DNA of 64,000 nucleotides from Rivularia sp. PCC 7116. GTDB taxonomy: Bacteria > Cyanobacteriota > Cyanobacteriia > Cyanobacteriales > Nostocaceae. The stretch is taken from positions 7,101,001 to 7,165,000 of the forward strand of contig NC_019678.1 of assembly GCF_000316665.1 (NCBI RefSeq), written 5' to 3'. Below are positions 1-64,000 of the stretch, in pieces. Below the pieces are notes generated by a model. The model was not told the origin of the DNA, did not search any database, and saw nothing but the letters and a program-made list of their open reading frames with translations. The translations under genes were made by a program, and so were the position numbers. The first letter of the stretch is position 1. Each line of letters opens with the position of its first letter.

Positions 1-797
1 GGTGTAATTCCGCTACCAGCACTAATAAATACAAGTTTCTTATGGGAATTTTCAAAATAGTTAAAATCACCCATAGGGGGACTTATTTTGAGTTTATCTC
101 CAACTTTAAAGTAATCGTGTAAGCAATTAGAAACTAATCCTGGAGATAAGTATGGTTGATTTTGCGGCGCAGAAACGCGCTTAACTGTTATTTCTAAATT
201 GTAGGGTCGTGAAGGGCTAGAAGAGATAGAGTAAGCACGTTTAACTTGTTTGCCTCCAATTTCTAAATCCAACATTACAAACTGTCCGGGTTTGTAATTA
301 AAGGATGCATCGTTAAATAAGATAGGCGGCTCGGCGACTAAACGGAAGGTTTTAACGTCATCAGTTTCTTCAATTATGTCACAACACCGTACTGTAAATT
401 CTGTTTGTTGTTTCTGCTGATTTATGTTTGGAAAAATTAATGTGTTGGCATCAGATAAAGGCTCGCCTTCGGAATGTAAAATTGATTCTTCAAATTCAAA
501 CAAAACAATAAAATCGCCAATCCGAATAATGTCACCCAATTTCAGTAAAACACTTTCGTTAACGGTTGCCTCTAGATTATTAATCTTGGAACCATCCGTA
601 CTTGCAAGGTCAATATAATAATATTTTTTGTCTTGGTACAAGATGATGGCATGTATCCGACTTACTTCAGGACTATTAAGAACAAAATCGCAGTTTGGGT
701 GTCTTCCAATTAGACATTTCGATGGATTTTCTTCTGTAATTTCAATCAACTGTTCTTGAAAATAACCAGTAATATAATTGAATGCTTTAATCTTCAT
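1..797 (-). CDS. FHA domain-ferredoxin reductase-type oxidoreductase fusion (3' part missing)
   Basis: The frame opens at an ATG at 797 and runs off the window edge; about 265 residues are visible. Residues 1-100 form a forkhead-associated domain with the signature pieces GRHPNCDF, SRIHA and DGSKINN, which in this family bind phosphothreonine peptides. From about residue 125 an FNR-type FAD-binding barrel follows, with YKPGQFV, the flavin motif RAYSISSSP and the start of the NAD(P) domain (FISAGSGIT). This suggests a flavoprotein electron-transfer subunit whose docking or activity is under Ser/Thr-kinase control; that regulation is inference. The C-terminal NAD(P) part, and any ferredoxin domain, lie outside the window. 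It sits 130 bp downstream of the membrane Fe-S gene on the same strand, so the two are probably co-transcribed. Confidence 0.85.
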   Translation of the reverse strand, partial: MKIKAFNYITGYFQEQLIEITEENPSKCLIGRHPNCDFVLNSPEVSRIHAIILYQDKKYYYIDLASTDGSKINNLEATVNESVLLKLGDIIRIGDFIVLFEFEESILHSEGEPLSDANTLIFPNINQQKQQTEFTVRCCDIIEETDDVKTFRLVAEPPILFNDASFNYKPGQFVMLDLEIGGKQVKRAYSISSSPSRPYNLEITVKRVSAPQNQPYLSPGLVSNCLHDYFKVGDKLKISPPMGDFNYFENSHKKLVFISAGSGIT

Positions 798-927
798 AAT
801 CTTTAACCATAATATTTTTTACATCAATAGTTTATCGATGTTGATTTTGTGAATATTCATAAAATAGGAATTACAATTATTTGGATAAATATTAATTTAT
901 CTTGATTTAATCTAACTACAAACTATA

Positions 928-2601
928 CTAATATCGCTTACGTCTGATGACTGTTGGTTCGTCTGCTTCTGAAGATTTGTCGCTGTTTTCAGAAGATAAT
1001 TTATTAGTGTGAGACGATTTTATTTTATATTGAGTTTTATATAATAACTCAGGATTTTCTTCGGCAATTTGCGATAATATTGAATAATGAGCTTCTTGAT
1101 TTAAATCTAAATGGAATCGTATTTCGCTTAAATACTGAAAGCTATTTTCCGAAGTAAAATTATTCTTAACTAAACCATCTTCAAGTATATGCTTATAAAT
1201 TTGCCATCGTTCTGTATCTCTAAATTTTGGGAGCGCAGATGCAAGTAAAAATAACTCATCAGATGTCAAATCATTTAACGAACGTTGATTAATTAATGAA
1301 GATACATCCACTGGAAACTTCTCGATTTGGCGACGAAAACTATGGGCTAAACTATCTTTATTGTACTTTTCTTGACTGTGATTCCAAGCGCTAACTAACC
1401 AAAAAGCACTGACAAACACTACAACAGCATTGAACAATAATTGTCCAATCATAGGTAATCGAATTATTTCTGGACGACCTCCATATATAAAAAAGCAGTT
1501 AAAAGCTAAAAAAGTACACAGCGAAAAAAACCGGTGTAAAACCTGTTGATAACTTATTTGGGGCTGCTTCTTTTTAAAATAAGTAGTAAAAAGTTTTTCT
1601 AGTTTTCGGCAAATCCAATAAGTGATAGTGACACCTACCAGAAAAGTTAAAGGAACCGCAACAATCTTTGGTATATTAATTGCCTGCTCAAAAAGATAAA
1701 ATCCGGGTTTCCAAAGAGTTGCTAACTGATTTTCCTCATGAGTCCAAGCACCAGAAAAGTAATAGTCGAAATTTCCAGCATATAAACGGTAATAGACGAA
1801 ATAGCTAATCACTAATCCTAGATAGCCGTATTGAACCAATTTCCTTCCTGGTGTTCGCAAGTCTTCCCAATAAGCTTTTTCTGCATCGATGTCAAAACAA
1901 GCAGATTTACAACCAATACAAGCACTTATCTCTTGTCCAGTTTTTTGATCTACAGTTCTACACATAGATTGCGTGATACTACCGGGGACTGCGGATGAAG
2001 CATTACTTCCCAATAAACCTTTTGGTCCTGTAAAAACAATCTGTACAATTCCGAATGGACAGACATAATGGCACCAACTACGCCCACCATAAAGAAAAAC
2101 CATAGTTATTGCTGATAATATAACTGAGAGTAAAAAGATACCCAGAACTAACCTGGCAGAATTTATAAATAAAATCCGCGAATTTAAACCAATAAATAGC
2201 AAAGTGAATTGTAAGTAAAAGTGGTTTTTAACTAACCAGCGATTTTTTTCGATATTTAATAATGGCTTTAATCCTAAAGCACGAGGAATTTGGGATAAAA
2301 AGTATAGTGGGCAAATACGTCGCCAAGTTTCGTGCCCGAAAACTAATAAAATCGCGATCGCGCTGGGAATAACCATCCCCCAGAAAACTCTGGCTCCTAT
2401 CGGATAAGGCTTTTCGGGCAAACATTGTCCTTGAACTAAGACGCATGGAAGAGAATCGCGCAAAGGTGAAAAAAAGTTATTGGGGTTTGTCCAATTCTCT
2501 GTGATCGGGTCATAGAACAAAGATAAAATGAGTAGCAACCACCCAATAACAATTATCCATCGAATGACGTGGATTTTTCGTTCTGAAACTTTAGTTAACA
2601 T
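928..2601 (-). CDS. Polytopic membrane protein with 4Fe-4S motifs (NapH/NosR/CcoG-like)
   Basis: 557 residues. The start ATG at 2601 is supported by TAAGGAGG a few bases upstream. About seven to nine hydrophobic segments are visible (for example residues 12-29, 68-86, 125-165 and 240-260). Iron-sulphur ligands appear as WCHYVCPFG near residue 178 and CIGCKSACFD near residue 228, and a further Cys-Pro occurs in RRICPLYF. These are the usual elements of the NapH/NosR/CcoG membrane ferredoxin superfamily, which passes electrons across or along the membrane. The C-terminal 130 residues are soluble, charged and unassigned. The next gene downstream encodes an FHA-flavin reductase, so the pair may form a redox chain from NAD(P)H to a membrane acceptor. 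The substrate is unknown. Confidence 0.8.
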   Translation of the reverse strand: MLTKVSERKIHVIRWIIVIGWLLLILSLFYDPITENWTNPNNFFSPLRDSLPCVLVQGQCLPEKPYPIGARVFWGMVIPSAIAILLVFGHETWRRICPLYFLSQIPRALGLKPLLNIEKNRWLVKNHFYLQFTLLFIGLNSRILFINSARLVLGIFLLSVILSAITMVFLYGGRSWCHYVCPFGIVQIVFTGPKGLLGSNASSAVPGSITQSMCRTVDQKTGQEISACIGCKSACFDIDAEKAYWEDLRTPGRKLVQYGYLGLVISYFVYYRLYAGNFDYYFSGAWTHEENQLATLWKPGFYLFEQAINIPKIVAVPLTFLVGVTITYWICRKLEKLFTTYFKKKQPQISYQQVLHRFFSLCTFLAFNCFFIYGGRPEIIRLPMIGQLLFNAVVVFVSAFWLVSAWNHSQEKYNKDSLAHSFRRQIEKFPVDVSSLINQRSLNDLTSDELFLLASALPKFRDTERWQIYKHILEDGLVKNNFTSENSFQYLSEIRFHLDLNQEAHYSILSQIAEENPELLYKTQYKIKSSHTNKLSSENSDKSSEADEPTVIRRKRY

Positions 2602-3666
2602 TGATAAAACCTCCTTATGTTTTCTGTTTTCGTTAAAAAAATGCTAAATATTCAATTCTGTTGTTTTGTAGTGCATATTTAGCGATATTCAGTTTTTTTT
2701 GGCACTTTTAAATTTAATAAATCACCTTGGCTGTAATTCAAGATAAATTATTTAGTTATGCTTGTAATTAAGCAGTAGATTTGTCCTTATTTTTAATATT
2801 CCTAGCTTTCAGAGCATATGCAATTTTGTGATTTGTTTGCTCAAACTCACCTGAATACACTCCAGACTCAAAAAACATGAGAGAAAATGCTTTTTCCTGA
2901 CGATCTGACTAATAAATTTTGGTGAAATTATGCTGCCGTAACGTAAAACCCATATCGAATTATATTTATCAATAAACTCAAATCTTCAATGAGATACAGG
3001 TTGTACTAAGTATTTACTACGGCACCAAAGCATAAATTTCGCAAATAAAAATACAGATATGAAAATTAACTTTAAATTTAACTCACGAATACGATAGTTA
3101 CAGATTATTTATTAAATCAACGTTAAGATTCAATGAATCCAGTTTTTATACACTATATGAGCTTAGTAATACTCTACTTCTCAGTCTTAAGCTCAGAAAA
3201 ATTATTAAGAGGTTCTGACTGTCTCTAGTTACAGAAATCTACAAGATGCGAACTAAGTTATACCAATTCTGTAAAAGGCTCTGCTAAATTATTCACAGAC
3301 TAGAAGCTGGAGGCTACTTCAGTAGACTTGAGTTAATAGTGTTACCGATAATACTTTCAAAGTAATTCCATTGCCAGCCGAGAATTACACAACTTCTCTA
3401 GGAATTTATTACTACAATAATTCCTTAAGTAAAATAGCAGTTATCTATTGCAAAGCACTTATGGAAAGCTAACATAGCTTACTTCTAACCTGTTTCCATC
3501 GCTAAGAATAATTTTGCATCGAAAATCTAAATTGAAAAAAATGATTCATCATAATCTGCGAAAAACTTCTTTGTTAATCGTAGTAACTAACTGAAGCAAG
3601 CATATAGTGAGGATAACAAAGAGTCCATTATAGATGTCATTCCTTTAGCTAGCGCGGAATAATACT
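2602..3666. other. Long non-coding spacer
   Basis: About 1.06 kb of AT-rich sequence between divergent genes. I see no open frame with a ribosome binding site, no tRNA and no clear repeat. It should contain the promoters of the Fe-S gene (minus) and the sigma-like gene (plus). Confidence 0.5.
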
Positions 3667-3742
3667 ATACGAAAGTGTAATTTTATCAAGTGTCATTACA
3701 AACTCTTAATAAGCTTAAGAGTAATGTAAAACATTTTCGTAT
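3667..3742 (+). promoter_or_regulatory. Nested palindrome directly in front of the sigma-like gene
   Basis: ATACGAAAGTGT (3667-3678) pairs with ACATTTTCGTAT (3731-3742) over 12 positions with one G-U. Inside it, ACTCTTAA (3702-3709) pairs with TTAAGAGT (3715-3722), extended by CATT/AATG. The structure ends 8 bases before the ATG at 3751, where no Shine-Dalgarno sequence is visible. It could be a protein operator or an RNA hairpin controlling translation. Confidence 0.5.
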
Positions 3743-3750
3743 ATCAATTT

Positions 3751-4449
3751 ATGAAACAGCTAGATTTAAAACTCCGTCAGCTTATAGCTACAGCCTGTAA
3801 ATATTCACCCCAAAGTTTGGAGCGTCAGCAAGTCTTGGCTAAGGTATACCTATTAGTAATGAAATCTGGCAAGCTTTGGAAAGAGCATACATCGTACTAT
3901 AATGATGCTCTCCAAGAAATGTGGGAGTATTGCTGTCAGCATCCAGAAAAATACAATCCCGATATTAGCACTGTAATTGTTTGGCTTGATGATGAACTTA
4001 AAAAGCGATTGAGAAGAATGAGGGATGGAAAAAATAGACAGCTAAAACGATTTTTAATAGCTAAACCAACAGAAGAGGGAGTGACGAACAACCCTATAGA
4101 TAATGTTGCTTCGCCAGATATCCAGCCAGCAATGGAAATTTGGCGCAAAACTATCTTATGGGTACAGCAAGATCCAGACAAACGATTACGCAATATTTGC
4201 TTCCGCAAACGTCCCGAAATTAACGCTCAAGCTTTAATTTTGAGGCGGCTTCCTCCAGATACACCTTCTTGGCAGACTATAGCCGCAGAATTTAACCTAA
4301 ATCCAAAAGAGACTCAAGATTTACCCAAATTTTACAACCGTAAATGTTTACCTCTACTCCGGGAATTTGGTTTATCTCAAGGTTACATAGATAAATCAGC
4401 TATTGCTTCCAATAGCGCTGAACTACCTCAAAACAAAGACCATGAATAA
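3751..4449 (+). CDS. Sigma-70-like regulatory protein of the DUF1822 cluster
   Basis: 232 residues. The segment at 45-95 (DALQEMWEYCCQ, YNPDISTVIVWLDDELKKRL) resembles sigma-70 region 2 of the small sigma-like proteins of filamentous cyanobacteria. Residues 165-215 hold a second helical, HTH-like part (PSWQTIAAEF). Region 3 is absent, so it would be a minimal group-3/ECF-like sigma factor or a degenerate derivative that no longer binds RNA polymerase. Its stop overlaps the DUF1822 start by 8 bp, so the two are translationally coupled. A palindrome ending 8 bp before the ATG suggests autoregulation (inference). Such proteins are, from memory, often next to DUF1822, CHAT and haemagglutinin genes. 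Confidence 0.7.
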   Translation: MKQLDLKLRQLIATACKYSPQSLERQQVLAKVYLLVMKSGKLWKEHTSYYNDALQEMWEYCCQHPEKYNPDISTVIVWLDDELKKRLRRMRDGKNRQLKRFLIAKPTEEGVTNNPIDNVASPDIQPAMEIWRKTILWVQQDPDKRLRNICFRKRPEINAQALILRRLPPDTPSWQTIAAEFNLNPKETQDLPKFYNRKCLPLLREFGLSQGYIDKSAIASNSAELPQNKDHE

Positions 4450-5374
4450 AAACAACCAATTTTCGGACGAGGATTGGTCAATTCCGATACCGTTAACATC
4501 AGAAATTTTACATATAGCGCGGCAGTTTGCTAACGAGCAGGCAAATCCAAAATCGGAGAAGGCACAACAAGTTTATCTTAATACTATTGCTATATGTGCT
4601 GTGAACAACTATTTGCGTATCATTGGTATTTCTACTGATATCACCTCAGGAGATAGTTGGAATTCTTCGATACGTTTAATTGAAGACGTAGCAGATTTAT
4701 GGGTAACTGGTAAAGGAAGTTTAGAATGCCGTCCCGTAAAAAAAGGTGCCTCAAAATGCCACATTCCTTCATCAATTGGTTTGGAAAGAATTGGCTTTGT
4801 GATAGTAGAAATTGATGAGGAACAAAACGCAGCAATATTAAAAGGATTTACATCTGATGAATTAGCAACACAATACTTATCCCTGCATAATTTACGTTCA
4901 ATTGAATATTTACCTTCATACCTGTATAAACTCAAGCCATTAGTCAATTTGAGTAAATGGTTTCAAAACATATTTGAGAACGGTTGGGAGGCAGTTGAAA
5001 CCGTTTTAAGCTCGCAGATGAATCAGCCTGCTATCGTCTTTAGAGGCAAATCGAAAGTTAATCGTTGTCAGCGCTGCAAACTGATAAAATTAGGCAATCA
5101 AGAAGAGTTAGTTGCTTTAATTATCACTGTCACCCCAGAATCAAAATCAAATATTAATATTCTTATAGAACTCAAGCCACACTTGAATCAAAACTATTTA
5201 CCCGCAAACCTGCAAATAATGCTGCTTGATGAATACCAACAAGCAATATTAGATACTAAAACCGAGCAATCCAATCAGCATATTCAGTTAGATTTAAGCG
5301 GCGAGCCAGGAGAGCGGTTCACTTTACAAATAGCTTTAGGGAAAAATAGTTTCAGCGAGCATTTAATTATTTAG
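4442..5374 (+). CDS. DUF1822 family protein
   Basis: 310 residues from the ATG at 4442. An in-frame upstream start at 4403 lies deep in the preceding gene and is not preferred. The N-terminal part (WSIPIPLTSEIL, an early helix followed by AICAVNNYLRI) is characteristic of the cyanobacterial DUF1822 family. The middle carries the FVIVEID and AAILKGF strands seen in that family, and the C-terminus (residues 210-305) is a beta-rich module. Function is unknown. The 8 bp overlap with the sigma-like gene argues that the two proteins act together, perhaps as a regulator and its partner or anti-factor (inference). No signal peptide or membrane segment is seen, so it is cytoplasmic. Confidence 0.8.
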   Translation: MNKNNQFSDEDWSIPIPLTSEILHIARQFANEQANPKSEKAQQVYLNTIAICAVNNYLRIIGISTDITSGDSWNSSIRLIEDVADLWVTGKGSLECRPVKKGASKCHIPSSIGLERIGFVIVEIDEEQNAAILKGFTSDELATQYLSLHNLRSIEYLPSYLYKLKPLVNLSKWFQNIFENGWEAVETVLSSQMNQPAIVFRGKSKVNRCQRCKLIKLGNQEELVALIITVTPESKSNINILIELKPHLNQNYLPANLQIMLLDEYQQAILDTKTEQSNQHIQLDLSGEPGERFTLQIALGKNSFSEHLII

Positions 5375-5863
5375 ATTTGATTACCGCAGCCTACTGGGGA
5401 ATACAGTTCTCCAACGCCTAATTTTATTTTTCAAAACTATATTCTATTGCTGTCAGTAGTTTCATAAAAGTTGAAATTACATATTTCCGTCAACTACGTT
5501 TGTCTAGTTTCTTATTATTGTCATTAATTTATTTTATAAATAATATTTAATGAATTGTAAAAATATAAAGTTTTGATGAAGAAAGAGGTTTTTTTAGCTT
5601 TAGCTAGCGAAAAAGCTGTTTGAGCGACGCAGTAACTAATTAACAACATCTGGTAAACATAATGGAATTCGGATTTGCTTGACACTCGAGATGTCAATAT
5701 ATATAGCTTTTTATCGCAAGCTATTACGGGCATCCGACCTATCCGAATCTAATTGATAAAGATGAAATATGCTGTATGTCTAAACTTCAACATTTCTCAT
5801 CTTTATTACACACAAAATTCCAATCAAACTAGATGTGAGACAAAAGTATTCCAGGGAAGAACA
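5375..5863. other. Spacer between DUF1822 and HTH genes
   Basis: About 490 bp of AT-rich sequence. A 69-codon minus-strand frame lies here without a ribosome binding site or recognisable product. I see no other feature. Confidence 0.4.
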
Positions 5864-6316
5864 ATGAAAGTCGCTCAAAGTTTGTACTTAACACCTTACC
5901 AGCGTCAGTTATTGCAAAAAAGCCTCGAAAATAATTTACGTCCTGAATTCCGTCGTCGAATCCACATTATCTTACTAGCAGATGAGGGTGAATCTCAGAC
6001 ACAAATATGTAAAAAAATAGGTTGTTCTCAAGAAGCTGCAAGATACTGGATTTCTATAGCAAAAGCAGGTCAATTCTATAAGTGGAATGATTCCCCTGTA
6101 GGAAGACCTAAAATTGTTAACGAACAGTACATCCAACGTTTGAAAGAACTTGTAACAACTAGTCCGCGAGATTATGGCTATGCATTCGAGCGTTGGACTG
6201 CACAATGGTTAAATAAACATCTAGAAAAAGAGCTAGCAATAAGTGTTAGTAACTATCACGTTACCCGCTTGCTTAAGTCAATGGGGCTTTCTACGAAAAA
6301 AAAGAAAATTAGCTGA
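5864..6316 (+). CDS. Helix-turn-helix protein, N-terminal half of an IS630-type transposase
   Basis: 150 residues from the ATG at 5864, chosen because a purine-rich GGGAAGA lies just upstream; a longer frame from 5753 has poor N-terminal content. Residues 8-75 form a homeodomain-like HTH (LTPYQRQLLQ, SQTQICKKIGCSQEAARYW). Residues 85-145 form a winged helix (VGRPKIVNEQYIQRLKEL, YHVTRLLKSMG). This is the DNA-binding half of IS630-family transposases; the DDE catalytic half is absent and no terminal inverted repeats were found. It may be a truncated transposase or a domesticated DNA-binding regulator. Its stop is one base from the stop of the convergent haemagglutinin gene. Confidence 0.65.
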   Translation: MKVAQSLYLTPYQRQLLQKSLENNLRPEFRRRIHIILLADEGESQTQICKKIGCSQEAARYWISIAKAGQFYKWNDSPVGRPKIVNEQYIQRLKELVTTSPRDYGYAFERWTAQWLNKHLEKELAISVSNYHVTRLLKSMGLSTKKKKIS

Positions 6317-6317
6317 T

Positions 6318-9300
6318 TTATTTGTCTATTTCTCTTACTAATTCGCAGTTATTCGATTGCATGGAATTGTCTCGTGTAGCAATAACAGGTGCATCGGCTG
6401 TAAATATAATCTCGCCTTTTTCATTTAATATCCAGCCTGTAGCTTCTACAATGCGTTTTGGTTTTTTTGTAGTGCTTTCAACGTCAATATTTCTATTTGG
6501 CAAACTGTTTTTGTTATTTGATTGGGGATTTACCCATTCAACTCGTACTGCCGAAGGTGTAAAGATATCTTCAGGCTTGGGGGGTAAACCACCACGTCCA
6601 ACTATAAAAAATTGGTTTTGAGCATAACCGGGACTATAGCAACCCTGAGCTAATTCCGAGCTAATAGGTATAGATGGCAACTCAGCTAATTCATTGTCAG
6701 AAGTTAAATCGGGAGTATTAATTTCAACATTACCATCTATACCCAACTCGGAACTCGCGTTAATATCGCTGGTTTCTGGAGTTAGTTCTTCACGAAACTT
6801 AATTCCAAATATACCAGCAGCAGTAATTTTAATATTGCCACCTTTGCCGTCAAAAGCATTAGCAGTAATGTCGCTATTTTCATTTGGAACAGCGACTATA
6901 AAACCGTCAGGAGCATCTATAGTAATATTGCCACCGCTTCCGCCACCCAAGCTCCCAGCTTCAGTCGAAATTCTGCTATTACTGCGTAACAACAAAAGCT
7001 CTGTCAAATTTAGATTGATATTTCCACCTTGCCCAGACTGAGTTTGAGCTTTGATATCGCTATTGTCTAATACAAGTTTATCGACGGTGATATTTAGTTC
7101 CCCAGCCTTACCAGAACCTGTAGAACTACTATCTATGCCTGCATTATCTTCTATACGTGAGTTTTCTAGTTGCAGTAAAGATGTTTTTAGGATTAGTTTA
7201 CCAGCATCGCCTTCACTTTCGGTATCAATACCAATTCCGCCTTTATTTCGCAAAATTATTTTGTCTGCTGTAATCTTTATAGTTCCAGCATTACCTTTAC
7301 CTTCAGTGTTGCTGCTTAAGCTATTAATTTTATTTGGGTTATCATTAATAAATTGAAGTTCGTTCTCAAATAAAATAGAACCAGTTTCAACTATGATTTT
7401 TCCTGCATCACCAGTAGAATATTCTGCTGTCTTGGTAACAATATTGCTACTATTTCTCAAAGTTATTTTATCGGCTTGAAGCCTGATTTCGCCTGCATTT
7501 CTTTGACTGAAAGTGATGCTAGCTATGGTGCTATCATTTTGTAATAAAATTGAATCGGCACTGATGTCAATGTTACCAGCGTTAGCTATAGAATGTAATT
7601 CATTTTCATTATCAGTATTAGAACCAATTCTGGCATCATTTAAAATCAGCGAACCAGAATTGACAGTTATTTCACCACTATTACCCGATGCACTAGAGCC
7701 ACTGTTTAAAAAACTATCTTTTCCTAAAAATATTTGATCATCTGCATTAATAAAAATATTTCCAGCATCACCATTTCCTTTAGTTGTTGTAGATAAACCA
7801 CTATTTTTGAAGGAAGCGGTGCCAGTATTTATCGTCACATCATTAGCATTACCATCACCTGTTGTAACGCTTTGGATATCACCACCATTGAAATCCAATG
7901 CATCTGCTTCAACTTTTACGAATCCACTGTGACCATTACCTTTAGTTTCACTACTTATTCTTCCACCTTTGATAAATAAATCATTAAGTTGAAGATTGAT
8001 ATTACCAGCATTTCCATTACTAGTAGTATTGTTATTAATTGCTCCTTGAAGAGACAGAGAATCAGCTTTGATATTAATATTACCACCATCACCAATACCA
8101 TTAGTTTGCCCTAAAAGGGCACCATCGATAATAGAAATATCTTTTGTTGCATTTATAACGATATTTCCAGTATCGCCTGTCATTTGGTTACTCGTAAGTA
8201 GGATACCATTTTTTAGTGCAACTGAATTAGCATTAACTATAATATCATTTGCATTGCCATTACCCGTTGTTATATTTTGAATTACACCAGTATCTAAATC
8301 GAATTTATCGACTTTAATATTTATTAATCCGCTGTTACCATTACCTTTAGTCTCATTAGTCATTCCTCCTAGTTTTAATATAAAAGAATTAACGTTAACA
8401 TTTATATTTCCAGCATTGCCATTGCTATTGCGAGTAGTTTTATTATCGATTCCACCTCGATTAATCAAAAACGAATCAGCTTTGATATTAATATCACCAG
8501 CATTACTCGCATTACTACTTTGTTTAACAATACCACTGCTCCGTAATACAATAGAGCCATTAGCAATGATATTAATATCGCTAGAACTACCGGCATCAGC
8601 TTTTTGTTTAATCGTGCCACTGTTTCTCAAACCTGCTTTACCTGGTGTGGCGATCGCCATTTCTCTTGAGTTATTTAGATTCGTATTTTTACTCGTAATC
8701 TCAGCACCATCTAAGAGAATAGAAGCTGCCGATGCTCTAAATTTTCCTCCTTTTGTGTCAATCTCAAAGCTTGGATCGGAACCCTGACCTAGAATAATAT
8801 CACCCTTACTGTTTTTATCGCTATCAGCTTGTAATACTATTCCTAAGTGGTGATTGCCAGATTGAATATTACCTCTTGATAGGACAATATCATTGTCCGC
8901 TTGCAGAGTTAACAAAACTGGATTATTATTCTGTGTTTTAATGTTAATTTCGTCAGCCTGAATATTTCCTTGCTGATTCCCAGTCTTAGTCGCCGCGATA
9001 GTTATATTGTTTCCGGTTCCCAAATGTTTATTAATAGTAGAAATATCTAATACACTGCTACTGTTTGCAGGTTGAAAAATCGCAAAATTATCACTAGAAC
9101 TGGGATTAAAACTCTCTCCGGAGCCAAGAAATGTATTACCAGTACTGAGCAACCAATTACCACTTAAACCGTTATTAGAACTAGTATCGACAGTTATATC
9201 TTTGACATCTAAAAAATTTATTCCAGTCGTACTAACAAAACCACCATTACCATGATTTAAACCACCTCTAGCACTAAATCTTCCATAAGCACGAGTTGAT

Positions 9301-10322
9301 TCTGTTGCAAATACGGCAATATTACCGCCATTTCCTATATCTAAAGCATCAGCTTTAAGAAATGCGTTTTGATCGATATAAGTTGCAGTAGTATTGCTAT
9401 TTCCGATTATCACTTCACCACCACCTGCATTTCCGGAAGTATTAAACAATGAGTTTTCTAATAAACCTATTTTTTCTCCCAATACAATTATTTTTCCACC
9501 ATTACCCGATTGCAAGTTGGATGTATTTATACTACCTCGATTAATAACAGTGCCGATATTGCTTGTATTCTCATCAATCGTATCTATCGGTTGAGATACT
9601 AGATTCAATAATTCTCCAGATACTCCCAAATTAGCAAAACCTTGATTGGCGATCGCAGCTATTGATATTTGTCCGTTGTTAGCTGCTAAATTACCTTTAT
9701 TTTCAAAACTATTACCGATAAGAGTGATATTTTTTCCATTATTAACAGTTAAATTACCTGAGTTGGTAATAGTGGCATTTTGATTTTTTCCATACTGCAA
9801 ACCTAAAGGGACATTAACATTTAATAGCGGTTTATCCTCAAGATTTATCGCACTGAATTCCCTACCATCACTAAACTTAAAAGCCTCAGCCGTAGTTCCG
9901 GTAAACGAACCACCAATATTGAGTTGGGCATTTTCACCAAATACAATACCGTTAGGATTCATCAAAAATAAATTAGCCGTACCGTTAGCACGAATCAAGC
10001 CATTTATTTCAGAAATTGACTTCCCCGTTACCCGACCAAAAATATTTTGTATATTAATATTATTCTTGAAATATGCTTCACTACCATTAGGTATAGAAAA
10101 TTTCTCAAAACTGTGAAAAAGATTATTCCCAGCTTCCGTACCACCAGTAATATTGTAAATACTCCCTTGTTGATTAATCTGAGAATTATTTGGTAAAGTT
10201 GCATCAGAACTAACTTGGGCAAAAGCTGCTTCTTGGTGTGGAGTGAAAAGCATACCTACACTTAGTAAACTTAAACTTAAACTGAATCTATTGCAGCTTT
10301 GATTCTTAATTATTCTTAACAT
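6318..10322 (-). CDS. Large TpsA-like exoprotein, filamentous haemagglutinin N-terminal domain
   Basis: 1334 residues. It has a signal peptide (hydrophobic core SLSLLSVGMLF, Ala-x-Ala-like site before QVSSD), then the two-partner-secretion domain (about 40-180) with NLFHSFEKFSIPNG, the FGRVTGKSISEINGLI segment and the hallmark NPNGIVFG. The rest is a long Gly/Asn-rich beta-helix with repeats such as GNAGNI. One unit carrying TKGNG, IQ..TTG and GNAND occurs twice with a period of about 133 residues (near 659 and 792). The tail has the cyanobacterial QGCYSPG / GRGGLPPKPED signature. TpsA proteins are exported by a TpsB pore; none is encoded in this window. The nearest same-strand gene upstream encodes an exported CHAT protein, a possible processing partner. 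Confidence 0.88.
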   Translation of the reverse strand: MLRIIKNQSCNRFSLSLSLLSVGMLFTPHQEAAFAQVSSDATLPNNSQINQQGSIYNITGGTEAGNNLFHSFEKFSIPNGSEAYFKNNINIQNIFGRVTGKSISEINGLIRANGTANLFLMNPNGIVFGENAQLNIGGSFTGTTAEAFKFSDGREFSAINLEDKPLLNVNVPLGLQYGKNQNATITNSGNLTVNNGKNITLIGNSFENKGNLAANNGQISIAAIANQGFANLGVSGELLNLVSQPIDTIDENTSNIGTVINRGSINTSNLQSGNGGKIIVLGEKIGLLENSLFNTSGNAGGGEVIIGNSNTTATYIDQNAFLKADALDIGNGGNIAVFATESTRAYGRFSARGGLNHGNGGFVSTTGINFLDVKDITVDTSSNNGLSGNWLLSTGNTFLGSGESFNPSSSDNFAIFQPANSSSVLDISTINKHLGTGNNITIAATKTGNQQGNIQADEINIKTQNNNPVLLTLQADNDIVLSRGNIQSGNHHLGIVLQADSDKNSKGDIILGQGSDPSFEIDTKGGKFRASAASILLDGAEITSKNTNLNNSREMAIATPGKAGLRNSGTIKQKADAGSSSDINIIANGSIVLRSSGIVKQSSNASNAGDINIKADSFLINRGGIDNKTTRNSNGNAGNINVNVNSFILKLGGMTNETKGNGNSGLINIKVDKFDLDTGVIQNITTGNGNANDIIVNANSVALKNGILLTSNQMTGDTGNIVINATKDISIIDGALLGQTNGIGDGGNINIKADSLSLQGAINNNTTSNGNAGNINLQLNDLFIKGGRISSETKGNGHSGFVKVEADALDFNGGDIQSVTTGDGNANDVTINTGTASFKNSGLSTTTKGNGDAGNIFINADDQIFLGKDSFLNSGSSASGNSGEITVNSGSLILNDARIGSNTDNENELHSIANAGNIDISADSILLQNDSTIASITFSQRNAGEIRLQADKITLRNSSNIVTKTAEYSTGDAGKIIVETGSILFENELQFINDNPNKINSLSSNTEGKGNAGTIKITADKIILRNKGGIGIDTESEGDAGKLILKTSLLQLENSRIEDNAGIDSSSTGSGKAGELNITVDKLVLDNSDIKAQTQSGQGGNINLNLTELLLLRSNSRISTEAGSLGGGSGGNITIDAPDGFIVAVPNENSDITANAFDGKGGNIKITAAGIFGIKFREELTPETSDINASSELGIDGNVEINTPDLTSDNELAELPSIPISSELAQGCYSPGYAQNQFFIVGRGGLPPKPEDIFTPSAVRVEWVNPQSNNKNSLPNRNIDVESTTKKPKRIVEATGWILNEKGEIIFTADAPVIATRDNSMQSNNCELVREIDK

Positions 10323-10533
10323 ATTATTCTTGCATCCTAAGCGAGTAAAGTATAAGGATTGGAATTTTTAACAATTATTTTAACTGACATCCTGCAAGGG
10401 TATAGCTGTTAAAAAAAATTGGAATACTCCCGTAAAAGATAAATGTATATAGCTTCTTAAATTAATACTAATGTGACATCGAAACTAGAAGTTATCAAAA
10501 AACTCGTGTTAAATATTTCTTAAAGAACAACTT

Positions 10534-13089
10534 CTAAAGCCAATTACCGATTAAAACATAAGGAGCCCAAAAGTAAGGGGTGTTATATTCTTTATGCTTT
10601 AGTAAACTCAATTGAGCATGACGTAAGGCTTCTGCTTTAGTAATATTATGCTTGGTTAACTGTTGATAAAACTGATTCATTAATTCAGCAGTAGAAGCAT
10701 CATTTAAAGCCCATAAAGATGCAATCGTACTTCTAGCACCTGCTTGAATAGCAACACCTGCAAGCCCTAATGCAGCTTCATTATCTCCAGTAGCTGTTTC
10801 GCAAGCACTTAAAACCAGCAATTCTATAGGTTCGGGAATATTTTGTCTTCTATTATGAAGCCATCGACTAAGTTCTTTAACTTTAATTCGCCCATCGTAT
10901 GCTAGCAAGAATGTTTCGTCGGAATTAGAACTAAATTGCCCGTGAGTTGCTAAGTGGACTATAGGATAAGATTTCTTATTTACCTGTTTTTTTACAGCAT
11001 CGCTTGTAAATTTTTCATTTAGAAGTATTTTAGCATCGGATACGTGGGATTTAATCTGCTGCAATTCTTGCTCAACATAATCAAGTTTAGGAAAATTAAC
11101 ACGTTCTTCGCTTAAACCAGCTGTTAAAATATTGAATCTTGTTTTTTGCAGTGCTTTTAATTCGTATTGTTGTAAACCAGGGCTTACAGCCACAGTATAT
11201 TTTTCTATCAAATACTTGCTTCCATCATAAAGAGCCGCAGGAGGAATATTACGTAAAGAACCATCAAGTACAAATACTAAACTTTCTATATTGCTATTTT
11301 CCAAATATTTTTCGCCCGGTTGAAGCAGCCAATTATATAATTTTTGAAACTGGGCTTGATTATCGCCACCAATTTTGCGTTCTTCGATATCAGTTCGCAA
11401 TTTTGCAATCGTTTCTTCTACTTCGTTTTTAGATATAAAATTAGAGTAACTGATAAGTGATGAGTAAGGTAATTTTAGAATTACTTCTAATCTATCGGGT
11501 AAAATAATCGGATAAACTATAGCTGTTTTTAAATTCTGTTTATCAACTATATCGTCAAGGATGACTTTCGTATTAAAGCAAGCAGAATTAAAGAAATTAT
11601 CTATTTGTGCTAGCTGAAGAGATTCAATTACCTCGCGAGCCTTAATCAACTTTTGCTTACTTGGTTGCTTATTTCTAGGAGTTTTTAAAAGTAAATCGGC
11701 ATATTGTCTGTAAACTGGTTCTATACTTTCGCGGAATGAAAATTGCACGTTGGAATCGACAGCAACCAAATCGCTACGCAAAGATTTGAGAATTTTCCAT
11801 GCTGCATCATAAAATCGCATTGCTTTTTTGATATCTCCCTGTCGCCGGTACAATCTTCCCATTTGCCATTGAAACTGGTAGCTAATATCGTCGGCTCTGA
11901 TAGAATTAGCAGTATTTAATGCTTTTTGAGTCAGTTTTTGCGCTTCATCTAATTGTTCGGTTTGTTCGTAAAGTTGTCCAAGAGTTCCCAGAGCATATGC
12001 CAAGGCTCGTCGATCTTCTATTGTTTGTGCTTGCTCAACTGCTGTTGATAATATTCGAGCAATATCTAACCATGAGACTGTTTTAATATTAGCTTTTTGC
12101 TTAATTTTCCCTAATGCTTTTGCAAAATTGATAGAGATAAAAACAGATTTGCGGTTGGGTGATAGGCTTTTAATTTCAGTTCTTATTTGAGGTATCAAAT
12201 ATGAAGCAGCATTTATATTGTCCGTCAGCACAAGCAAATTTAAAATATTTAATTGAGCTTGTAAACGTAGATAAGAGTTTAAGGGTGCAATATTTGCTGC
12301 TTTTTGATAAAAATTGATAGCTGAAGTTTGAGAATTTATAGTTTCTTGAATTCTAACTGTATTACCCAAACTAATTAAAGCTTCACTCTTTTCTTGGTTT
12401 GCTTTCAAAGAAGATGCTACATCCAAACTGTGCAGTAAAACTTTTTTGGATTCATCTACATTCCCAATAACTCGCAAAACATCTCCAACGCTACGCAAGC
12501 CGACAGATTTTAAAATCGAATTTGGTTGTTTATCCAGTTTTTCTCCAACAGCAACTAGAGTTTTTTGTGCTTTTATAAATAACCCCAAAGCTTGCATTGC
12601 TTGAGCTTGATTAATAAGAGATTGAATTAAAGCTGGTTGTAAATCAAGATGAGAATAAACTTTTGCAGCTTCTTCCCAAGTTACTATTGAATTTTGAAAT
12701 TCTCCTTTTTCAAATTGCAACTTTCCCTTAATATCTAATGATTGAGCGTAAATTATATTTTTAGGGAAATTATGTAACAATTGCAATGAATGATTTATAT
12801 TTTTATCAGCTTGTTGCCATTTCCCTAATTTTTGATAAGCCAGAGATATATTACTCAAAGCCATTGCTTGATTTAATTTGTCTCCATTAACCCGATACCT
12901 CGAAGCTGCTTGCTTTAATAAATCTATAGCTTCTTGAAATCTTTCTAGTTCGTAAAGTTTTTTACCTCTGCCTACTAAATGTTCTATTTGAGGAGGGTTG
13001 GAAAACACAGGTCTTGTTAGAATCGGAGATAGTATAGTAAAGGATAATGATACTAGTAAAATTAAAACTATGCTTTTGAATTTCTTCAT
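10534..13089 (-). CDS. TPR-CHAT domain protein with signal peptide
   Basis: 851 residues. A cleavable-looking N-terminal hydrophobic stretch (IVLILLVSLSFTIL) implies export. Residues 40-470 form tandem TPR-like helical repeats (for example ALSNISLAYQKLGKWQQA and ALGTLGQLYEQTEQLDEA). Residues 560-851 are a CHAT caspase-like domain with the predicted catalytic His in VHLATHGQF and Cys in LVLSACETATGD. CHAT proteins are cysteine endopeptidases or their relatives. An exported version next to a TpsA exoprotein suggests maturation or turnover of a surface protein (inference). The end QLSLLKH, YFWAPYVLIGNW is the usual family terminus. It ends about 210 bp upstream of the haemagglutinin start. Confidence 0.88.
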   Translation of the reverse strand: MKKFKSIVLILLVSLSFTILSPILTRPVFSNPPQIEHLVGRGKKLYELERFQEAIDLLKQAASRYRVNGDKLNQAMALSNISLAYQKLGKWQQADKNINHSLQLLHNFPKNIIYAQSLDIKGKLQFEKGEFQNSIVTWEEAAKVYSHLDLQPALIQSLINQAQAMQALGLFIKAQKTLVAVGEKLDKQPNSILKSVGLRSVGDVLRVIGNVDESKKVLLHSLDVASSLKANQEKSEALISLGNTVRIQETINSQTSAINFYQKAANIAPLNSYLRLQAQLNILNLLVLTDNINAASYLIPQIRTEIKSLSPNRKSVFISINFAKALGKIKQKANIKTVSWLDIARILSTAVEQAQTIEDRRALAYALGTLGQLYEQTEQLDEAQKLTQKALNTANSIRADDISYQFQWQMGRLYRRQGDIKKAMRFYDAAWKILKSLRSDLVAVDSNVQFSFRESIEPVYRQYADLLLKTPRNKQPSKQKLIKAREVIESLQLAQIDNFFNSACFNTKVILDDIVDKQNLKTAIVYPIILPDRLEVILKLPYSSLISYSNFISKNEVEETIAKLRTDIEERKIGGDNQAQFQKLYNWLLQPGEKYLENSNIESLVFVLDGSLRNIPPAALYDGSKYLIEKYTVAVSPGLQQYELKALQKTRFNILTAGLSEERVNFPKLDYVEQELQQIKSHVSDAKILLNEKFTSDAVKKQVNKKSYPIVHLATHGQFSSNSDETFLLAYDGRIKVKELSRWLHNRRQNIPEPIELLVLSACETATGDNEAALGLAGVAIQAGARSTIASLWALNDASTAELMNQFYQQLTKHNITKAEALRHAQLSLLKHKEYNTPYFWAPYVLIGNWL

Positions 13090-13266
13090 AACTGTATTTT
13101 GCGATTCTAGAAAGATAAAAGAAAGATTGTATTCGGCTTATCTTCTGAAATAGCTTTATTGCCAAAAAAATAGGGCTAATGCCCCTTAGTACAAACTGAA
13201 ATTTTATCGCAAATACAGAAAATATTTTTCTAAAATGAACCCTTTTGATTCACCGATAAACAAAAC

Positions 13267-15075
13267 TTAATAAGGTAAATCTTGATTGCTACCGATATTC
13301 AACAAATAATTTTCTAATTGACTTTGCCCGTTACTGTTGAGATTAACCTGTAAAACATCACCAGTATTGCTAAAAGCAACTTTTAAAGAATCACCATCCG
13401 GCATAGTTGTAAAAACAATACGACTCGTAGCATTAACAATCTCGTCTTCACCAAGAGCAAAATCAGTAATCAAATCATTACCAAATTCGGAAGATAGAAC
13501 AAAAATATCCTTACCACTTCCACCAGTTAAAGTATCGTCACCCTTCAAACCATCGATAAAATCATCTTGTTCTTTACCCAAAAGTACATCGTCTGCATCT
13601 CCACCCAAAATTAAATCTTGATTAGGTTGCGATCCACCTTCAGTCAAACCCCATAGTTCCCTACCGTTAACACCATCATCAGCGCTGAAATAAAGTTCTC
13701 CATCAACTACAGTTAACTCTTCGGGGTTTGAAGAAGCAGCACCAGGATTAATATCACCAACCAAAACCGTACCCGATTCGGTACCGTCACTCTTCCACAA
13801 TTCAACCCCATTAATACCGTCATCTGCTGTGAAATACAAAATATCCTGAAAAACTGTCAGATTATCGGGATTAGAAGAATTTCCACCCCTGTTAATATCT
13901 TTAACTAAACTTGTACCCGATTCAGTTCCATCACTCTTCCATAATTCAACTCCGTTGTTTGAATCATTAACAGTAAAAAACAAATTTCCATTAACGTTAG
14001 TCAAATTATCAAACTCACTTCCTTGACTTCCCGGAGTAATATCTTTAACTAAAACAGTTCCTGATTGTGTACCGTCACTCTTCCATAATTCAGTACCGTT
14101 AGTTCCGTCATCAGCAGTGAAAAAAGCAATACCGTTGACATCCGTAATTTTATCGGGATTAGAGCCAGCTTCGGGGTTTATGTCTTTAACTATATTTGTA
14201 CCTGACTCGGTTCCGTTACTCTTGAAAAGCTCTGCACCAGTACTGATAGGCACTGAGAGTTCACTCTCAGGGTTAATAGTCTCTTTTGTTGCTTCACCAC
14301 TAAAAAATAAAGTTCCATTAATATTAGTGAGATTTTTGACAATGGGAATATTGCTATCGGCATCTGACAAACCGAGTTTTTTAATGAAAGTTGTACCAGC
14401 AGTGGTTCCATCGCTCTTCCATAGTTGGTTAACAACACCCCTAGACTCAGAAACATCACTAGATTTAGCCGCAGCAAAAAATAGAGTTCCATTAACATTA
14501 ACAATTTCACTGATTATGTTGGCAGTTTCTCCAGGGTTAAAAGTTTTAATTACAGATGTACCAGCACTAGTTCCATCACTTATTACCAAGTTGGTTCTGA
14601 ATTGTATGTTTCGACCAAAATCCTTAATTACTAAGGTTTCAGCAACAAAAGCTAAATTACCATTAAAATCTTCAAAATCTACAATAGAAGTAACATCATT
14701 AGGTAAACCAGTTGCATTACCGCTACCCTCAAGCCCAAATACTTGCGATGTACCATCTACGCTACCATCAGTAGCCGCAAGAAATGATTCAAAAAACCTA
14801 TTTGCCCTGAGTGCGCCTGTAAAAAATAACTTATTACCAACACCCGTAATTAAGCTGGTTACTCCGGCTGTCTCAAAATCTTCAAATAAAACATCTATAG
14901 CAGAAATTGGAACAGTCCCAGTAGCTGTTCCATCACTCTGGAAAACTGTACCAATTTCTCCATTATTTGCACCAAAAGCCAAGTTTCCATTAAAGCTAGT
15001 AAAATTACCAAGATTAGATGATGCAGAACCAGGTCTGATATCTTTAATTAAAGAGGGTATTAAATTCTGACCCAT
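13267..15075 (-). CDS. ELWxxDGT-repeat protein with RTX-like C-terminus, copy 1
   Basis: 602 residues; the ATG at 15075 follows an AAGGAGT ribosome binding site. At least eight repeats of about 45-55 residues carry the ELWKSDGTESGT / VKDINPG / DDGTNGVELW pattern of the ELWxxDGT family, probably a beta-propeller or beta-solenoid. Residues 490-545 contain Ca-binding RTX-like nonapeptides (LGGDADDVL, KGDDTLTGGSG). There is no N-terminal signal peptide, so a C-terminal type I secretion signal is likely; the last residues NQDLPY are shared with the tandem neighbour. It is probably an extracellular matrix or sheath protein. Copy 2 starts 116 bp beyond it. Confidence 0.82.
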   Translation of the reverse strand: MGQNLIPSLIKDIRPGSASSNLGNFTSFNGNLAFGANNGEIGTVFQSDGTATGTVPISAIDVLFEDFETAGVTSLITGVGNKLFFTGALRANRFFESFLAATDGSVDGTSQVFGLEGSGNATGLPNDVTSIVDFEDFNGNLAFVAETLVIKDFGRNIQFRTNLVISDGTSAGTSVIKTFNPGETANIISEIVNVNGTLFFAAAKSSDVSESRGVVNQLWKSDGTTAGTTFIKKLGLSDADSNIPIVKNLTNINGTLFFSGEATKETINPESELSVPISTGAELFKSNGTESGTNIVKDINPEAGSNPDKITDVNGIAFFTADDGTNGTELWKSDGTQSGTVLVKDITPGSQGSEFDNLTNVNGNLFFTVNDSNNGVELWKSDGTESGTSLVKDINRGGNSSNPDNLTVFQDILYFTADDGINGVELWKSDGTESGTVLVGDINPGAASSNPEELTVVDGELYFSADDGVNGRELWGLTEGGSQPNQDLILGGDADDVLLGKEQDDFIDGLKGDDTLTGGSGKDIFVLSSEFGNDLITDFALGEDEIVNATSRIVFTTMPDGDSLKVAFSNTGDVLQVNLNSNGQSQLENYLLNIGSNQDLPY

Positions 15076-15191
15076 GATTGTGACTCCTTGTCAATAATTA
15101 TGCGATCGCTTGTTCTCAAACACTGTTGCAATTATTTAAAGTGAATGGGAACTGTAATCAATTACAATCCCCATCAAAATAATTTTTTAAT

Positions 15192-16907
15192 CTAATAAGG
15201 TAAATCTTGATTGCTGCTGATATTCAACAAATAATTTTCTAAATCAGCTTGCTCGTTACCGTTGAGATTAAGCTGCAAAATATCGCCAGTATTACTAAAA
15301 GCTACATTCACAGCATCACCAATAGAAGCCACAGTCAAGACAATTCTATCGGTAACATTGATAATCTCATCTTCGCCAAGAGTAAAATCTGTAATCACAT
15401 CGTTACCAAATTCAGAAGATAAAACGAACTTATCCCTACCACTTCCACCAGTCAAAGTATCGTCACCTTTCAAACCGTCGATGATATTATCTTGTTCCTT
15501 ACCTACAAGAACATCGTCTGAATCTCCACCCAAAATTAAATCTTGATTAGGTTTTGTTCCACCTTCAGTCAAACCCCATAACTCTCTACCGTTAACACCA
15601 TCATCAGCATTGAAATAAAGTTCACCGCTAAACTCTGTAAAGTCACCGGGGTTTGAAGAAGCATTTCCAGGATTGATATCATCAACCAAAACCGTACCAG
15701 CTTCAGTACCGTCGCTCTTCCATAATTCAACTCCATTGCTACCGTCGTCTGCTGTGAAATACAAAATTCCATCAAGACTTATCAGATTAGCTGGATTAGA
15801 AGAGTTTTCGCCAGGGTTAATATCTTTAACTAAAGTTGTACCCGACTCACTACCGTCACTTTTCCATAACTCAACCCCACTATTTCCATCATTAACGCTA
15901 AAAAACAAAGTACCGTTAACGTTAATCAGATTATTGGGATTTGAACCTTCGTTTCCTGAAACAATATCCTTAACTAAAACCGTACCCGCTTCAGTACCAT
16001 CGCTCTTCCACAATTCATTGCCATTAGTTCCGTCATCTGCGACGAAATAAAAAGTACCGTTAACATCTGCAAATTTATTTCCCGAATTCGACGTAGGAGC
16101 AGTAAAAGGAGTAGGAGAAATAGAAGAGTCGTTACCGGGATTTATATCTTTGATTAAAACAGTACCACTATCGGTACCGTCACTTTTCCAAAGTTCTCTA
16201 CCATTGGTACCATCCTCAGCGCTAAACAACAGGGTGCCGTTAATATCAGCGAGAAGATCGGGATTTGAAGAATCGTTGGGATTAATATTCTTAACTAAAA
16301 CTGTCCCTGCATCAGTACCGTCACTCTTCCAAAGTTCTTTATCTGGAGTATTTTGAATAGAGCTAGCATTTGCGCTGAAAAACAAAGTATTGTTAACAGC
16401 AATCAAATCTTCAACATTCCCACCTCCCGAACTGATATCTTGTTTAACTTGAACTGGTTGATTGGTATTGTTCTCAATCTTGAACAGTTTTGATTGAAAC
16501 AAATCCGAACTATCAAAACTAGTGTAGAAAATAGTCTCATTCAGTCTAGTTAAATTACTGATGTCTGCTGGCGCTCTTAGAGAGACATTAACTATTGAGA
16601 AAGTACCATCCGCTGTAGCGTCAGTCCGAATTAAAGATTTATTTGTAAATCCAGAAACCTGTAAAAAATATATCAGGTCATTTACCTTAACAACATCAAT
16701 GGGTGGAAATGAATTACCCCCAGAATCCTGTACCAAAACTGTACCCGCTTCGCTACCGTCTGTTTTCCAAAGTTGAGTATTTAGAGAATTAGTATCGAAA
16801 GTTGTAAAAAGCAGGTTTCCATTAACATCATCTAAAAAACCAGGATTAGAAGAATCTGCACCGGGCTTGATATCTTTAATTAAAGAAGCTGTTAAATTGT
16901 TATCCAT
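15192..16907 (-). CDS. ELWxxDGT-repeat protein with RTX-like C-terminus, copy 2
   Basis: 571 residues, a paralogue of the next gene downstream. It has the same opening (SLIKDIKPGADSSNPG), the same ELWKSDGT repeats, the same RTX-like block (LGGDSDDVLVGKEQD) and a near-identical tail ending NQDLPY. The N-terminal half diverges most, while the C-terminal 200 residues are the most alike, suggesting conversion or recent duplication. A GGGAG lies upstream of the ATG at 16907. No signal peptide is present, so type I secretion is presumed. Adaptation of the repeats to ligand or Ca binding is plausible but not shown. Confidence 0.82.
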   Translation of the reverse strand: MDNNLTASLIKDIKPGADSSNPGFLDDVNGNLLFTTFDTNSLNTQLWKTDGSEAGTVLVQDSGGNSFPPIDVVKVNDLIYFLQVSGFTNKSLIRTDATADGTFSIVNVSLRAPADISNLTRLNETIFYTSFDSSDLFQSKLFKIENNTNQPVQVKQDISSGGGNVEDLIAVNNTLFFSANASSIQNTPDKELWKSDGTDAGTVLVKNINPNDSSNPDLLADINGTLLFSAEDGTNGRELWKSDGTDSGTVLIKDINPGNDSSISPTPFTAPTSNSGNKFADVNGTFYFVADDGTNGNELWKSDGTEAGTVLVKDIVSGNEGSNPNNLINVNGTLFFSVNDGNSGVELWKSDGSESGTTLVKDINPGENSSNPANLISLDGILYFTADDGSNGVELWKSDGTEAGTVLVDDINPGNASSNPGDFTEFSGELYFNADDGVNGRELWGLTEGGTKPNQDLILGGDSDDVLVGKEQDNIIDGLKGDDTLTGGSGRDKFVLSSEFGNDVITDFTLGEDEIINVTDRIVLTVASIGDAVNVAFSNTGDILQLNLNGNEQADLENYLLNISSNQDLPY

Positions 16908-16969
16908 AATTATGAACTCCCGTGATTAAAATTAGTGAAAAGTTAACAGCATTTGAAATTAGCTGTCGA

Positions 16970-17090
16970 TCAAGTTTTGCTTGATTGCTAATTAAATACA
17001 ACGAACAATTTTCTAATGCAGTTTGGTTGCTACCATTGAGATTAATCTGCAAAATACCTCAGTATTGCTGAAGCAAGATTAATAGTAACT
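16970..17090 (-). pseudogene. Relic of a third ELWxxDGT gene (3' end only)
   Basis: The minus strand here matches the last 40 codons of the two intact copies (ATTTTGCAG, TTAATCTCAA.GGTA, TTAGAAAATT, AGCAATCAAG) with many substitutions. It has lost one base near the AATACTG segment, which shifts the frame, and it lacks the stop codon context. No further homology is visible upstream. It is placed where the 3' end of an upstream tandem copy would be. Confidence 0.6.
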
Positions 17091-17932
17091 ACTGTGAATA
17101 TAATTGGGCTGAAGTTACTGACACGTTTTTATACGATATGTGACACATTGAGTTATCTTAAAGGTAATAACAAGGATTGTAGTGTCACCCACTAATGCCT
17201 CTACCAGAAAATCTTGTAAGTATTGACTCAGCTTTTATAAATAATGCTCATTAATGAGCAAGAGCTTTAATCTAAGCTTTACAAGCTTTTTTCTGAAGCA
17301 TAGCTATATCTCTCAAAATAGTTCGTACAAGACAATAAAATTTTACCTCACAATAAATGTATTTATTTCTTTGTTTGAAAATCAAAGATTTTATATTTCA
17401 AAATTATTATTGCAGCAGAAAAAACTTATTATTTGCAACGCAAATCATAAACGTCAATCAATTCAAGAAAATAAATGGCGCTATCATAGCGATACATAAA
17501 ATCATCCAGGCTGTGTCTTAAATGCGTATATATTATATTAAAAAAAAACGTATATTTGGCTTAAAATACGAAAACTAAAAAAACATAAATGTCTTCGTCT
17601 AAAATATAATTCTTACGAATGCTTACTTCTGTCTTAGATGCGAACTATAAAAGCATACAGGATTCATTCCCTAATTAAAGTCATACATGATTACTCTGCA
17701 TCATTTTATTCGCCTAGTCTCCTATAGGAAATAAACACGTAGAGAGGCAGTTTGCGGCTCTGTATCCATGCTGCAATTTACTTACCTTCTCCTTAGCATA
17801 GGTAATCTTCTAAGGGGATAAGAGTAGTTAAGTTACTGTTACCTAAGTTTTAATTAACCAAGTTATTTCATCAGTTTTTAGCATGGAAGTCCTCAACTTG
17901 AAGTCAGGGATGGTTGAATTGTTAATAACTTG
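17091..17932. other. Non-coding spacer with possible RNA structure
   Basis: About 840 bp of AT-rich sequence. An 81-codon frame at 17254-17499 has no ribosome binding site and low-complexity content, and I do not accept it. A local hairpin (CTCCTTAG pairing with CTAAGGGG, about 17790-17820) is visible, but I see no promoter or terminator that would define a transcript. Confidence 0.35.
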
Positions 17933-18028
17933 AAAAAAGCCCCTTGGCATTCATTCCTTCTTTGAAAACCATACACTCATAAAAACAAAACAGAGCGTAA
18001 ATTTACAAATAAGTTACACCAAGAGGCT
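17933..18028 (-). ncRNA. Candidate small RNA or terminator structure downstream of tRNA-Asn
   Basis: On the minus strand AGCCTCTTGG (18028-18019) pairs with CCAAGGGGCT (17947-17938) over 10 bp with one G-U, and the second arm runs straight into TTTTTT. The enclosed loop is about 70 nt. The form, with both ends paired and a terminal U run, resembles a small RNA, or a large terminator for the tRNA transcript. Confidence 0.35.
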
Positions 18029-18049
18029 AATTTACACATATACTTTAAA

Positions 18050-18121
18050 CTCCCCAGGCAAGATTCGAACTTGCGACCAATCGGTTAACAGCCGACCGCT
18101 CTACCACTGAGCTACTGAGGA
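18050..18121 (-). tRNA. tRNA-Asn (anticodon GUU)
   Basis: 72 nt cloverleaf on the minus strand. The acceptor arm TCCTCAG pairs with CTGGGGA and is followed by discriminator G. The D arm GCTC..GAGC, the anticodon loop CTGTTAACC with GTT, and the T arm TTCGAATC are all present. No CCA is encoded. The acceptor contains two G-U/C-G variations typical of cyanobacterial tRNA-Asn. Confidence 0.95.
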
Positions 18122-18292
18122 CTACAATTAAACATAGTAGGGCAAAAAATAGGATTTGGCAAGTACTTTAAAAAACTTTTTTCAAAATTCTGAAAATTTA
18201 CTTTTTAAATGCATTTGTACTAGCAAAAGCCTACTTTTAATCAACCGGCTCTGTAGTTAGTAGATGCCCATTTAAGACTGCTGTCTCGGTAT

Positions 18293-18844
18293 TTATTTCA
18301 AACCCATTCGTAATTCAGCCAGCTTTTGACGCGATTTAGCATCAATAGAGTTTGCCAAGAATCTGCCATTAGTCTTCTTGCGCGATTTAGACTTTTGTCT
18401 GGTACGACAAACAGTAGCTTCTATTTCATAACAGAGTTGTTGTGCAGATATCCAATCCGCTCCATATCCCTGTACCGTTAACTGTTGTGCCCGGTCCGAA
18501 GTGGCTACAACTACTCGCGACAATAAACGTTCTCGCACCTTCTGACGTAATGACGCACAGAGCTTTTCAATATAAGTATCCGCTGTTTGTCCAAAATCCG
18601 TGTAATAAGCCGTAACAAGTTTTGTTACAACTTCCTCGTTAGAGCCATTCTTTTGAAAATGAGCATCAAACACTACTTGAGTTTGATAGCCGGTGAATGC
18701 GCTGTAACTAACGAGGGCTTCAAGCAGCTCATCACGGGCGGCTTCGAGTCCAACGTTATCGCAAGTCTTTTTTAGGCAAGACCAAGCACCAATTATGTTA
18801 TAACCGTCTACCAGTAGAACGGCCGGGGTAAATGAAGGGGACAT
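18293..18844 (-). CDS. NYN domain protein, YacP/Rae1 family nuclease-like
   Basis: 183 residues. The N-terminus AVLLVDGYNIIGAW is the diagnostic strand and Asp-Gly-Tyr-Asn motif of the YacP-type NYN (PIN-like) fold. Further acidic residues follow at VVFDAH, DTYIEKL and VVATSDRAQQ, matching a metal-dependent RNase site. Bacillus YacP (Rae1) cleaves mRNA on the ribosome; cyanobacterial and plastid relatives are less studied. The last 30 residues are very basic (TRQKSKSRKKTNGR), consistent with RNA binding. It is a single gene between the tRNA and the ABC ATPase. Confidence 0.85.
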   Translation of the reverse strand: MSPSFTPAVLLVDGYNIIGAWSCLKKTCDNVGLEAARDELLEALVSYSAFTGYQTQVVFDAHFQKNGSNEEVVTKLVTAYYTDFGQTADTYIEKLCASLRQKVRERLLSRVVVATSDRAQQLTVQGYGADWISAQQLCYEIEATVCRTRQKSKSRKKTNGRFLANSIDAKSRQKLAELRMGLK

Positions 18845-19072
18845 GGTTCTGAATCACAGTATTCTAGATTTTACAATTTTCATTCATAACTCTTATAGTA
18901 ATTCAAGCATTACTTGTAACACTATGTTACATAAGCATTAAATCCGAACAATACTACGAAACCCTTACTCAATCAAGGTAAAAAAATAAGCGCGCCTATT
19001 CTTAGACGCGCTAAAATCTTCGATAATTAATAATCAATTACTACTTAAGGTAGAAGACACAAACAACTCATT

Positions 19073-19759
19073 TTAATTTCCTCCCTGCAATTCCATTAAA
19101 ACTTGTTTGAGACGTTGTGGTTCTCCTTTATCAATTAGAACTCCTTGTTCTAGCAAGAAAGCACCATCGCAGTAATTCAATTCATCCAACCGATGGGTTA
19201 CCCAAAGGGCCGTAATCCCTCGACTTTTTACTAAGCGACGAACTCCAGCTACTAATTCTAATTGGCTGTCAGGATCGAGTAAGGCAGTAGGCTCATCTAA
19301 CAACAACAAAGCACAACGGCGCGCAATAGCCCCAGCAATAGCAACTCGTTGTTTTTGTCCTCCACTTAAAGCATAAATTGGACGACGTTGCAGTGAAAGT
19401 AAATTGACTGCATTAAGAGCTTCTTCTACTCTTTCTTTAACTTGCTGGTGGGGTAATTGTTCTTGCACCAGCCCAAAAGCCACGTCAGCACCAACAGTAG
19501 GCATTACTAATTGATGGTCAGGATTTTGGAAAACAAAACCTACAGGATGTAAGACCCCTATCTCACCACTTTTTGGGGTCAATAACCCCGCTAGCAGTCT
19601 AAGTAAAGTTGATTTTCCGCTACCGTTGGTACCCAAAAGCATCCAAAATTCACCTCTGGGCACTTCCAAAGAGCAAGATTTGATTACCTGCGTCCCATTT
19701 GACCAATCAAAATTTAAATCTTTTACCGAGATTCCCGGCTCCTTAGTCTGGTATTCCAC
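19073..19759 (-). CDS. Energy-coupling-factor-type ABC transporter ATP-binding protein
   Basis: 228 residues with Walker A GTNGSGKS (43-50), Q-loop VFQNPDHQ, signature LSGGQKQ (131-137), Walker B LLLLDEPTALLD (151-162) and the H-loop THRLDE. The FQNPDHQ form of the Q-loop is typical of CbiO/EcfA ATPases for vitamin or cobalt/nickel uptake, and of the plastid ABCI-type relatives. No membrane component (EcfT) or substrate subunit is nearby, so the substrate cannot be given. It follows the UPF0367 gene after 7 bp and is probably co-transcribed with it. Confidence 0.88.
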   Translation of the reverse strand: MEYQTKEPGISVKDLNFDWSNGTQVIKSCSLEVPRGEFWMLLGTNGSGKSTLLRLLAGLLTPKSGEIGVLHPVGFVFQNPDHQLVMPTVGADVAFGLVQEQLPHQQVKERVEEALNAVNLLSLQRRPIYALSGGQKQRVAIAGAIARRCALLLLDEPTALLDPDSQLELVAGVRRLVKSRGITALWVTHRLDELNYCDGAFLLEQGVLIDKGEPQRLKQVLMELQGGN

Positions 19760-19766
19760 TAATGTT

Positions 19767-20039
19767 TTATTCCGAAGCTAAAGCGAAGAAACCAGGAGTC
19801 TTGCCACTTCCACTAGCTGAACCATCTTTCTGGGTTATCTGAATACCAGAAATTTCACTGGCACGAATCGCAATTTTCTTCTCTACCTTACCTTCGCACT
19901 CAAGTTCAATAATATCTGGATTACCAGAACGCATTGCTGACAGAACCGTTTGATACACCGCTTCAGCATCTTCAGAAGATTTTCGTTGAATAGACGCAGG
20001 GAAAGCAGTGTTTTTTACTGTTAAATCGATGGAAAACAT
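19767..20039 (-). CDS. UPF0367 family protein
   Basis: 90 residues. The start MFSIDLTVKNTAFPASIQRK, the middle DAEAVYQTVLSAM and the end GKTPGFFALAS match the small cyanobacterial UPF0367 family as I remember it. No function is established. It is a soluble alpha/beta protein with no membrane segment. It shares an operon with the ABC ATPase (7 bp gap) and is divergent from psbD, with which it shares the 370 bp upstream region. Confidence 0.8.
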   Translation of the reverse strand: MFSIDLTVKNTAFPASIQRKSSEDAEAVYQTVLSAMRSGNPDIIELECEGKVEKKIAIRASEISGIQITQKDGSASGSGKTPGFFALASE

Positions 20040-20409
20040 AGAACCTTAATTAAATTTAACTGTAGGTCTCATTTTAACGCCAGCACTACATTAACAGCCC
20101 GAACCAAAAATGAGAATCCTTAAATCACAAAATCTAAAGAAAATATTAACGATTTCCACGCTGTAATTATTTCCTGATATAAGAGTCTTCGCATACCAAA
20201 GCATTCAGCTAAAGTCGCAAAAAAAAAATTGTAAATTTGAAAACTTACTGGAAAAATTACCTATTCTTCTATACAATAAAAATTAGAGACAGTAAAAATT
20301 TGTAAACTAGATTGACAATCTAGTTGCTTTTCTGCATGAGGGCGGTAGTAACATACCAACCTCAAAGTTGAATAAAGCTGTAATTATAACGATTTGGAGA
20401 TTTGATCTC
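20040..20409. promoter_or_regulatory. Divergent promoter region of UPF0367 and psbD
   Basis: 370 bp between the divergent starts. It includes the psbD 5' leader, with a GGAG about 13 bases before the ATG at 20410. A run of eight or more A residues lies near 20220. I cannot assign -35/-10 boxes with confidence. Confidence 0.4.
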
Positions 20410-21468
20410 ATGACCATAGCAGTTGGACGCGCCCCTAGCACTAGAGGCTGGTTTGACGTAGTCGATGACTGGTTAAAGCGAGACAGATTCGTTTTTGTCG
20501 GTTGGTCGGGTATTTTACTTTTCCCCTGTGCCTACATGGCTCTAGGTGGATGGCTTACAGGTACAACTTTTGTATCTTCCTGGTACACCCACGGTTTAGC
20601 ATCTTCTTACTTAGAAGGCTGTAACTTCCTTACAGTGGCAGTATCCACACCCGCAGACAGTATGGGACATTCCCTATTGCTGTTGTGGGGTCCAGAAGCT
20701 CAAGGTGACTTCACTCGTTGGTGTCAATTAGGTGGATTGTGGACATTTGTAGCGTTGCACGGAGCTTTCGCTTTGATTGGCTTCATGTTGCGTCAATTTG
20801 AAATTTCCCGCTTGGTGGGAATTCGTCCTTACAACGCTATCGCATTTTCTGCACCAATTGCAGTATTCGTCAGCGTATTTTTGATGTACCCCTTGGGTCA
20901 GTCTTCTTGGTTCTTCGCACCTAGCTTCGGTGTAGCAGCAATTTTCCGTTTCTTACTATTCTTCCAAGGTTTCCATAACTGGACTTTGAATCCCTTCCAT
21001 ATGATGGGAGTAGCAGGTGTACTTGGTGGTGCGCTGCTTTGTGCAATTCACGGTGCAACCGTTGAAAACACATTGTTTGAAGATGGCGATGGTTCTAACA
21101 CCTTCCGTGCATTTGAACCAACCCAAGCAGAAGAAACTTATTCAATGGTGACAGCAAACCGTTTCTGGTCTCAGATTTTCGGTATTGCATTCTCCAACAA
21201 ACGCTGGTTGCACTTCTTCATGTTGTTCGTACCAGTAACCGGGTTATGGATGAGCGCAGTAGGTGTAGTTGGTTTAGCGCTAAACTTACGTGCTTATGAC
21301 TTCGTATCTCAAGAATTGAGAGCGGCAGAAGACCCAGAATTTGAAACTTTCTATACGAAAAACATTTTGCTGAACGAAGGTATCCGTGCATGGATGGCTC
21401 CTCAAGACCAACCTCACGAACAGTTTGTATTCCCCGAAGAAGTTCTACCTCGTGGTAACGCGCTGTAA
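20410..21468 (+). CDS. psbD: Photosystem II reaction centre protein D2
   Basis: 352 residues, the normal D2 length, starting at the ATG at 20410 (MTIAVGRAP); an upstream in-frame start at 20368 is not used by the family. The five transmembrane helices and all expected sites are present: the P680 histidine in FHNWTLNPF, the non-haem iron and QA site in [11 protein letters not shown], and the conserved C-terminus [11 protein letters not shown]2 binds chlorophyll, pheophytin and plastoquinone QA in the thylakoid membrane. In most cyanobacteria a psbD copy overlaps psbC by a few bases. Here a terminator follows and psbC is absent, so this is the solitary psbD copy of a two-copy genome (inference). 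Confidence 0.97.
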
Positions 21469-21518
21469 TTAAAAATTTGTTTATTTCTCAGATGAGGTTA
21501 AACAGATAAGCTGAAATT

Positions 21519-21549
21519 ATCCCTGCCATTTGGTGGGGATTTTTATTTT
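21519..21549 (+). terminator. Rho-independent terminator after psbD
   Basis: ATCCC...GGGAT stem with an inner CC/GG pair and an ATTT loop, followed by TTTTATTTT, 50 bp after the psbD stop. It confirms that psbD is transcribed alone. Confidence 0.7.
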
Positions 21550-21816
21550 GATTTTTTGTATTTGTAGCCAGACGCTAGGTTTTGCAGTCGCTTTACGGCA
21601 CTAAAATAATTTCAGAATTGATTCCGCTTAATTTATTGGTTCTGGGACTCAATTTGAACCAACTTAAACCAATCTGATTCCCGAATCTGAAAACTAAAAT
21701 CCAAAATTGTCAGATAATTGTGGATATTTGCTTCAAAGTCATGCTATAGTGTTTCTAAGATACAAAGAAAGAGCAAATTGCTCTATCTTATTTGAGATTA
21801 AAAGCCGCTTAGGCAA

Positions 21817-21828
21817 AAAGGAGGTGAT
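21817..21828 (+). promoter_or_regulatory. Near-perfect extended Shine-Dalgarno sequence
   Basis: AAAGGAGGTGAT is complementary over 12 bases to the usual 3' end of bacterial 16S rRNA. It ends 4 bases before the ATG at 21833 and is the strongest ribosome binding site in the window. An ATG at 21827 overlaps its end in the same frame. Confidence 0.7.
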
Positions 21829-21832
21829 GCCC

Positions 21833-21904
21833 ATGATAGAAAGTAGTATAAGCATGGGTCATCAAGTTGTAGCAAGCCGGCTGCGCGCCGGAGCTGTTCT
21901 CTAA
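21833..21904 (+). CDS. Small ORF, 23 codons, unknown peptide
   Basis: Encodes a peptide beginning MIESSISMGHQVV and ending RLRAGAVL. The start is fixed by the 12-base Shine-Dalgarno match at 21817-21828. The 3' half is markedly GC-richer than its surroundings and contains a CCGGC/GCCGG hairpin. A 17 bp inverted repeat follows the stop at once and a terminator lies 100 bp further on, so it appears to be the only ORF of a transcript of roughly 300 nt. No heterocyst-inhibitor motif (RGSGR) is present. I do not recognise the peptide; it may be a small protein, or a leader peptide in a regulatory RNA. Confidence 0.45.
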   Translation: MIESSISMGHQVVASRLRAGAVL

Positions 21905-21940
21905 AAATTAAATTAACTTTTTGAAAAGTTAATTTAATTT
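21905..21940 (+). repeat. 17 bp perfect inverted repeat after the small ORF
   Basis: The arm from 21905 (AAATTAAATTAACTTTT) pairs perfectly with 21924-21940 across a 2-base centre. It begins directly after the small-ORF stop. There is no U run on either side, so it is not a standard terminator; it could block ribosomes or 3' exonucleases. Confidence 0.6.
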
Positions 21941-22004
21941 AAGCGACAAGGCTGAATTGGAGTTCCTTCCGGCAGTCAGGTTGCAACTTGAAGACCCGAC
22001 TAGA

Positions 22005-22053
22005 CCGCTCTTACATTAGGTCATCCGACTTAAGTAAGAGCGGATAGTTTTTT
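22005..22053 (+). terminator. Terminator of the small-ORF transcript
   Basis: CCGCTCTTAC (22005-22014) pairs with GTAAGAGCGG (22034-22043) over 10 bp, followed by ATAGTTTTTT. It is a strong plus-strand intrinsic terminator. Confidence 0.75.
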
Positions 22054-23197
22054 AGGGGTTTTTATAAGAAATAGGTAATGGGAATAGTAATCGAGACTGT
22101 AAATTACCTGATATAGTCGAATAAAAATTCTAATCATCACCCTACGCTAAAAAAGATTAAGACTAGTGAGTGATTAGAATAACTGATAGATACTTAATCT
22201 ATGACTAATTAATTTCGGTTTTTCTTGAAAATTATTTATGAAACATCTGTTGGATTTTCTCTACACCAATCTGATGTTAGGAAATAGTAAAACTAACAGT
22301 ATTTGGCTGCAAAGTGAGGAAGTTGCATTAAACTGTAAGTTTTTCTCATCAAAATCGTAATCATTTTCGGCAGTTCTTTTGGTAAATTACCTAATTATCG
22401 GCATACCGTGGCTTAAATATTGACCTACGTACTCCCAAAAGAATGGGTTTTAGACTTTAGTTTTAGAGAAAGGGCAAACTCCTATATTCTTAGATGCCCG
22501 GAAAAAATGGATTAATTTGTTTTAAACCTGCCTTTTTTCTTTACGAAAGGTTAGGGGCTTTTTAAAAAGCCTTAATTTTCAAACATAGGAAATCCTCCGT
22601 TCTGGATCTATTTTCTGACAGACACGCTTCGCTAACGATCCAGAACGTGAAGCCCGCCCATTTTTTCTACAATTGTGACAAAATATGCGTAGTGTAGACT
22701 ACATTAACGAAATCAATAACAAAAATTATCAATTACTTCTTAAAGTCAAGTATTTTCTATCCTAAAGTAGGATGTCGTTTAGAATTCATCGAGTTAGTTT
22801 GGAAATGAAATTTTTAATATTCTTGGATTGAATCCCGGAGGTTGTATAAAGATTGTAGAAAGTGAAATATGCTCAAATAAGAGTCTGAATTAGATGAATA
22901 GCATTGCATATCATCTGTTCTAACTTCTGCCCTAATTAGTGTGACAGTTAACAATTTGACCATATATTGCGTTATGTTTCACTTGTCTTATAATTAAAGG
23001 CTATAAAGCATATGTTTTTGCATAAGTTAATTACATAGATTTTTACCTTAAATTAGTAGGTTCTTAGCTTAGCAGTAACTAAAATTGTGTTTGGGGTCAC
23101 TATGCCTCATCTGCAAGCTTCACTATGTAAGTGAATTTTTGTTCTAATTTGCAGCAAAGTAAATTATCCGTGCAAGGTGTGAGGAGAACGAGGAATA
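22054..23197. other. Spacer and leader region upstream of the porin
   Basis: About 1.1 kb without a convincing gene. It contains several hairpins: ATTCTAATCA..TGATTAGAAT at 22127-22180, GGCTTTTTAAAAAGCC near 22558, and CGTTCTGGATC/GATCCAGAACG at 22598-22647 followed by a T run near 22661. The last loop includes GACACGCTTCGCTAACG, a motif I associate with dispersed cyanobacterial repeats. The porin ribosome binding site GAGGAG lies near 23180. Confidence 0.45.
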
Positions 23198-24973
23198 ATG
23201 TCTAATATGTTGTGGAAATCTTTGGCATTAAGTCAGGCAGTATTTGGAGCATCGTTGTTGGTTTCAACAAGTGCGATCGCGGCTCCTAATACAACTGAAG
23301 CTGAAGCTGTGAGTGCTGAAGTCACTCAGACAGAAGATAAGTCGGAAACAGAAGCAGCGTCTGTATTTTCATCTTCTGTAGAGCTTCAAGAAAAACAAAC
23401 GTTGGCTCAAGCTCAACAAAATGAAGTTAACGTTTTAGAAGAAGTAAATCAGTACGGTAGTGAAGGACAAGAAAATGGAAGCCAATCTCAGGTAACTTCC
23501 GTTTCTCAATTTTCAGACGTACAGCCTACTGATTGGGCTTTCCAAGCGTTGCAGTCTTTGGTTGAACGTTATGGCTGTATAGCTGGTTATCCTAACGGTA
23601 CCTACCGTGGTAACCGTGCTTTAACTCGTTATGAATTTGCTGCAGGTTTAAATGCTTGTTTGGATAGAGTTAACGAATTAATAGCAACTGCTACAGCTGA
23701 TATTGTTACCAGAGAAGATTTAGCGACTTTACAGCGCTTGCAAGAAGAATTTTCTGCTGAATTAGCAACCCTACGCGGACGAGTAGATGCTTTAGAAGCG
23801 CGTACTGCTGAATTGGAAGCTAATCAATTCTCTACAACAACCAAGTTAGCTGGTGAAGCAATTTTTGCTTTAACTGATGCTTTTGGCGATACCGTAGGTG
23901 ATAACAACAATACTGTTTTCCAAAATAGAATTCGTTTGGATTTACAGACCAGCTTCACCGGTAAAGATGTTTTGCATACCCGTTTAGCTACTGGTAATGC
24001 CCAACGCTTGAATACAACTGGCGATGCTTTTGATGGTACTAATTTCCAAACCTTTAACTTAACTGGCGATCCATCTAACAGCAATGATGTAACTTTAGAC
24101 TGGTTGGCTTATTACACCAATATCGGTCCTGCACAAGTGTATGTTGCTGCTACCGGTGGTATTCATAGCGATTATGCTGCTACCGTTAATCCTTACTTCG
24201 AGGATTATGACGGTGGTAATGGTGCTTTATCAACTTTTGCTTCTGAAAGCCCCATTTACCGTATTGGTGGCGGTGCCGGTGCGGCGTTAAATTTCAAATT
24301 TGGTAAAGGTGGCGGTCCTCTTCGTGGAAGCTCTTTGACTGTTGGTTACTTGGGTTCCGAACCAAGCGATCCTGGTATTGGTTCTGGGGTCTTCAACGGT
24401 AACTATGCTGCTTTAGGACAGTTGAACTTTAACCTTAATAGCCGTGTCGCATTAGCAGCAACTTACGTACATGGTTATCACGGCGCTGGTAGTGCTTTAT
24501 TTGATGCTGGTGGATTCGGAGGTGCAAACGTTCCTGTAGTTGGTACTGCACAAGCAAACTTAATTGAGAATCCGTCTTCTAGTAACTCTTACGGCTTAGC
24601 TGCTGCAATCAGACCAAGTAGTAAGATTTCAGTTAGCGGTTTTGTTTCTTACCACGATGTTACCGGCTTCCAGTCTAACGATGACTTTGAAGCTTGGAGT
24701 TGGGGTGCTGGTATAGCTTTACCTGATTTCGGTGGAAAAGGAAATGTTTTGGGTTTCTTCGGAGGCGCTCAACCTTACTCTATTAATAGAAATTTAACCG
24801 GTCGTTCTACTGAAGATGGTGATATCCCTTATCACATCGAAGGATTCTATAAGTACCGTGTAAACGATAACGTTTCTATTACTCCGGGCGTTATTTATCA
24901 GACTTCTTCGGGACAGAATGATGATAGTGATGATGCGTTCATCGGTACTCTCAGAACAACCTTTACTTTCTAG
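23198..24973 (+). CDS. SLH-domain OprB-type porin (SomA/iron-uptake porin family)
   Basis: 591 residues. It has a signal peptide (SLALSQAVFGASLLVST, cleavage near AIAAP) and an acidic Gln-rich linker. An S-layer-homology domain follows at about 102-165 (FSDVQPTDWAFQALQSL, GYPNGTYRGNRALTRYEFA), which in this family binds peptidoglycan-linked polysaccharide. Next is a short coiled coil (about 170-205, TLRGRVDALEARTAELEAN) and then a beta-barrel of the OprB type ending in TLRTTFTF with a C-terminal aromatic residue. It is an abundant outer-membrane channel for ions and small solutes; the 'iron uptake' label is a family name and is not proved here. The ATG is preceded by GAGGAGAACGAGG. Confidence 0.92.
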   Translation: MSNMLWKSLALSQAVFGASLLVSTSAIAAPNTTEAEAVSAEVTQTEDKSETEAASVFSSSVELQEKQTLAQAQQNEVNVLEEVNQYGSEGQENGSQSQVTSVSQFSDVQPTDWAFQALQSLVERYGCIAGYPNGTYRGNRALTRYEFAAGLNACLDRVNELIATATADIVTREDLATLQRLQEEFSAELATLRGRVDALEARTAELEANQFSTTTKLAGEAIFALTDAFGDTVGDNNNTVFQNRIRLDLQTSFTGKDVLHTRLATGNAQRLNTTGDAFDGTNFQTFNLTGDPSNSNDVTLDWLAYYTNIGPAQVYVAATGGIHSDYAATVNPYFEDYDGGNGALSTFASESPIYRIGGGAGAALNFKFGKGGGPLRGSSLTVGYLGSEPSDPGIGSGVFNGNYAALGQLNFNLNSRVALAATYVHGYHGAGSALFDAGGFGGANVPVVGTAQANLIENPSSSNSYGLAAAIRPSSKISVSGFVSYHDVTGFQSNDDFEAWSWGAGIALPDFGGKGNVLGFFGGAQPYSINRNLTGRSTEDGDIPYHIEGFYKYRVNDNVSITPGVIYQTSSGQNDDSDDAFIGTLRTTFTF

Positions 24974-25006
24974 ATAACCGATAAGAATCTAACAAATTGA
25001 TGTAAG

Positions 25007-25043
25007 TTGCTCCCCGTTAATAAAGCGGGGAGCAATTTATTTT
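25007..25043 (+). terminator. Terminator after the porin
   Basis: TTGCTCCCCG pairs with CGGGGAGCAA (10 bp), followed by TTTATTTT, 34 bp past the porin stop. Confidence 0.85.
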
Positions 25044-25132
25044 GAAAACAAAGAAGCAAACCCCAGTGAAGAACCGGAGTATAATTAAAGAAATTAATAA
25101 TTAGCAATCGTGAGTTGGGAGTGATAAATTAT

Positions 25133-25219
25133 ATGAATACAAATAAAATCGTAAGTAATTTAACTGAAGAAACTGACGTGCATTTAAACAAGTCAAGATG
25201 CATGTCCATCTCAACCTAA
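25133..25219 (+). CDS. Possible leader peptide, 28 codons
   Basis: An ATG at 25133 preceded by GGGAG (25117-25121) opens 28 codons ending in ..NKSRCMSIST. It contains one Cys codon near the end and lies about 290 bp upstream of the Rrf2 gene. A second frame of 22 codons overlaps it from the ATG at 25200. A cysteine-sensing leader is possible given the cysK context, but nothing beyond the start signal supports it, and the feature may be chance. Confidence 0.2.
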   Translation: MNTNKIVSNLTEETDVHLNKSRCMSIST

Positions 25220-25506
25220 ACACTGCGAAGACAGCATTAACAAGAATAATAAGAATATCTATATAGTTATAAAATCAAATTACCAAAGTTTTCAAAACTC
25301 TTGAAATTTAAATACTGAGTTTAAATTTCCGCCTAATGTGAATTAAACACGTCCCTTGTATAACAATGGTTTTGAATGCTCGCTTAAATCTCTATTTTTA
25401 ATTTATCAGCGTAACAATAACGGTTTGAGCGCTTAATTCACATAACACGTAATTTATAACTTTAAAATTCCAAACTCCAAACTTTTCACTTTTATCTAAA
25501 CTGCTT
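25220..25506. promoter_or_regulatory. Upstream region of the Rrf2 regulator
   Basis: AT-rich, about 290 bp, holding the presumed Rrf2 promoter. I see no clear dyad that could be assigned as an Rrf2 operator. Confidence 0.3.
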
Positions 25507-25944
25507 GTGGAACTATCATGTAAATCGGAATATGCAATTTTAGCATTGTTAGAATTAGCAAGTCATTATCAGAAAGGAGAACCGCTACAAATTAGACAGA
25601 TTGCGGCGCAACAGAATATACCAGATCGTTATTTAGAACAATTGCTTGCAACATTGAGGCGTGGTGGACTTGTTAAAAGTCAACGCGGTTCTAAAGGTGG
25701 TTACTTTTTGACAAGAGAACCTTGGAAAATTACATTATTTGATATCTTTGTATGTATAGAAGGATTAGACAAACTGAAAAATTGTCAAGAAGATAAACCT
25801 CAAACTTCTGATAATGCTGTTGTAAAAGATATTTGGGAAGAAGCACGTCAAGCAGCTAATTCGATACTACAAAAATATACGCTTTTAGATTTGTGTGAAA
25901 AACGAGATTCTAGAAACAATTTGGATATTATGTATTACATTTAG
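25507..25944 (+). CDS. Rrf2 family transcriptional regulator (CymR/IscR-like)
   Basis: 145 residues from a GTG start at 25507. The N-terminus KSEYAILALLELA, the winged HTH with IAAQQNIPDRYLEQLLATLR, and the wing RGSKGGYFLTRE are the Rrf2 hallmarks. IscR ligates 2Fe-2S with three Cys in the loop at about 92-106; here two Cys (VCIEGLDKLKNC) fall near that loop and a third occurs in LLDLCEKR, so cluster binding is uncertain. It lies upstream of cysteine synthase in the same direction. Bacillus CymR represses sulphur genes together with CysK, so the same partnership is a reasonable inference here. Confidence 0.88.
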   Translation: MELSCKSEYAILALLELASHYQKGEPLQIRQIAAQQNIPDRYLEQLLATLRRGGLVKSQRGSKGGYFLTREPWKITLFDIFVCIEGLDKLKNCQEDKPQTSDNAVVKDIWEEARQAANSILQKYTLLDLCEKRDSRNNLDIMYYI

Positions 25945-26369
25945 TTTTTGATTCGTTATAAAGTGATATGTGAGAAAAAGTATTAAGTTAATTATTTAAT
26001 ATTTGTCCATCGCTTTATAAAAATGCAGGCTATCCATAAAATATATATAAGCAGCTTGTAGGATATAATTCCAAAATTTACTCTCCTCCTGGTTAAAAAA
26101 TTACTTGTAACCAAAGTTAAGGAAAAAGAAAGTATTCGCAAGCGCTCGCGATAATTAGCCTAATAAGATACTGGGCTATTTCGCGCAAACAAACGATGAA
26201 TACCGTTCCTTAAGATAGTTTATTCTAATAGTAACTATTCAAAAGTAGTATGAATTATAGCGATATTTATAATCAATCGGAAGATTTATGCATTTATGAA
26301 TGTCAGTTATCTATACTTCATACTCAATTGCTAATTTCAAATTAAACATAAATAAATAAAACATAAAAA
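25945..26369. promoter_or_regulatory. Spacer between rrf2 and cysK
   Basis: 425 bp of AT-rich sequence holding the presumed cysK promoter. No open frame or repeat is recognised; there is a short GC-rich palindromic run (AAGCGCTCGCG) near 26140. Confidence 0.35.
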
Positions 26370-27332
26370 ATGCGTATTGCCCGTAATATTACAGAACTTG
26401 TTGGTCGTACTCCATTAGTACAACTTAACCGTATACCCCAAACTGAAGGTTGTGTCGCGAAAATCGTGATGAAGCTGGAAAGCATGAACCCATCAGCATC
26501 AGTTAAAGATAGAATTGGCACTAATATGATTGATGCAGCAGAAGAAGAAGGTTTAATTACTCCTGGAAAAACGCTATTAGTAGAACCTACTTCCGGAAAC
26601 ACAGGAATAGCCTTAGCAATGGTTGCCGCAGCTAAAGGTTATCGATTGGTATTGACAATGCCCGATACTATGAGTTGCGAGCGAAGAGCTATGTTGCGGG
26701 CTTATGGGGCTGAATTACGATTAACACCCGGAATTGAAGGCATGAATGGAGCAATTTTACAAGCACAAAAAATTGTTGAAACGACCCCTCACGCGTATAT
26801 GTTGCAACAATTTAGAAACCCAGCTAATGCGAAAATACACAGAGACACGACTGCCGAAGAAATATGGCAGGATACCGATGGAAAGGTAGATATGATTGTT
26901 GCAGGTATAGGTACTGGAGGAACGATTACAGGTATAAGCGAAGTCATGAAAACACGTAAGAAAAATTTTCAGACGATTGCCGTTGAGCCAGCTTCAAGTC
27001 CAGTGTTGTCTGGAGGAAGACCGGGACCTCACAAAATACAAGGAATTGGTGCGGGATTTATTCCTCAGATATTAAAAGTAGACTTAATTGACGAAGTAAT
27101 TACTGTTACCGATAGTCAGGCGATCGCATACGGAAGAAGATTGGCTCGGGAAGAAGGATTATTGTCAGGTATTTCAACAGGAGCGGCTTTATGTGCGGCA
27201 ATTCGGGTTGCTAAGCGCCAGGAAAATCAAGGACGCTTAATTGTATTAATTCAGCCCAGCTTCGGAGAAAGATATTTGAGTACACCGCTTTTCCAAGATT
27301 TGGAAGTTAAGCCGGTTCATAGCATTAGCTAA
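26370..27332 (+). CDS. cysK: Cysteine synthase A (O-acetylserine sulfhydrylase)
   Basis: 320 residues. PLP lysine K46 lies in [11 protein letters not shown]. The TSGNTG loop (74-79) binds the substrate carboxylate, and the [10 protein letters not shown] loop binds the PLP phosphate. It converts O-acetylserine and sulphide to cysteine in the cytosol. Length and motifs are normal for the family, and cystathionine beta-synthase extensions are absent. It stands 425 bp behind an Rrf2 regulator and 15 bp before a J-domain gene, so cysK and dnaJ-like are probably one transcript. Paralogues are common in cyanobacteria, so this may not be the only copy. Confidence 0.93.
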
Positions 27333-27347
27333 AGATAAATTGAAGTA

Positions 27348-28046
27348 ATGCCACAATCCAATCACTACGAAATTCTTAATGTAGACAGAAATGCAAGCCA
27401 AGCGGAGATAAAACAGGCTTATCGCCGCTTGGTTAAACTGTTTCATCCAGATGTGAATCAGAAAAAAGAAGATAAAGAGCAAATTATCCGTATTAATGCT
27501 GCTTATGAAGTTTTAGGTGATATTAAAAGTCGTCAGTCTTATGATAGACAACTGCATTACAGCTTTGAGAAAAATAAGAAGAAAAGAAACGAACGTACTC
27601 AAACAGCCCAACAACAATATAACAAGAGACGCAAGACAAGACGGAATGCTGACGAGCAAGTCGAGGAATGGTTGCGTTTTGTATATCAGCCGGTTAATCG
27701 TTTTGTGTCTGATATTCTCAACTCTTGGGAAGACCAAATCGAGAAATTAGCTGCAGACCCTTTTGATGATGAATTGTTAGAAGAATTTCAGAACTATTTA
27801 CAAGATTGTAAAGAAAAACTCAAACAAGCACAAAATAATTTTAGTTCTTTACCAAATCCCCCTAATCTAGCACGAGCAGCAGCTCATTTTTACTATACAT
27901 TAAATCAAATTGGCGATGGGTTGGGAGAGTTGGAATACTTCCCTCTCAATTATGACGAAAGTTATTTACATGCAGGACAAGAAATGTTTCTTATTGCGAC
28001 TCAGCTATACTATGAGGCACAAGATTCGATGGGCGCATATAAATAG
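27348..28046 (+). CDS. J-domain (DnaJ-like) co-chaperone
   Basis: 232 residues. The J domain occupies residues 5-68 with HPD at 33-35 (KLFHPDVNQ), so it should stimulate a DnaK ATPase. There is no Gly/Phe region, zinc finger or DnaJ C-terminal substrate domain, making it a type III J-protein. A basic linker (about 75-105, KKRNERTQTAQQQYNKRRK) is followed by a helical cyanobacterial C-terminal domain (WLRFVYQPVNRFVSDIL) that I cannot assign. It begins 15 bp after cysK and is probably co-expressed with it. Confidence 0.88.
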   Translation: MPQSNHYEILNVDRNASQAEIKQAYRRLVKLFHPDVNQKKEDKEQIIRINAAYEVLGDIKSRQSYDRQLHYSFEKNKKKRNERTQTAQQQYNKRRKTRRNADEQVEEWLRFVYQPVNRFVSDILNSWEDQIEKLAADPFDDELLEEFQNYLQDCKEKLKQAQNNFSSLPNPPNLARAAAHFYYTLNQIGDGLGELEYFPLNYDESYLHAGQEMFLIATQLYYEAQDSMGAYK

Positions 28047-28472
28047 ATTTATGTAATTTATTGATTGATGATAGTTGTTGCATTTCACGATAAAAAATTT
28101 AATAAAATACTATTTAGATAGTTGTCTAAATTATTACGCGGTAAAAATCTCTTCTACTATAATATTTTTGTTACATATTTACACCATATTTTTGTTTAAA
28201 CGCTATAAGATAATTGTTTGATTGAAGATTGTTGAGATTAACTTACAAAAATATACAAAAAATTATATCTGAGTTGCGTACTCTTGGTGGTTGTTGCAAG
28301 GAGTCCAATTCGAGATATACTGTTGAATCTGCTCATAATCAAAATATAGTTTTGGATTAATTTATTTAAAAATAGATAACAATATTGAACAACTATAAGG
28401 CTGTTATCATGCTTATAAAATTGACAAAATAGAAAATTTTTAAGTTCAAAAAAATATTAAATATTGAGTAAG
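28047..28472. other. Spacer upstream of the histidine kinase gene
   Basis: About 425 bp of AT-rich sequence. No gene or repeat is recognised. Confidence 0.4.
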
Positions 28473-29693
28473 ATGGAAACACAAGAAAATCTGATTTTAA
28501 TTGTTGATGATAAAATTCACAATCTAGAAATACTGTTTGATGTCATGCAAATGAATGGACATCAAGTATTAGTTGCTGATAGCGGTGAAAGTGCATTAGA
28601 TAAGCTAAAAATTATCTCCCCGGCTTTAATTTTATTAGATGTTATGATGCCGTCAATGGACGGATTTGAAGTCTGTAGACAGTTAAAGTCGGATGATAAA
28701 ACAAAAGATATTCCAGTAATTTTCATGACTGCTCTTACAAATACAGCAGATAAAATAAAAGCATTTAAACTTGGAGCAGTAGACTATATTACTAAGCCAT
28801 TTCAGCAAGAAGAAGTGTTAGCAAGAGTTAACGTACAGTTGAAATTGCGAAACTTGAATCAGCAATTACAGAAATCGCAATTCCAATTAATGCAAGCGGA
28901 AAAAATATCTGCTTTGGGACAGCTAGTTGCTGGTATTGCTCATGAAGTCAAAAACCCCGTCAGTTTTATTGCTGGGAATTTGGAACATACAGAAAACTAT
29001 ACCCAAGAGTTAGTTGATTTATTAAAGCTGTACCAAAAGCATTTACAAAATACTCCTGAAGAAATTACTCATACAATCGATACAATAGATTTAGATTTTC
29101 TTTTAGAAGATTTACCTAAAATGATTGCTTCCATGAATGTAGGTATTGAGCGAATTAGCGATATTATGCAATCGTTACGTAATTTTTCTCGTAAAGACGC
29201 TACAACCAAAAAATATGCTGATATTCATCAAGGAATTGATACAACTTTGATGATTTTGTCTCATCGTTTGAAAGCGAACGAAATTCATCCTAGAATTGAG
29301 GTTATAAAGAAATACGGTGATTTACCTGAAATTGAATGCTTTCCAGGACAACTCAATCAAGTATTTATGAATTTACTTGCAAATGCTATTGACGTATTTG
29401 AAGATAAAGCAAAACAAAATGAATATTTTATTCCCCAGATTAGTATTAGTACAGAATTAGTAAATGATAATAATGCCAAAATCATTATTTATGATAACGG
29501 TTATGGCATGTCTGAGGAAGTGCAGAATAGTTTATTTAATACTTTTTTTACTACTAAACCTGAAGGTAAAGGTACAGGTTTAGGGCTTTCAATCAGCTAT
29601 AAAATTATTACCGAAACTCATGGTGGAACTTTAGAATGTTTCTCTTCCGAAGGTAAAGGTACGGAGTTTGTGATTCAGATTCCTATAAAATAA
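28473..29693 (+). CDS. Response-regulator/histidine-kinase hybrid (REC-HisKA-HATPase)
   Basis: 406 residues from the ATG at 28473, preferred to a TTG three codons upstream. The N-terminal receiver (1-120) has the acidic pair D12-D13, phospho-acceptor D56 (LLDVMMPSMDG) and K108 (YITKPF). A coiled linker follows, then the H-box with H157 (GIAHEVKNPVSFI). The ATPase domain has the N box (NQVFMNLLANAIDVF), G1 (YDNGYGMS), F box (FFTTKPEGKG) and G2 (GTGLGLSIS). A cytoplasmic kinase with an N-terminal receiver is typically an intermediate in a multi-step phosphorelay, receiving a signal from another kinase. No partner is adjacent and the stimulus is unknown. Confidence 0.92.
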   Translation: METQENLILIVDDKIHNLEILFDVMQMNGHQVLVADSGESALDKLKIISPALILLDVMMPSMDGFEVCRQLKSDDKTKDIPVIFMTALTNTADKIKAFKLGAVDYITKPFQQEEVLARVNVQLKLRNLNQQLQKSQFQLMQAEKISALGQLVAGIAHEVKNPVSFIAGNLEHTENYTQELVDLLKLYQKHLQNTPEEITHTIDTIDLDFLLEDLPKMIASMNVGIERISDIMQSLRNFSRKDATTKKYADIHQGIDTTLMILSHRLKANEIHPRIEVIKKYGDLPEIECFPGQLNQVFMNLLANAIDVFEDKAKQNEYFIPQISISTELVNDNNAKIIIYDNGYGMSEEVQNSLFNTFFTTKPEGKGTGLGLSISYKIITETHGGTLECFSSEGKGTEFVIQIPIK

Positions 29694-29981
29694 TCTACTA
29701 TTCTACCAAATTAATTCTATGGTGTTTTGACAGCAGCCCACCGTGGAATTACATTCCTTGCTTTTAATTTCGACAGGAAAAACATTCATTGTCAAATTCT
29801 CTTTATTCCATAAGAATGTACTATAGTTCAGCGAAAACTGGTTTGGAATAGCACCGATCATTTTTTAACATAGCCAAAGATTAACGAAAAACAAACGGCA
29901 ACTTTAAGACGCACTTGGTACAAGATTTAGTTTATGCTGGAAGCAGTCAAACGTTAAGAAATCTTAAATTCTGCTTTCTAG

Positions 29982-30860
29982 ATGCTCATGCAATGCATTG
30001 TAAATCGCCGCGCTCAGTTTTCGGCTAGTCATCGATATTGGTTGCCCGAACTAAGCGAAGCAGAGAATAATGAAAAATTTGCTGCTTGTGCTAATTTTCC
30101 TGGGCACGGGCATAACTATGTTTTATTTATCTCTCTTCAGGGAGAGCTAGATGAATATGGTATGGTACTCAATCTATCTGACGTAAAAAAGGTCATAAAA
30201 AGGGAAATTACCAGTCAATTAGACTTTTCCTATCTCAATGATGTTTGGGAGGAGTTCGGGCAAACTTTACCCACAACTGAAAATATTGCACGGGTTATCT
30301 ACAAACGGTTATCGTCTTATTTACCTATAGTTCGCGTGCAGTTATTTGAACATCCTCAACTTTGGGCAGATTATATGGGAAATTCAATGGAAGCTTATCT
30401 TACTGTAGGTACTCATTTTAGTGCAGCTCATAGGTTAGCTAGTCCTAAATTGAGTAAAGAAGAGAATTTAGAAATTTATGGTAAGTGCGCTCGTCCCCAC
30501 GGGCACGGGCATAATTACCATTTAGAGATTACCGTTAAAGGTGAAATTGCAGAGCGTACTGGTATGTTAGTAGATTTGGGCGCTCTCAATAAAGTTATAG
30601 ATGATTATGTGCTGGAACCGTTCGATCATACTTTTCTGAATAAGGATATTCCTTATTTTGCCGAAATAGTGCCTACTGCTGAAAATATAGCGCTTTATAT
30701 CAGCAATACACTGCGCGAACCGATCGCTAAATTAGGGGCAACCCTTTACAAGGTTAAACTAATCGAAAGTCCGAATAACTCTTGCGAAATTTACTGTAAT
30801 AATTCGGAATCTAATTTAAGTGGAGCAACACAAGAACAGCCTGTCTTAGTAAAATTGTAA
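29982..30860 (+). CDS. Tandem 6-pyruvoyl-tetrahydropterin synthase/QueD-like protein
   Basis: 292 residues made of two PTPS/QueD domains. Domain 1 (about 4-125) has FSASHRYW, Cys36 and GHGHN; domain 2 (about 140-272) has FSAAHRL, Cys in YGKCARP and HGHGHN. Each has the three zinc histidines and the candidate catalytic Cys, and both keep a late Glu in TVGT or LIESP-type strands. Family members make 6-carboxytetrahydropterin (queuosine/7-deazaguanine route) or pyruvoyl-tetrahydropterin (biopterin). Cyanobacteria also make pterin glucosides, so the product is open. A single-domain enzyme is about 120-140 residues and works as a hexamer; a fused pair would form trimers of dimers. Confidence 0.85.
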   Translation: MLMQCIVNRRAQFSASHRYWLPELSEAENNEKFAACANFPGHGHNYVLFISLQGELDEYGMVLNLSDVKKVIKREITSQLDFSYLNDVWEEFGQTLPTTENIARVIYKRLSSYLPIVRVQLFEHPQLWADYMGNSMEAYLTVGTHFSAAHRLASPKLSKEENLEIYGKCARPHGHGHNYHLEITVKGEIAERTGMLVDLGALNKVIDDYVLEPFDHTFLNKDIPYFAEIVPTAENIALYISNTLREPIAKLGATLYKVKLIESPNNSCEIYCNNSESNLSGATQEQPVLVKL

Positions 30861-30891
30861 ATTATACAAATAGGCAGTTTTTCTAACATCG

Positions 30892-30989
30892 AACCCTAAG
30901 AATTTATGATTAATATAGCTATTGCAATTAATTTTCTACCATCTATTAATTTGTAATGACTATACAAGAGAAATTCTTAGGGTTTTTAG
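30892..30989 (+). terminator. Long-loop inverted repeat after the QueD-like gene
   Basis: AACCCTAAGAATTT (30892-30905) pairs perfectly with AAATTCTTAGGGTT (30971-30984), and the second arm runs into TTTAG. The loop is about 65 nt. It may be a terminator or a short insert-type repeat. Confidence 0.5.
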
Positions 30990-31098
30990 TCTAGAAAGCT
31001 TTAATTCAACAAAACTCTAATTCAAGAATAATTGCAGCATTCGCGATTGATTTTCTTGCCAAAAGATTAGTAAGTAAATTGTTGATTGGCACGGGTAA

Positions 31099-31204
31099 TA
31101 TAGCGCTTTTCATTTGAGTGCAATACAGTTTGAGAAACCTCACCCCCTTCCCCTCTCCTTATTAAGTAGAGGGGTGTATTCTATTCAACTGAGAACTGCT
31201 ATAG
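31099..31204. repeat. MITE-like palindromic repeat, family A, copy 1
   Basis: The ends TATAGCGCTTTTCATTTGAG and TATAGCAGTTCTCAGTTGAA (the latter read on the opposite strand) form terminal inverted repeats of about 30 bp. The interior carries the CCTCACCC...CCCTCTCC...AGGGG block shared with the copies at 32394, 49260, 52043 and 52257. It has no coding capacity. Confidence 0.65.
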
Positions 31205-31322
31205 TTCAAAGTTAGAAGTTGAGAGCTAGGATAATGGAGTGATGGGGTAATTGAGATTTTTATGAGTATCACTCTTCAATCTTTATCCCCTCACCTCTTC
31301 ACTCCCTCACCTCCTTGTCCCC

Positions 31323-32249
31323 TTACTTCACTTTCGCAACTTTCGCAACAACAGTCCGATGGCGGGGACTATTAGGAGTAATTGTTGGAGCTTGGAAACC
31401 AGCATCAATCAAAGCTTGCTTCATGTCTAGGGTAAAGTATTCATCCAAACAAGGTTCGGTGCTTTTGAGCAAAGTGAATACGTAAGGCGGCATTTTCTTA
31501 TAAACTTCAGACTGCGGATTCATGTCCATAATTGCTAAATTACCGTTAGGACGCAATATTCGTCTGGCTTCAGTAAATATTTGGCGAGTTGCTGATTGTG
31601 GCAATTCATGACAGGTGAGAAAAATTGAAACTAAATCAAATGAATTTTCAGGTAAACCTGTTGATTCGGCTAATGCATGAACCCAGTTGATATTAGTTTG
31701 TCGCTGCTGGGAACGATAATTGGCGACTGATAGAAAATAAGGTGATAAATCTAACCCAGTAACTTTGGCTTGAGGATAAATTTCTTGTAGAGCAAAGGTA
31801 CTTAAACCAACTCCGCAAGCTAAATCTAAAATATCTTGTGGTTGTGGAATTTGCGGTTTAAGAACATCATGATAAGAAGCACGTAATTTTGAGTCGCCTG
31901 CTAATTCACCAGCTTTATTAAAAAGTGTAGAGTGAACTGTTAAAGCCGCAACTTCTAGTTCTAAAGCTGGTTTCCAACCGAGATTACCTTCTTCATAAGC
32001 ATGGAATGAATCGAGATAATAATTGGGATAAGAAACGTTGGGGTTTTCCACTTTCTTGATTTGTGTTTCCCAATCTACGGTTTTCATTTCTTCTACTTGC
32101 TCTCTCCAAGGAACACCAACTCTTTCCCCCCGCTTAACCATCATTTGACGGGCTTGATGTTTGGCTAGATTAAACAATGGCTTGATTCCCAGCAATCCAT
32201 TTATCAAGCGTGTAGAGATTGGAGTAGTATTTTTTGTAGCGATAACCAT
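31323..32249 (-). CDS. Class I SAM-dependent methyltransferase
   Basis: 308 residues. The Rossmann methyltransferase core begins at about residue 135 with motif I VLDLACGVGLSTFA-like (ILDLACGVGLS), then the acidic end of strand 2 (VTGLDLSPYFL) and motif LRPNGNLAIMDMNP after FDLVSIF. The N-terminal 130 residues (ARQMMVKRGERVGVPW, YYLDSFHAYEEGNLGW) form a conserved extension found in cyanobacterial and plastid methyltransferases; I cannot name the substrate. The start ATG at 32249 fits that extension. It is flanked on both sides by family A repeats, so the gene stands alone. Confidence 0.85.
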   Translation of the reverse strand: MVIATKNTTPISTRLINGLLGIKPLFNLAKHQARQMMVKRGERVGVPWREQVEEMKTVDWETQIKKVENPNVSYPNYYLDSFHAYEEGNLGWKPALELEVAALTVHSTLFNKAGELAGDSKLRASYHDVLKPQIPQPQDILDLACGVGLSTFALQEIYPQAKVTGLDLSPYFLSVANYRSQQRQTNINWVHALAESTGLPENSFDLVSIFLTCHELPQSATRQIFTEARRILRPNGNLAIMDMNPQSEVYKKMPPYVFTLLKSTEPCLDEYFTLDMKQALIDAGFQAPTITPNSPRHRTVVAKVAKVK

Positions 32250-32393
32250 CAGTAATATTAATTAATTAAGTTCTGGATTTTGGAATTAAGAAAAAATTTG
32301 CCTGTAAGGATAATAAGCCGTCTCTGAGAATTTTGTTTTAATTTGAAAAGAATATTTAACAGAAGATGGGAATTGGGAATGGGAGAGAGAGAA

Positions 32394-32506
32394 TATAGCG
32401 AATTTCAAGCTTCGTAGAATACAAATTATACCTCACCCTGTCCTGACGGACATCCCTCTGCTTATTAAGGTTTCAAGTGTGTTGAACTCAACTGAAAACC
32501 GCTATA
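32394..32506. repeat. MITE-like palindromic repeat, family A, copy 2
   Basis: The left end TATAGCGAATTTCA and the right end, TATAGCGGTTTTCAGTTGAG on the opposite strand, match the ends of copy 1. The interior has CCTCACCCTGTCCTGACGGA and CCCTCTGCTTATTAAGG. It lies between the DUF3352 and methyltransferase genes. Confidence 0.6.
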
Positions 32507-32625
32507 AATAATTTCTAATTCCTAACTCTCGATCCAAAATTAAAAATCATAACTCCCAACCCTTATATTACGGGCTAAATCATTAATTTGCTTTTTGCTG
32601 CTGGCTACTCCTAACTATTTACTGA

Positions 32626-34275
32626 TTACTTGTCGCTGTTCTTTTTCAACGCTAGCAACATTTCCATTTGGGTTAGAGATTTGTTGGGGCTGGTTGCGGT
32701 GACACCAATTCCGCGAATTGAGTTGAGAATAGCGGTTGCTTCTGTTGGTGGTGGAGAAAAGCGAGTGATAATCGGCAGGGCTTTTTCCATATCTAAGTAA
32801 AAGTAGCCGCCGTTTTCTTGCGGTAATGTTCCGGTTATACCTTGGAAGCTGGAACTGCCGCTAATAGGCTTAAATCCTTGGGCAGTAAGTTTTTCCGCGA
32901 TGGGGCCACCAAGCGCTAGTAGGGCGGTTTTGTCGTCAAGCCAACCGTGGGCTAGTAATGCACCTTGATTGGGAATTTGCCATTCTGTGATTTGTGTTCC
33001 ACCGATATTCTTTTGAGCAACCTTTAAGGATTGAGCTTTAGCTAAGTCGTCTAATTTGCTAAAGGTGGCTTCTGCTGTTTTGCGATCGCCTGTTTGAAAT
33101 AGGAATGCGCCGCCGAAACCAATTTGCTTTAATAGTCCCTGTTTGACTGGGATTGCAGCGATACCAAATTCTCCATCCATCCAGCCAAATACGTCTTTAT
33201 CTAAATCGATATTGACTAATTTTAATTGTGCGCGTACTTGCTGGAGTAGTACATTTAGTTCGGTGGTATCTTGTGCTTGTTCTGTAAAAGCCGTCCACCA
33301 TTTACTTATGCCCCCTCCACTCACAAGGGCAATTGTATTTTGGGGAAGTTGGGATAATACTTTTCCAGATGTTTTTTCGTATTGAAATTTGACTTTTTGC
33401 GCGTCTAAGTTGGTATTGGCTTTGACTCGCAATCCATTGTCATCAACACCGATGCCAGCTACAACGGATTTTATCTGCTTCAACTGTTCTAAAGTTTGGG
33501 GTGGTATTTGCTGGACTTGGGGATTGGTGGCAACTAATTTTTTTACCATACTCGCATAGTCGGGTACGTAAACTTGGAAGAGAGTATTTTCCAGTTGAAG
33601 ATTATTTCCGATGATTTGCGAAGCACCTGTTTTACTCAAAAATGATGGTTCCCCTTTGGATGTATCGATGGCTTGGTTGACAGCATTTTGTGAAGGAGAA
33701 AATAATACACGGTCATTTAATATAGTGCTATATGTAGGACTTCCTTTACCTTGGGTTTTTTGGATTGTCTGACCTTTATATTCAATTTCTTCAATTTTGA
33801 CGTTTTTTTGCTGCTTGAGTTTATTGGTAAAATTCAAAGCTTCTACTTTATCTTTGATTCCTACCACCATCAAAATATTTGGATCTGCCGACGATTGAGA
33901 TTTATTTTGGGCTGGCTGAACTGCTGGTGGAGGTAATACAGCTACCATGACACCACCCACCCACGGTTTTAAATCCCGATCGTAGCTAATGTTGTCATCG
34001 TTAGAAAAACTTTTATTGAAGCTTTCAACCCCCGCTGCAATTATTTTTTGCGCTTCGGGGGTTCCAAATTTTTCTAATTTTGACCAAACTGTTGGATCTG
34101 TGGCAATATATGTTGCCATCATTGCATCATCTGGAACTAGTTTTGCGCTAGCGGCTGCATCGGAAATACCTCCAGATGGTCCGCTTTTGAAATACAAGTA
34201 AGCCCCAACACCGGCTACTACTGCAACACCAGCACCAATCGCGGGGATTAAAAATTTAGGTTTAAGTTTAGACAT
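32626..34275 (-). CDS. DUF3352 domain protein, N-terminally membrane anchored
   Basis: 549 residues. One hydrophobic segment (about 9-28, FLIPAIGAGVAVVAGVGAYL) anchors or exports the protein. The rest matches the cyanobacterial DUF3352 family (LVPDDAMMATYIATDP, KPWVGG, FSPSQNAVNQAID, WMDGEFGIAAIP). The fold appears to be repeated alpha/beta units each starting with a 'VPxDA' type segment. No catalytic residues are known for the family, and it is thought to be periplasmic. It is a single gene and its role is unknown. Confidence 0.82.
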   Translation of the reverse strand: MSKLKPKFLIPAIGAGVAVVAGVGAYLYFKSGPSGGISDAAASAKLVPDDAMMATYIATDPTVWSKLEKFGTPEAQKIIAAGVESFNKSFSNDDNISYDRDLKPWVGGVMVAVLPPPAVQPAQNKSQSSADPNILMVVGIKDKVEALNFTNKLKQQKNVKIEEIEYKGQTIQKTQGKGSPTYSTILNDRVLFSPSQNAVNQAIDTSKGEPSFLSKTGASQIIGNNLQLENTLFQVYVPDYASMVKKLVATNPQVQQIPPQTLEQLKQIKSVVAGIGVDDNGLRVKANTNLDAQKVKFQYEKTSGKVLSQLPQNTIALVSGGGISKWWTAFTEQAQDTTELNVLLQQVRAQLKLVNIDLDKDVFGWMDGEFGIAAIPVKQGLLKQIGFGGAFLFQTGDRKTAEATFSKLDDLAKAQSLKVAQKNIGGTQITEWQIPNQGALLAHGWLDDKTALLALGGPIAEKLTAQGFKPISGSSSFQGITGTLPQENGGYFYLDMEKALPIITRFSPPPTEATAILNSIRGIGVTATSPNKSLTQMEMLLALKKNSDK

Positions 34276-34775
34276 TACAGTATTCTCTTTCTTATAACAA
34301 TGACGGTGAAACTAAAAGTTAGGAGTTAGAAATTAGGAGCTATTAGTTATGTCTTCCCAATATTCCCCTTATTTCCCTGAATGTTTAATTTCTTCTTCAG
34401 CTTTTATACTTCATATTTCACATAACAGATTATCGGTATTTACTGATAAAACTAGTAGTTTTACGCACTTAACGGTTTTATATTGAGCAAAATTTACATT
34501 CACAACATAACTAGTTGAATCATACTAAAGTCATATTTTTTTATTCTCTAAAGCATTCACATAATAACTGCAAAAAATTATTCTAATCTATATAGGTTGT
34601 GCTTCAAGTATTTCTACTCACGAGAAAACAGATGAGAATTAGAATAGGTAATGCGTCTTAAAATTTAGGAGTTTGCAAAACTGGCGTTGTCATTCAACTG
34701 TGGTAAAAAACCACAAATTGTTATTTTTTATTAACTACACAGAGATTTTTCCCATAGGAAGGGAGGTAAAAATAG
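34276..34775. other. Spacer between divergent DUF3352 and aminopeptidase genes
   Basis: 500 bp containing both promoters. A short heptad-type run (AGTTAGGAGTTAGAAATTAGGAG) lies at 34315-34340. A GGAAGGGAGG ribosome binding site for the aminopeptidase lies near 34757-34766. Confidence 0.45.
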
Positions 34776-37361
34776 ATGTTGCATTCAAATTTTGATACCG
34801 AAAATCAGCGTCACAAATCTTTTGTTTCACCAGGTGCAAAACCGCAATACAATCCAGATAGACCGGGACAAGTAAAGCATATTTTCCTCGATCTAAGTTT
34901 GGATATACCCAACCAAACTGTTCGCGGTACTTGTAAAATTACTCTAGCGCCGATAAGCAATGATTTAAATCGCTTACATTTAGATGCTGTCAACTTAAAT
35001 ATTGAGTCGGTTTTAGTAGGACAAACCCTACAGAAGTTTGATTATGATGGCGAACATCTAGATATTGAACTTAGTTCCCCAACTCAAATAAATCGCCGAC
35101 TGGAAATTATTATTGCTTATTCGGTGGAAAAGCCCCAACGCGGTATTTATTTTATTCAACCGAATGAACATTATCCCAATAAGCCTACTCAAGTCTGGAC
35201 TCAAGGAGAAGACGAAGATTCCAGATTTTGGTTTCCTTGCTTTGATTATCCCGGACAATTATCTACTTCAGAAATTCGTGTCAAAGTTCCTAAACCTTTA
35301 ATAGCGATTTCCAATGGTGAATTGATAGATAGTGAAGATGAAGGAGAGCATAAAGTTTATCACTGGTTGCAAAAGCAAGTTCACCCTACTTATTTAATGA
35401 CTCTTGCTGTGGGTAATTTTGCTGAAATTAGCGACCAATGGCAAGATAAACCCGTTATCTATTATGTTGATAAAGGACGCGAGGCAGATGCTAAACGCAC
35501 TATGGGTAAAACTCCTCAAATGATGGAGTTTCTCAGCGAAAAATATGCTTATAATTATGCTTTCCCCAAATACGCACAAGTCTGCGTTGATGACTTTATT
35601 TTTGGGGGGATGGAAAATACTTCTACGACGCTATTGACGGATAGATGTTTGCTTGATGAAAAAGCAGCTGTTGACAACCGTAATGCAGAAAGTTTGGTGG
35701 TTCACGAACTTGCTCATCAATGGTTTGGGGATTTAGTTGTGATCAAGCATTGGTCCCATGCTTGGGTTAAGGAGGGGATGGCTAGTTATTCCGAGGTGAT
35801 GTGGACAGAACGCGAATATGGTTCTCAAGAAGCAGATTACTATCGTTTGCAGCAAGCACGAAGGTACATTGCTGAAGACAGCAGTCGCTATCGTCGTCCG
35901 ATGGTAACACACGTTTATCGGGAAGCCATCGAGCTATACGACCGTCACATTTATGAAAAAGGCTCTTGCGTTTATCATATGATAAGGGCGCAGTTAGGAG
36001 AAGATTTGTTTTGGCAGGCGATCGCTACTTTCGTTAACGATAATGCTCATCAAACTGTAGAAACTATAGATTTATTACGGGCAATTGAAAAAGCTACCGG
36101 TCGTAATTTAACATTTCTTTTTGACCAATACGTTTACCGTGGCGGACATCCTGATTTTAAGGTTGCTTATACTTGGGATGGGGATGCCAATTTAGCCAAG
36201 GTTACGGTTACTCAAACTCAGGCAGACGAGAATAAAAAGAACGAAAGTTTGTTCGATCTAAGAATTCCTATTGGTTTGGGTTATGTCAATGAAAATGGCG
36301 ATTTAAAAGTTTTTACGGTAAAAGTTTCTCAGAAGGAACAGAGTTTTTACTTTCCCTTAGAGAAAAAACCCGATTTTGTCAGCTTTGATGTAGGTAATCA
36401 TTATCTAAAAACTTTAACTTTAGATTTTCCGATTCCGGAGTTGAAAGCGCAGCTACTAAATGATGCAAATCCGGTTTCACGAATTTATGCTGCCGTTGCT
36501 TTGGCTAAGAAAAACAGCTTGGAAGCTGTAAAAGCCCTATCGGAGTCTTTAAAAAATGATGCTTTTTGGGGTGTACGTGTAGAAGTTGTTAAGCAGCTAG
36601 CAGAAGTGCAGCTAGAACAAGTCTTTGATATTTTAGTTGAGTATCTTAAAGATGAAAACGCCTACGTGCGGAAAGCGGTAGCGCAAGCACTGGGAAAAAT
36701 TAAGACTAATTCTAGTTATGAAGCTTTGAAAAAAGTTTTATCGGCTGGGGATGATAGCTACTACGTTGAAGCTGCTGCGGCTGCTTCTATAGGTTCGATT
36801 GGGGCAACGGTGGGTGAAGACAAACCTGACGAGGCAGAAGTTGTAAAACTATTGGAGAACATTTTACAATCCAAAGCTGGTTGGAATGAAGTAGTACGTA
36901 ATGGGGCTATAGCTGGTTTAGCCGAACTCAAAACTAGTGAAGCCGCTTTAAATTTAATCCTACAATACACCAAGCTTGGAGTGCCGCAACCTCTACGTTT
37001 AGGTGCAATTCGTGCTTTAGGAAAAATTTCTATTGCCCAAAACAGCGCAAGTCTAGAAAAAATTCTGGAAAGATTAAGTAAACTTTCTCAGGAAACTTTC
37101 TTTTTAACTCAAATTGCTGTAGCAAGCGCACTCGGGCAAATGGAAGATAAAAAAGCTATTGCAGTTTTACGTACTTTAGCCGAACAAACAACTGATGGAA
37201 GAGTACGTCGTTATGCAGAAGAAGAAATTGATAAAGTAATGGAAAAAACTTCATCTGATAGTGCGGTAAATGATTTACGTTCCGAACTCGAACAACTCAA
37301 AAAACAAAATAAAGAACTTAGGAGTCGTTTAGAAAATGTGGAAGCCAAAACAAAGCAGTAA
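34776..37361 (+). CDS. M1 family aminopeptidase with C-terminal HEAT-like repeats
   Basis: 861 residues. The N-terminal beta domain is followed by the substrate exopeptidase motif GGMEN (about 277-281) and the zinc site H310-E-L-A-H314 with E333 exactly 18 residues further (HEXXH-x18-E). The transition-state Tyr is in CVYHMIRAQ. From about 560 to 810 there are HEAT/PBS-type repeats (DAFWGVRVEVVKQLAE, NAYVRKAVAQALGKI). The last 35 residues form a coiled coil (DLRSELEQLKKQNKEL). The enzyme removes N-terminal residues from peptides. The HEAT plus coiled-coil tail differs from E. coli PepN and resembles the TAF2/cyanobacterial branch, suggesting assembly onto a partner. No signal peptide is seen. 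Confidence 0.9.
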   Translation: MLHSNFDTENQRHKSFVSPGAKPQYNPDRPGQVKHIFLDLSLDIPNQTVRGTCKITLAPISNDLNRLHLDAVNLNIESVLVGQTLQKFDYDGEHLDIELSSPTQINRRLEIIIAYSVEKPQRGIYFIQPNEHYPNKPTQVWTQGEDEDSRFWFPCFDYPGQLSTSEIRVKVPKPLIAISNGELIDSEDEGEHKVYHWLQKQVHPTYLMTLAVGNFAEISDQWQDKPVIYYVDKGREADAKRTMGKTPQMMEFLSEKYAYNYAFPKYAQVCVDDFIFGGMENTSTTLLTDRCLLDEKAAVDNRNAESLVVHELAHQWFGDLVVIKHWSHAWVKEGMASYSEVMWTEREYGSQEADYYRLQQARRYIAEDSSRYRRPMVTHVYREAIELYDRHIYEKGSCVYHMIRAQLGEDLFWQAIATFVNDNAHQTVETIDLLRAIEKATGRNLTFLFDQYVYRGGHPDFKVAYTWDGDANLAKVTVTQTQADENKKNESLFDLRIPIGLGYVNENGDLKVFTVKVSQKEQSFYFPLEKKPDFVSFDVGNHYLKTLTLDFPIPELKAQLLNDANPVSRIYAAVALAKKNSLEAVKALSESLKNDAFWGVRVEVVKQLAEVQLEQVFDILVEYLKDENAYVRKAVAQALGKIKTNSSYEALKKVLSAGDDSYYVEAAAAASIGSIGATVGEDKPDEAEVVKLLENILQSKAGWNEVVRNGAIAGLAELKTSEAALNLILQYTKLGVPQPLRLGAIRALGKISIAQNSASLEKILERLSKLSQETFFLTQIAVASALGQMEDKKAIAVLRTLAEQTTDGRVRRYAEEEIDKVMEKTSSDSAVNDLRSELEQLKKQNKELRSRLENVEAKTKQ

Positions 37362-37427
37362 GGTAATAGACTGCTAATAGCCTTCTAATAGCTAGGCGTT
37401 AAAAAAAGTCTCGAACAAAAATATTTT

Positions 37428-37457
37428 CCCTCTCTAATTCTAGGGAGGGTTTTAATC
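37428..37457 (+). terminator. Terminator after the aminopeptidase gene
   Basis: CCCTCTCT..AGGGAGGG stem with a short AATTCT loop, followed by TTTTAAT, 67 bp past the stop. Confidence 0.7.
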
Positions 37458-38814
37458 AATTATTTACAGGTTTTTCTGAGTTATTCTTGAGCAATATTAA
37501 CTCAAAAATAAATCTGATAAATGTAAGTATTGACTGGTAAACAGTAAACTATGATACTATTTTTTAATGCATATAAAATCTAATATATGTACGATAGTTA
37601 GCATTAAAGTCAATCTTGACTAAACTTGGAGTTGCCGTTCTAATCAAATGTTTATCTAACATTTTCCAAGCTTTACTACTGATTTATAAACACTTCGGCG
37701 ATATAATCAACTACTTCTCCTTATTTAACTTAACAGTCATAGCTCTATGGAATTAATATTAAGATATGTATATAGTTTGCTGATTCAGTTGCATGGTAAT
37801 TTTTACTGCTATATTAACTTGATTAGTTACAAGCAGAAGCAGGTTAAGAGCTATATTTAGATTGACTTTAAATAAGAAAAGCTAAGTTATTAAGCTACTT
37901 TAAGCTGAGTTAGGGGTATTAGCTCAGTTTTACAGTACCGAGTCGCTAACAAGAAAAATTGCATATACTCCTTAACTGCTATGCATCAGATTTATATTGA
38001 TATGTAGTGATATTAATTATTTTTGTGAATAGCTGAATTAGTATATAGCTATTACTGCATCAAACCTATTGTGGAAAAAAGCTTCAGTTTTTTTTTGAGA
38101 ATTTACCTGACTCTCTCTCATACTTGTGCAATTTGCTCGCATCAGAATAGTTCTGAATGATGTTTCCTCTATAGAAATAAATTAAGGAAATAATCCTGCA
38201 TAAAAATAAAAAACCTGAATTATAATTGATTTTTAGTGGCAGATTTGTTACAAGTAACTATTTATATAGTATGGTTTATACCTAAACACTTTTCCACCAT
38301 GTTGTTGTCTTATTGATTCAAAGTAAATTAATTACATTAGGGTTTTTACGGAATGCTATATTAAGATATTATAAAGCAAATACGCTTAGCGCTGTAGCTT
38401 TGTTTTTTCCCTTACAAAAATATTGTATGCTAACATACATTTCGCTGTTGAAAGAATTATTTTATACCCTATGCGTAAAAATTTAATGAAGATTGGGTTA
38501 GCTTCAGTGATTTTGCAGATCATTAATATTACGATTTGAATGGCGCGATCGTTTTTCTATGCACAGATAGTATTTTTTTTAGCGTACTACCTGGGTTTAA
38601 AAATATTTTCGTACTTTAAAAAGACTGCTAAAATTGCTGTGAAAAATTGATTGCCCAAAATAAATCGGTTAGCGCAAATAAAAATATTACTATGGTCTGA
38701 GTAAAATTTTTGTTCAAGGGGCTATTTTTATATCAAGGAATAGATATCCAAGCGGTATTTTCATGTCACGGTCGAAAAATGCACGTCTAATATTATTGTG
38801 CAGGGTGTTTAAGG
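37458..38814. other. Long AT-rich spacer before the polysaccharide locus
   Basis: About 1.36 kb with no supported gene and no strong inverted repeat. Stop codons are dense in all frames. It presumably contains the promoter and leader of the exopolysaccharide operon that starts at 38815. Confidence 0.45.
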
Positions 38815-40032
38815 ATGCGTAAGCCTGTTTTAACAATTTTTTACCAATATAATCCTTGGAATACAACTATTGGAGGAATACAAACATTAATTAACACTTT
38901 TATTAAGTATGCTCCTTCAAATTTTGAGGTGAGGCTTGTTGGAACGGCTAATAGTAAAGATGAAACTTTAGGTAGATGGCAAAAAAAACAATTTGTAGGG
39001 AGAGAAATTGATTTTTTACCTTTGTTCGTAGTAGAAGATGATAACGTCAGAGGTCTAGTGCCGACGACGGTTAAGTATACTCACGCAATGTTGGGACGTT
39101 GTTATGCCTCTGATTTCATGCATTTTTACAGATTAGAACCCACAATAGCTGCTTTCAAATGGAAAGGAGAAAAAACACTATTTATTCAGAATGATATAGA
39201 AAAGCAGATGACATCTGCTAATGATAAAAATGCGATTTTGTGGCGACGCTTGCCTGCGGCTTATTTTGCTTTAGAACGGGCTTTAGTTGGACAGTTTGAC
39301 TATATTTATTCTTGCAATAGCGACTCCATGAAGCTTTATCAACAACGTTATCCTGATATATCCAGTAGGGTAAGTCTGTTGAACAACACTTTTGATGAAA
39401 AAGTATTTTATCCAGTTTCTCAGGAGGAGCGCGATCGCCAAAGGTGCAAATTAGCTCAAAAGCTGAACTTAGGCGAAGATAAGCGATTTGTGTTGTTTGC
39501 AGGAAGACTACATCCGCAAAAAGATCCCTTATTGCTGATACGCTCTATAAAAGCATTAAATGACAATAAAGTTCATTTATTAATTGCAGGAGAGGGTGAA
39601 CTAACCGCTCAAGTACGCAACGAAATTAGCTTATTGGGAATTGAAAACCAAGTAACGATGTTAGGAGTAGTTCAACAAAAAGAACTATCCGATTTACATC
39701 GTGCTTGTAGTGCAGTTGTTTTAACCAGTGCCTTTGAAGGATTACCATTTGTGGTTTTAGAGGCTCTTGCTTGCGGAACTCCAATAGTAACCACCGAAGC
39801 TGGAGAAACTCCTTCTTTGTTGTCTCCTAATAGTGGAGTTGTCTGTTCTCAACGAACACCAGAATGCATTGCTTCGGCTTTGCTTCAAGTTGTTATGCAT
39901 CCAGAAAACTATCCAGTTGAGGAATGCGTCAGAATCGCCGCTCCCTATGCTGCAAGTAACGTAGTTAATGGGGTTTACAGTCAAATGTGGCAACGTTGGG
40001 AAAAACGATTAAAACAATCTGTGAGCGTTTAG
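38815..40032 (+). CDS. Glycosyltransferase family 4
   Basis: 405 residues, GT-B fold. The C-terminal donor domain has the opening LFAGRLHPQKDPLLLIRS, the central MLGVVQQKEL and the E-x7-E region FEGLPFVVLEALACGTPIV. The N-terminal acceptor domain (IQTLINTFIKYAPSNFEVRL) follows the usual GT4 pattern. It transfers a sugar from a nucleotide donor to a growing, probably lipid-linked, oligosaccharide on the cytosolic face. First gene of the Wzx/Wzy-type locus, 38 bp before the next GT4. Donor and acceptor cannot be predicted from sequence alone. Confidence 0.9.
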   Translation: MRKPVLTIFYQYNPWNTTIGGIQTLINTFIKYAPSNFEVRLVGTANSKDETLGRWQKKQFVGREIDFLPLFVVEDDNVRGLVPTTVKYTHAMLGRCYASDFMHFYRLEPTIAAFKWKGEKTLFIQNDIEKQMTSANDKNAILWRRLPAAYFALERALVGQFDYIYSCNSDSMKLYQQRYPDISSRVSLLNNTFDEKVFYPVSQEERDRQRCKLAQKLNLGEDKRFVLFAGRLHPQKDPLLLIRSIKALNDNKVHLLIAGEGELTAQVRNEISLLGIENQVTMLGVVQQKELSDLHRACSAVVLTSAFEGLPFVVLEALACGTPIVTTEAGETPSLLSPNSGVVCSQRTPECIASALLQVVMHPENYPVEECVRIAAPYAASNVVNGVYSQMWQRWEKRLKQSVSV

Positions 40033-40070
40033 CAGTTATAAACTATCTTGAGAGCAAAGACGAGCAAAAG

Positions 40071-41255
40071 ATGAAAATTGCTGTAATTGGTGCAAAAGGT
40101 CTACCCCCCAGACAAGGCGGCGTTGAACATTATTGTGCGGAAGTGTTTCCCCGCATGGTAGCTCGAGGTCATAGTGTAGATTTGTTTGCTCGCTCTTCTT
40201 ATACCGATAGTTCTTGGCTAGAGAACTATGATTATGAGGGTGTGAAAGTCATATCTTTACCTGATGTAAGCATGAGGGGTGTAGATGCTTTTGTTACTTC
40301 TGCCCTGGGTTCCGTAGCAGCAGTAGGTAGCAAATATGACATAATTCATTTTCAGGCTCTTGGCCCTTCTTTGTTTACAGGCTTATCGAAAGTTACAGCA
40401 ACATCAAAAATTGTCGTAACATGTCATGGATTGGACTGGCAAAGAGCTAAATGGGGTAATTTTTCGACTCGTTTAATAAAAATGGGCGAACAAACAGCAG
40501 TACGCTGTGCCGATGGAATAATCGCTGTCTCGGATGCTTTAAAAACCTACTTTATGCAAACTTATGGTAGGGAAGTTGTATATATTCCAACTGCTCCGGC
40601 TAACTATGCAAGGTCAGATCCAGATTTTAATTATGGTAGTAACTTAGGGCTTGAGCGGGAACGGTATATGTTGTTTCTGGGTAGATTGGTACCGGAAAAA
40701 CGTCCCGACTTGCTCTTAGAAGCATTTACAAAGTTGCAACCAAAAAATTGGAAGCTGGTTTTAGCTGGAGGTGTGAGTAATACAAAGTCTTTTACCTCAG
40801 AATTGTTGCAGAAAGTCGCAGATAACCGCAACATAATATTTGCAGGGGAATTAAGAGGAGCGCGTTTAGCCGAAATAGTCCGGGGGGCTGGACTATTCGT
40901 TCTACCTTCAGATGTGGAAGGATTGCCGATGGCGATGTTGGAAGCAATGCGCGAAGGCATTCCCATATTGGCAAGCAATATTCCACCCCATAAGCAGTTG
41001 ATTGCAGGGGGAAGAGGCAGGCTTTTTGAAGCAGACTGCTTGGAATCTTGTATGCGGGAATTATCCTGGGCTACCGAGAATTCAACTGATATGGCAGCGA
41101 TGGCTGAAAACGCACAAAAATACGTAACTGCAAACTATAGCTGGGACTACATTACAGACGAAACCTTGAAATTATACAAAACCCTAGCAGGTTCAGTTTC
41201 AGAAGTTGACATACAGGCTGATGAAAAAGGATTAGCGGGAGTTTTAAAAGACTAA
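40071..41255 (+). CDS. Glycosyltransferase family 4
   Basis: 394 residues from the ATG at 40071 (MKIAVIGAKGLPPRQGGVE), the usual N-terminus of this GT4 subgroup; a longer frame from 39987 overlaps the preceding gene and is rejected. The Gly-rich loop GLPPRQGGVEHYC, the donor-domain start FLGRLVPEKRPDLLLEAF and the E-x7-E region VEGLPMAMLEAMREGIPIL are present. The nearest well-known relatives are rhamnosyl- or galactosyl-type transferases of capsule clusters, but the sugar is not inferable. It ends about 400 bp before the autokinase gene, with a palindromic element between. Confidence 0.9.
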   Translation: MKIAVIGAKGLPPRQGGVEHYCAEVFPRMVARGHSVDLFARSSYTDSSWLENYDYEGVKVISLPDVSMRGVDAFVTSALGSVAAVGSKYDIIHFQALGPSLFTGLSKVTATSKIVVTCHGLDWQRAKWGNFSTRLIKMGEQTAVRCADGIIAVSDALKTYFMQTYGREVVYIPTAPANYARSDPDFNYGSNLGLERERYMLFLGRLVPEKRPDLLLEAFTKLQPKNWKLVLAGGVSNTKSFTSELLQKVADNRNIIFAGELRGARLAEIVRGAGLFVLPSDVEGLPMAMLEAMREGIPILASNIPPHKQLIAGGRGRLFEADCLESCMRELSWATENSTDMAAMAENAQKYVTANYSWDYITDETLKLYKTLAGSVSEVDIQADEKGLAGVLKD

Positions 41256-41338
41256 GGAATTAGGAATGGGGCATTGGAGCATTTTCTGACCAAAATACCA
41301 GAACAGCACATGCCCCGCGTTTTTAAACCGGGGTAAGC

Positions 41339-41594
41339 TGAATAGCCCCCTAAATCCCCCAAAACTGGGGGACTTGAAAATACATTTCTCCCCGCGAGAT
41401 GAAAACTATGAAAATATGGGAAAACCTCTCTCAACCAGCCATTGTGGATGTCACAACGACTCGTGTGGGCAGGAATTTGGGCGGTAACAAAGAATTTTGG
41501 GTAAAACTAGTATGTATTTCCGCCCAAATTCCCAGGTTTTCCCATATTTTCAAGGAACAGTTGTAACCCAAAATTGGGGTTGGGGGGCTATTCA
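41339..41594. repeat. MITE-like element with nested inverted repeats
   Basis: Ends TGAATAGCCCCC (41339-41350) and GGGGGCTATTCA (41583-41594) are inverted. Inside, GAAAATATGGGAAAACC is inverted with GGTTTTCCCATATTTTC, and AATTTGGGCGG with CCGCCCAAATT. About 256 bp, non-coding, lying between two genes of the polysaccharide locus. Confidence 0.6.
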
Positions 41595-41658
41595 TATTTT
41601 TAATCAGCAACGCCGCTTATTTCCTTCCTAACAAACGTTATTTAAACAGGTATATGTA

Positions 41659-43812
41659 ATGGAAAAAGGTATTTCATCTTTGCTAACAATCGTAATGCGC
41701 CGAAGTTTACCAGCCTTGGCTACTTTTGTTGCAGTTATGGGTGGGGCTTTTGCTTACCTCAGCATTACGCCGCGTGTTTATGAAACTTCGGCACGGTTAA
41801 TGCTTGATGAAAAACAAATTAGTGTGTCGGAGTTGGGTAGAGATTTAACGCAAGTTGCAAATAGTACCCCTGGTGGTCCTAGTCCTTTAGCCGATCAAGC
41901 AGAGCTAGTAAAATCGCAAAGGGTTTTAGAGAAAGCAATTAAGATATTTAGTTCCCAATACAAAATTAAAAACGATCAGAATTTTGGTAAAGACGGTTTA
42001 ACTTCGGAATACTTGCGGAAAAATTTAAGCGTCAAAATAGTCCCCGCAACCAACATTCTGCAAATAAGCTATGAAAATCAAGACCCCCTTTTAGCTGCGA
42101 GACTGCTAAATGCCGTATCCAGCGCGATGGTGGAATACGATATTAAAGCTATAAGTTCTGAGGCTACAAAGGTAAAAGATTTTTTAGAAAATAAACAGCT
42201 GCCAATTGCTAGAAAGAAGTTGCGGGAAGCAGAAGCGACTGAAAGTCAATATAGACAAGCCAGCGGTATTGTTTCCTTTGCAGAACAAACCGAATCTTTG
42301 GTAGAGAACTTGTCATCTCTCGAAGAACAGGAGCGAACCCTGAGCGCTTTACTCGAACAAGTGCGATCGCAAGAAAATTCTTTACGACAAATTACGAATG
42401 CTGATAGCTTAAATAGTGCTTATTCTTCAGTTCGTAGTGGTTCGGATGAAGAATTAGTTAAAATGCGGGCTAATTTGGCAGAATTAGAACGAGAATTTGT
42501 AGAAGCACGTTTGCGGTTTACTTTTAATCATCCCAAACTAATCGAGTTATCTCAGAAGCGAAATGCTTTTCGTCAAATGTACGAACAGCAATTAGCGAAT
42601 GTATCCAACACCAATAATTCTGTTCGCGATAATCAAATAGCTTCTGACGAAATTTCTCAGGAATTAACTTCTAAATTAATTACCAATGAAATTGAGCGTT
42701 TAGCTGTTGAAAGGAAATTAGCAGTAGTGCGGGCACAAACTGCCGATTTAAAAGCTCGCGTAGCTCAACTACCAATTAAACAACAGCCTTTAACCGCGCT
42801 CGTGCGGCAACGTGAAGAATCCGCTTCCACCTTAAAATTTTTGCAGGGTAAGTTAGAAGAAGCACGTCTTGCTCAAGCGCAAAAAGTCAGCAATATTCGG
42901 ATTATAGAATCAGCAACAGTTCCAGAATCGCCATCTTCACCGAAAAAGCCGGTTGTTTTGGCACTTGCTACGATTTTCGGAGGTATTTTAGCAACTGGTG
43001 TCATATTACTGCTGGAATTAATGGATAACACTTTGAGAGATGCCAGGGATGCAGAACAACTGCTTAACCTGCCACTGCTCGGAGTATTACCCCGTCTGCC
43101 AGGAAAAACTTTAGTTTTGGAACCTTCAGACAGATTTTTAGACCAAGTAGGCTTGGTAGAACCTTATCGAATGCTGTTTAAAACTTTGGAGTTTCGCAGT
43201 GACGATGAGTTGCAAAAAATTGTAGTTAGCAGTACTATCTCCGGTGAAGGTAAATCAGTAGTTGTTTCCCACTTAGCTGCTGTCTCGGCAATGTTGTCTC
43301 GAAAAACACTCGTAATTGATGCCGATTTACGCAGACCGGTACAGCATACTTTGTTTAATTTACCACCGAAGCCTGGAATTACCGAGATAATTGAAGGCAG
43401 AAGGAATTTTGCTAACGCCATACAGAAAACAGATGTAGACAACTTAGATGTATTAACCTGTGGCGAACTACATGGAAGACCTTCGCAGTTGTTAGAGTCG
43501 GTAGAGATGAAGTTGATATTAGAAGAAGCTGCAAAAGAATACGATTTAGTGATTATAGATACTCCTCCGGTTAGTGCTTGTGCTGATGCCGCAACTTTGG
43601 GTAAACAAGGTGATGGAGTTGTTTTAGTAACACGTCCCAGCTTTACCAACAAAGAAATGCTGCAAAAAGCGGTATCGGAATTAACTAGCAATCACATTCC
43701 GATTTTGGGAGTGGTAGTAAATGGAATGTCTAATCTCACAGAAAAATATTACCGCTATCCCGTCAAGAGTTACCAACCTACGAAACATCTGACTGCTGGG
43801 AGAAGAAGATAG
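41659..43812 (+). CDS. Polysaccharide co-polymerase/BY-kinase fusion (Wzc-like tyrosine autokinase)
   Basis: 717 residues. A Wzz-type chain-length domain is bounded by membrane segments near 16-36 and 430-452, with periplasmic coiled coils between (for example ARKKLREAEATESQYRQ). A cytosolic BY-kinase follows: Walker A SGEGKS (about 528), A' LVIDADLRRP (about 551) and Walker B LVIIDTPP (about 629). The Tyr-rich tail, Y697, Y698, Y700 and Y705, is the expected autophosphorylation cluster. Wzc-type proteins control the length and export of exopolysaccharide. The fusion is the Gram-negative style; no Wza or phosphatase gene is adjacent. Confidence 0.92.
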   Translation: MEKGISSLLTIVMRRSLPALATFVAVMGGAFAYLSITPRVYETSARLMLDEKQISVSELGRDLTQVANSTPGGPSPLADQAELVKSQRVLEKAIKIFSSQYKIKNDQNFGKDGLTSEYLRKNLSVKIVPATNILQISYENQDPLLAARLLNAVSSAMVEYDIKAISSEATKVKDFLENKQLPIARKKLREAEATESQYRQASGIVSFAEQTESLVENLSSLEEQERTLSALLEQVRSQENSLRQITNADSLNSAYSSVRSGSDEELVKMRANLAELEREFVEARLRFTFNHPKLIELSQKRNAFRQMYEQQLANVSNTNNSVRDNQIASDEISQELTSKLITNEIERLAVERKLAVVRAQTADLKARVAQLPIKQQPLTALVRQREESASTLKFLQGKLEEARLAQAQKVSNIRIIESATVPESPSSPKKPVVLALATIFGGILATGVILLLELMDNTLRDARDAEQLLNLPLLGVLPRLPGKTLVLEPSDRFLDQVGLVEPYRMLFKTLEFRSDDELQKIVVSSTISGEGKSVVVSHLAAVSAMLSRKTLVIDADLRRPVQHTLFNLPPKPGITEIIEGRRNFANAIQKTDVDNLDVLTCGELHGRPSQLLESVEMKLILEEAAKEYDLVIIDTPPVSACADAATLGKQGDGVVLVTRPSFTNKEMLQKAVSELTSNHIPILGVVVNGMSNLTEKYYRYPVKSYQPTKHLTAGRRR

Positions 43813-43813
43813 T

Positions 43814-43876
43814 AGCAGCGAGCAGTGAACAGTGAACAGTGAACAGTTAGCAGTTAGCAGTTAGCAGTTGAGAGTT
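43814..43876. repeat. Heptanucleotide tandem repeat block (AGTGAAC / AGTTAGC type)
   Basis: Three copies of AGTGAAC, then several of AGTTAGC, directly after the autokinase stop. This is a short tandemly repeated repetitive sequence of the type long known in heterocystous cyanobacteria. Confidence 0.85.
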
Positions 43877-43914
43877 AAAAATAATTTATTGTCCTTTTTC
43901 ACCTTCCTCTCCCG

Positions 43915-43982
43915 ATGCCCAATGCCCAATGCCCAATTCCCAATTACCAATTACCAATTATTAATTATCAATTACCAATTAA
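43915..43982. repeat. Heptanucleotide tandem repeat block (CCAATGC / CCAATTA type)
   Basis: Repeats of CCAATGC followed by CCAATTA, ending just before the Wzy start. The same unit types occur in inverted orientation after the Wzy stop. Confidence 0.85.
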
Positions 43983-43991
43983 GAGCTAAAC

Positions 43992-45386
43992 ATGTTAAGC
44001 AATGGAGAGTTAAGTGCTTCGTTTTATTTGTCAGTCTTGGTAGGGTTGATAGGGGTTGGCATCGGTGTAACTGTGGGATTCGGGGCTGGTGCTGTACCTG
44101 TTTATATTGGTTTACTTTTGGGTGTAGTCGGAGTAGTCGTATTCTTTTTTGCTCGGTTTGAACAAGCGGTACTAACTTTATTAATTTTACGCAGTTCTTT
44201 AGATCCTTTTTCCGCACAACAGGTACCTGCTGCTTTTGCAATTGGATTAGACTTACTAACCATACTTTATGTGGTAGTCCAACTATTATTAAGACAAAAA
44301 ATTAAGACAGATAAATTTTTCTGGTTTTTTGCTGCGTGGGTAGGATTTTTGGGAATATGGGTAGTGCTGCCGCTAGTCGGTTGGGGATTATTAGGAACAA
44401 CTTACCTCATAGATGGCATAAGAGAATGGACGCGGATATTCTCTTGGTTGATAGTGTATCTGTTGGTAATGCAGTTAAAGGAGAAGATTCATCCGGAAAA
44501 AGCGATAACGGTTTTATTTTTTAGCCTTTTAGTACCTTTAACAGTTGGATTATTGCAACTAGCTATACCTTCAAATCTTCCTGCTGCTATAACCTGTAAT
44601 AATTGTCTCAATTCAACTTTAGGACATCCAAGTACTTTCGGTACTTTTTTATTTTTATTTATTAGCTTCACATTATGGAAACTGGGATATGTAAGAGAAA
44701 GACGCTGGTTATGGTTGACGCTGCTGGGAATTTTGGCGTTTTTTATGGTGATGACAAAATCTCTGACTAGTTTAATTATGATGTCAGTATTTTTAATCAG
44801 TTTAATTATTCCTAAATTGAATTTATTAAAGCTGATTGGGGGACTTTTATTTATCGCAATGGTATTTTACCTATTTGGGAGTACTGAATTAGGAAGCGAA
44901 AAGTTGGCTGCACTGCTAGAAACGCCAATTTTTAACCAAGATTTAGATCTATCACGAACAATCTTACTATCATTTGGAGATGGAAACAGTGCTAATTGGC
45001 GAATTGCTCAATGGTCTTTTTTGATAGATGCTTGGAAAGAGTCGCCACTTTTGGGGTATGGTTTAGGAACAAGTAAATATATTACTTATTTTCAAAATTA
45101 TGCTCATAACGACTATCTAAGATTCCTTGCAGAAACTGGCATTATCGGATTTACAAGTTTCATGATATTTTTAGGAGTACAAATTGCTTTTCTAATTAAA
45201 TATCTGCGAAATTCACCATTAGGAAGTCCCCGTAGAAGACTTTGCGTAACAATGATATCTATTTTTGCCGCAGTGTTTCTAGGAATGGCAACTGATAATG
45301 TTTGGAGTCATACAACTTTATTTTTCTATTGGTGGCTGCTATTTGCAATTGTTGGTTGGGGGGAGGAAGAGATGGTTAAGTGGTAA
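43992..45386 (+). CDS. O-antigen ligase/Wzy polymerase-type membrane protein
   Basis: 464 residues with about 11-12 transmembrane segments and a large external loop near 325-375. The loop contains the family motif LLGYGLGTSKY ... YAHNDYLRFLAETG, whose His-Asn-Asp-Tyr matches the conserved Wzy_C region. It would polymerise lipid-linked repeat units or ligate sugar chains on the outer face of the membrane; the Wzx-Wzc context favours polymerase. It sits between heptad-repeat blocks of the same unit types in opposite orientation. The ATG has an AAGAG a few bases upstream. The frame shown matches the family throughout. Confidence 0.85.
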   Translation: MLSNGELSASFYLSVLVGLIGVGIGVTVGFGAGAVPVYIGLLLGVVGVVVFFFARFEQAVLTLLILRSSLDPFSAQQVPAAFAIGLDLLTILYVVVQLLLRQKIKTDKFFWFFAAWVGFLGIWVVLPLVGWGLLGTTYLIDGIREWTRIFSWLIVYLLVMQLKEKIHPEKAITVLFFSLLVPLTVGLLQLAIPSNLPAAITCNNCLNSTLGHPSTFGTFLFLFISFTLWKLGYVRERRWLWLTLLGILAFFMVMTKSLTSLIMMSVFLISLIIPKLNLLKLIGGLLFIAMVFYLFGSTELGSEKLAALLETPIFNQDLDLSRTILLSFGDGNSANWRIAQWSFLIDAWKESPLLGYGLGTSKYITYFQNYAHNDYLRFLAETGIIGFTSFMIFLGVQIAFLIKYLRNSPLGSPRRRLCVTMISIFAAVFLGMATDNVWSHTTLFFYWWLLFAIVGWGEEEMVKW

Positions 45387-45474
45387 TGGGTAATTGGGCA
45401 TTGGGCATTGGGCATTGGGCATTGGGCATTAAAAATAATTAACTGTTAACTACTCACTGCTAACTGCTAACTGA
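45383..45474. repeat. Heptanucleotide tandem repeat block, inverted relative to those before Wzy
   Basis: Four copies of TTGGGCA (45395-45430), then TAACTGT / TAACTGC units (45441-45474). Read on the opposite strand these are the CCAATGC and AGTTAGC units found at 43814-43982. The block overlaps the Wzy stop codon by a few bases. Confidence 0.8.
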
Positions 45475-45549
45475 TAAAAAATTTAGCTGATTGCTGATGA
45501 TTCAAGCCTTCCGAGCCAATATTCACTGATAGATTTGGAGTTTGATCGA

Positions 45550-46731
45550 GTGATTCAAGAATTAATTAGATCTACAGGCGATCGCCTGAAAGTAAATAAT
45601 AAAAAGAATAAAAAAGATTCTTACAAGATTACGATTATTCATCCGAGTGCAGGTGTTAATTGGAGTGGTGGCTCGGAAATTTTTGCTATTGAAATAGCTC
45701 GTCGTCTATCAACTTACTTCGACGTACAACTTTTAAGTGGTGCTGAATGCGGTGATTTTTCTCGTATTTCTGGAGGTATTCCTCGCGCTTACACTTACGA
45801 TTTAATCAATCAGCCACTGATTAAAAATTTTGTTCATCGCTTTGCGAATCATCCTGAGATTATTATAGAACATTTAACCAATTTTTTACCTTGTTTTATT
45901 CATTGTTTAACTAATCCTACAGATTTGATATTTCCTTGTAACGATTATGGTGGTTTAGCAGTAGCTGCTGCTGTACGTGCAATTAAGGGTACCCCCATAC
46001 TTTATACCGAACATAATAGTTTATTAGCCCAAGGCAAATGTTTAACAAGAAACTTGCGTTTTTCTCCCGATCGTTTAATAGTTTATAATGATAAAACTGC
46101 TGCGTTTGCTCGTAATATTAAAAGCAAACAACAGGTAAGCATTATTCCAAATGGAGTCGATTTAGAAAAATTTACTCCTCAAGGCAGCAAGATAGATTTC
46201 GGTCTAAATAAACCAATTGTATTATGTGTCGCTTCTTTAAATCGTAATAATCACAAACGGGTAGATTTAGCAATTAACGCCGTTTCTCATTTGCCTCAAG
46301 CCAGTTTAGTATTGTGTGGAGATGGTCCAGACAAAGATTATTTTCAGTCAGAAGGCGATAGATTACTCGGTTCAAATCGTTTTAAAATATGCACTTTCCC
46401 CTTTGATAAAATGCCAGAGGTTTATCGCAGTGCCGATATATTTACGCTTCCTTCCATCAACGAACCTTTCGGTTTTGCTTATATTGAAGCAATGGCTAGT
46501 GGTTTACCCGTAGTCGCCACAGATGACGAAATGCGTCGCTATATTATTGGTAGTTGCGGTATTTTATGCGATGTGACTAACCCACAAATATACGCACAAG
46601 CATTATCTCAAGTGTTGCAAGCAAATTTGCAGCTAAATCCACAAATTAATGCCTTAAGATTCAGTTGGGATGCAGTCGCATTAAAGTATCGCGATGTCAT
46701 TTTAAACACTATTAAAAAAATATATAGCTAA
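45550..46731 (+). CDS. Glycosyltransferase family 4 (first of duplicated pair)
   Basis: 393 residues from the GTG at 45550, chosen because GGAG lies 9 bases upstream; a TTG at 45535 is the alternative. The acceptor domain begins IIHPSAGVNWSGGSEIF. The donor domain has CVASLNRNNHKRVDLAIN and SINEPFGFAYIEAMASGLPVVATDD with the E-x7-E pattern. About four-fifths of residues agree by eye with the gene at 47983, and both are followed by a GT2 gene, so a two-gene cassette has been duplicated. The transferred sugar is unknown. Confidence 0.88.
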   Translation: MIQELIRSTGDRLKVNNKKNKKDSYKITIIHPSAGVNWSGGSEIFAIEIARRLSTYFDVQLLSGAECGDFSRISGGIPRAYTYDLINQPLIKNFVHRFANHPEIIIEHLTNFLPCFIHCLTNPTDLIFPCNDYGGLAVAAAVRAIKGTPILYTEHNSLLAQGKCLTRNLRFSPDRLIVYNDKTAAFARNIKSKQQVSIIPNGVDLEKFTPQGSKIDFGLNKPIVLCVASLNRNNHKRVDLAINAVSHLPQASLVLCGDGPDKDYFQSEGDRLLGSNRFKICTFPFDKMPEVYRSADIFTLPSINEPFGFAYIEAMASGLPVVATDDEMRRYIIGSCGILCDVTNPQIYAQALSQVLQANLQLNPQINALRFSWDAVALKYRDVILNTIKKIYS

Positions 46732-46866
46732 ACTCCATAGATGCTATGATTTAAATCAATCAACAAAATTATTTTGCCAAAAAATATACCTTTATACAGA
46801 AGTAAATATATAAAATAATACATAGCATCCTATTAAGGAGTTATTTAGCAAAGAGGTTTGATTTAA

Positions 46867-47817
46867 ATGCCATGTTGTTCTATTATTATTCCTGCTTATA
46901 ACGCTATCAAATATTTGCCAGCAACTTTAGAAAGTGCATTGAGGCAGAGTTTTACGGATTTTGAAGTTTTAATTATTGATGATGGAAGTTACGATAATAT
47001 TGTAGAGTGGGCTTCTGAAATTAAAGACCCGCGAGTGAGATTTCTTTCTCAACAAAACAAAGGTGTTTCAGCTGCAAGAAATTTAGGCATTAAAAAAGCG
47101 AAAGGAGAATATATTGCATTTCTTGACGCTGATGATTTATGGGAACCTACAAAACTAGAAAAACAGTTGCAGCTTTTTAAGAATAATCTCTCATTAGGCT
47201 TAGTGCATACTGCAATGCTTATAATTGACGAACAAAGTAAATCTTTAGGAAGGATATTTACATCTAACGTGGAAGGTAATGCTCTAGAAAAATTATTAGA
47301 GCAAAATACAATAGTGACTTCTTCAGTAATAGTTCGTCATAGCTGTTTGCAAGCGGTAGGAAATTTCGATGAAAATTTAACTTCCTCCGAAGATTGGGAA
47401 CTTTGGGTTCGTATTGCTTCGCGTTATTCCATAGCGCAAATAAAGGAACCTTTAGTTTATTATCGTCAACATGCCAACAATACAACCAAAAATTGGCAAA
47501 TGCTCGAACAAGATTTATCTTCCATCGAGCAAGTATTCCAATCTGTACCGGGGGAATTATCCGATATAAAAAAACGTACTTATGCTTATGCCAATATTTA
47601 TTTAGCTTGGAAAGCTTTAGAAACTGGGTACTGCCAGCAAGCAGCCTATTTTCGCAATCAATCTATCAAGCATTATTTTAATATACTTTTTTGTGCTAAT
47701 TTTATTCGTTTAAGCTTAGCGATCGCCCTGCTACAAATCTTCGGAAACAATGGTTTTAGCCGGATAAAATCAATGATTTACACTGTTCGTCGGCGTTTTT
47801 CTACCGTGAAATTATAA
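46867..47817 (+). CDS. Glycosyltransferase family 2 (first of duplicated pair)
   Basis: 316 residues, GT-A fold. The N-terminus CSIIIPAYNAIKYLPATLES, the nucleotide-binding IIDDGSYDN, the metal-binding FLDADDLW, the acceptor-side SSEDWELWVRIA and the catalytic-side YRQH are all present. The C-terminal 90 residues are helical and amphipathic, which could place the enzyme at the membrane. It is an inverting transferase acting on the growing repeat unit. It pairs with the preceding GT4, and an equivalent gene lies at 49565. Confidence 0.9.
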   Translation: MPCCSIIIPAYNAIKYLPATLESALRQSFTDFEVLIIDDGSYDNIVEWASEIKDPRVRFLSQQNKGVSAARNLGIKKAKGEYIAFLDADDLWEPTKLEKQLQLFKNNLSLGLVHTAMLIIDEQSKSLGRIFTSNVEGNALEKLLEQNTIVTSSVIVRHSCLQAVGNFDENLTSSEDWELWVRIASRYSIAQIKEPLVYYRQHANNTTKNWQMLEQDLSSIEQVFQSVPGELSDIKKRTYAYANIYLAWKALETGYCQQAAYFRNQSIKHYFNILFCANFIRLSLAIALLQIFGNNGFSRIKSMIYTVRRRFSTVKL

Positions 47818-47982
47818 CAATATAATTTGATAGATAAAGTTAGGAGTACCCAAGAAGAAGGGAAAAGATAGAGGAGTTAAAGGAATTATAAAATCCTTAA
47901 CTCCTAATTTTAACTTCTCCGATTTATGTTTAAATATCGGCAATTTTTTTTCTTTATTTTTATTTATTCAGAGTTTAATAAA

Positions 47983-49167
47983 GTGATTAGACAACTAGTA
48001 AACACAGCTAATAAGTATCAGCAAGAGTCGCAAGATAAACATAAACCATTAAAAGTTACTATCCTTCATCCTAGTGCAGGTGTGAATTGGAGTGGCGGCT
48101 CGGAAATTTTTGCCATCGAAATGACTCGTCGTTTATCTGCTTACTTTGATGTAGAACTTTTAAGTGGTGCTGAATGCGGCAACTTTTCTCGCAAAGCTGG
48201 GGGTGTTTCTCGCGCTTATACTTACAACTTAATTAATCAACCGTTGATTAAGAATTTAGTTCATAGGTTTGCAAATCATCCTGAAATTATTATTGAACAT
48301 TTAACTAATTTTCTACCTTGTGTTAGTCGCTGCCTGATTAATTCGACAGATTTAATTTTCCCTTGCAACGATTATGGCGGTTTAGCAATGGCTGCGGCTG
48401 TACGTGCAATCAAAGGTACTCCAATTCTCTATACCGAACATAACGGCTTACTAGCTCAGGGAAAATGTTTAAAGCGCAATCTATCTTTCTCTCCAGACTG
48501 TCTGGTAGTTTTCGATAAAAAGACTGCTTCATTTGCACGTAACATCAAGCCACAGCAAGAGTTAAACATTATTTCTAATGGAGTTGATTTAGAAAGATTT
48601 ACTCCCGATGGAGCTAAATTAAATTTTGGTTTGACAACGCCGATTGTATTGTGTGTAGCTTCTTTGAATCGTAAAAATCACAAAAGAGTGGACTTAGCAA
48701 TCAATGCAGTTTCTCGCTTATCTCAAGTGAGTTTATTACTATGTGGAGATGGTCCTGATAGAGATTATTTTCAAGCACGGGGCGAACAATTGCTTGGTGT
48801 AAATCGTTTTAAAATATCAACTTTTCCTTCCCAGAGAATGCCAGAGGTTTATCGCAGTGCTGATGTATTTACCCTTCCCTCTATTAACGAGCCTTTCAGC
48901 TTAGCTTATATGGAAGCAATGGCGAGTGGTTTACCGGTAGTTACAACTGATGATCAAATACGCCGCTATATTGTTGGCGATAGCGGTATATTGTGCGATG
49001 TCACAAATCCAGAAATCTATGCAGACGGATTATTTCAGGTTTTGAAAACAAACTGGCAGCAAAAGGCAGTCAGTAATGCTGCAAGGTTTAGTTGGGATAA
49101 TATAGCTTGGAAATACAGAAATGTGATTATGGAAACAATTAAAAGAAAGAAGGAGACAACAGTCTAA
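47983..49167 (+). CDS. Glycosyltransferase family 4 (second of duplicated pair)
   Basis: 394 residues from the GTG at 47983, which aligns with the GTG start of the paralogue at 45550. An in-frame ATG at 47926 would add a hydrophobic Phe-rich stretch with no ribosome binding site and is thought spurious. The same landmarks are present: ILHPSAGVNWSGGSEIF, CVASLNRKNHKRVDLAIN and SINEPFSLAYMEAMASGLPV. The GFAY of copy 1 is SLAY here, a change close to the donor site that might alter specificity (inference). It is followed by a repeat and the second GT2. Confidence 0.87.
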   Translation: MIRQLVNTANKYQQESQDKHKPLKVTILHPSAGVNWSGGSEIFAIEMTRRLSAYFDVELLSGAECGNFSRKAGGVSRAYTYNLINQPLIKNLVHRFANHPEIIIEHLTNFLPCVSRCLINSTDLIFPCNDYGGLAMAAAVRAIKGTPILYTEHNGLLAQGKCLKRNLSFSPDCLVVFDKKTASFARNIKPQQELNIISNGVDLERFTPDGAKLNFGLTTPIVLCVASLNRKNHKRVDLAINAVSRLSQVSLLLCGDGPDRDYFQARGEQLLGVNRFKISTFPSQRMPEVYRSADVFTLPSINEPFSLAYMEAMASGLPVVTTDDQIRRYIVGDSGILCDVTNPEIYADGLFQVLKTNWQQKAVSNAARFSWDNIAWKYRNVIMETIKRKKETTV

Positions 49168-49259
49168 ATATTGTTATTTAAAATACAAATAATCAGATAG
49201 CTATGCAAAAAGTATTTATGCCTATACGCCGAAGCATAGCTAAGTAGGTAGGCATAATT

Positions 49260-49386
49260 AAATATAAGATAAAACCTCACCACGCCACTTGCTATAAGTC
49301 GGGGAACCCGCCCAACGCAGTGGCTTCTCAATCCCTCTCCTTAGTAAGGAGAGGGAAGCCGGAGGCAGGGTGAGGTTTTATATTTA
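49260..49386. repeat. Inverted repeat element related to family A
   Basis: Ends AAATATAAgaTAAAACCTCACC and GGTGAGGTTTTATATTT are inverted. The centre has ATCCCTCTCCTTAGTAAGGAGAGGG. It shares the CCTCACC and CCCTCTCC blocks with the repeats at 31099 and 52257 but lacks the TATAGC ends. Confidence 0.6.
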
Positions 49387-49564
49387 ATTCGATCCACTTA
49401 CTTCTCTCAGAATATACAATTTAGTAAATCAACGTAAATTACCATAAAATAACTGTATGAATAAAACAATTATTTTATAATTATCAATTGATAGCTCGCG
49501 AACCAAAATATTAAATATAAAATCAAAAATAATTAAGCAAAAATAATTAAATAAAATTAAGATT

Positions 49565-50524
49565 ATGCCACAAGTCTCTGTAATTATTCCAGCTTATAAC
49601 GCCATGAGTTTTCTACCAGAAACTCTGAAAAGTGTTTTTAAACAGACTTTTACCGACTTTGAAATATTAGTTGTGAATGATGGTAGTTCTGATGATATTG
49701 TGGAATGGGTTTCGCAAATAACAGACCCGAGAGTCAAATTGATTTCGCAAACAAATCAGGGCGTGTCCGCAGCACGAAATGCTGGAATTCGCAAGGCTCA
49801 AGGAGAGTATATTGCTTTTATTGATGCCGATGATTTATGGGAAGCAACAAAGTTAGAAAAGCAAGTAAACTGTATGCAAGCTAATCCCAAGGTAGGTTTA
49901 GTCTATACTTGGACGGCTTTTATTGACCAGTTTAGTAAACCTATAGGAATATCAAAGATTTCTCATTCTGAAGGAGATGTATGGGAAGAAATTGTGATTA
50001 GAGATATGATATCTCCTGGTGGTTCAGCAATGGTTCGTGCTGAATGCTTTGATAAAGTAGGTCTTTTTGATGTGGAATTAAGTATCGGAGAAGATAGAGA
50101 TATGTGGACTCGCATTGCTGCCATATATCCTTTTGCAGTAATCAAGGAATTTTTAACTCTCTATCGGAGACATTCTCATAATACAACTATAAGTAATGAA
50201 AAAATAATTCCTCAATTGTCTCAGGTAATTGAAAAAACTTTTGCAAATGCTCCAAAGCACCTACTCTATTTAAAAGGTCGTAGCTATTGCTGGATTAATA
50301 TTTATGCGGCTTGGTCTTCTATTCAAGATGAAAAAGACTATCAGCAAGGAGTTTTCTACCGCAGACAGGCAGTCCAACATTACCCTAAAATACGTTTTAC
50401 ATTAATGTATTTACGTCAGACTATAGCTATAACAATGTTAGCCTTATTAGGAACTGAAAATTACGGTAAAGTGCGGGGGCTTAGGAAAACCTTATTTAAG
50501 CGGAATAGCAGTACCGTTTCATGA
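49565..50524 (+). CDS. Glycosyltransferase family 2 (second of duplicated pair)
   Basis: 319 residues with VSVIIPAYNAMSFLPETLKS, VVNDGSSDDIVEW, FIDADDLW, GEDRDMWTRIA and YRRHSHNTT. It shares the layout and much sequence with the GT2 at 46867, including the helical C-terminus (YRRQAVQHYPKIRFT). Its variable middle (TWTAFIDQFSKPIGISK) differs most from copy 1, where acceptor specificity would lie. The ATG at 49565 begins at the conserved MPQVSVII. It is 110 bp before the flippase gene. Confidence 0.9.
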   Translation: MPQVSVIIPAYNAMSFLPETLKSVFKQTFTDFEILVVNDGSSDDIVEWVSQITDPRVKLISQTNQGVSAARNAGIRKAQGEYIAFIDADDLWEATKLEKQVNCMQANPKVGLVYTWTAFIDQFSKPIGISKISHSEGDVWEEIVIRDMISPGGSAMVRAECFDKVGLFDVELSIGEDRDMWTRIAAIYPFAVIKEFLTLYRRHSHNTTISNEKIIPQLSQVIEKTFANAPKHLLYLKGRSYCWINIYAAWSSIQDEKDYQQGVFYRRQAVQHYPKIRFTLMYLRQTIAITMLALLGTENYGKVRGLRKTLFKRNSSTVS

Positions 50525-50633
50525 TATATCTTTAAGCTTATCAGTGTAATGCTCTTGCCCAATTTGCCAAATGCCTAATGCTCAAATTCATTGCAAACAT
50601 ACAAATAAAGTATATTTCTTATAACTTATAAAT

Positions 50634-52019
50634 ATGGGAATACGTAATCAAGCCGTCAAAGGCGGATTTATTATGGTTATCCGTCAGGGTTTGGGTATTT
50701 TACTCAGCTTGGCAAGCGTTATTTTTATTACGAGAGTTATTGGTCCCGAGCAATATGGTTTTTTTGGTGCTGCTTCAGGGATAGCTACATTTCTCTACCG
50801 TTTGGGACCTTGGGGTTTAGATGTCTATCTAGTTCGCAAAACTGAAAATCCAGAGCAGCAAGAATATAATCAAGCTTTTACTATTTTATTAGCTGTCAGT
50901 ACAGTATTTGCTTTAAGTATGATTCTGGGAAGAGATATCATTAGTAATATTCTCAGAATAGAGCAAGTTTCACCACTTTTGTTTGTTTTAGCTTTTACAA
51001 TTCCTCCCTTTCTTTTAAAAGTACCTGCAACAGCAAAACTAGAACGGGATTTAAATTTTCAGCGTATTGCTTTCAACGAATTAATCAGCCAAATTAGTTA
51101 TTATATCGTTGCTATCCCGATGGCATTCCAAGGAGCTGGTGCTTGGGCACCGGTAACGGGTTTATTAGTTCAAAATTACATTTTATTTATACTGAGTCAC
51201 ACAGGTGCCAAATTAAAATTCGGTTTCTCTTGGAATCCTAAACTAGCTAAAGAAATGATCGGTTTTGGTTTTACATTTTCGGCTTCTAGCTGGACTTGGG
51301 AATTGCGAACATTAGTCAATCCAGTGATTGTAGGGCGTTTTGCTGGTGCCGAAGCCGTTGCCTTTGTCGCTTTAGCCATACGGTTAGTAGAAATGCTTTC
51401 CTTTGTTAGACATATTGCTTGGCGGTTGGCGATCGCTGCTTTAGCAAAATTCAAAGAAAATAAACCTCGTTTGCGTAGTAGTGTTGAAGAAGGAATGCAT
51501 TTACTGGCTTTGAGTGTCGGTTTGCCAATGGCAGGTTTTTCCCTAGTAGGGCCGATAATATTAAATATCGTATTTGGTCAAAATTGGAATCCGGTACTAG
51601 AAGTATATCCATTCATTGCCGTTAGCTACATTGCTTATTCAGTCTTAAACTTGCATACTTCCGTGCTTTATTTGCTAGGTAAAAATATGCGAGTTACCTG
51701 GTTTAATTTAGTTCACGTCATATTATTTATAGGTGCGGCGTTTTTACTAGTGCCAAAAATGGGAATGATTGGATATGGATGGGCTGAAATATGTACTTTA
51801 TCCAGCTATATTATCCTACATTTATACGTTTCCAAAGCAATCGGTATGCCAAACTATACAACTGCTTTTATTTGGTTTACTCTTTCAATTAGTGTATTAA
51901 TTATTGGTACTCTTGAAAGTCCGTTACGTTATTTTTCTGTATTTTTATTACTGCTTCCCTTAATATCAACAAAAGAAAGAAAGAATTTGTGGGGATATTA
52001 TCAGATATTGAGGTCTTAA
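50634..52019 (+). CDS. Wzx-type oligosaccharide flippase
   Basis: 461 residues with about 12-14 transmembrane helices. The N-terminus NQAVKGGFIMVIRQGLGILLS and the motif RVIGPEQYGFFGAASGI are the standard opening of the polysaccharide transporter (MVF/MATE-like) family. It should move undecaprenyl-linked repeat units from the cytosolic to the periplasmic leaflet for the Wzy protein at 43992. It is the last gene of the locus in this orientation. The C-terminus ends in a polar tail (TKERKNLWGYYQIL). Confidence 0.88.
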   Translation: MGIRNQAVKGGFIMVIRQGLGILLSLASVIFITRVIGPEQYGFFGAASGIATFLYRLGPWGLDVYLVRKTENPEQQEYNQAFTILLAVSTVFALSMILGRDIISNILRIEQVSPLLFVLAFTIPPFLLKVPATAKLERDLNFQRIAFNELISQISYYIVAIPMAFQGAGAWAPVTGLLVQNYILFILSHTGAKLKFGFSWNPKLAKEMIGFGFTFSASSWTWELRTLVNPVIVGRFAGAEAVAFVALAIRLVEMLSFVRHIAWRLAIAALAKFKENKPRLRSSVEEGMHLLALSVGLPMAGFSLVGPIILNIVFGQNWNPVLEVYPFIAVSYIAYSVLNLHTSVLYLLGKNMRVTWFNLVHVILFIGAAFLLVPKMGMIGYGWAEICTLSSYIILHLYVSKAIGMPNYTTAFIWFTLSISVLIIGTLESPLRYFSVFLLLLPLISTKERKNLWGYYQILRS

Positions 52020-52042
52020 AAAATTGTCAAATACCAAAAGGG

Positions 52043-52091
52043 ATACCTCACCCCGCCCTCCAGGGCACCCCTCTCCTTGTCAAGGAGAAAG
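52043..52091. repeat. Fragment of family A repeat
   Basis: CCTCACCCCGCCCTCCAGGG followed by CACCCCTCTCCTTGTCAAGG, without the terminal TATAGC parts. It is probably a partial copy. Confidence 0.45.
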
Positions 52092-52170
52092 GAAGTCGTA
52101 GCACCATCAATTAATATTTTTCTTTTTAAGGTTAGTTTAGGCACACAAAAGCAATTGGTAATCGTAGATT

Positions 52171-52241
52171 TGTATGTTGGTTGATACGCACCAATAATAT
52201 TTATTGTGAGTGAAAAAATTTGATATGCGTCGTAACCCAAT
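52171..52241. repeat. MITE-like repeat, family B, copy 1
   Basis: TGTTGGTTGATACGCACCAA at one end and TATGCGTCGTAACCCAA at the other, with AATATTTATTGTGAGTGAAA between. It is the same plan as the copy at 52399 but with a diverged left end. Confidence 0.5.
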
Positions 52242-52256
52242 ATTATAGACTGGTTT

Positions 52257-52390
52257 TATATAATGATTTTGACTTGTTTGCAATACAAATAGATTTCGCT
52301 CTTCTTCCCTCTCCTTAATAAGAAGAGGGATATCCGGAGGACAGGGTGAGGTTTTAAAGGTATTTAACTTAACCGAAAATTGCTATATAT
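52257..52390. repeat. MITE-like palindromic repeat, family A, copy 3
   Basis: The left end TATAATGATTTTGAC..CAATACA and the right end, TATAGCAATTTTCGGTTAAG on the opposite strand, resemble the family A ends. The interior carries CCCTCTCCTTAATAAGAAGAGGG and AGGGTGAGGTTTTA. Confidence 0.55.
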
Positions 52391-52398
52391 ATTCATTC

Positions 52399-52466
52399 GT
52401 AGGTTGGGTTAGACGCACAAACACTATTTATTGTTAATGAAAAGATGATATGCGTCGTAACCCAAC
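52399..52466. repeat. MITE-like repeat, family B, copy 2
   Basis: GTTGGGTTAGACGCA and TGCGTCGTAACCCAAC form imperfect 15-16 bp terminal inverted repeats around an AT-rich centre. A third, truncated copy is at 54877. Confidence 0.6.
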
Positions 52467-52545
52467 ATTTATATATTAGTTTTATCTAGTTTATATGAGA
52501 AAAGAAAGTCAGATATTCCCACTACAAATATGTTTCTATTAAACC

Positions 52546-53493
52546 CTACACTGCCGAAGCTTCTAGCAATTCAACTTCCTCACTTTCCGATTCATCCCGA
52601 ATCTTAAAATAAAAATAGAGATTTGCAATTGTTAAATCGGAAGCTTGCTGTAAATTATTTGTAATCAATTGTTTATAACCAGCAATTTTAGCTCGTTGAT
52701 TTATATAACTTTCGTAGTCTTTACGCAAATCTGGCTGGAACATAAATTTTAATTGTTCGCGTAAAGAATAATAGTGCGATTTTTCGCTAATCGTTTCGTA
52801 GATAACTTGTTCTGGTGGTACCGATAAACCAGTTGAAGTTGATTCAATTTCCGCAATTTTTTCAGTTTCTGAACTATTTAAATCGCTATTATTTAAAAGT
52901 TCAAGTTCATCCTTCGGTAGACTTTGCATCCAATCAATTTGATTTTGCCATGTTTCAACAACAGCTAAATCGTGATTGCGAATGCGGCTCATTTCTGGGA
53001 AAAGGAAATTAAGTTCGTCTTCGGAAGTACAGGAATTAATGATTGTGGAAGCGTTTTCACAAATGTGGTTTTTTAGATGATAAAGGCGATCGCTAACTGC
53101 GGACATTTCATTTTGCACTTGATAGGTAGCAACAATCGCTTGTTCTATACCCCAAGCGCATTCCAATCGACGTAATTGCCCAGCAGCACAAGTTTCTCCT
53201 AATAATTGCGGATTGGTATAACTTGCTAATGCTTGATACAACATTCCTCGTACTGCATCGATTTCAGCATTTCTGCGGCTGTCATCTTGTATTTGCATAG
53301 CAGAATGAAACCTCTGTAAAGCTTGAGTAAATATCCCATATGCTTGTACTAAAACTACGCGATGCTGTTCAAATTTAATATCTTGAGCAACCTGCTCGAT
53401 AACTTGTCTAATTTCTGCACCTTGCTCTCTAAGAGCTTGTTTTAGATCGATAAAGCCGTTTTTAACTTCAGAACGTGGATATTTGAAAATCAA
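52546..53493 (-). CDS. Unknown helical protein, partner of a dynamin-stalk-like gene
   Basis: 315 residues, start codon TTG at 53493, the first available start in a frame open to 53640. The sequence is almost entirely alpha-helical with many Gln/Glu (FEQHRVVLVQAYGIF, YQVQNEMSAVSDRLYHL). A disordered acidic insert lies near 205-225 and the tail is acidic (DESESEEVELLE). No membrane segment, signal peptide or known domain is seen. It overlaps the first 11 bp of the divergent gene at 53483, implying a shared control region and probably a shared function. I do not recognise the family. Confidence 0.6.
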   Translation of the reverse strand: MIFKYPRSEVKNGFIDLKQALREQGAEIRQVIEQVAQDIKFEQHRVVLVQAYGIFTQALQRFHSAMQIQDDSRRNAEIDAVRGMLYQALASYTNPQLLGETCAAGQLRRLECAWGIEQAIVATYQVQNEMSAVSDRLYHLKNHICENASTIINSCTSEDELNFLFPEMSRIRNHDLAVVETWQNQIDWMQSLPKDELELLNNSDLNSSETEKIAEIESTSTGLSVPPEQVIYETISEKSHYYSLREQLKFMFQPDLRKDYESYINQRAKIAGYKQLITNNLQQASDLTIANLYFYFKIRDESESEEVELLEASAV

Positions 53494-54469
53494 AAATTCT
53501 CTAAACCAAGTCGATAACTTAATTCGAGCTTGTTTTGATGGCTTAAAGCAAGCTGAAGATACTTTGGAAGGTAAAATACAAATCTCTGAAACTGAAAAGC
53601 TGAATATTTTCGAGCAAATTGGGGAAGCAAGTGGACGCTACGGAAAAATCGATGCTAAAGCTCACGAATTATTAGAAACTGTTTTTGAAGAGGTAATTCA
53701 ATCTAGGGATGAGTGGATTGAAACGTTAGGAGAAAAGTTAGAGTTAAAATCGAATGAATGGGAGTCGGAATATTCAGGAATTTGGAATCGAGAAAAACTA
53801 ACACAAGATTATGCTTATCAATTTAATCAAGACTTATCTGAAGAACTTGATAATTGGATAAATGAGGAATTAAAAGAAAATATATTGCAAAAACCTTTAG
53901 AATCTTTAGATATCACAATACAATTCGAGTTGGAAAAACTTAATCATGAATTTAAAACATTGAAAACCTTGCAAGAACAAGAGTCTGATGATTTAACCCT
54001 TTTAGATAATAATCAAAATGATTTAATTTCCATTTCATATAATGGTTTTTGGGGCGGTTTCGGGGCAATTGGTGTTGGAGCCGCATTAGTTCCTGTAGTT
54101 TTTATTGCTGGACCAGTACTAGCCATAATCGCCGGTCTTGGCGCTGGGTTGTTCGGAGCAGGAATGCTGGAAGAGAGTGTAAAAGAAAAGGTAATTGAAC
54201 TAGGTTTTGAAAAATTTAATGATTCTATAGATGATATCTTTGAAAAACTAATTGAAATGATTATTTCACTATTTGGTGAAAGAGTTGAAATGGCATCTAC
54301 ACAAATCGCTCAAGCTATTTCACTCTACGAAAACCTTTTAGAACAGCAAGAAAACGCTCATCAAGAAACTATAGAACAACTTCTTGCCGATAAAGCATGG
54401 ATTTCTCAAAAGCGTAGTGAACTCGAACGGATACAGCAGGATATGAAATCGATTATTCAGGTTTATTAA
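53483..54469 (+). CDS. Membrane-inserting coiled-coil protein resembling a dynamin-like stalk
   Basis: 328 residues, start TTG at 53483. The frame is open back to 53387 but has no better start. Long helices (DNLIRACFDGLKQAEDTLEG, QFELEKLNHEFKTLKTL) surround a glycine-rich hydrophobic hairpin at about 188-232 (GFGAIGVGAALVPVVF, LAIIAGLGAGLFGAG), then more coiled coil (SLYENLLEQQENAHQETI). Bacterial dynamin-like proteins have such a paddle between helical bundles, but the GTPase domain is missing here. It may depend on a separate GTPase or be a remnant. Its 5' end overlaps the divergent helical gene by 11 bp. Confidence 0.65.
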   Translation: MKIKNSLNQVDNLIRACFDGLKQAEDTLEGKIQISETEKLNIFEQIGEASGRYGKIDAKAHELLETVFEEVIQSRDEWIETLGEKLELKSNEWESEYSGIWNREKLTQDYAYQFNQDLSEELDNWINEELKENILQKPLESLDITIQFELEKLNHEFKTLKTLQEQESDDLTLLDNNQNDLISISYNGFWGGFGAIGVGAALVPVVFIAGPVLAIIAGLGAGLFGAGMLEESVKEKVIELGFEKFNDSIDDIFEKLIEMIISLFGERVEMASTQIAQAISLYENLLEQQENAHQETIEQLLADKAWISQKRSELERIQQDMKSIIQVY

Positions 54470-54501
54470 CCCAATCGACAAAGGCTATTTAATCATTAAT
54501 A

Positions 54502-54561
54502 AAACAAAAAAAAAGAGTAGATGAGAGTCTCTAATTGCTGTAATTAGTTACTCATCTACTC
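54502..54561 (-). terminator. Minus-strand terminator
   Basis: GAGTAGATGAG (54515-54525) pairs with CTCATCTACTC (54551-54561) over 11 bp. Read on the minus strand the hairpin is followed by nine T residues (the A run at 54506-54514). It is oriented to end minus-strand transcription, 420 bp downstream of the 54981-56069 gene. Confidence 0.6.
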
Positions 54562-54569
54562 AAAATAAA

Positions 54570-54876
54570 AAAGAGAAGGAAATCAAAAATTAAAATTGTA
54601 AATACTTATTTAAAATTACTGATGTAAAATTTCTATTGTTTTATTTAACTCATCTCCTTTAAAATGGGGTGTTTACTTAGAGTTGGTTGAATCTCTGCTT
54701 GTTTTTCTTGGCTCAACCATATTTATATAGTATTTCCACTTACGAAGAAATGTCATCCTCAAAAGTGACAATTCGCAATTTCTTGATGTTGAGAACAAAA
54801 AAAGGAAAATTACTTAGATACTCTTTTGTAAATAATACATTACATGAGAAATATACTGAAACAGTTCAGTTGTAGT
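54570..54876. other. Non-coding spacer
   Basis: Short AT-rich region between the terminator and the family B repeat. A 62-codon frame at 54687 starts with a rare codon and has no ribosome binding site or family, so I do not accept it. Confidence 0.35.
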
Positions 54877-54945
54877 TGTAGGTTGGGTTAGACGCACGAA
54901 TAATATTTATAGTTGATCGAGGATTTTATATGCGCCTATGCCCTT
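54877..54945. repeat. MITE-like repeat, family B, truncated copy 3
   Basis: GTAGGTTGGGTTAGACGCAC followed by GAATAATATTTATAGTTGA as in the other copies. The right end decays after TATGCGCC, leaving no GTAACCCAAC. Confidence 0.5.
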
Positions 54946-54980
54946 TGGACAAGCTGAGCGTTCCCTTAAACCACAAACTA

Positions 54981-56069
54981 TCAATTCCCAATCGGTGGAG
55001 CAAGCTTTACACGAGATTTTCCGCCACCACCAATACTATTGGGGCTATTGTTGTCAACGATGTGTAATGCTTGAAACAATTTCATATAATCATCGTAAAA
55101 TTTGCCGCCTCTTGTCTCGAAGTCATAACCGTATTTTTTACGAAACTCATCGGGAACTCCTTTTTCTACTGCGAAGTAGTGAGTGTCTTCATGTGAGTCT
55201 TCCACAACGTAAGCACCGTAATTTTGCAAAGCATCAAATAACTTTTTACCTGCTGGTGTTTGTAATTTAAGACTTTTCTTAGTAATTTTTGGCGGAATCG
55301 CTAGTAACGAACCCTGCACAAAAGCATGATTTTTCCCACCATATTCTTTCGCTGCATAGTCATCAGCACGACTTGCTGGCCAGCGATAACCGCGTATTTT
55401 ATTATCGTAATGTAAATATTTTTTCGCCCAAATTACAACTTTCAAAGCATGAGGAATTGGTTTGTTGTTCGTTAGTTCGCCTTTACGAATTGAACCACCA
55501 ATTGAAGATAATCCAGAGCCAAAGTGTGCCCCCCCTATTCCTTCTCCATAAATATCTACGTTGTCATATCGCCAACCGTATAACGAACCTTTTTTTTGAC
55601 AGCGAGCTAATGGTGAAAGCTGAACTAATGTTCTGCCGTCTGGCATTAAGAAGGCTGAAGCGTTGTTTGGTGTATGATGCGGTTCTTTTGTCGCATCCGG
55701 AATAATTAAGTTATCCGGAATTGGGATGGCAATGTTCATATATTTCGTACCCGTACATCTTCCTTCCCCCCAAGCTCCAGGAGCGTAAACTCGACGATAG
55801 GGATATTTATCTTTCAACTCAAAAAAATATTCTTCGTCTGCTGCTGCTTGTTTGGCTTTACCTATATTTGCCTTAACGTAACGTGCATTATCACCTATGG
55901 GCATATTCCAAATAGATGTAGATAAAAAGGGTTGCAAAAATTTATCCCTTTTAGGAGCTTTCCCAAAAGTACTGCCACAATCCCAAGAGATAGCCATAAT
56001 TACGGCAATCAGGAAAACTACTATAATACGCAGCCAGAATAGACTTCTTAAAAATGAAAGGTTTTTCAT
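54981..56069 (-). CDS. Secreted protein of unknown function with SIWNMPIG motif
   Basis: 362 residues. An N-terminal hydrophobic stretch (about 10-28, LFWLRIIVVFLIAVIMAISW) acts as signal peptide or anchor. The body contains conserved-looking blocks: SIWNMPIGDNARYV near 51, KEPHHTPNNASAFLMPDG, IYGEGIGGAHFGSGLSSIGG, PIPHALKVVIWAKKYL, RGYRWPASRADDY and LQNYGAYVVEDSH. Similar blocks occur in secreted proteins of actinobacteria and other bacteria in my memory, but I cannot attach an activity. The run of His/Asp residues would suit a carbohydrate-active or hydrolytic enzyme (weak inference). Single gene. Confidence 0.7.
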   Translation of the reverse strand: MKNLSFLRSLFWLRIIVVFLIAVIMAISWDCGSTFGKAPKRDKFLQPFLSTSIWNMPIGDNARYVKANIGKAKQAAADEEYFFELKDKYPYRRVYAPGAWGEGRCTGTKYMNIAIPIPDNLIIPDATKEPHHTPNNASAFLMPDGRTLVQLSPLARCQKKGSLYGWRYDNVDIYGEGIGGAHFGSGLSSIGGSIRKGELTNNKPIPHALKVVIWAKKYLHYDNKIRGYRWPASRADDYAAKEYGGKNHAFVQGSLLAIPPKITKKSLKLQTPAGKKLFDALQNYGAYVVEDSHEDTHYFAVEKGVPDEFRKKYGYDFETRGGKFYDDYMKLFQALHIVDNNSPNSIGGGGKSRVKLAPPIGN

Positions 56070-56922
56070 CCTCGTGAAATTAAGCTCTAATTTGCATTCT
56101 TATGACAAATAGTTAAGAAATTATAAATTATTTATCTGAATAGCTATCGCCATGATATGTCTAATTCCCCAAGTTATAAACGACAATCATTAGCTTTCTT
56201 GAGTTGCAATTGCTTAATTTATAGCAAAAATAACTTTATAAAAATTATAGATTATATGTATTTATTAACTTTGCCTGGTTCGCAATCCAAAGCATAATTT
56301 AAAAGTAAAGATGCCTTTGCTGGCTGCATAAGTCAATAGATACAATTATGATTACGAATATTGTAGCAAGAGCCGCAAAGCCTGCAAATAGGCTTGTTTA
56401 CGGCTCGCCTCTTAATCCTCGACTTTCAGTTAAAAATGCTGCAATCTCAATGCTAAACGCTCTTTCCTCAACTTAATTAGCGAGAAAAGGTTAATTAAAA
56501 TGCTTTTAAGTTATTTATTGATTTTTGATTGAATTTTGAAAGACATTAAGTAGCAAATAGCACTTAGTTATAATTGAATTGAATTGTCTCGAAAGATTTG
56601 AGAAGACAATCTCAAAAGGATTATAGACAAAAATTAGTTTTGCATTTTGAAGTGTGAAGTAAGTAGTAATTAGTACTTTAAAGTTGTTGACTACTTAAGT
56701 ATTATCGGTACTTTGATTGTTTCGCTAAGTATTTATACTTTTATGTAGTAATATAAAATAATAAAAGATAAAAAGTAACTTTTAATAAACTTTGGCTAAA
56801 AAGTGCAAAGTTGAGCGGGAAAACATCACTAAAAAGTTTGTTTAACTGATGAGTACCCGTAAGGTTTTTTTAAACATTGAGTTTGATTCCAATTTTTATA
56901 GGTAAAGAGGTAACAAAGGGAA
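56070..56922. other. Divergent spacer with a nested hairpin
   Basis: About 850 bp of AT-rich sequence. At 56370-56406 GAGCCG pairs with CGGCTC and, inside, AAGCCT pairs with AGGCTT, a compact two-step hairpin that may be a dispersed palindromic repeat. No gene is seen. Confidence 0.45.
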
Positions 56923-58632
56923 GTGAATTCACAAACCCTCACACAAAACAATCGTAAGTACGATGCACGTCAAATAGCGCGATTCTATCGCCTGCGCCCT
57001 TGGCTGGGTTGGGTACGTGCAAGCACAATCGTCTTGAACTTCATCTGGTTTATTTTCGGTTTGAAGTGGGATGATTTTATGGGAGTAGCCGAACGTAATA
57101 AATTGAAACGAGCGGTTCAGCTACGAAAAATACTTGTACGTCTGGGGCCGACGTTTATTAAAGTTGGTCAAGCCCTATCAACTCGACCCGATTTAATCCG
57201 TAAAGATTTCTTAGAAGAACTGATCAAATTACAAGACCAACTGCCACCCTTTGACAACGCTATTGCTTTGAGACAAATTCAAAGCGAATTAGGTCATCCC
57301 GTCAAAGAAATGTTCAGCGAACTTTCCCCCGTTCCAGTTGCTGCTGCGAGTCTGGGTCAAGTTTATCGGGGTCGTTTGCACACGGGTGAAGAAGTTGCAG
57401 TCAAGGTACAGCGACCAAATTTACGTCCGATACTTTCCCTTGACTTGTATTTAATGCGCTGGGCTGCTAGCTGGTTATCTCCTTGGTTGCCTTTGAATTT
57501 GGGACACGATTTGACATTAATCGTAGATGAGTTCGGTACCAAATTATTTGAGGAGATTGATTATCTCAACGAAGGTCGTAACGCTGAAAGGTTCGCTACT
57601 AACTTTCGTAACAGCCCTGATGTAAAGGTTCCAGCTATATATTGGCGATATACTTCAACTCGCGTTTTAACTTTAGAATGGCTGAACGGATTTAAGCTGA
57701 CCGATACTGAGAGTATCATTGCAGCAGGTATAGATCCGCAAGAAATTATTCAAATAGCTGTAACTACAGGTTTACAGCAGTTATTAGAATATGGTTTCTT
57801 TCACGCTGACCCCCATCCAGGAAATTTGTTTGCGATGCCTGACGGTAGGATGGGCTATATCGATTTCGGTATGATGGATCAGCTATCGGAAACCACCAAG
57901 GAAACTCTTGTAGATGCGGTGGTTCACCTGATAAACAAAGACTATACCGATTTAGCTGGTGATTATGTCAAGTTGGGTTTCTTGACACCAGATACAGATA
58001 TTCGTCCGATTGTACCTGCTTTGGAAGCATTGCTTGGAGATGCAATTAATCGCAACGTCGGGGAATTTAATTTCAAGACCATAACGGATGAGTTTTCCAA
58101 ACTCATGTACGAATTTCCTTTTCGAGTTCCAGCCAAATTTGCTTTAATTATTCGCTCCTTGGTGACTCAAGAAGGTATCGCGCTATCGTTAAATCCGAAC
58201 TTTAAGATTGTCGAAGTTGCGTATCCTTACGTAGCACGACGATTGCTCACCGGTGAATCGGCTCAACTGCGACGAAGATTAATCAACGTACTGTTTAAGG
58301 ATGGTACATTCCAGTGGGAACGCTTGGAAAATATGATTGCGATCGCGCGTACTGACAACAATTTTGATTTATTACCCACAGCGCAAATGGGTTTGCAGTA
58401 TTTGCTCAGCGATGAAGGTCAATTTCTTCAACAACAGTTGATAATTGCACTCACAGAAGACGATCGCTTACATGCTGAAGAAGTACAGCGTTTGTGGAAT
58501 TTAGTCAAGGATGATTTAAATCCAACTCGTTTGTTGAGTGCTGCTTTTGGAGTTTTCACTCAGTTTTCCAGAGAGAGAGTTGCGGCAATCTTACCGCCAT
58601 TTACCACTTCAAGTTCTGTGAACAACACCTGA
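56923..58632 (+). CDS. ABC1/UbiB (AarF) family atypical kinase
   Basis: 569 residues from a GTG at 56923 behind AAAGGGA. It has the UbiB-specific KxGQ-containing extension (KVGQALSTRPDLI), the Ala-rich nucleotide loop (VPVAAASLGQVYRG), the VAVKVQRP lysine, the catalytic HADPHPGNLF (about 294-303) and metal-binding D314 (YIDFGMM). Members support ubiquinone or plastoquinone/tocopherol metabolism at membranes, as ATPases or kinases of lipids. Cyanobacterial and plastid ABC1K proteins are linked to plastoglobule-type lipids and photosynthesis. Cyanobacteria carry several paralogues and I cannot name this one. The C-terminal 110 residues lack hydrophobic anchors. Confidence 0.9.
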   Translation: MNSQTLTQNNRKYDARQIARFYRLRPWLGWVRASTIVLNFIWFIFGLKWDDFMGVAERNKLKRAVQLRKILVRLGPTFIKVGQALSTRPDLIRKDFLEELIKLQDQLPPFDNAIALRQIQSELGHPVKEMFSELSPVPVAAASLGQVYRGRLHTGEEVAVKVQRPNLRPILSLDLYLMRWAASWLSPWLPLNLGHDLTLIVDEFGTKLFEEIDYLNEGRNAERFATNFRNSPDVKVPAIYWRYTSTRVLTLEWLNGFKLTDTESIIAAGIDPQEIIQIAVTTGLQQLLEYGFFHADPHPGNLFAMPDGRMGYIDFGMMDQLSETTKETLVDAVVHLINKDYTDLAGDYVKLGFLTPDTDIRPIVPALEALLGDAINRNVGEFNFKTITDEFSKLMYEFPFRVPAKFALIIRSLVTQEGIALSLNPNFKIVEVAYPYVARRLLTGESAQLRRRLINVLFKDGTFQWERLENMIAIARTDNNFDLLPTAQMGLQYLLSDEGQFLQQQLIIALTEDDRLHAEEVQRLWNLVKDDLNPTRLLSAAFGVFTQFSRERVAAILPPFTTSSSVNNT

Positions 58633-58654
58633 AAAATAGCTGGAATTTCTCTTT

Positions 58655-58686
58655 AAACCTCTCTTCTACGAGGAGGGAGGTTTAAG
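58655..58686 (+). terminator. Possible terminator after the UbiB gene
   Basis: AACCTC ... GAGGTT stem with an inner CT-rich/GA-rich pairing, followed by only TTAAGG. The U tract is weak. Confidence 0.4.
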
Positions 58687-58769
58687 GAGTTAGATTTCCG
58701 AAAACTCAAGTAAAATGCAATACTTATCAAATAACCTCTTAGCAACCAGCATATAAATTAGGAGTTTTC

Positions 58770-59144
58770 ATGTATTATTATCCTTCAGAACCGCCGTACT
58801 TAATTTTAGCTTTGGGATTTTTTATAGCCGTTACTTCCGGTGCAGCATTAGACGGAACTCTAAAGGCGATATCCAAAACATGGCGAAAAAAAGGTGCTGA
58901 AGATTCTGCCCCTCGTTTTTCTAATAAACAATTAATAGTGCCATTTATTGGTATCACAATAGGCATTGGTTTATTTCTTTGCTCGGGGTTAGCAATATTT
59001 GGTTTTCCTAATTGGCTTGCTTGTGCCGTTGGTGTACCAATTACTCTTTTAACTTGCATATTAACTGCTTTTCAATTAGGAAGCATGATGACTTATGCTG
59101 AAAGTAGAGGATTTCAATCTTTAGATTTAGATTCTTTTAACTAA
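58770..59144 (+). CDS. Small membrane protein of unknown function
   Basis: 124 residues. The ATG at 58770 follows AGGAGTTTTC. Three hydrophobic segments are visible: about 10-28 (YLILALGFFIAVTSGAAL), 54-75 (LIVPFIGITIGIGLFLCSGL) and 80-103. A short basic loop (ISKTWRKKGAE) lies between the first two. I recognise no family; proteins of this look are conserved but unnamed in cyanobacteria. It begins 138 bp after the UbiB-like gene in the same direction, so joint expression is possible. Confidence 0.7.
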   Translation: MYYYPSEPPYLILALGFFIAVTSGAALDGTLKAISKTWRKKGAEDSAPRFSNKQLIVPFIGITIGIGLFLCSGLAIFGFPNWLACAVGVPITLLTCILTAFQLGSMMTYAESRGFQSLDLDSFN

Positions 59145-59244
59145 AATCATAAATTTAAAACTAACTATTCGCTGTTTGTAAATTCTTTTGTAGAACAAAG
59201 CAATTTATAAGCGGCGAATATTTTTATTGATATTTTTTATTGTT

Positions 59245-59370
59245 AGGAATGGCCGCAACTGGCACATTTTGCTTGTAGGGTGCTGTGACAGTTAGCTTGA
59301 TTTCTAAGGCAATAATAAGGTTTTCCTGTCACGCACCAACCAAAGCCTTATGACAATTGCGGCTATTCCT
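59245..59370. repeat. Palindromic MITE-like element
   Basis: AGGAATGGCCGCAA and TTGCGGCTATTCCT are inverted at the ends. Inside, GGTGCTGTGACAG is inverted with CTGTCACGCACC. About 126 bp, non-coding. Confidence 0.55.
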
Positions 59371-59469
59371 GATTGTATTGATATTTAATAATTAGTCAAC
59401 TTTAAAAATAAGTAATTTTACAGTGGTCGAATTACATGTAATTTATGCCAAACTTATTAAAAAATAATA

Positions 59470-59660
59470 AAGTAGGTAGGTACAAATAAAACCGACTATG
59501 TAACTAAATCTAAATTAGCCAAAATAATTGCGATGATCCACACCCTAATCTTCGAGAAGCCTTAAGCCGCACTTTGGGTGAAGGGGGAACGGGTGAATAC
59601 TTCGCTACATTAGATTTCGCTCGCAATTACATAGTTATAAGTTTTCTCACCCACCTACTT
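59470..59660. repeat. Inverted-repeat element upstream of the DxD transferase gene
   Basis: AAGTAGGTAGGT (59470-59481) is inverted with the ACCCACCTACTT arm ending at 59660. ACTATGTAA repeats inside both arms. About 190 bp, ending 37 bp before the next start codon, so it may carry part of that gene's promoter. Confidence 0.5.
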
Positions 59661-59697
59661 ATCTGTTTGTGCATCCCTAAAATATGATTTTTGAATA

Positions 59698-60579
59698 ATG
59701 AATTTAAAACAAAAAGAGTTCTGTATTTGTACTTATGTCGCTGGCAGTATATATCGTGCTTTAGCAAAAAACCTAGTCCAAGATTTAGCTAAATATGCAC
59801 CAGAAATTCCTTTTATAATTTATACGGATAAACCACAAGAGTTTGAAAACTACAGTAACGTCTTAGCATTCGGGCATAAAAGACAAGGAATATTGCATTA
59901 CCACGAACGCAGATTTGCAATTCAGAAGGCATTATCAATGTTTAAATCCTGTATGTACATTGATTCAGATGTAAGAATCTGTGCCCCAATACCAAATCGT
60001 GAATGGCTACCAGGAATTACAGCTAGAAGCTGTACTGGTATGATAAAGCATTTTCAAGAAAGAATAAACAAAACCGATACACCTTCAGTAAGTGCTTTGA
60101 AAAAGTTTGAACTTTTCAAAAAAATGGCTAATAAGCTGAATATTGATATTGAAAAAGAAGATGTTACATGGATAAATGAGTTTCTATTTGTTGTCACTAG
60201 AGATTCTGGTAAAGAAGAAGAATTTTTGCAAAATTGGGAAAAAATTGCAATTTATGCAGAAGTAAATGGACTCCATAAGCATCCTGCGTATGCAATGGGA
60301 TTAGCAGCGACTAAAGCCAATTTAAGAGTCAGACATGATGTCATGGAAGGTGTAGATTTTTTTGATGATAGAATCGAAAAAATTCGGATTTCCAAAGGGC
60401 AAACTAGTTCAAAGGATAAGTTAAAATATTTTGAAACCCAGAAGAAAATCGAAAATCCTCGAAATCCGATTTTTAAGAAGATAGTTAAGAAGGTGAATAA
60501 ATATGTTGAGTATCTATATCACTTTGTGCGTCTTAGAGTAACTACAATCTTGAGTAATTATAATTTTTACTATCGTTAA
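59698..60579 (+). CDS. Glycosyltransferase-like protein with DxD motif
   Basis: 293 residues. An N-terminal strand and helix (EFCICTYVAGSIYRALAKNL), FIIYTDKP and CMYIDSDVRI suggest a GT-A transferase of the GT8-like type, with DSD as the metal/nucleotide-sugar site. HKHPAYAMGLAA and FFDDRIEKI would form the acceptor side. The C-terminus is basic and helical (IFKKIVKKVNKYVEYLYHF), consistent with membrane association. I cannot give the sugar. It faces the minus-strand transferase genes that follow, so the area is a second glycan-synthesis region. Confidence 0.7.
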   Translation: MNLKQKEFCICTYVAGSIYRALAKNLVQDLAKYAPEIPFIIYTDKPQEFENYSNVLAFGHKRQGILHYHERRFAIQKALSMFKSCMYIDSDVRICAPIPNREWLPGITARSCTGMIKHFQERINKTDTPSVSALKKFELFKKMANKLNIDIEKEDVTWINEFLFVVTRDSGKEEEFLQNWEKIAIYAEVNGLHKHPAYAMGLAATKANLRVRHDVMEGVDFFDDRIEKIRISKGQTSSKDKLKYFETQKKIENPRNPIFKKIVKKVNKYVEYLYHFVRLRVTTILSNYNFYYR

Positions 60580-60842
60580 TAAAGTTGCACTGTCTTCGCT
60601 ATTTTTGAACAGTAGGGTGCGTGATGCATTTAGCCTAACGTACCCATTTTGTGGATAGTATAGTGCGTTGCACTCGGCGACAATACACCCTAAAAATAAT
60701 CTTTAACCGCAACATACCGAAGCCGTAACACAACGACAATAAAGTGGGAGGAGAATCCACACCGCATTTTGTCTACCTCACAAAAAGGGATTAGATAATT
60801 TATCTAACCCCGAATAGTTTTAATTTTTTAGCGATTTAAAAT
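60580..60842. other. Convergent spacer with repeat-like sequence
   Basis: About 260 bp between convergent stops. It includes CAGTAGGGTGCGTGATGCAT and a GCGTTGCACTCGGCGACAAT segment of the 'genes-to-spacer' type repeats common in cyanobacteria. No clear terminator with a U run was identified. Confidence 0.35.
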
Positions 60843-61769
60843 TTACTTCTTCAACGAACGAAGAAAACTTTTTGCTTCATTCATAGTTTTTTGCCAAGAG
60901 GTTGGTTTGGGCTTTTCTGGAAACACAGGTGGTGGTAATTGTGGGTTCAAGTTGCGGTAATGTTCCCAAATCTCCCAGTAAGGACAACCTGGTTCGATGC
61001 GAATACCAGCCCAATGCAGGTACTGTAAAGGTTGATTGACTTTTGGATCGATTAATTTATGTCCTTCATGTAAAAAGTGAGAAGTTCCTCCCCAGTTTCC
61101 CGGTGCTTTTCCTTCTCTATTGACTATATTGAAACGCTTGGGAATGCGTTTGAGCAACATATAGTTGATAATTGGTTGATCGGATGTTTTTTCGGAGAAA
61201 TCGAAATATTCTGGATGCTCCGCACATTCTGCAAAGGTTTCGTATAAATCTTGTTCGGATATGAGGTTTTTCTTGGAACCCCAAAACCCACCATTGAATA
61301 TATCTTTAACTTCGCTTTCGGTAAATACTTTTTTTTCTAAAACTGTGGGGCTGAATACGTTTTTAATTCCACCACTATGTTGATAGTCGCAGCAAATGAA
61401 GTCAGTCTCTTTTAAATAATTGAGATTATCAATAATTTTTTCAAAAACAACAATATCTGTATCTATATACAAAAACTCATCAAAAGGACCAAACCAACAA
61501 GCTTGCTTGCGGAATTGGTTAGGACGAGCAAAGAATTTACCGCCGAAGGTTTCGTATAATTTATTAGATAAGCGGTCAATAAATTCTAAATCCTCGTAAA
61601 CTCCTACTCCATAATATTTGCCGAGAGTGTCAGCTATTTTGTGATAATTATCATCATAGGGAATCATCACAATAGGAGTTTCTTTGTCGTGGAGACGAAT
61701 GCTATTGAGTAAAGCAATAGCGTGATCTGTCACTTTATCATTAGCGATGATATAAATACCTTTAGTCAT
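60843..61769 (-). CDS. Npun_R2821/Npun_R2823-type glycosyltransferase-like protein
   Basis: 308 residues. The start GIYIIANDKVTDHAIALLNS, the metal-site candidate FLYIDTDIVVF, and later GGFWGSKKNLI, DQPIINYMLLKRIP and YLHWAGIRIEP follow the plan of a cyanobacterial family I know as Npun_R2821/Npun_R2823. DTD would be the nucleotide-sugar DxD motif, so a GT-A transferase is likely, with no known acceptor. It is a paralogue of the gene upstream and starts 3 bp after that gene's stop. The C-terminus is Pro-rich and basic. Confidence 0.75.
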   Translation of the reverse strand: MTKGIYIIANDKVTDHAIALLNSIRLHDKETPIVMIPYDDNYHKIADTLGKYYGVGVYEDLEFIDRLSNKLYETFGGKFFARPNQFRKQACWFGPFDEFLYIDTDIVVFEKIIDNLNYLKETDFICCDYQHSGGIKNVFSPTVLEKKVFTESEVKDIFNGGFWGSKKNLISEQDLYETFAECAEHPEYFDFSEKTSDQPIINYMLLKRIPKRFNIVNREGKAPGNWGGTSHFLHEGHKLIDPKVNQPLQYLHWAGIRIEPGCPYWEIWEHYRNLNPQLPPPVFPEKPKPTSWQKTMNEAKSFLRSLKK

Positions 61770-61772
61770 GAG

Positions 61773-62777
61773 TTATGCTCCAACTTTTAATCCTAATTTT
61801 TTTAAAAATCGTTTGGTTAGACTTGGGGGTGCGTTGTAAGCTTTTGGCTTAGTGGTGAATTTTGGTCGCTTGTCTGGTTCGTGGAGATAGCGATAATGCA
61901 GAAAAGTTTCGCGGTAAGGGAAATCAATATTTTCTCCACTACAAACGCGGCTAAATAGTTTGGAAGATAAGCCTATATAGTGCAAATAAGTTAAACGGTT
62001 CCCTTTGTCATATACCAGATTATCTCGTTCGTCAAAATGAGGAGATGTAACGCAACATCCGGTTATTTGGCTTTCAGGTAAATGATTGGAAAAATTATAG
62101 CTAGGTATTTCCGACCGCATCACCATATAGTTAAGGATTGTTTGGTCGGGAGCATTTTTGTATAATATTTCTGCTTCCCCAGCCTGTAATTTTGATAATA
62201 AATATTTCCGTTTTTCTGCGTCAAATAAACCTTTATTGGCAGCATAAAAACCAGCACAGAATATTTCGCTATCGAGTCGAGATTGAGGAAAAACATCTCG
62301 TAATTGATTGGAATTAGCGTTGTATACGTGATTCAAGTCCTTATGCTGAAAATCATACACTACGAAGTCATTTTGATTTAGTTGCTCAAATATATAATCT
62401 AGTGAATTTAATACTAGAATATCGGCATCCAAATAGATAAATTTATCAAAAGCACCATCAAAACCGCAAAATCTGCGATGCATCCCCAAGCGATAAACTC
62501 CCGGAATACCTTGTTCTTGCCAAATTTTATAGGCATCCGGATGTGCTTTCCATATTTGGGCAGAAAATTCTTCCCAAAGCTTAATTGCAGAAGTATCTGC
62601 AAATATTTCAACATTACTTCTATGTTTTATTTCCTCTCTGACTCTTTCTAAACGGTCATCATAGGGAATAATAGAAACAGCATACTTATTACCAATATTT
62701 GCTTCAATAGAATTGAGTAAAGCTACTAATTGGTCATAAACTATATCATTAGCAAGTATGTAAATACCTTCAGTCAT
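61773..62777 (-). CDS. Npun_R2821/Npun_R2823-type glycosyltransferase-like protein, paralogue
   Basis: 334 residues with the same elements as its neighbour: GIYILANDIVYDQLVALLNS, FIYLDADILVLNSLDYIF (DAD as the metal site), FCAGFYAANKGLF, DQTILNYMVMRS and YLHYIGLSSKLF. Identity to the neighbour is moderate by eye, so the duplication is old and the two may add different sugars. The ATG at 62777 follows AAGGAGG on the minus strand (CCTCCTT near 62783). It is part of the run of minus-strand transferase genes beginning with the GT10 gene. Confidence 0.75.
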   Translation of the reverse strand: MTEGIYILANDIVYDQLVALLNSIEANIGNKYAVSIIPYDDRLERVREEIKHRSNVEIFADTSAIKLWEEFSAQIWKAHPDAYKIWQEQGIPGVYRLGMHRRFCGFDGAFDKFIYLDADILVLNSLDYIFEQLNQNDFVVYDFQHKDLNHVYNANSNQLRDVFPQSRLDSEIFCAGFYAANKGLFDAEKRKYLLSKLQAGEAEILYKNAPDQTILNYMVMRSEIPSYNFSNHLPESQITGCCVTSPHFDERDNLVYDKGNRLTYLHYIGLSSKLFSRVCSGENIDFPYRETFLHYRYLHEPDKRPKFTTKPKAYNAPPSLTKRFLKKLGLKVGA

Positions 62778-62813
62778 TCAAGCCTCCTTAACCTCTCAAA
62801 CTACTGTTGATTA

Positions 62814-63791
62814 TTAGGAAAATTTCTTTACATAATTTGAGAGCCACGATACCAAATTAAGCTTGTGTAAAATAATTTGTCTGGCTTCGGCAATTGCCTC
62901 TTTCGCTTCATACCAAGCATCTGGTGTAGATGTGACTTCTTTTATATAAGCCAATCCTTTTTCATCCATACTTGGTAATCTTAAAAAGCTACCGGGAGGT
63001 AATAATTTATCAGCAGCAGGACCACCATAATAAATAGGTAAACACCAAGCGAGTAGAGAATCCCAAAGTTTTTCGCTTACATACCAATCATTATCGATAT
63101 AGTTCTCGACTGATAAGTTGTAATAGTAAGGTGCCATACCATACCATTTATTACCAAGTTCTCCGCCTCCTTGCGCCCAATCAGGTAAACCGCGTCCGTA
63201 CAAATCAAGTTCTAATTCACTATCACGTAGCATCTTTAAAAATGCTAAACGCTTGCGATGATTCTCGGTACGATTGATACCGGATGTAACCCAACTTAGA
63301 GGTTTCGCTTTAATCGGTGGCGGCATTTCATTTAACTCTCGAAATGAGTTAGAGTAATACCAAATTGCGGGCATATAATCGGGATTGGGTGCATAATCAT
63401 CAGGCCCTGAAACATAGCTACAATAGTTTTGGGCTGCTTGATAAAATTTTTTGTTCTTTTCAACAACTTCTTCTAAAGGTGGTTCTCGCAACAAATAAAT
63501 TACCTTGTCTTTAGGCATTCCTCGAAGCTTTTCCTTGAAGGTTTTTTGTACTTTTTCGTAATGATTTTGTCGCTTTCTGTTCTTCCAGAATAATAAATGT
63601 TTCTGCGGTGGTTTGGGGAAACTCGTGTAATTATACATCAACAGAAAATCCGGTTTTGGATCTGTCGAAACTAGTTGAATATTATCCCAAATGCCAAAAT
63701 GTTCGGGAGTTTGTTGCCACAACCAATCGCTTGCGTTATCCAAAGCGCTATAGCTGCTCATCATGCCAATTTTAATTTTATTTGTAGTCAT
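62814..63791 (-). CDS. GT10 family (fucosyltransferase-like) glycosyltransferase
   Basis: 325 residues from the ATG at 63791 (MTTNKIKIGMMSSYS). A longer frame to 63851 would encode a stretch made of ATTCCCT heptad repeats and is rejected. The C-terminal donor domain shows the GT10 pattern: NYIDNDWYVSEKLWDSLLAW, CLPIYYGG, LLPPGSFLRL and KLNLVSWL. The N-terminal half has YLLREPPLEEVVEK. Family members transfer fucose or related sugars from GDP donors in alpha-1,3/1,4 linkage. It heads the run with the two Npun-type genes; its stop lies 36 bp from the next start. Confidence 0.83.
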   Translation of the reverse strand: MTTNKIKIGMMSSYSALDNASDWLWQQTPEHFGIWDNIQLVSTDPKPDFLLMYNYTSFPKPPQKHLLFWKNRKRQNHYEKVQKTFKEKLRGMPKDKVIYLLREPPLEEVVEKNKKFYQAAQNYCSYVSGPDDYAPNPDYMPAIWYYSNSFRELNEMPPPIKAKPLSWVTSGINRTENHRKRLAFLKMLRDSELELDLYGRGLPDWAQGGGELGNKWYGMAPYYYNLSVENYIDNDWYVSEKLWDSLLAWCLPIYYGGPAADKLLPPGSFLRLPSMDEKGLAYIKEVTSTPDAWYEAKEAIAEARQIILHKLNLVSWLSNYVKKFS

Positions 63792-63863
63792 ATGATTATT
63801 TGTATTAATTAGGGAGTAGGGAATAGGGAATAGAATTTTTATAACTCTCAACTCTTAAGTCCT

Positions 63864-63906
63864 AACTCATAACTTTTAACTGTTTACTGTTCACTGTTCA
63901 CTGATA
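63864..63906. repeat. Heptad-type tandem repeat at the window end
   Basis: AACTTTT, AACTGTT, TACTGTT, CACTGTT and CACTGAT units in a row, of the same kind as the blocks around the Wzy gene. It includes the stop codon of the partial gene that follows on the minus strand. Confidence 0.65.
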
Positions 63907-64000
63907 ACTGGTTTCAGAGATTCATCAACATAACTGAGGATTTTCGCGGCTCGATTTTCCCAAGAAAACTGCTTGACGAAATCGATACTATTAGAATAAC
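63891..64000 (-). CDS. C-terminal end of a glycosyltransferase (partial)
   Basis: About 36 codons are visible on the minus strand, ending at a TGA at 63891-63893. The peptide FSWENRAAKILSYVDESLKP is the typical last helix of GT4 transferases (the 'W-x-x-x-A' helix). The final residues ISEQ are encoded by the heptad repeat, so the natural stop may have been replaced by the repeat. The rest lies beyond the window. Confidence 0.55.
   Translation of the reverse strand, partial: YSNSIDFVKQFSWENRAAKILSYVDESLKPVISEQ

Follow-up and report, generated by a model that had tools for sequence, protein, structure and literature searches.

The stretch of DNA analysed here, referred to as the window, comprises 64,000 nucleotides of Rivularia sp. 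PCC 7116 (NC_019678.1, positions 7,101,001 to 7,165,000), and all coordinates below are counted from its first letter. A free-standing transcription unit with a predicted promoter and terminator lies 3' of psbD, at approximately 21757-22055. psbD ends at 21468 and is followed by a terminator-like site at 21519-21540, while the next gene after the small-RNA unit, which is porin-like, lies 1.1 kb downstream. A first-pass annotation had described 21817-22053 as a small-ORF transcript with a long Shine-Dalgarno sequence (SD), a 23-codon ORF, a 17 bp hairpin and a terminator. All four elements were found where it had placed them, and the real unit proved larger than the extent it had given. Two long pairings had been missed, 21856-21869 with 21984-21997 (S2) and 21826-21835 with 21853-21863 (S1). 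The features of the unit are as follows.

21721-21750, + strand: predicted promoter, TGGATA and extended –10 TGC-TATAGT, from a consensus scan whose count of matches was not above chance
21765-21789, + strand: leader hairpin close to the predicted 5' end, an inverted repeat
21804-21814, + strand: small 5' hairpin GCC-GCTTA-GGC, from alignments of Cyanobacteriota and Chloroflexota
21817-21828, + strand: 12-nt SD, AAAGGAGGTGAT, complementary to the 16S rRNA 3' end
21826-21835, + strand: 5' strand of S1 (end of the SD and start codon), partner 21853-21863
21833-21904, + strand: 23-codon ORF, MIESSISMGHQVVASRLRAGAVL, from the ORF list and from frame and codon comparisons
21853-21869, + strand: shared switch strand within the ORF (codons 7-13), partner either the start region (S1) or 21984-21997 (S2)
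21877-21882, + strand: 5' strand of S5, CCGGCT, partner 21974-21980
21887-21893, + strand: 5' strand of S3, GCCGGAG, partner TTCCGGC at 21967-21973
21905-21940, + strand: 17-bp perfect AT-rich hairpin directly after the stop codon, an inverted repeat located in the family's variable insert
21984-21997, + strand: 3' strand of S2 in the 3' UTR, CAACTTGAAGACCC, partner 21856-21869 in the ORF, with covariation
22005-22053, + strand: intrinsic terminator CCGCTCTTAC...GTAAGAGCGG (arms 22005-22019 and 22029-22043) and T run (22048-22053), end of the unit

Transcription probably starts at about 21757. A TATATT-like –10 was seen again upstream of many Nostocaceae copies of the element, and the Chloroflexota copies described below carry a clear TTGACA-N17-TATAGT promoter at the corresponding place. 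The leader stem, AGAGC...GCTCT, recurred in Nostocaceae with differing letters. The small 5' hairpin is common to Cyanobacteriota and Chloroflexota, with two-sided pair changes in the latter. Of the items in the first-pass annotation the 17-bp hairpin is the least robust, as neither its sequence nor its length is conserved in the family. The terminator motif CCGCTC...GAGCGG was found repeatedly across cyanobacteria, and a closing terminator was present in the copies of both phyla read by eye. Compared with shuffled sequences, the fold gave z = –7.6 for 21790-22065 and –8.6 for 21757-22060.

The SD is complementary to the 3' end of the organism's own 16S rRNA. Its 12-mer has six occurrences in the 8.7-Mb genome, two of them antisense to 16S rRNA 3' ends, which confirms complementarity to the full anti-SD. 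Of the remaining four, one precedes this ORF, one precedes an L10-like gene and two precede no substantial ORF. The L10-like gene (G000:C1:1068576-1068587, L304), which reads as ribosomal protein L10, is the sole other plausible gene with the full 12-nt SD. Within the SD region GGAGGTGATG is nearly invariant in both phyla, and GGAGG precedes the start in 62/62 aligned copies. A second in-frame ATG at 21827, two codons 5' of the ORF start, is too near the SD.

By BLAST, the element was found in 136 of the 145 genomes of its own family, nearly full length in most of them and once per genome, leaving aside short matches to its AT-rich palindrome. Four near-complete genomes of the family (G013, G062, G079 and G110) gave no element by BLAST or covariance model, indicating that it can be lost. 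A covariance model built on the ORF region matched 93 of 292 genomes sampled across Cyanobacteriota, a count in which stricter filters lose weak matches. Many of the misses listed belong to one family of small genomes, presumably the marine picocyanobacteria. An exact-pattern scan first revealed the same layout in Chloroflexota (Chloroploca, Oscillochloris, Chloroflexaceae and Roseiflexaceae), and a combined model was positive in 50 of 301 genomes of this phylum, a few of the weakest being doubtful. The four weakest matches (L288-L291) were excluded from the structure and frame counts; they have AAGGAGGTGATGTGCAGTGA-like starts, some with a complementary GTTGCACCACCTC strand, and no clear ORF, and may be a diverged or a different element. 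Copies in both phyla have the long SD, the small hairpin at the 5' end and a short ORF whose start is AGT-AGT-like. They also share an ORF strand that complements the start region and, in the 3' UTR, a second strand complementary to it.

Model matches in sampled Bacillota (1/249) and Actinomycetota (1/246) were at chance level and neither resembled the element; beyond these and the two positive phyla the model search covered six single genomes. Exact-pattern matches in Paenibacillus and other Bacillota were rejected as unrelated. In these loci (L011, L012, L051, L101, L102 and L084, from Paenibacillus, Cohnella and Alkalihalobacillus) the same 16-mer SD/start pattern stands before short hydrophobic peptides, e.g. 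MEVKDALSLMFMFGMFILALLTYMKKK, which look like holin-like type I toxins and are unrelated to this RNA. Weak matches close to contig ends in Chloroflexota raised the suspicion of 16S antisense, but proved on reading to be real copies, in one clade beside an rRNA operon. In that setting (L294, genome G525) the RNA lies tail to tail with the adjoining operon. Searches of Rfam at gathering and permissive thresholds returned nothing relevant at the element for the window or 13 homologous loci, the peptide had no match in Pfam or NCBIfam, and phage, plasmid and viral collections gave no match.

The cyanobacterial RNA has almost certainly been reported already, as ncl0160 (PMC4734099). According to that paper, ncl0160 was first named in Synechocystis (6803) and is an sRNA gene with homologues in 83 of 89 cyanobacteria. 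A ribosome-binding site is followed by a conserved ORF of 23-25 aa whose stop codon identity varies; its function was given as unknown, and it was read as a small-peptide RNA (PMC4734099). The window family has the same traits, a 23-25 aa ORF, a ribosome-binding site, differing stop codons and a single locus across cyanobacterial lineages, so that the window RNA very likely belongs to the ncl0160 family, an identity that rests on this description and not on sequence. It differs in what is described here, a peptide that is hardly selected and two competing pairings. The part of the paper seen does not mention Chloroflexota members (PMC4734099), and the literature searched contained no further paper on this RNA. 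Judged by the sources searched, what is new comprises the members in Chloroflexota, the evidence of a hardly selected peptide and the two competing pairings.

The first-pass annotation had proposed an expressed small protein or a peptide-controlled RNA, and had named frame-disrupting indels in relatives as the observation that would speak against it. The frame largely survives. The distance from the start to a GGGTC motif was 23, 26, 32 or 35 nt, differing by codon multiples, in 150 of 153 cyanobacterial copies; of the three exceptions, two come from one family and have a compensated shift, and the third value is an artefact of the motif search. The Chloroflexota distances (17, 20 and 23 nt) are codon multiples as well, with two divergent clades in another register. 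Outside the ORF, the spacing from the 5' hairpin to the SD varies by single bases. ORF lengths among the 153 cyanobacterial copies were 23 (134), 24 (13), 25 (1) and 17 (5) codons, and the unique 23-codon ORFs end in TAA (62) or TAG (37).

Changes were spread evenly over the codon positions. A minimum spanning tree built from 94 unique ORFs gave 159, 181 and 166 changes at positions 1, 2 and 3 (p = 0.47), and the corresponding entropies were 0.54, 0.75 and 0.73. Synonymous changes on the same tree were in weak excess (90 vs 73 expected, p = 0.027), so the synonymous-site bias that the first-pass annotation had suggested checking was slight, with no third-position excess overall. Third-position changes were commonest in the last codons (AGAVL). 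Frame keeping together with the even distribution of changes indicates that an open frame is kept while conservation, as judged from the alignments, acts mostly at the nucleotide level and the peptide appears hardly selected. A small contribution of the peptide, mainly C-terminal, is possible.

These observations bear on the strongest of the rival explanations, an ordinary small-protein gene that works through its 23-aa peptide, with the hairpins doing no more than tuning translation. Its frame, start and stop are kept behind an extremely strong SD, and cyanobacteria repeatedly show both AGAVL at the C terminus and the SSK region, alongside the slight synonymous excess. Against it, the overall third-position excess is absent, and the AGT AGT and CTG codons hardly vary, whether at position 1, 2 or 3. 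In Chloroflexota, moreover, most peptides are 13-18 aa long, and some clades have quite different ones (WASPE, KSRAASVRS) while the pairings persist. We consider a functional peptide unlikely, and the small-protein half of the first-pass proposal weak; its RNA half gained strong support from covariation.

Among 62 aligned cyanobacterial RNAs, S2 and S3 together were paired in 93.8% of cells, and 14 of their 22 pairs showed two-sided changes (117 cells; 0/500 shuffles, a control that leaves shared ancestry in place). S3 by itself was paired in 98.2% of cells, and S5 in 98.7% with 15 two-sided cells. S1 was paired in 88.7% of cells in cyanobacteria and showed no covariation, as its 5' strand on the start side is nearly invariant; its retention there might be a side effect of keeping the SD and S2. 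In 36 Chloroflexota RNAs, S1 was 98.6% paired with 5 two-sided cells (0/500 shuffles) and S2 90.9% paired with 37 two-sided cells (0/500 shuffles). Since S1 and S2 share one ORF strand they are mutually exclusive, and covariation was thus seen for both exclusive pairings in Chloroflexota and for S2 only in cyanobacteria. The pairings were named from the same sequences in which they were then counted, which favours them over slid controls. A local ORF hairpin, CCGGC/GCCGG, had weak support. Many of the Chloroflexota folds place the stop codon inside or close to the apical loop of the S2 hairpin. In one clade (L207, L210, L211 and L272) it sits in the short loop closing a near-perfect hairpin, e.g. 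GGTCTCG-GTAA-CGAGACC, and this loop is a GNRA-like GTAA in most members.

Under soft constraints, the window transcript had a predicted energy of –112.9 kcal/mol without S2 (the S1 state), –113.8 without S1 (the S2 state) and –103.0 without both. The median difference, S2 minus S1, was –3.6 in cyanobacteria and –0.4 in Chloroflexota, with each helix worth 5-10 kcal/mol, and the two states therefore appear nearly isoenergetic in the model. With the last 48 nt present, the modelled probability that the start codon is unpaired rose from 0.14 to 0.48 in cyanobacteria, compared to 0.14 with shuffled tails (p = 1e-9). The same model test gave no significant opening of the start in Chloroflexota. Completion of the 3' end is thus predicted, on model energies, to free the start codon in cyanobacteria.

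We favour, with a probability of roughly 0.55, a free-standing small RNA gene of the ncl0160 family, a family extended here to Chloroflexota, whose product would be a bistable RNA gated by translation. In the incomplete transcript, the ORF strand would fold back on the SD and start codon (S1) and hide the start. Once made, the 3' UTR strand would compete for this ORF strand (forming S2, in cyanobacteria with S3 and S5 alongside), freeing the SD and start codon. A ribosome loaded on the unusually strong SD would have to melt S2 on its way to the stop codon, upon which S1 could re-form behind it, making initiation self-limiting. Selection would then act on the state into which ribosome traffic brings the RNA, not on the peptide. 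A fold set by translation is the simplest reading, as it fits the frame keeping, the peptide drift and the competing pairings. We infer the translation of the window copy and the order of events, as well as the regulatory output, which might be the sensing of initiation capacity or a region exposed to another RNA or protein. A tentative extension, which we regard as considerably less probable than the translation-gated model itself, is a deeply shared sensor of how available ribosomes are. By way of its maximal SD and a disposable ORF, one ribosome at a time would flip the bistable fold, and the RNA would report initiation capacity to the cell in Cyanobacteriota and Chloroflexota.

The occurrence of a single-copy RNA across many cyanobacteria and Chloroflexota, absent from Rfam, speaks for a basic role in regulation. 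Provided that the switch model is true, the reading frame is conserved for the passage of ribosomes and not for the peptide, which bears on how conserved short ORFs are read generally.

After a functional peptide, the remaining rivals rank in the order base-pairing sRNA, cis-acting leader and type I toxin mRNA. SgrS and RNAIII are dual-function, stand-alone RNAs that also carry a short ORF, and the window RNA could similarly be a trans-acting base-pairing sRNA whose ORF is secondary. It is a stand-alone, single-copy unit with a terminator and a long conserved structured RNA, as such an sRNA would be. Unlike in SgrS and RNAIII, the nucleotides that encode the ORF are also those that form the structure. 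Conservation is highest in the SD/start region itself, and the codon-multiple indels suggest an active ORF; we rate this explanation somewhat below the functional peptide.

The erm and cat translation attenuators combine a short ORF with competing hairpins on one shared strand, the SD being hidden in one state. The window RNA resembles them in its short ORF and its two mutually exclusive pairings that share a strand, and in several cyanobacteria a pterin-4a-carbinolamine-dehydratase-like gene (first downstream on the same strand at L008, L021, L040, L049, L072 and L108) or a porin-like gene comes next on the same strand. However, the SD that it hides is the one of the short ORF itself, the competing pairing is made with its own 3' UTR, and the unit closes with a terminator, with no regulated gene after it and no apparent downstream cis control, the next gene in the window being 1.1 kb off. 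Neighbours differ widely between lineages and none recurred across distant loci in those inspected, which indicates a stand-alone gene. A leader for a conserved downstream gene was rejected on this ground, and a cis-acting leader or attenuator of any downstream gene seems highly improbable. Least probable of all is a type I toxin mRNA: hok and AapA1 likewise fold metastably and sequester the SD before the 3' end is made, as predicted for the window RNA, but the window peptide is polar and charged, not of the short hydrophobic membrane type, and the element is single-copy and chromosomal in most genomes of its own family.

Two further observations were made in passing. At L110 and L297 the RNA adjoins what reads as a gene for ribosomal protein L25. 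Elsewhere in the window, at 15192-16907, a minus-strand ORF consists of repeated ELWKSDGTEAGTVLVKDI-like units.
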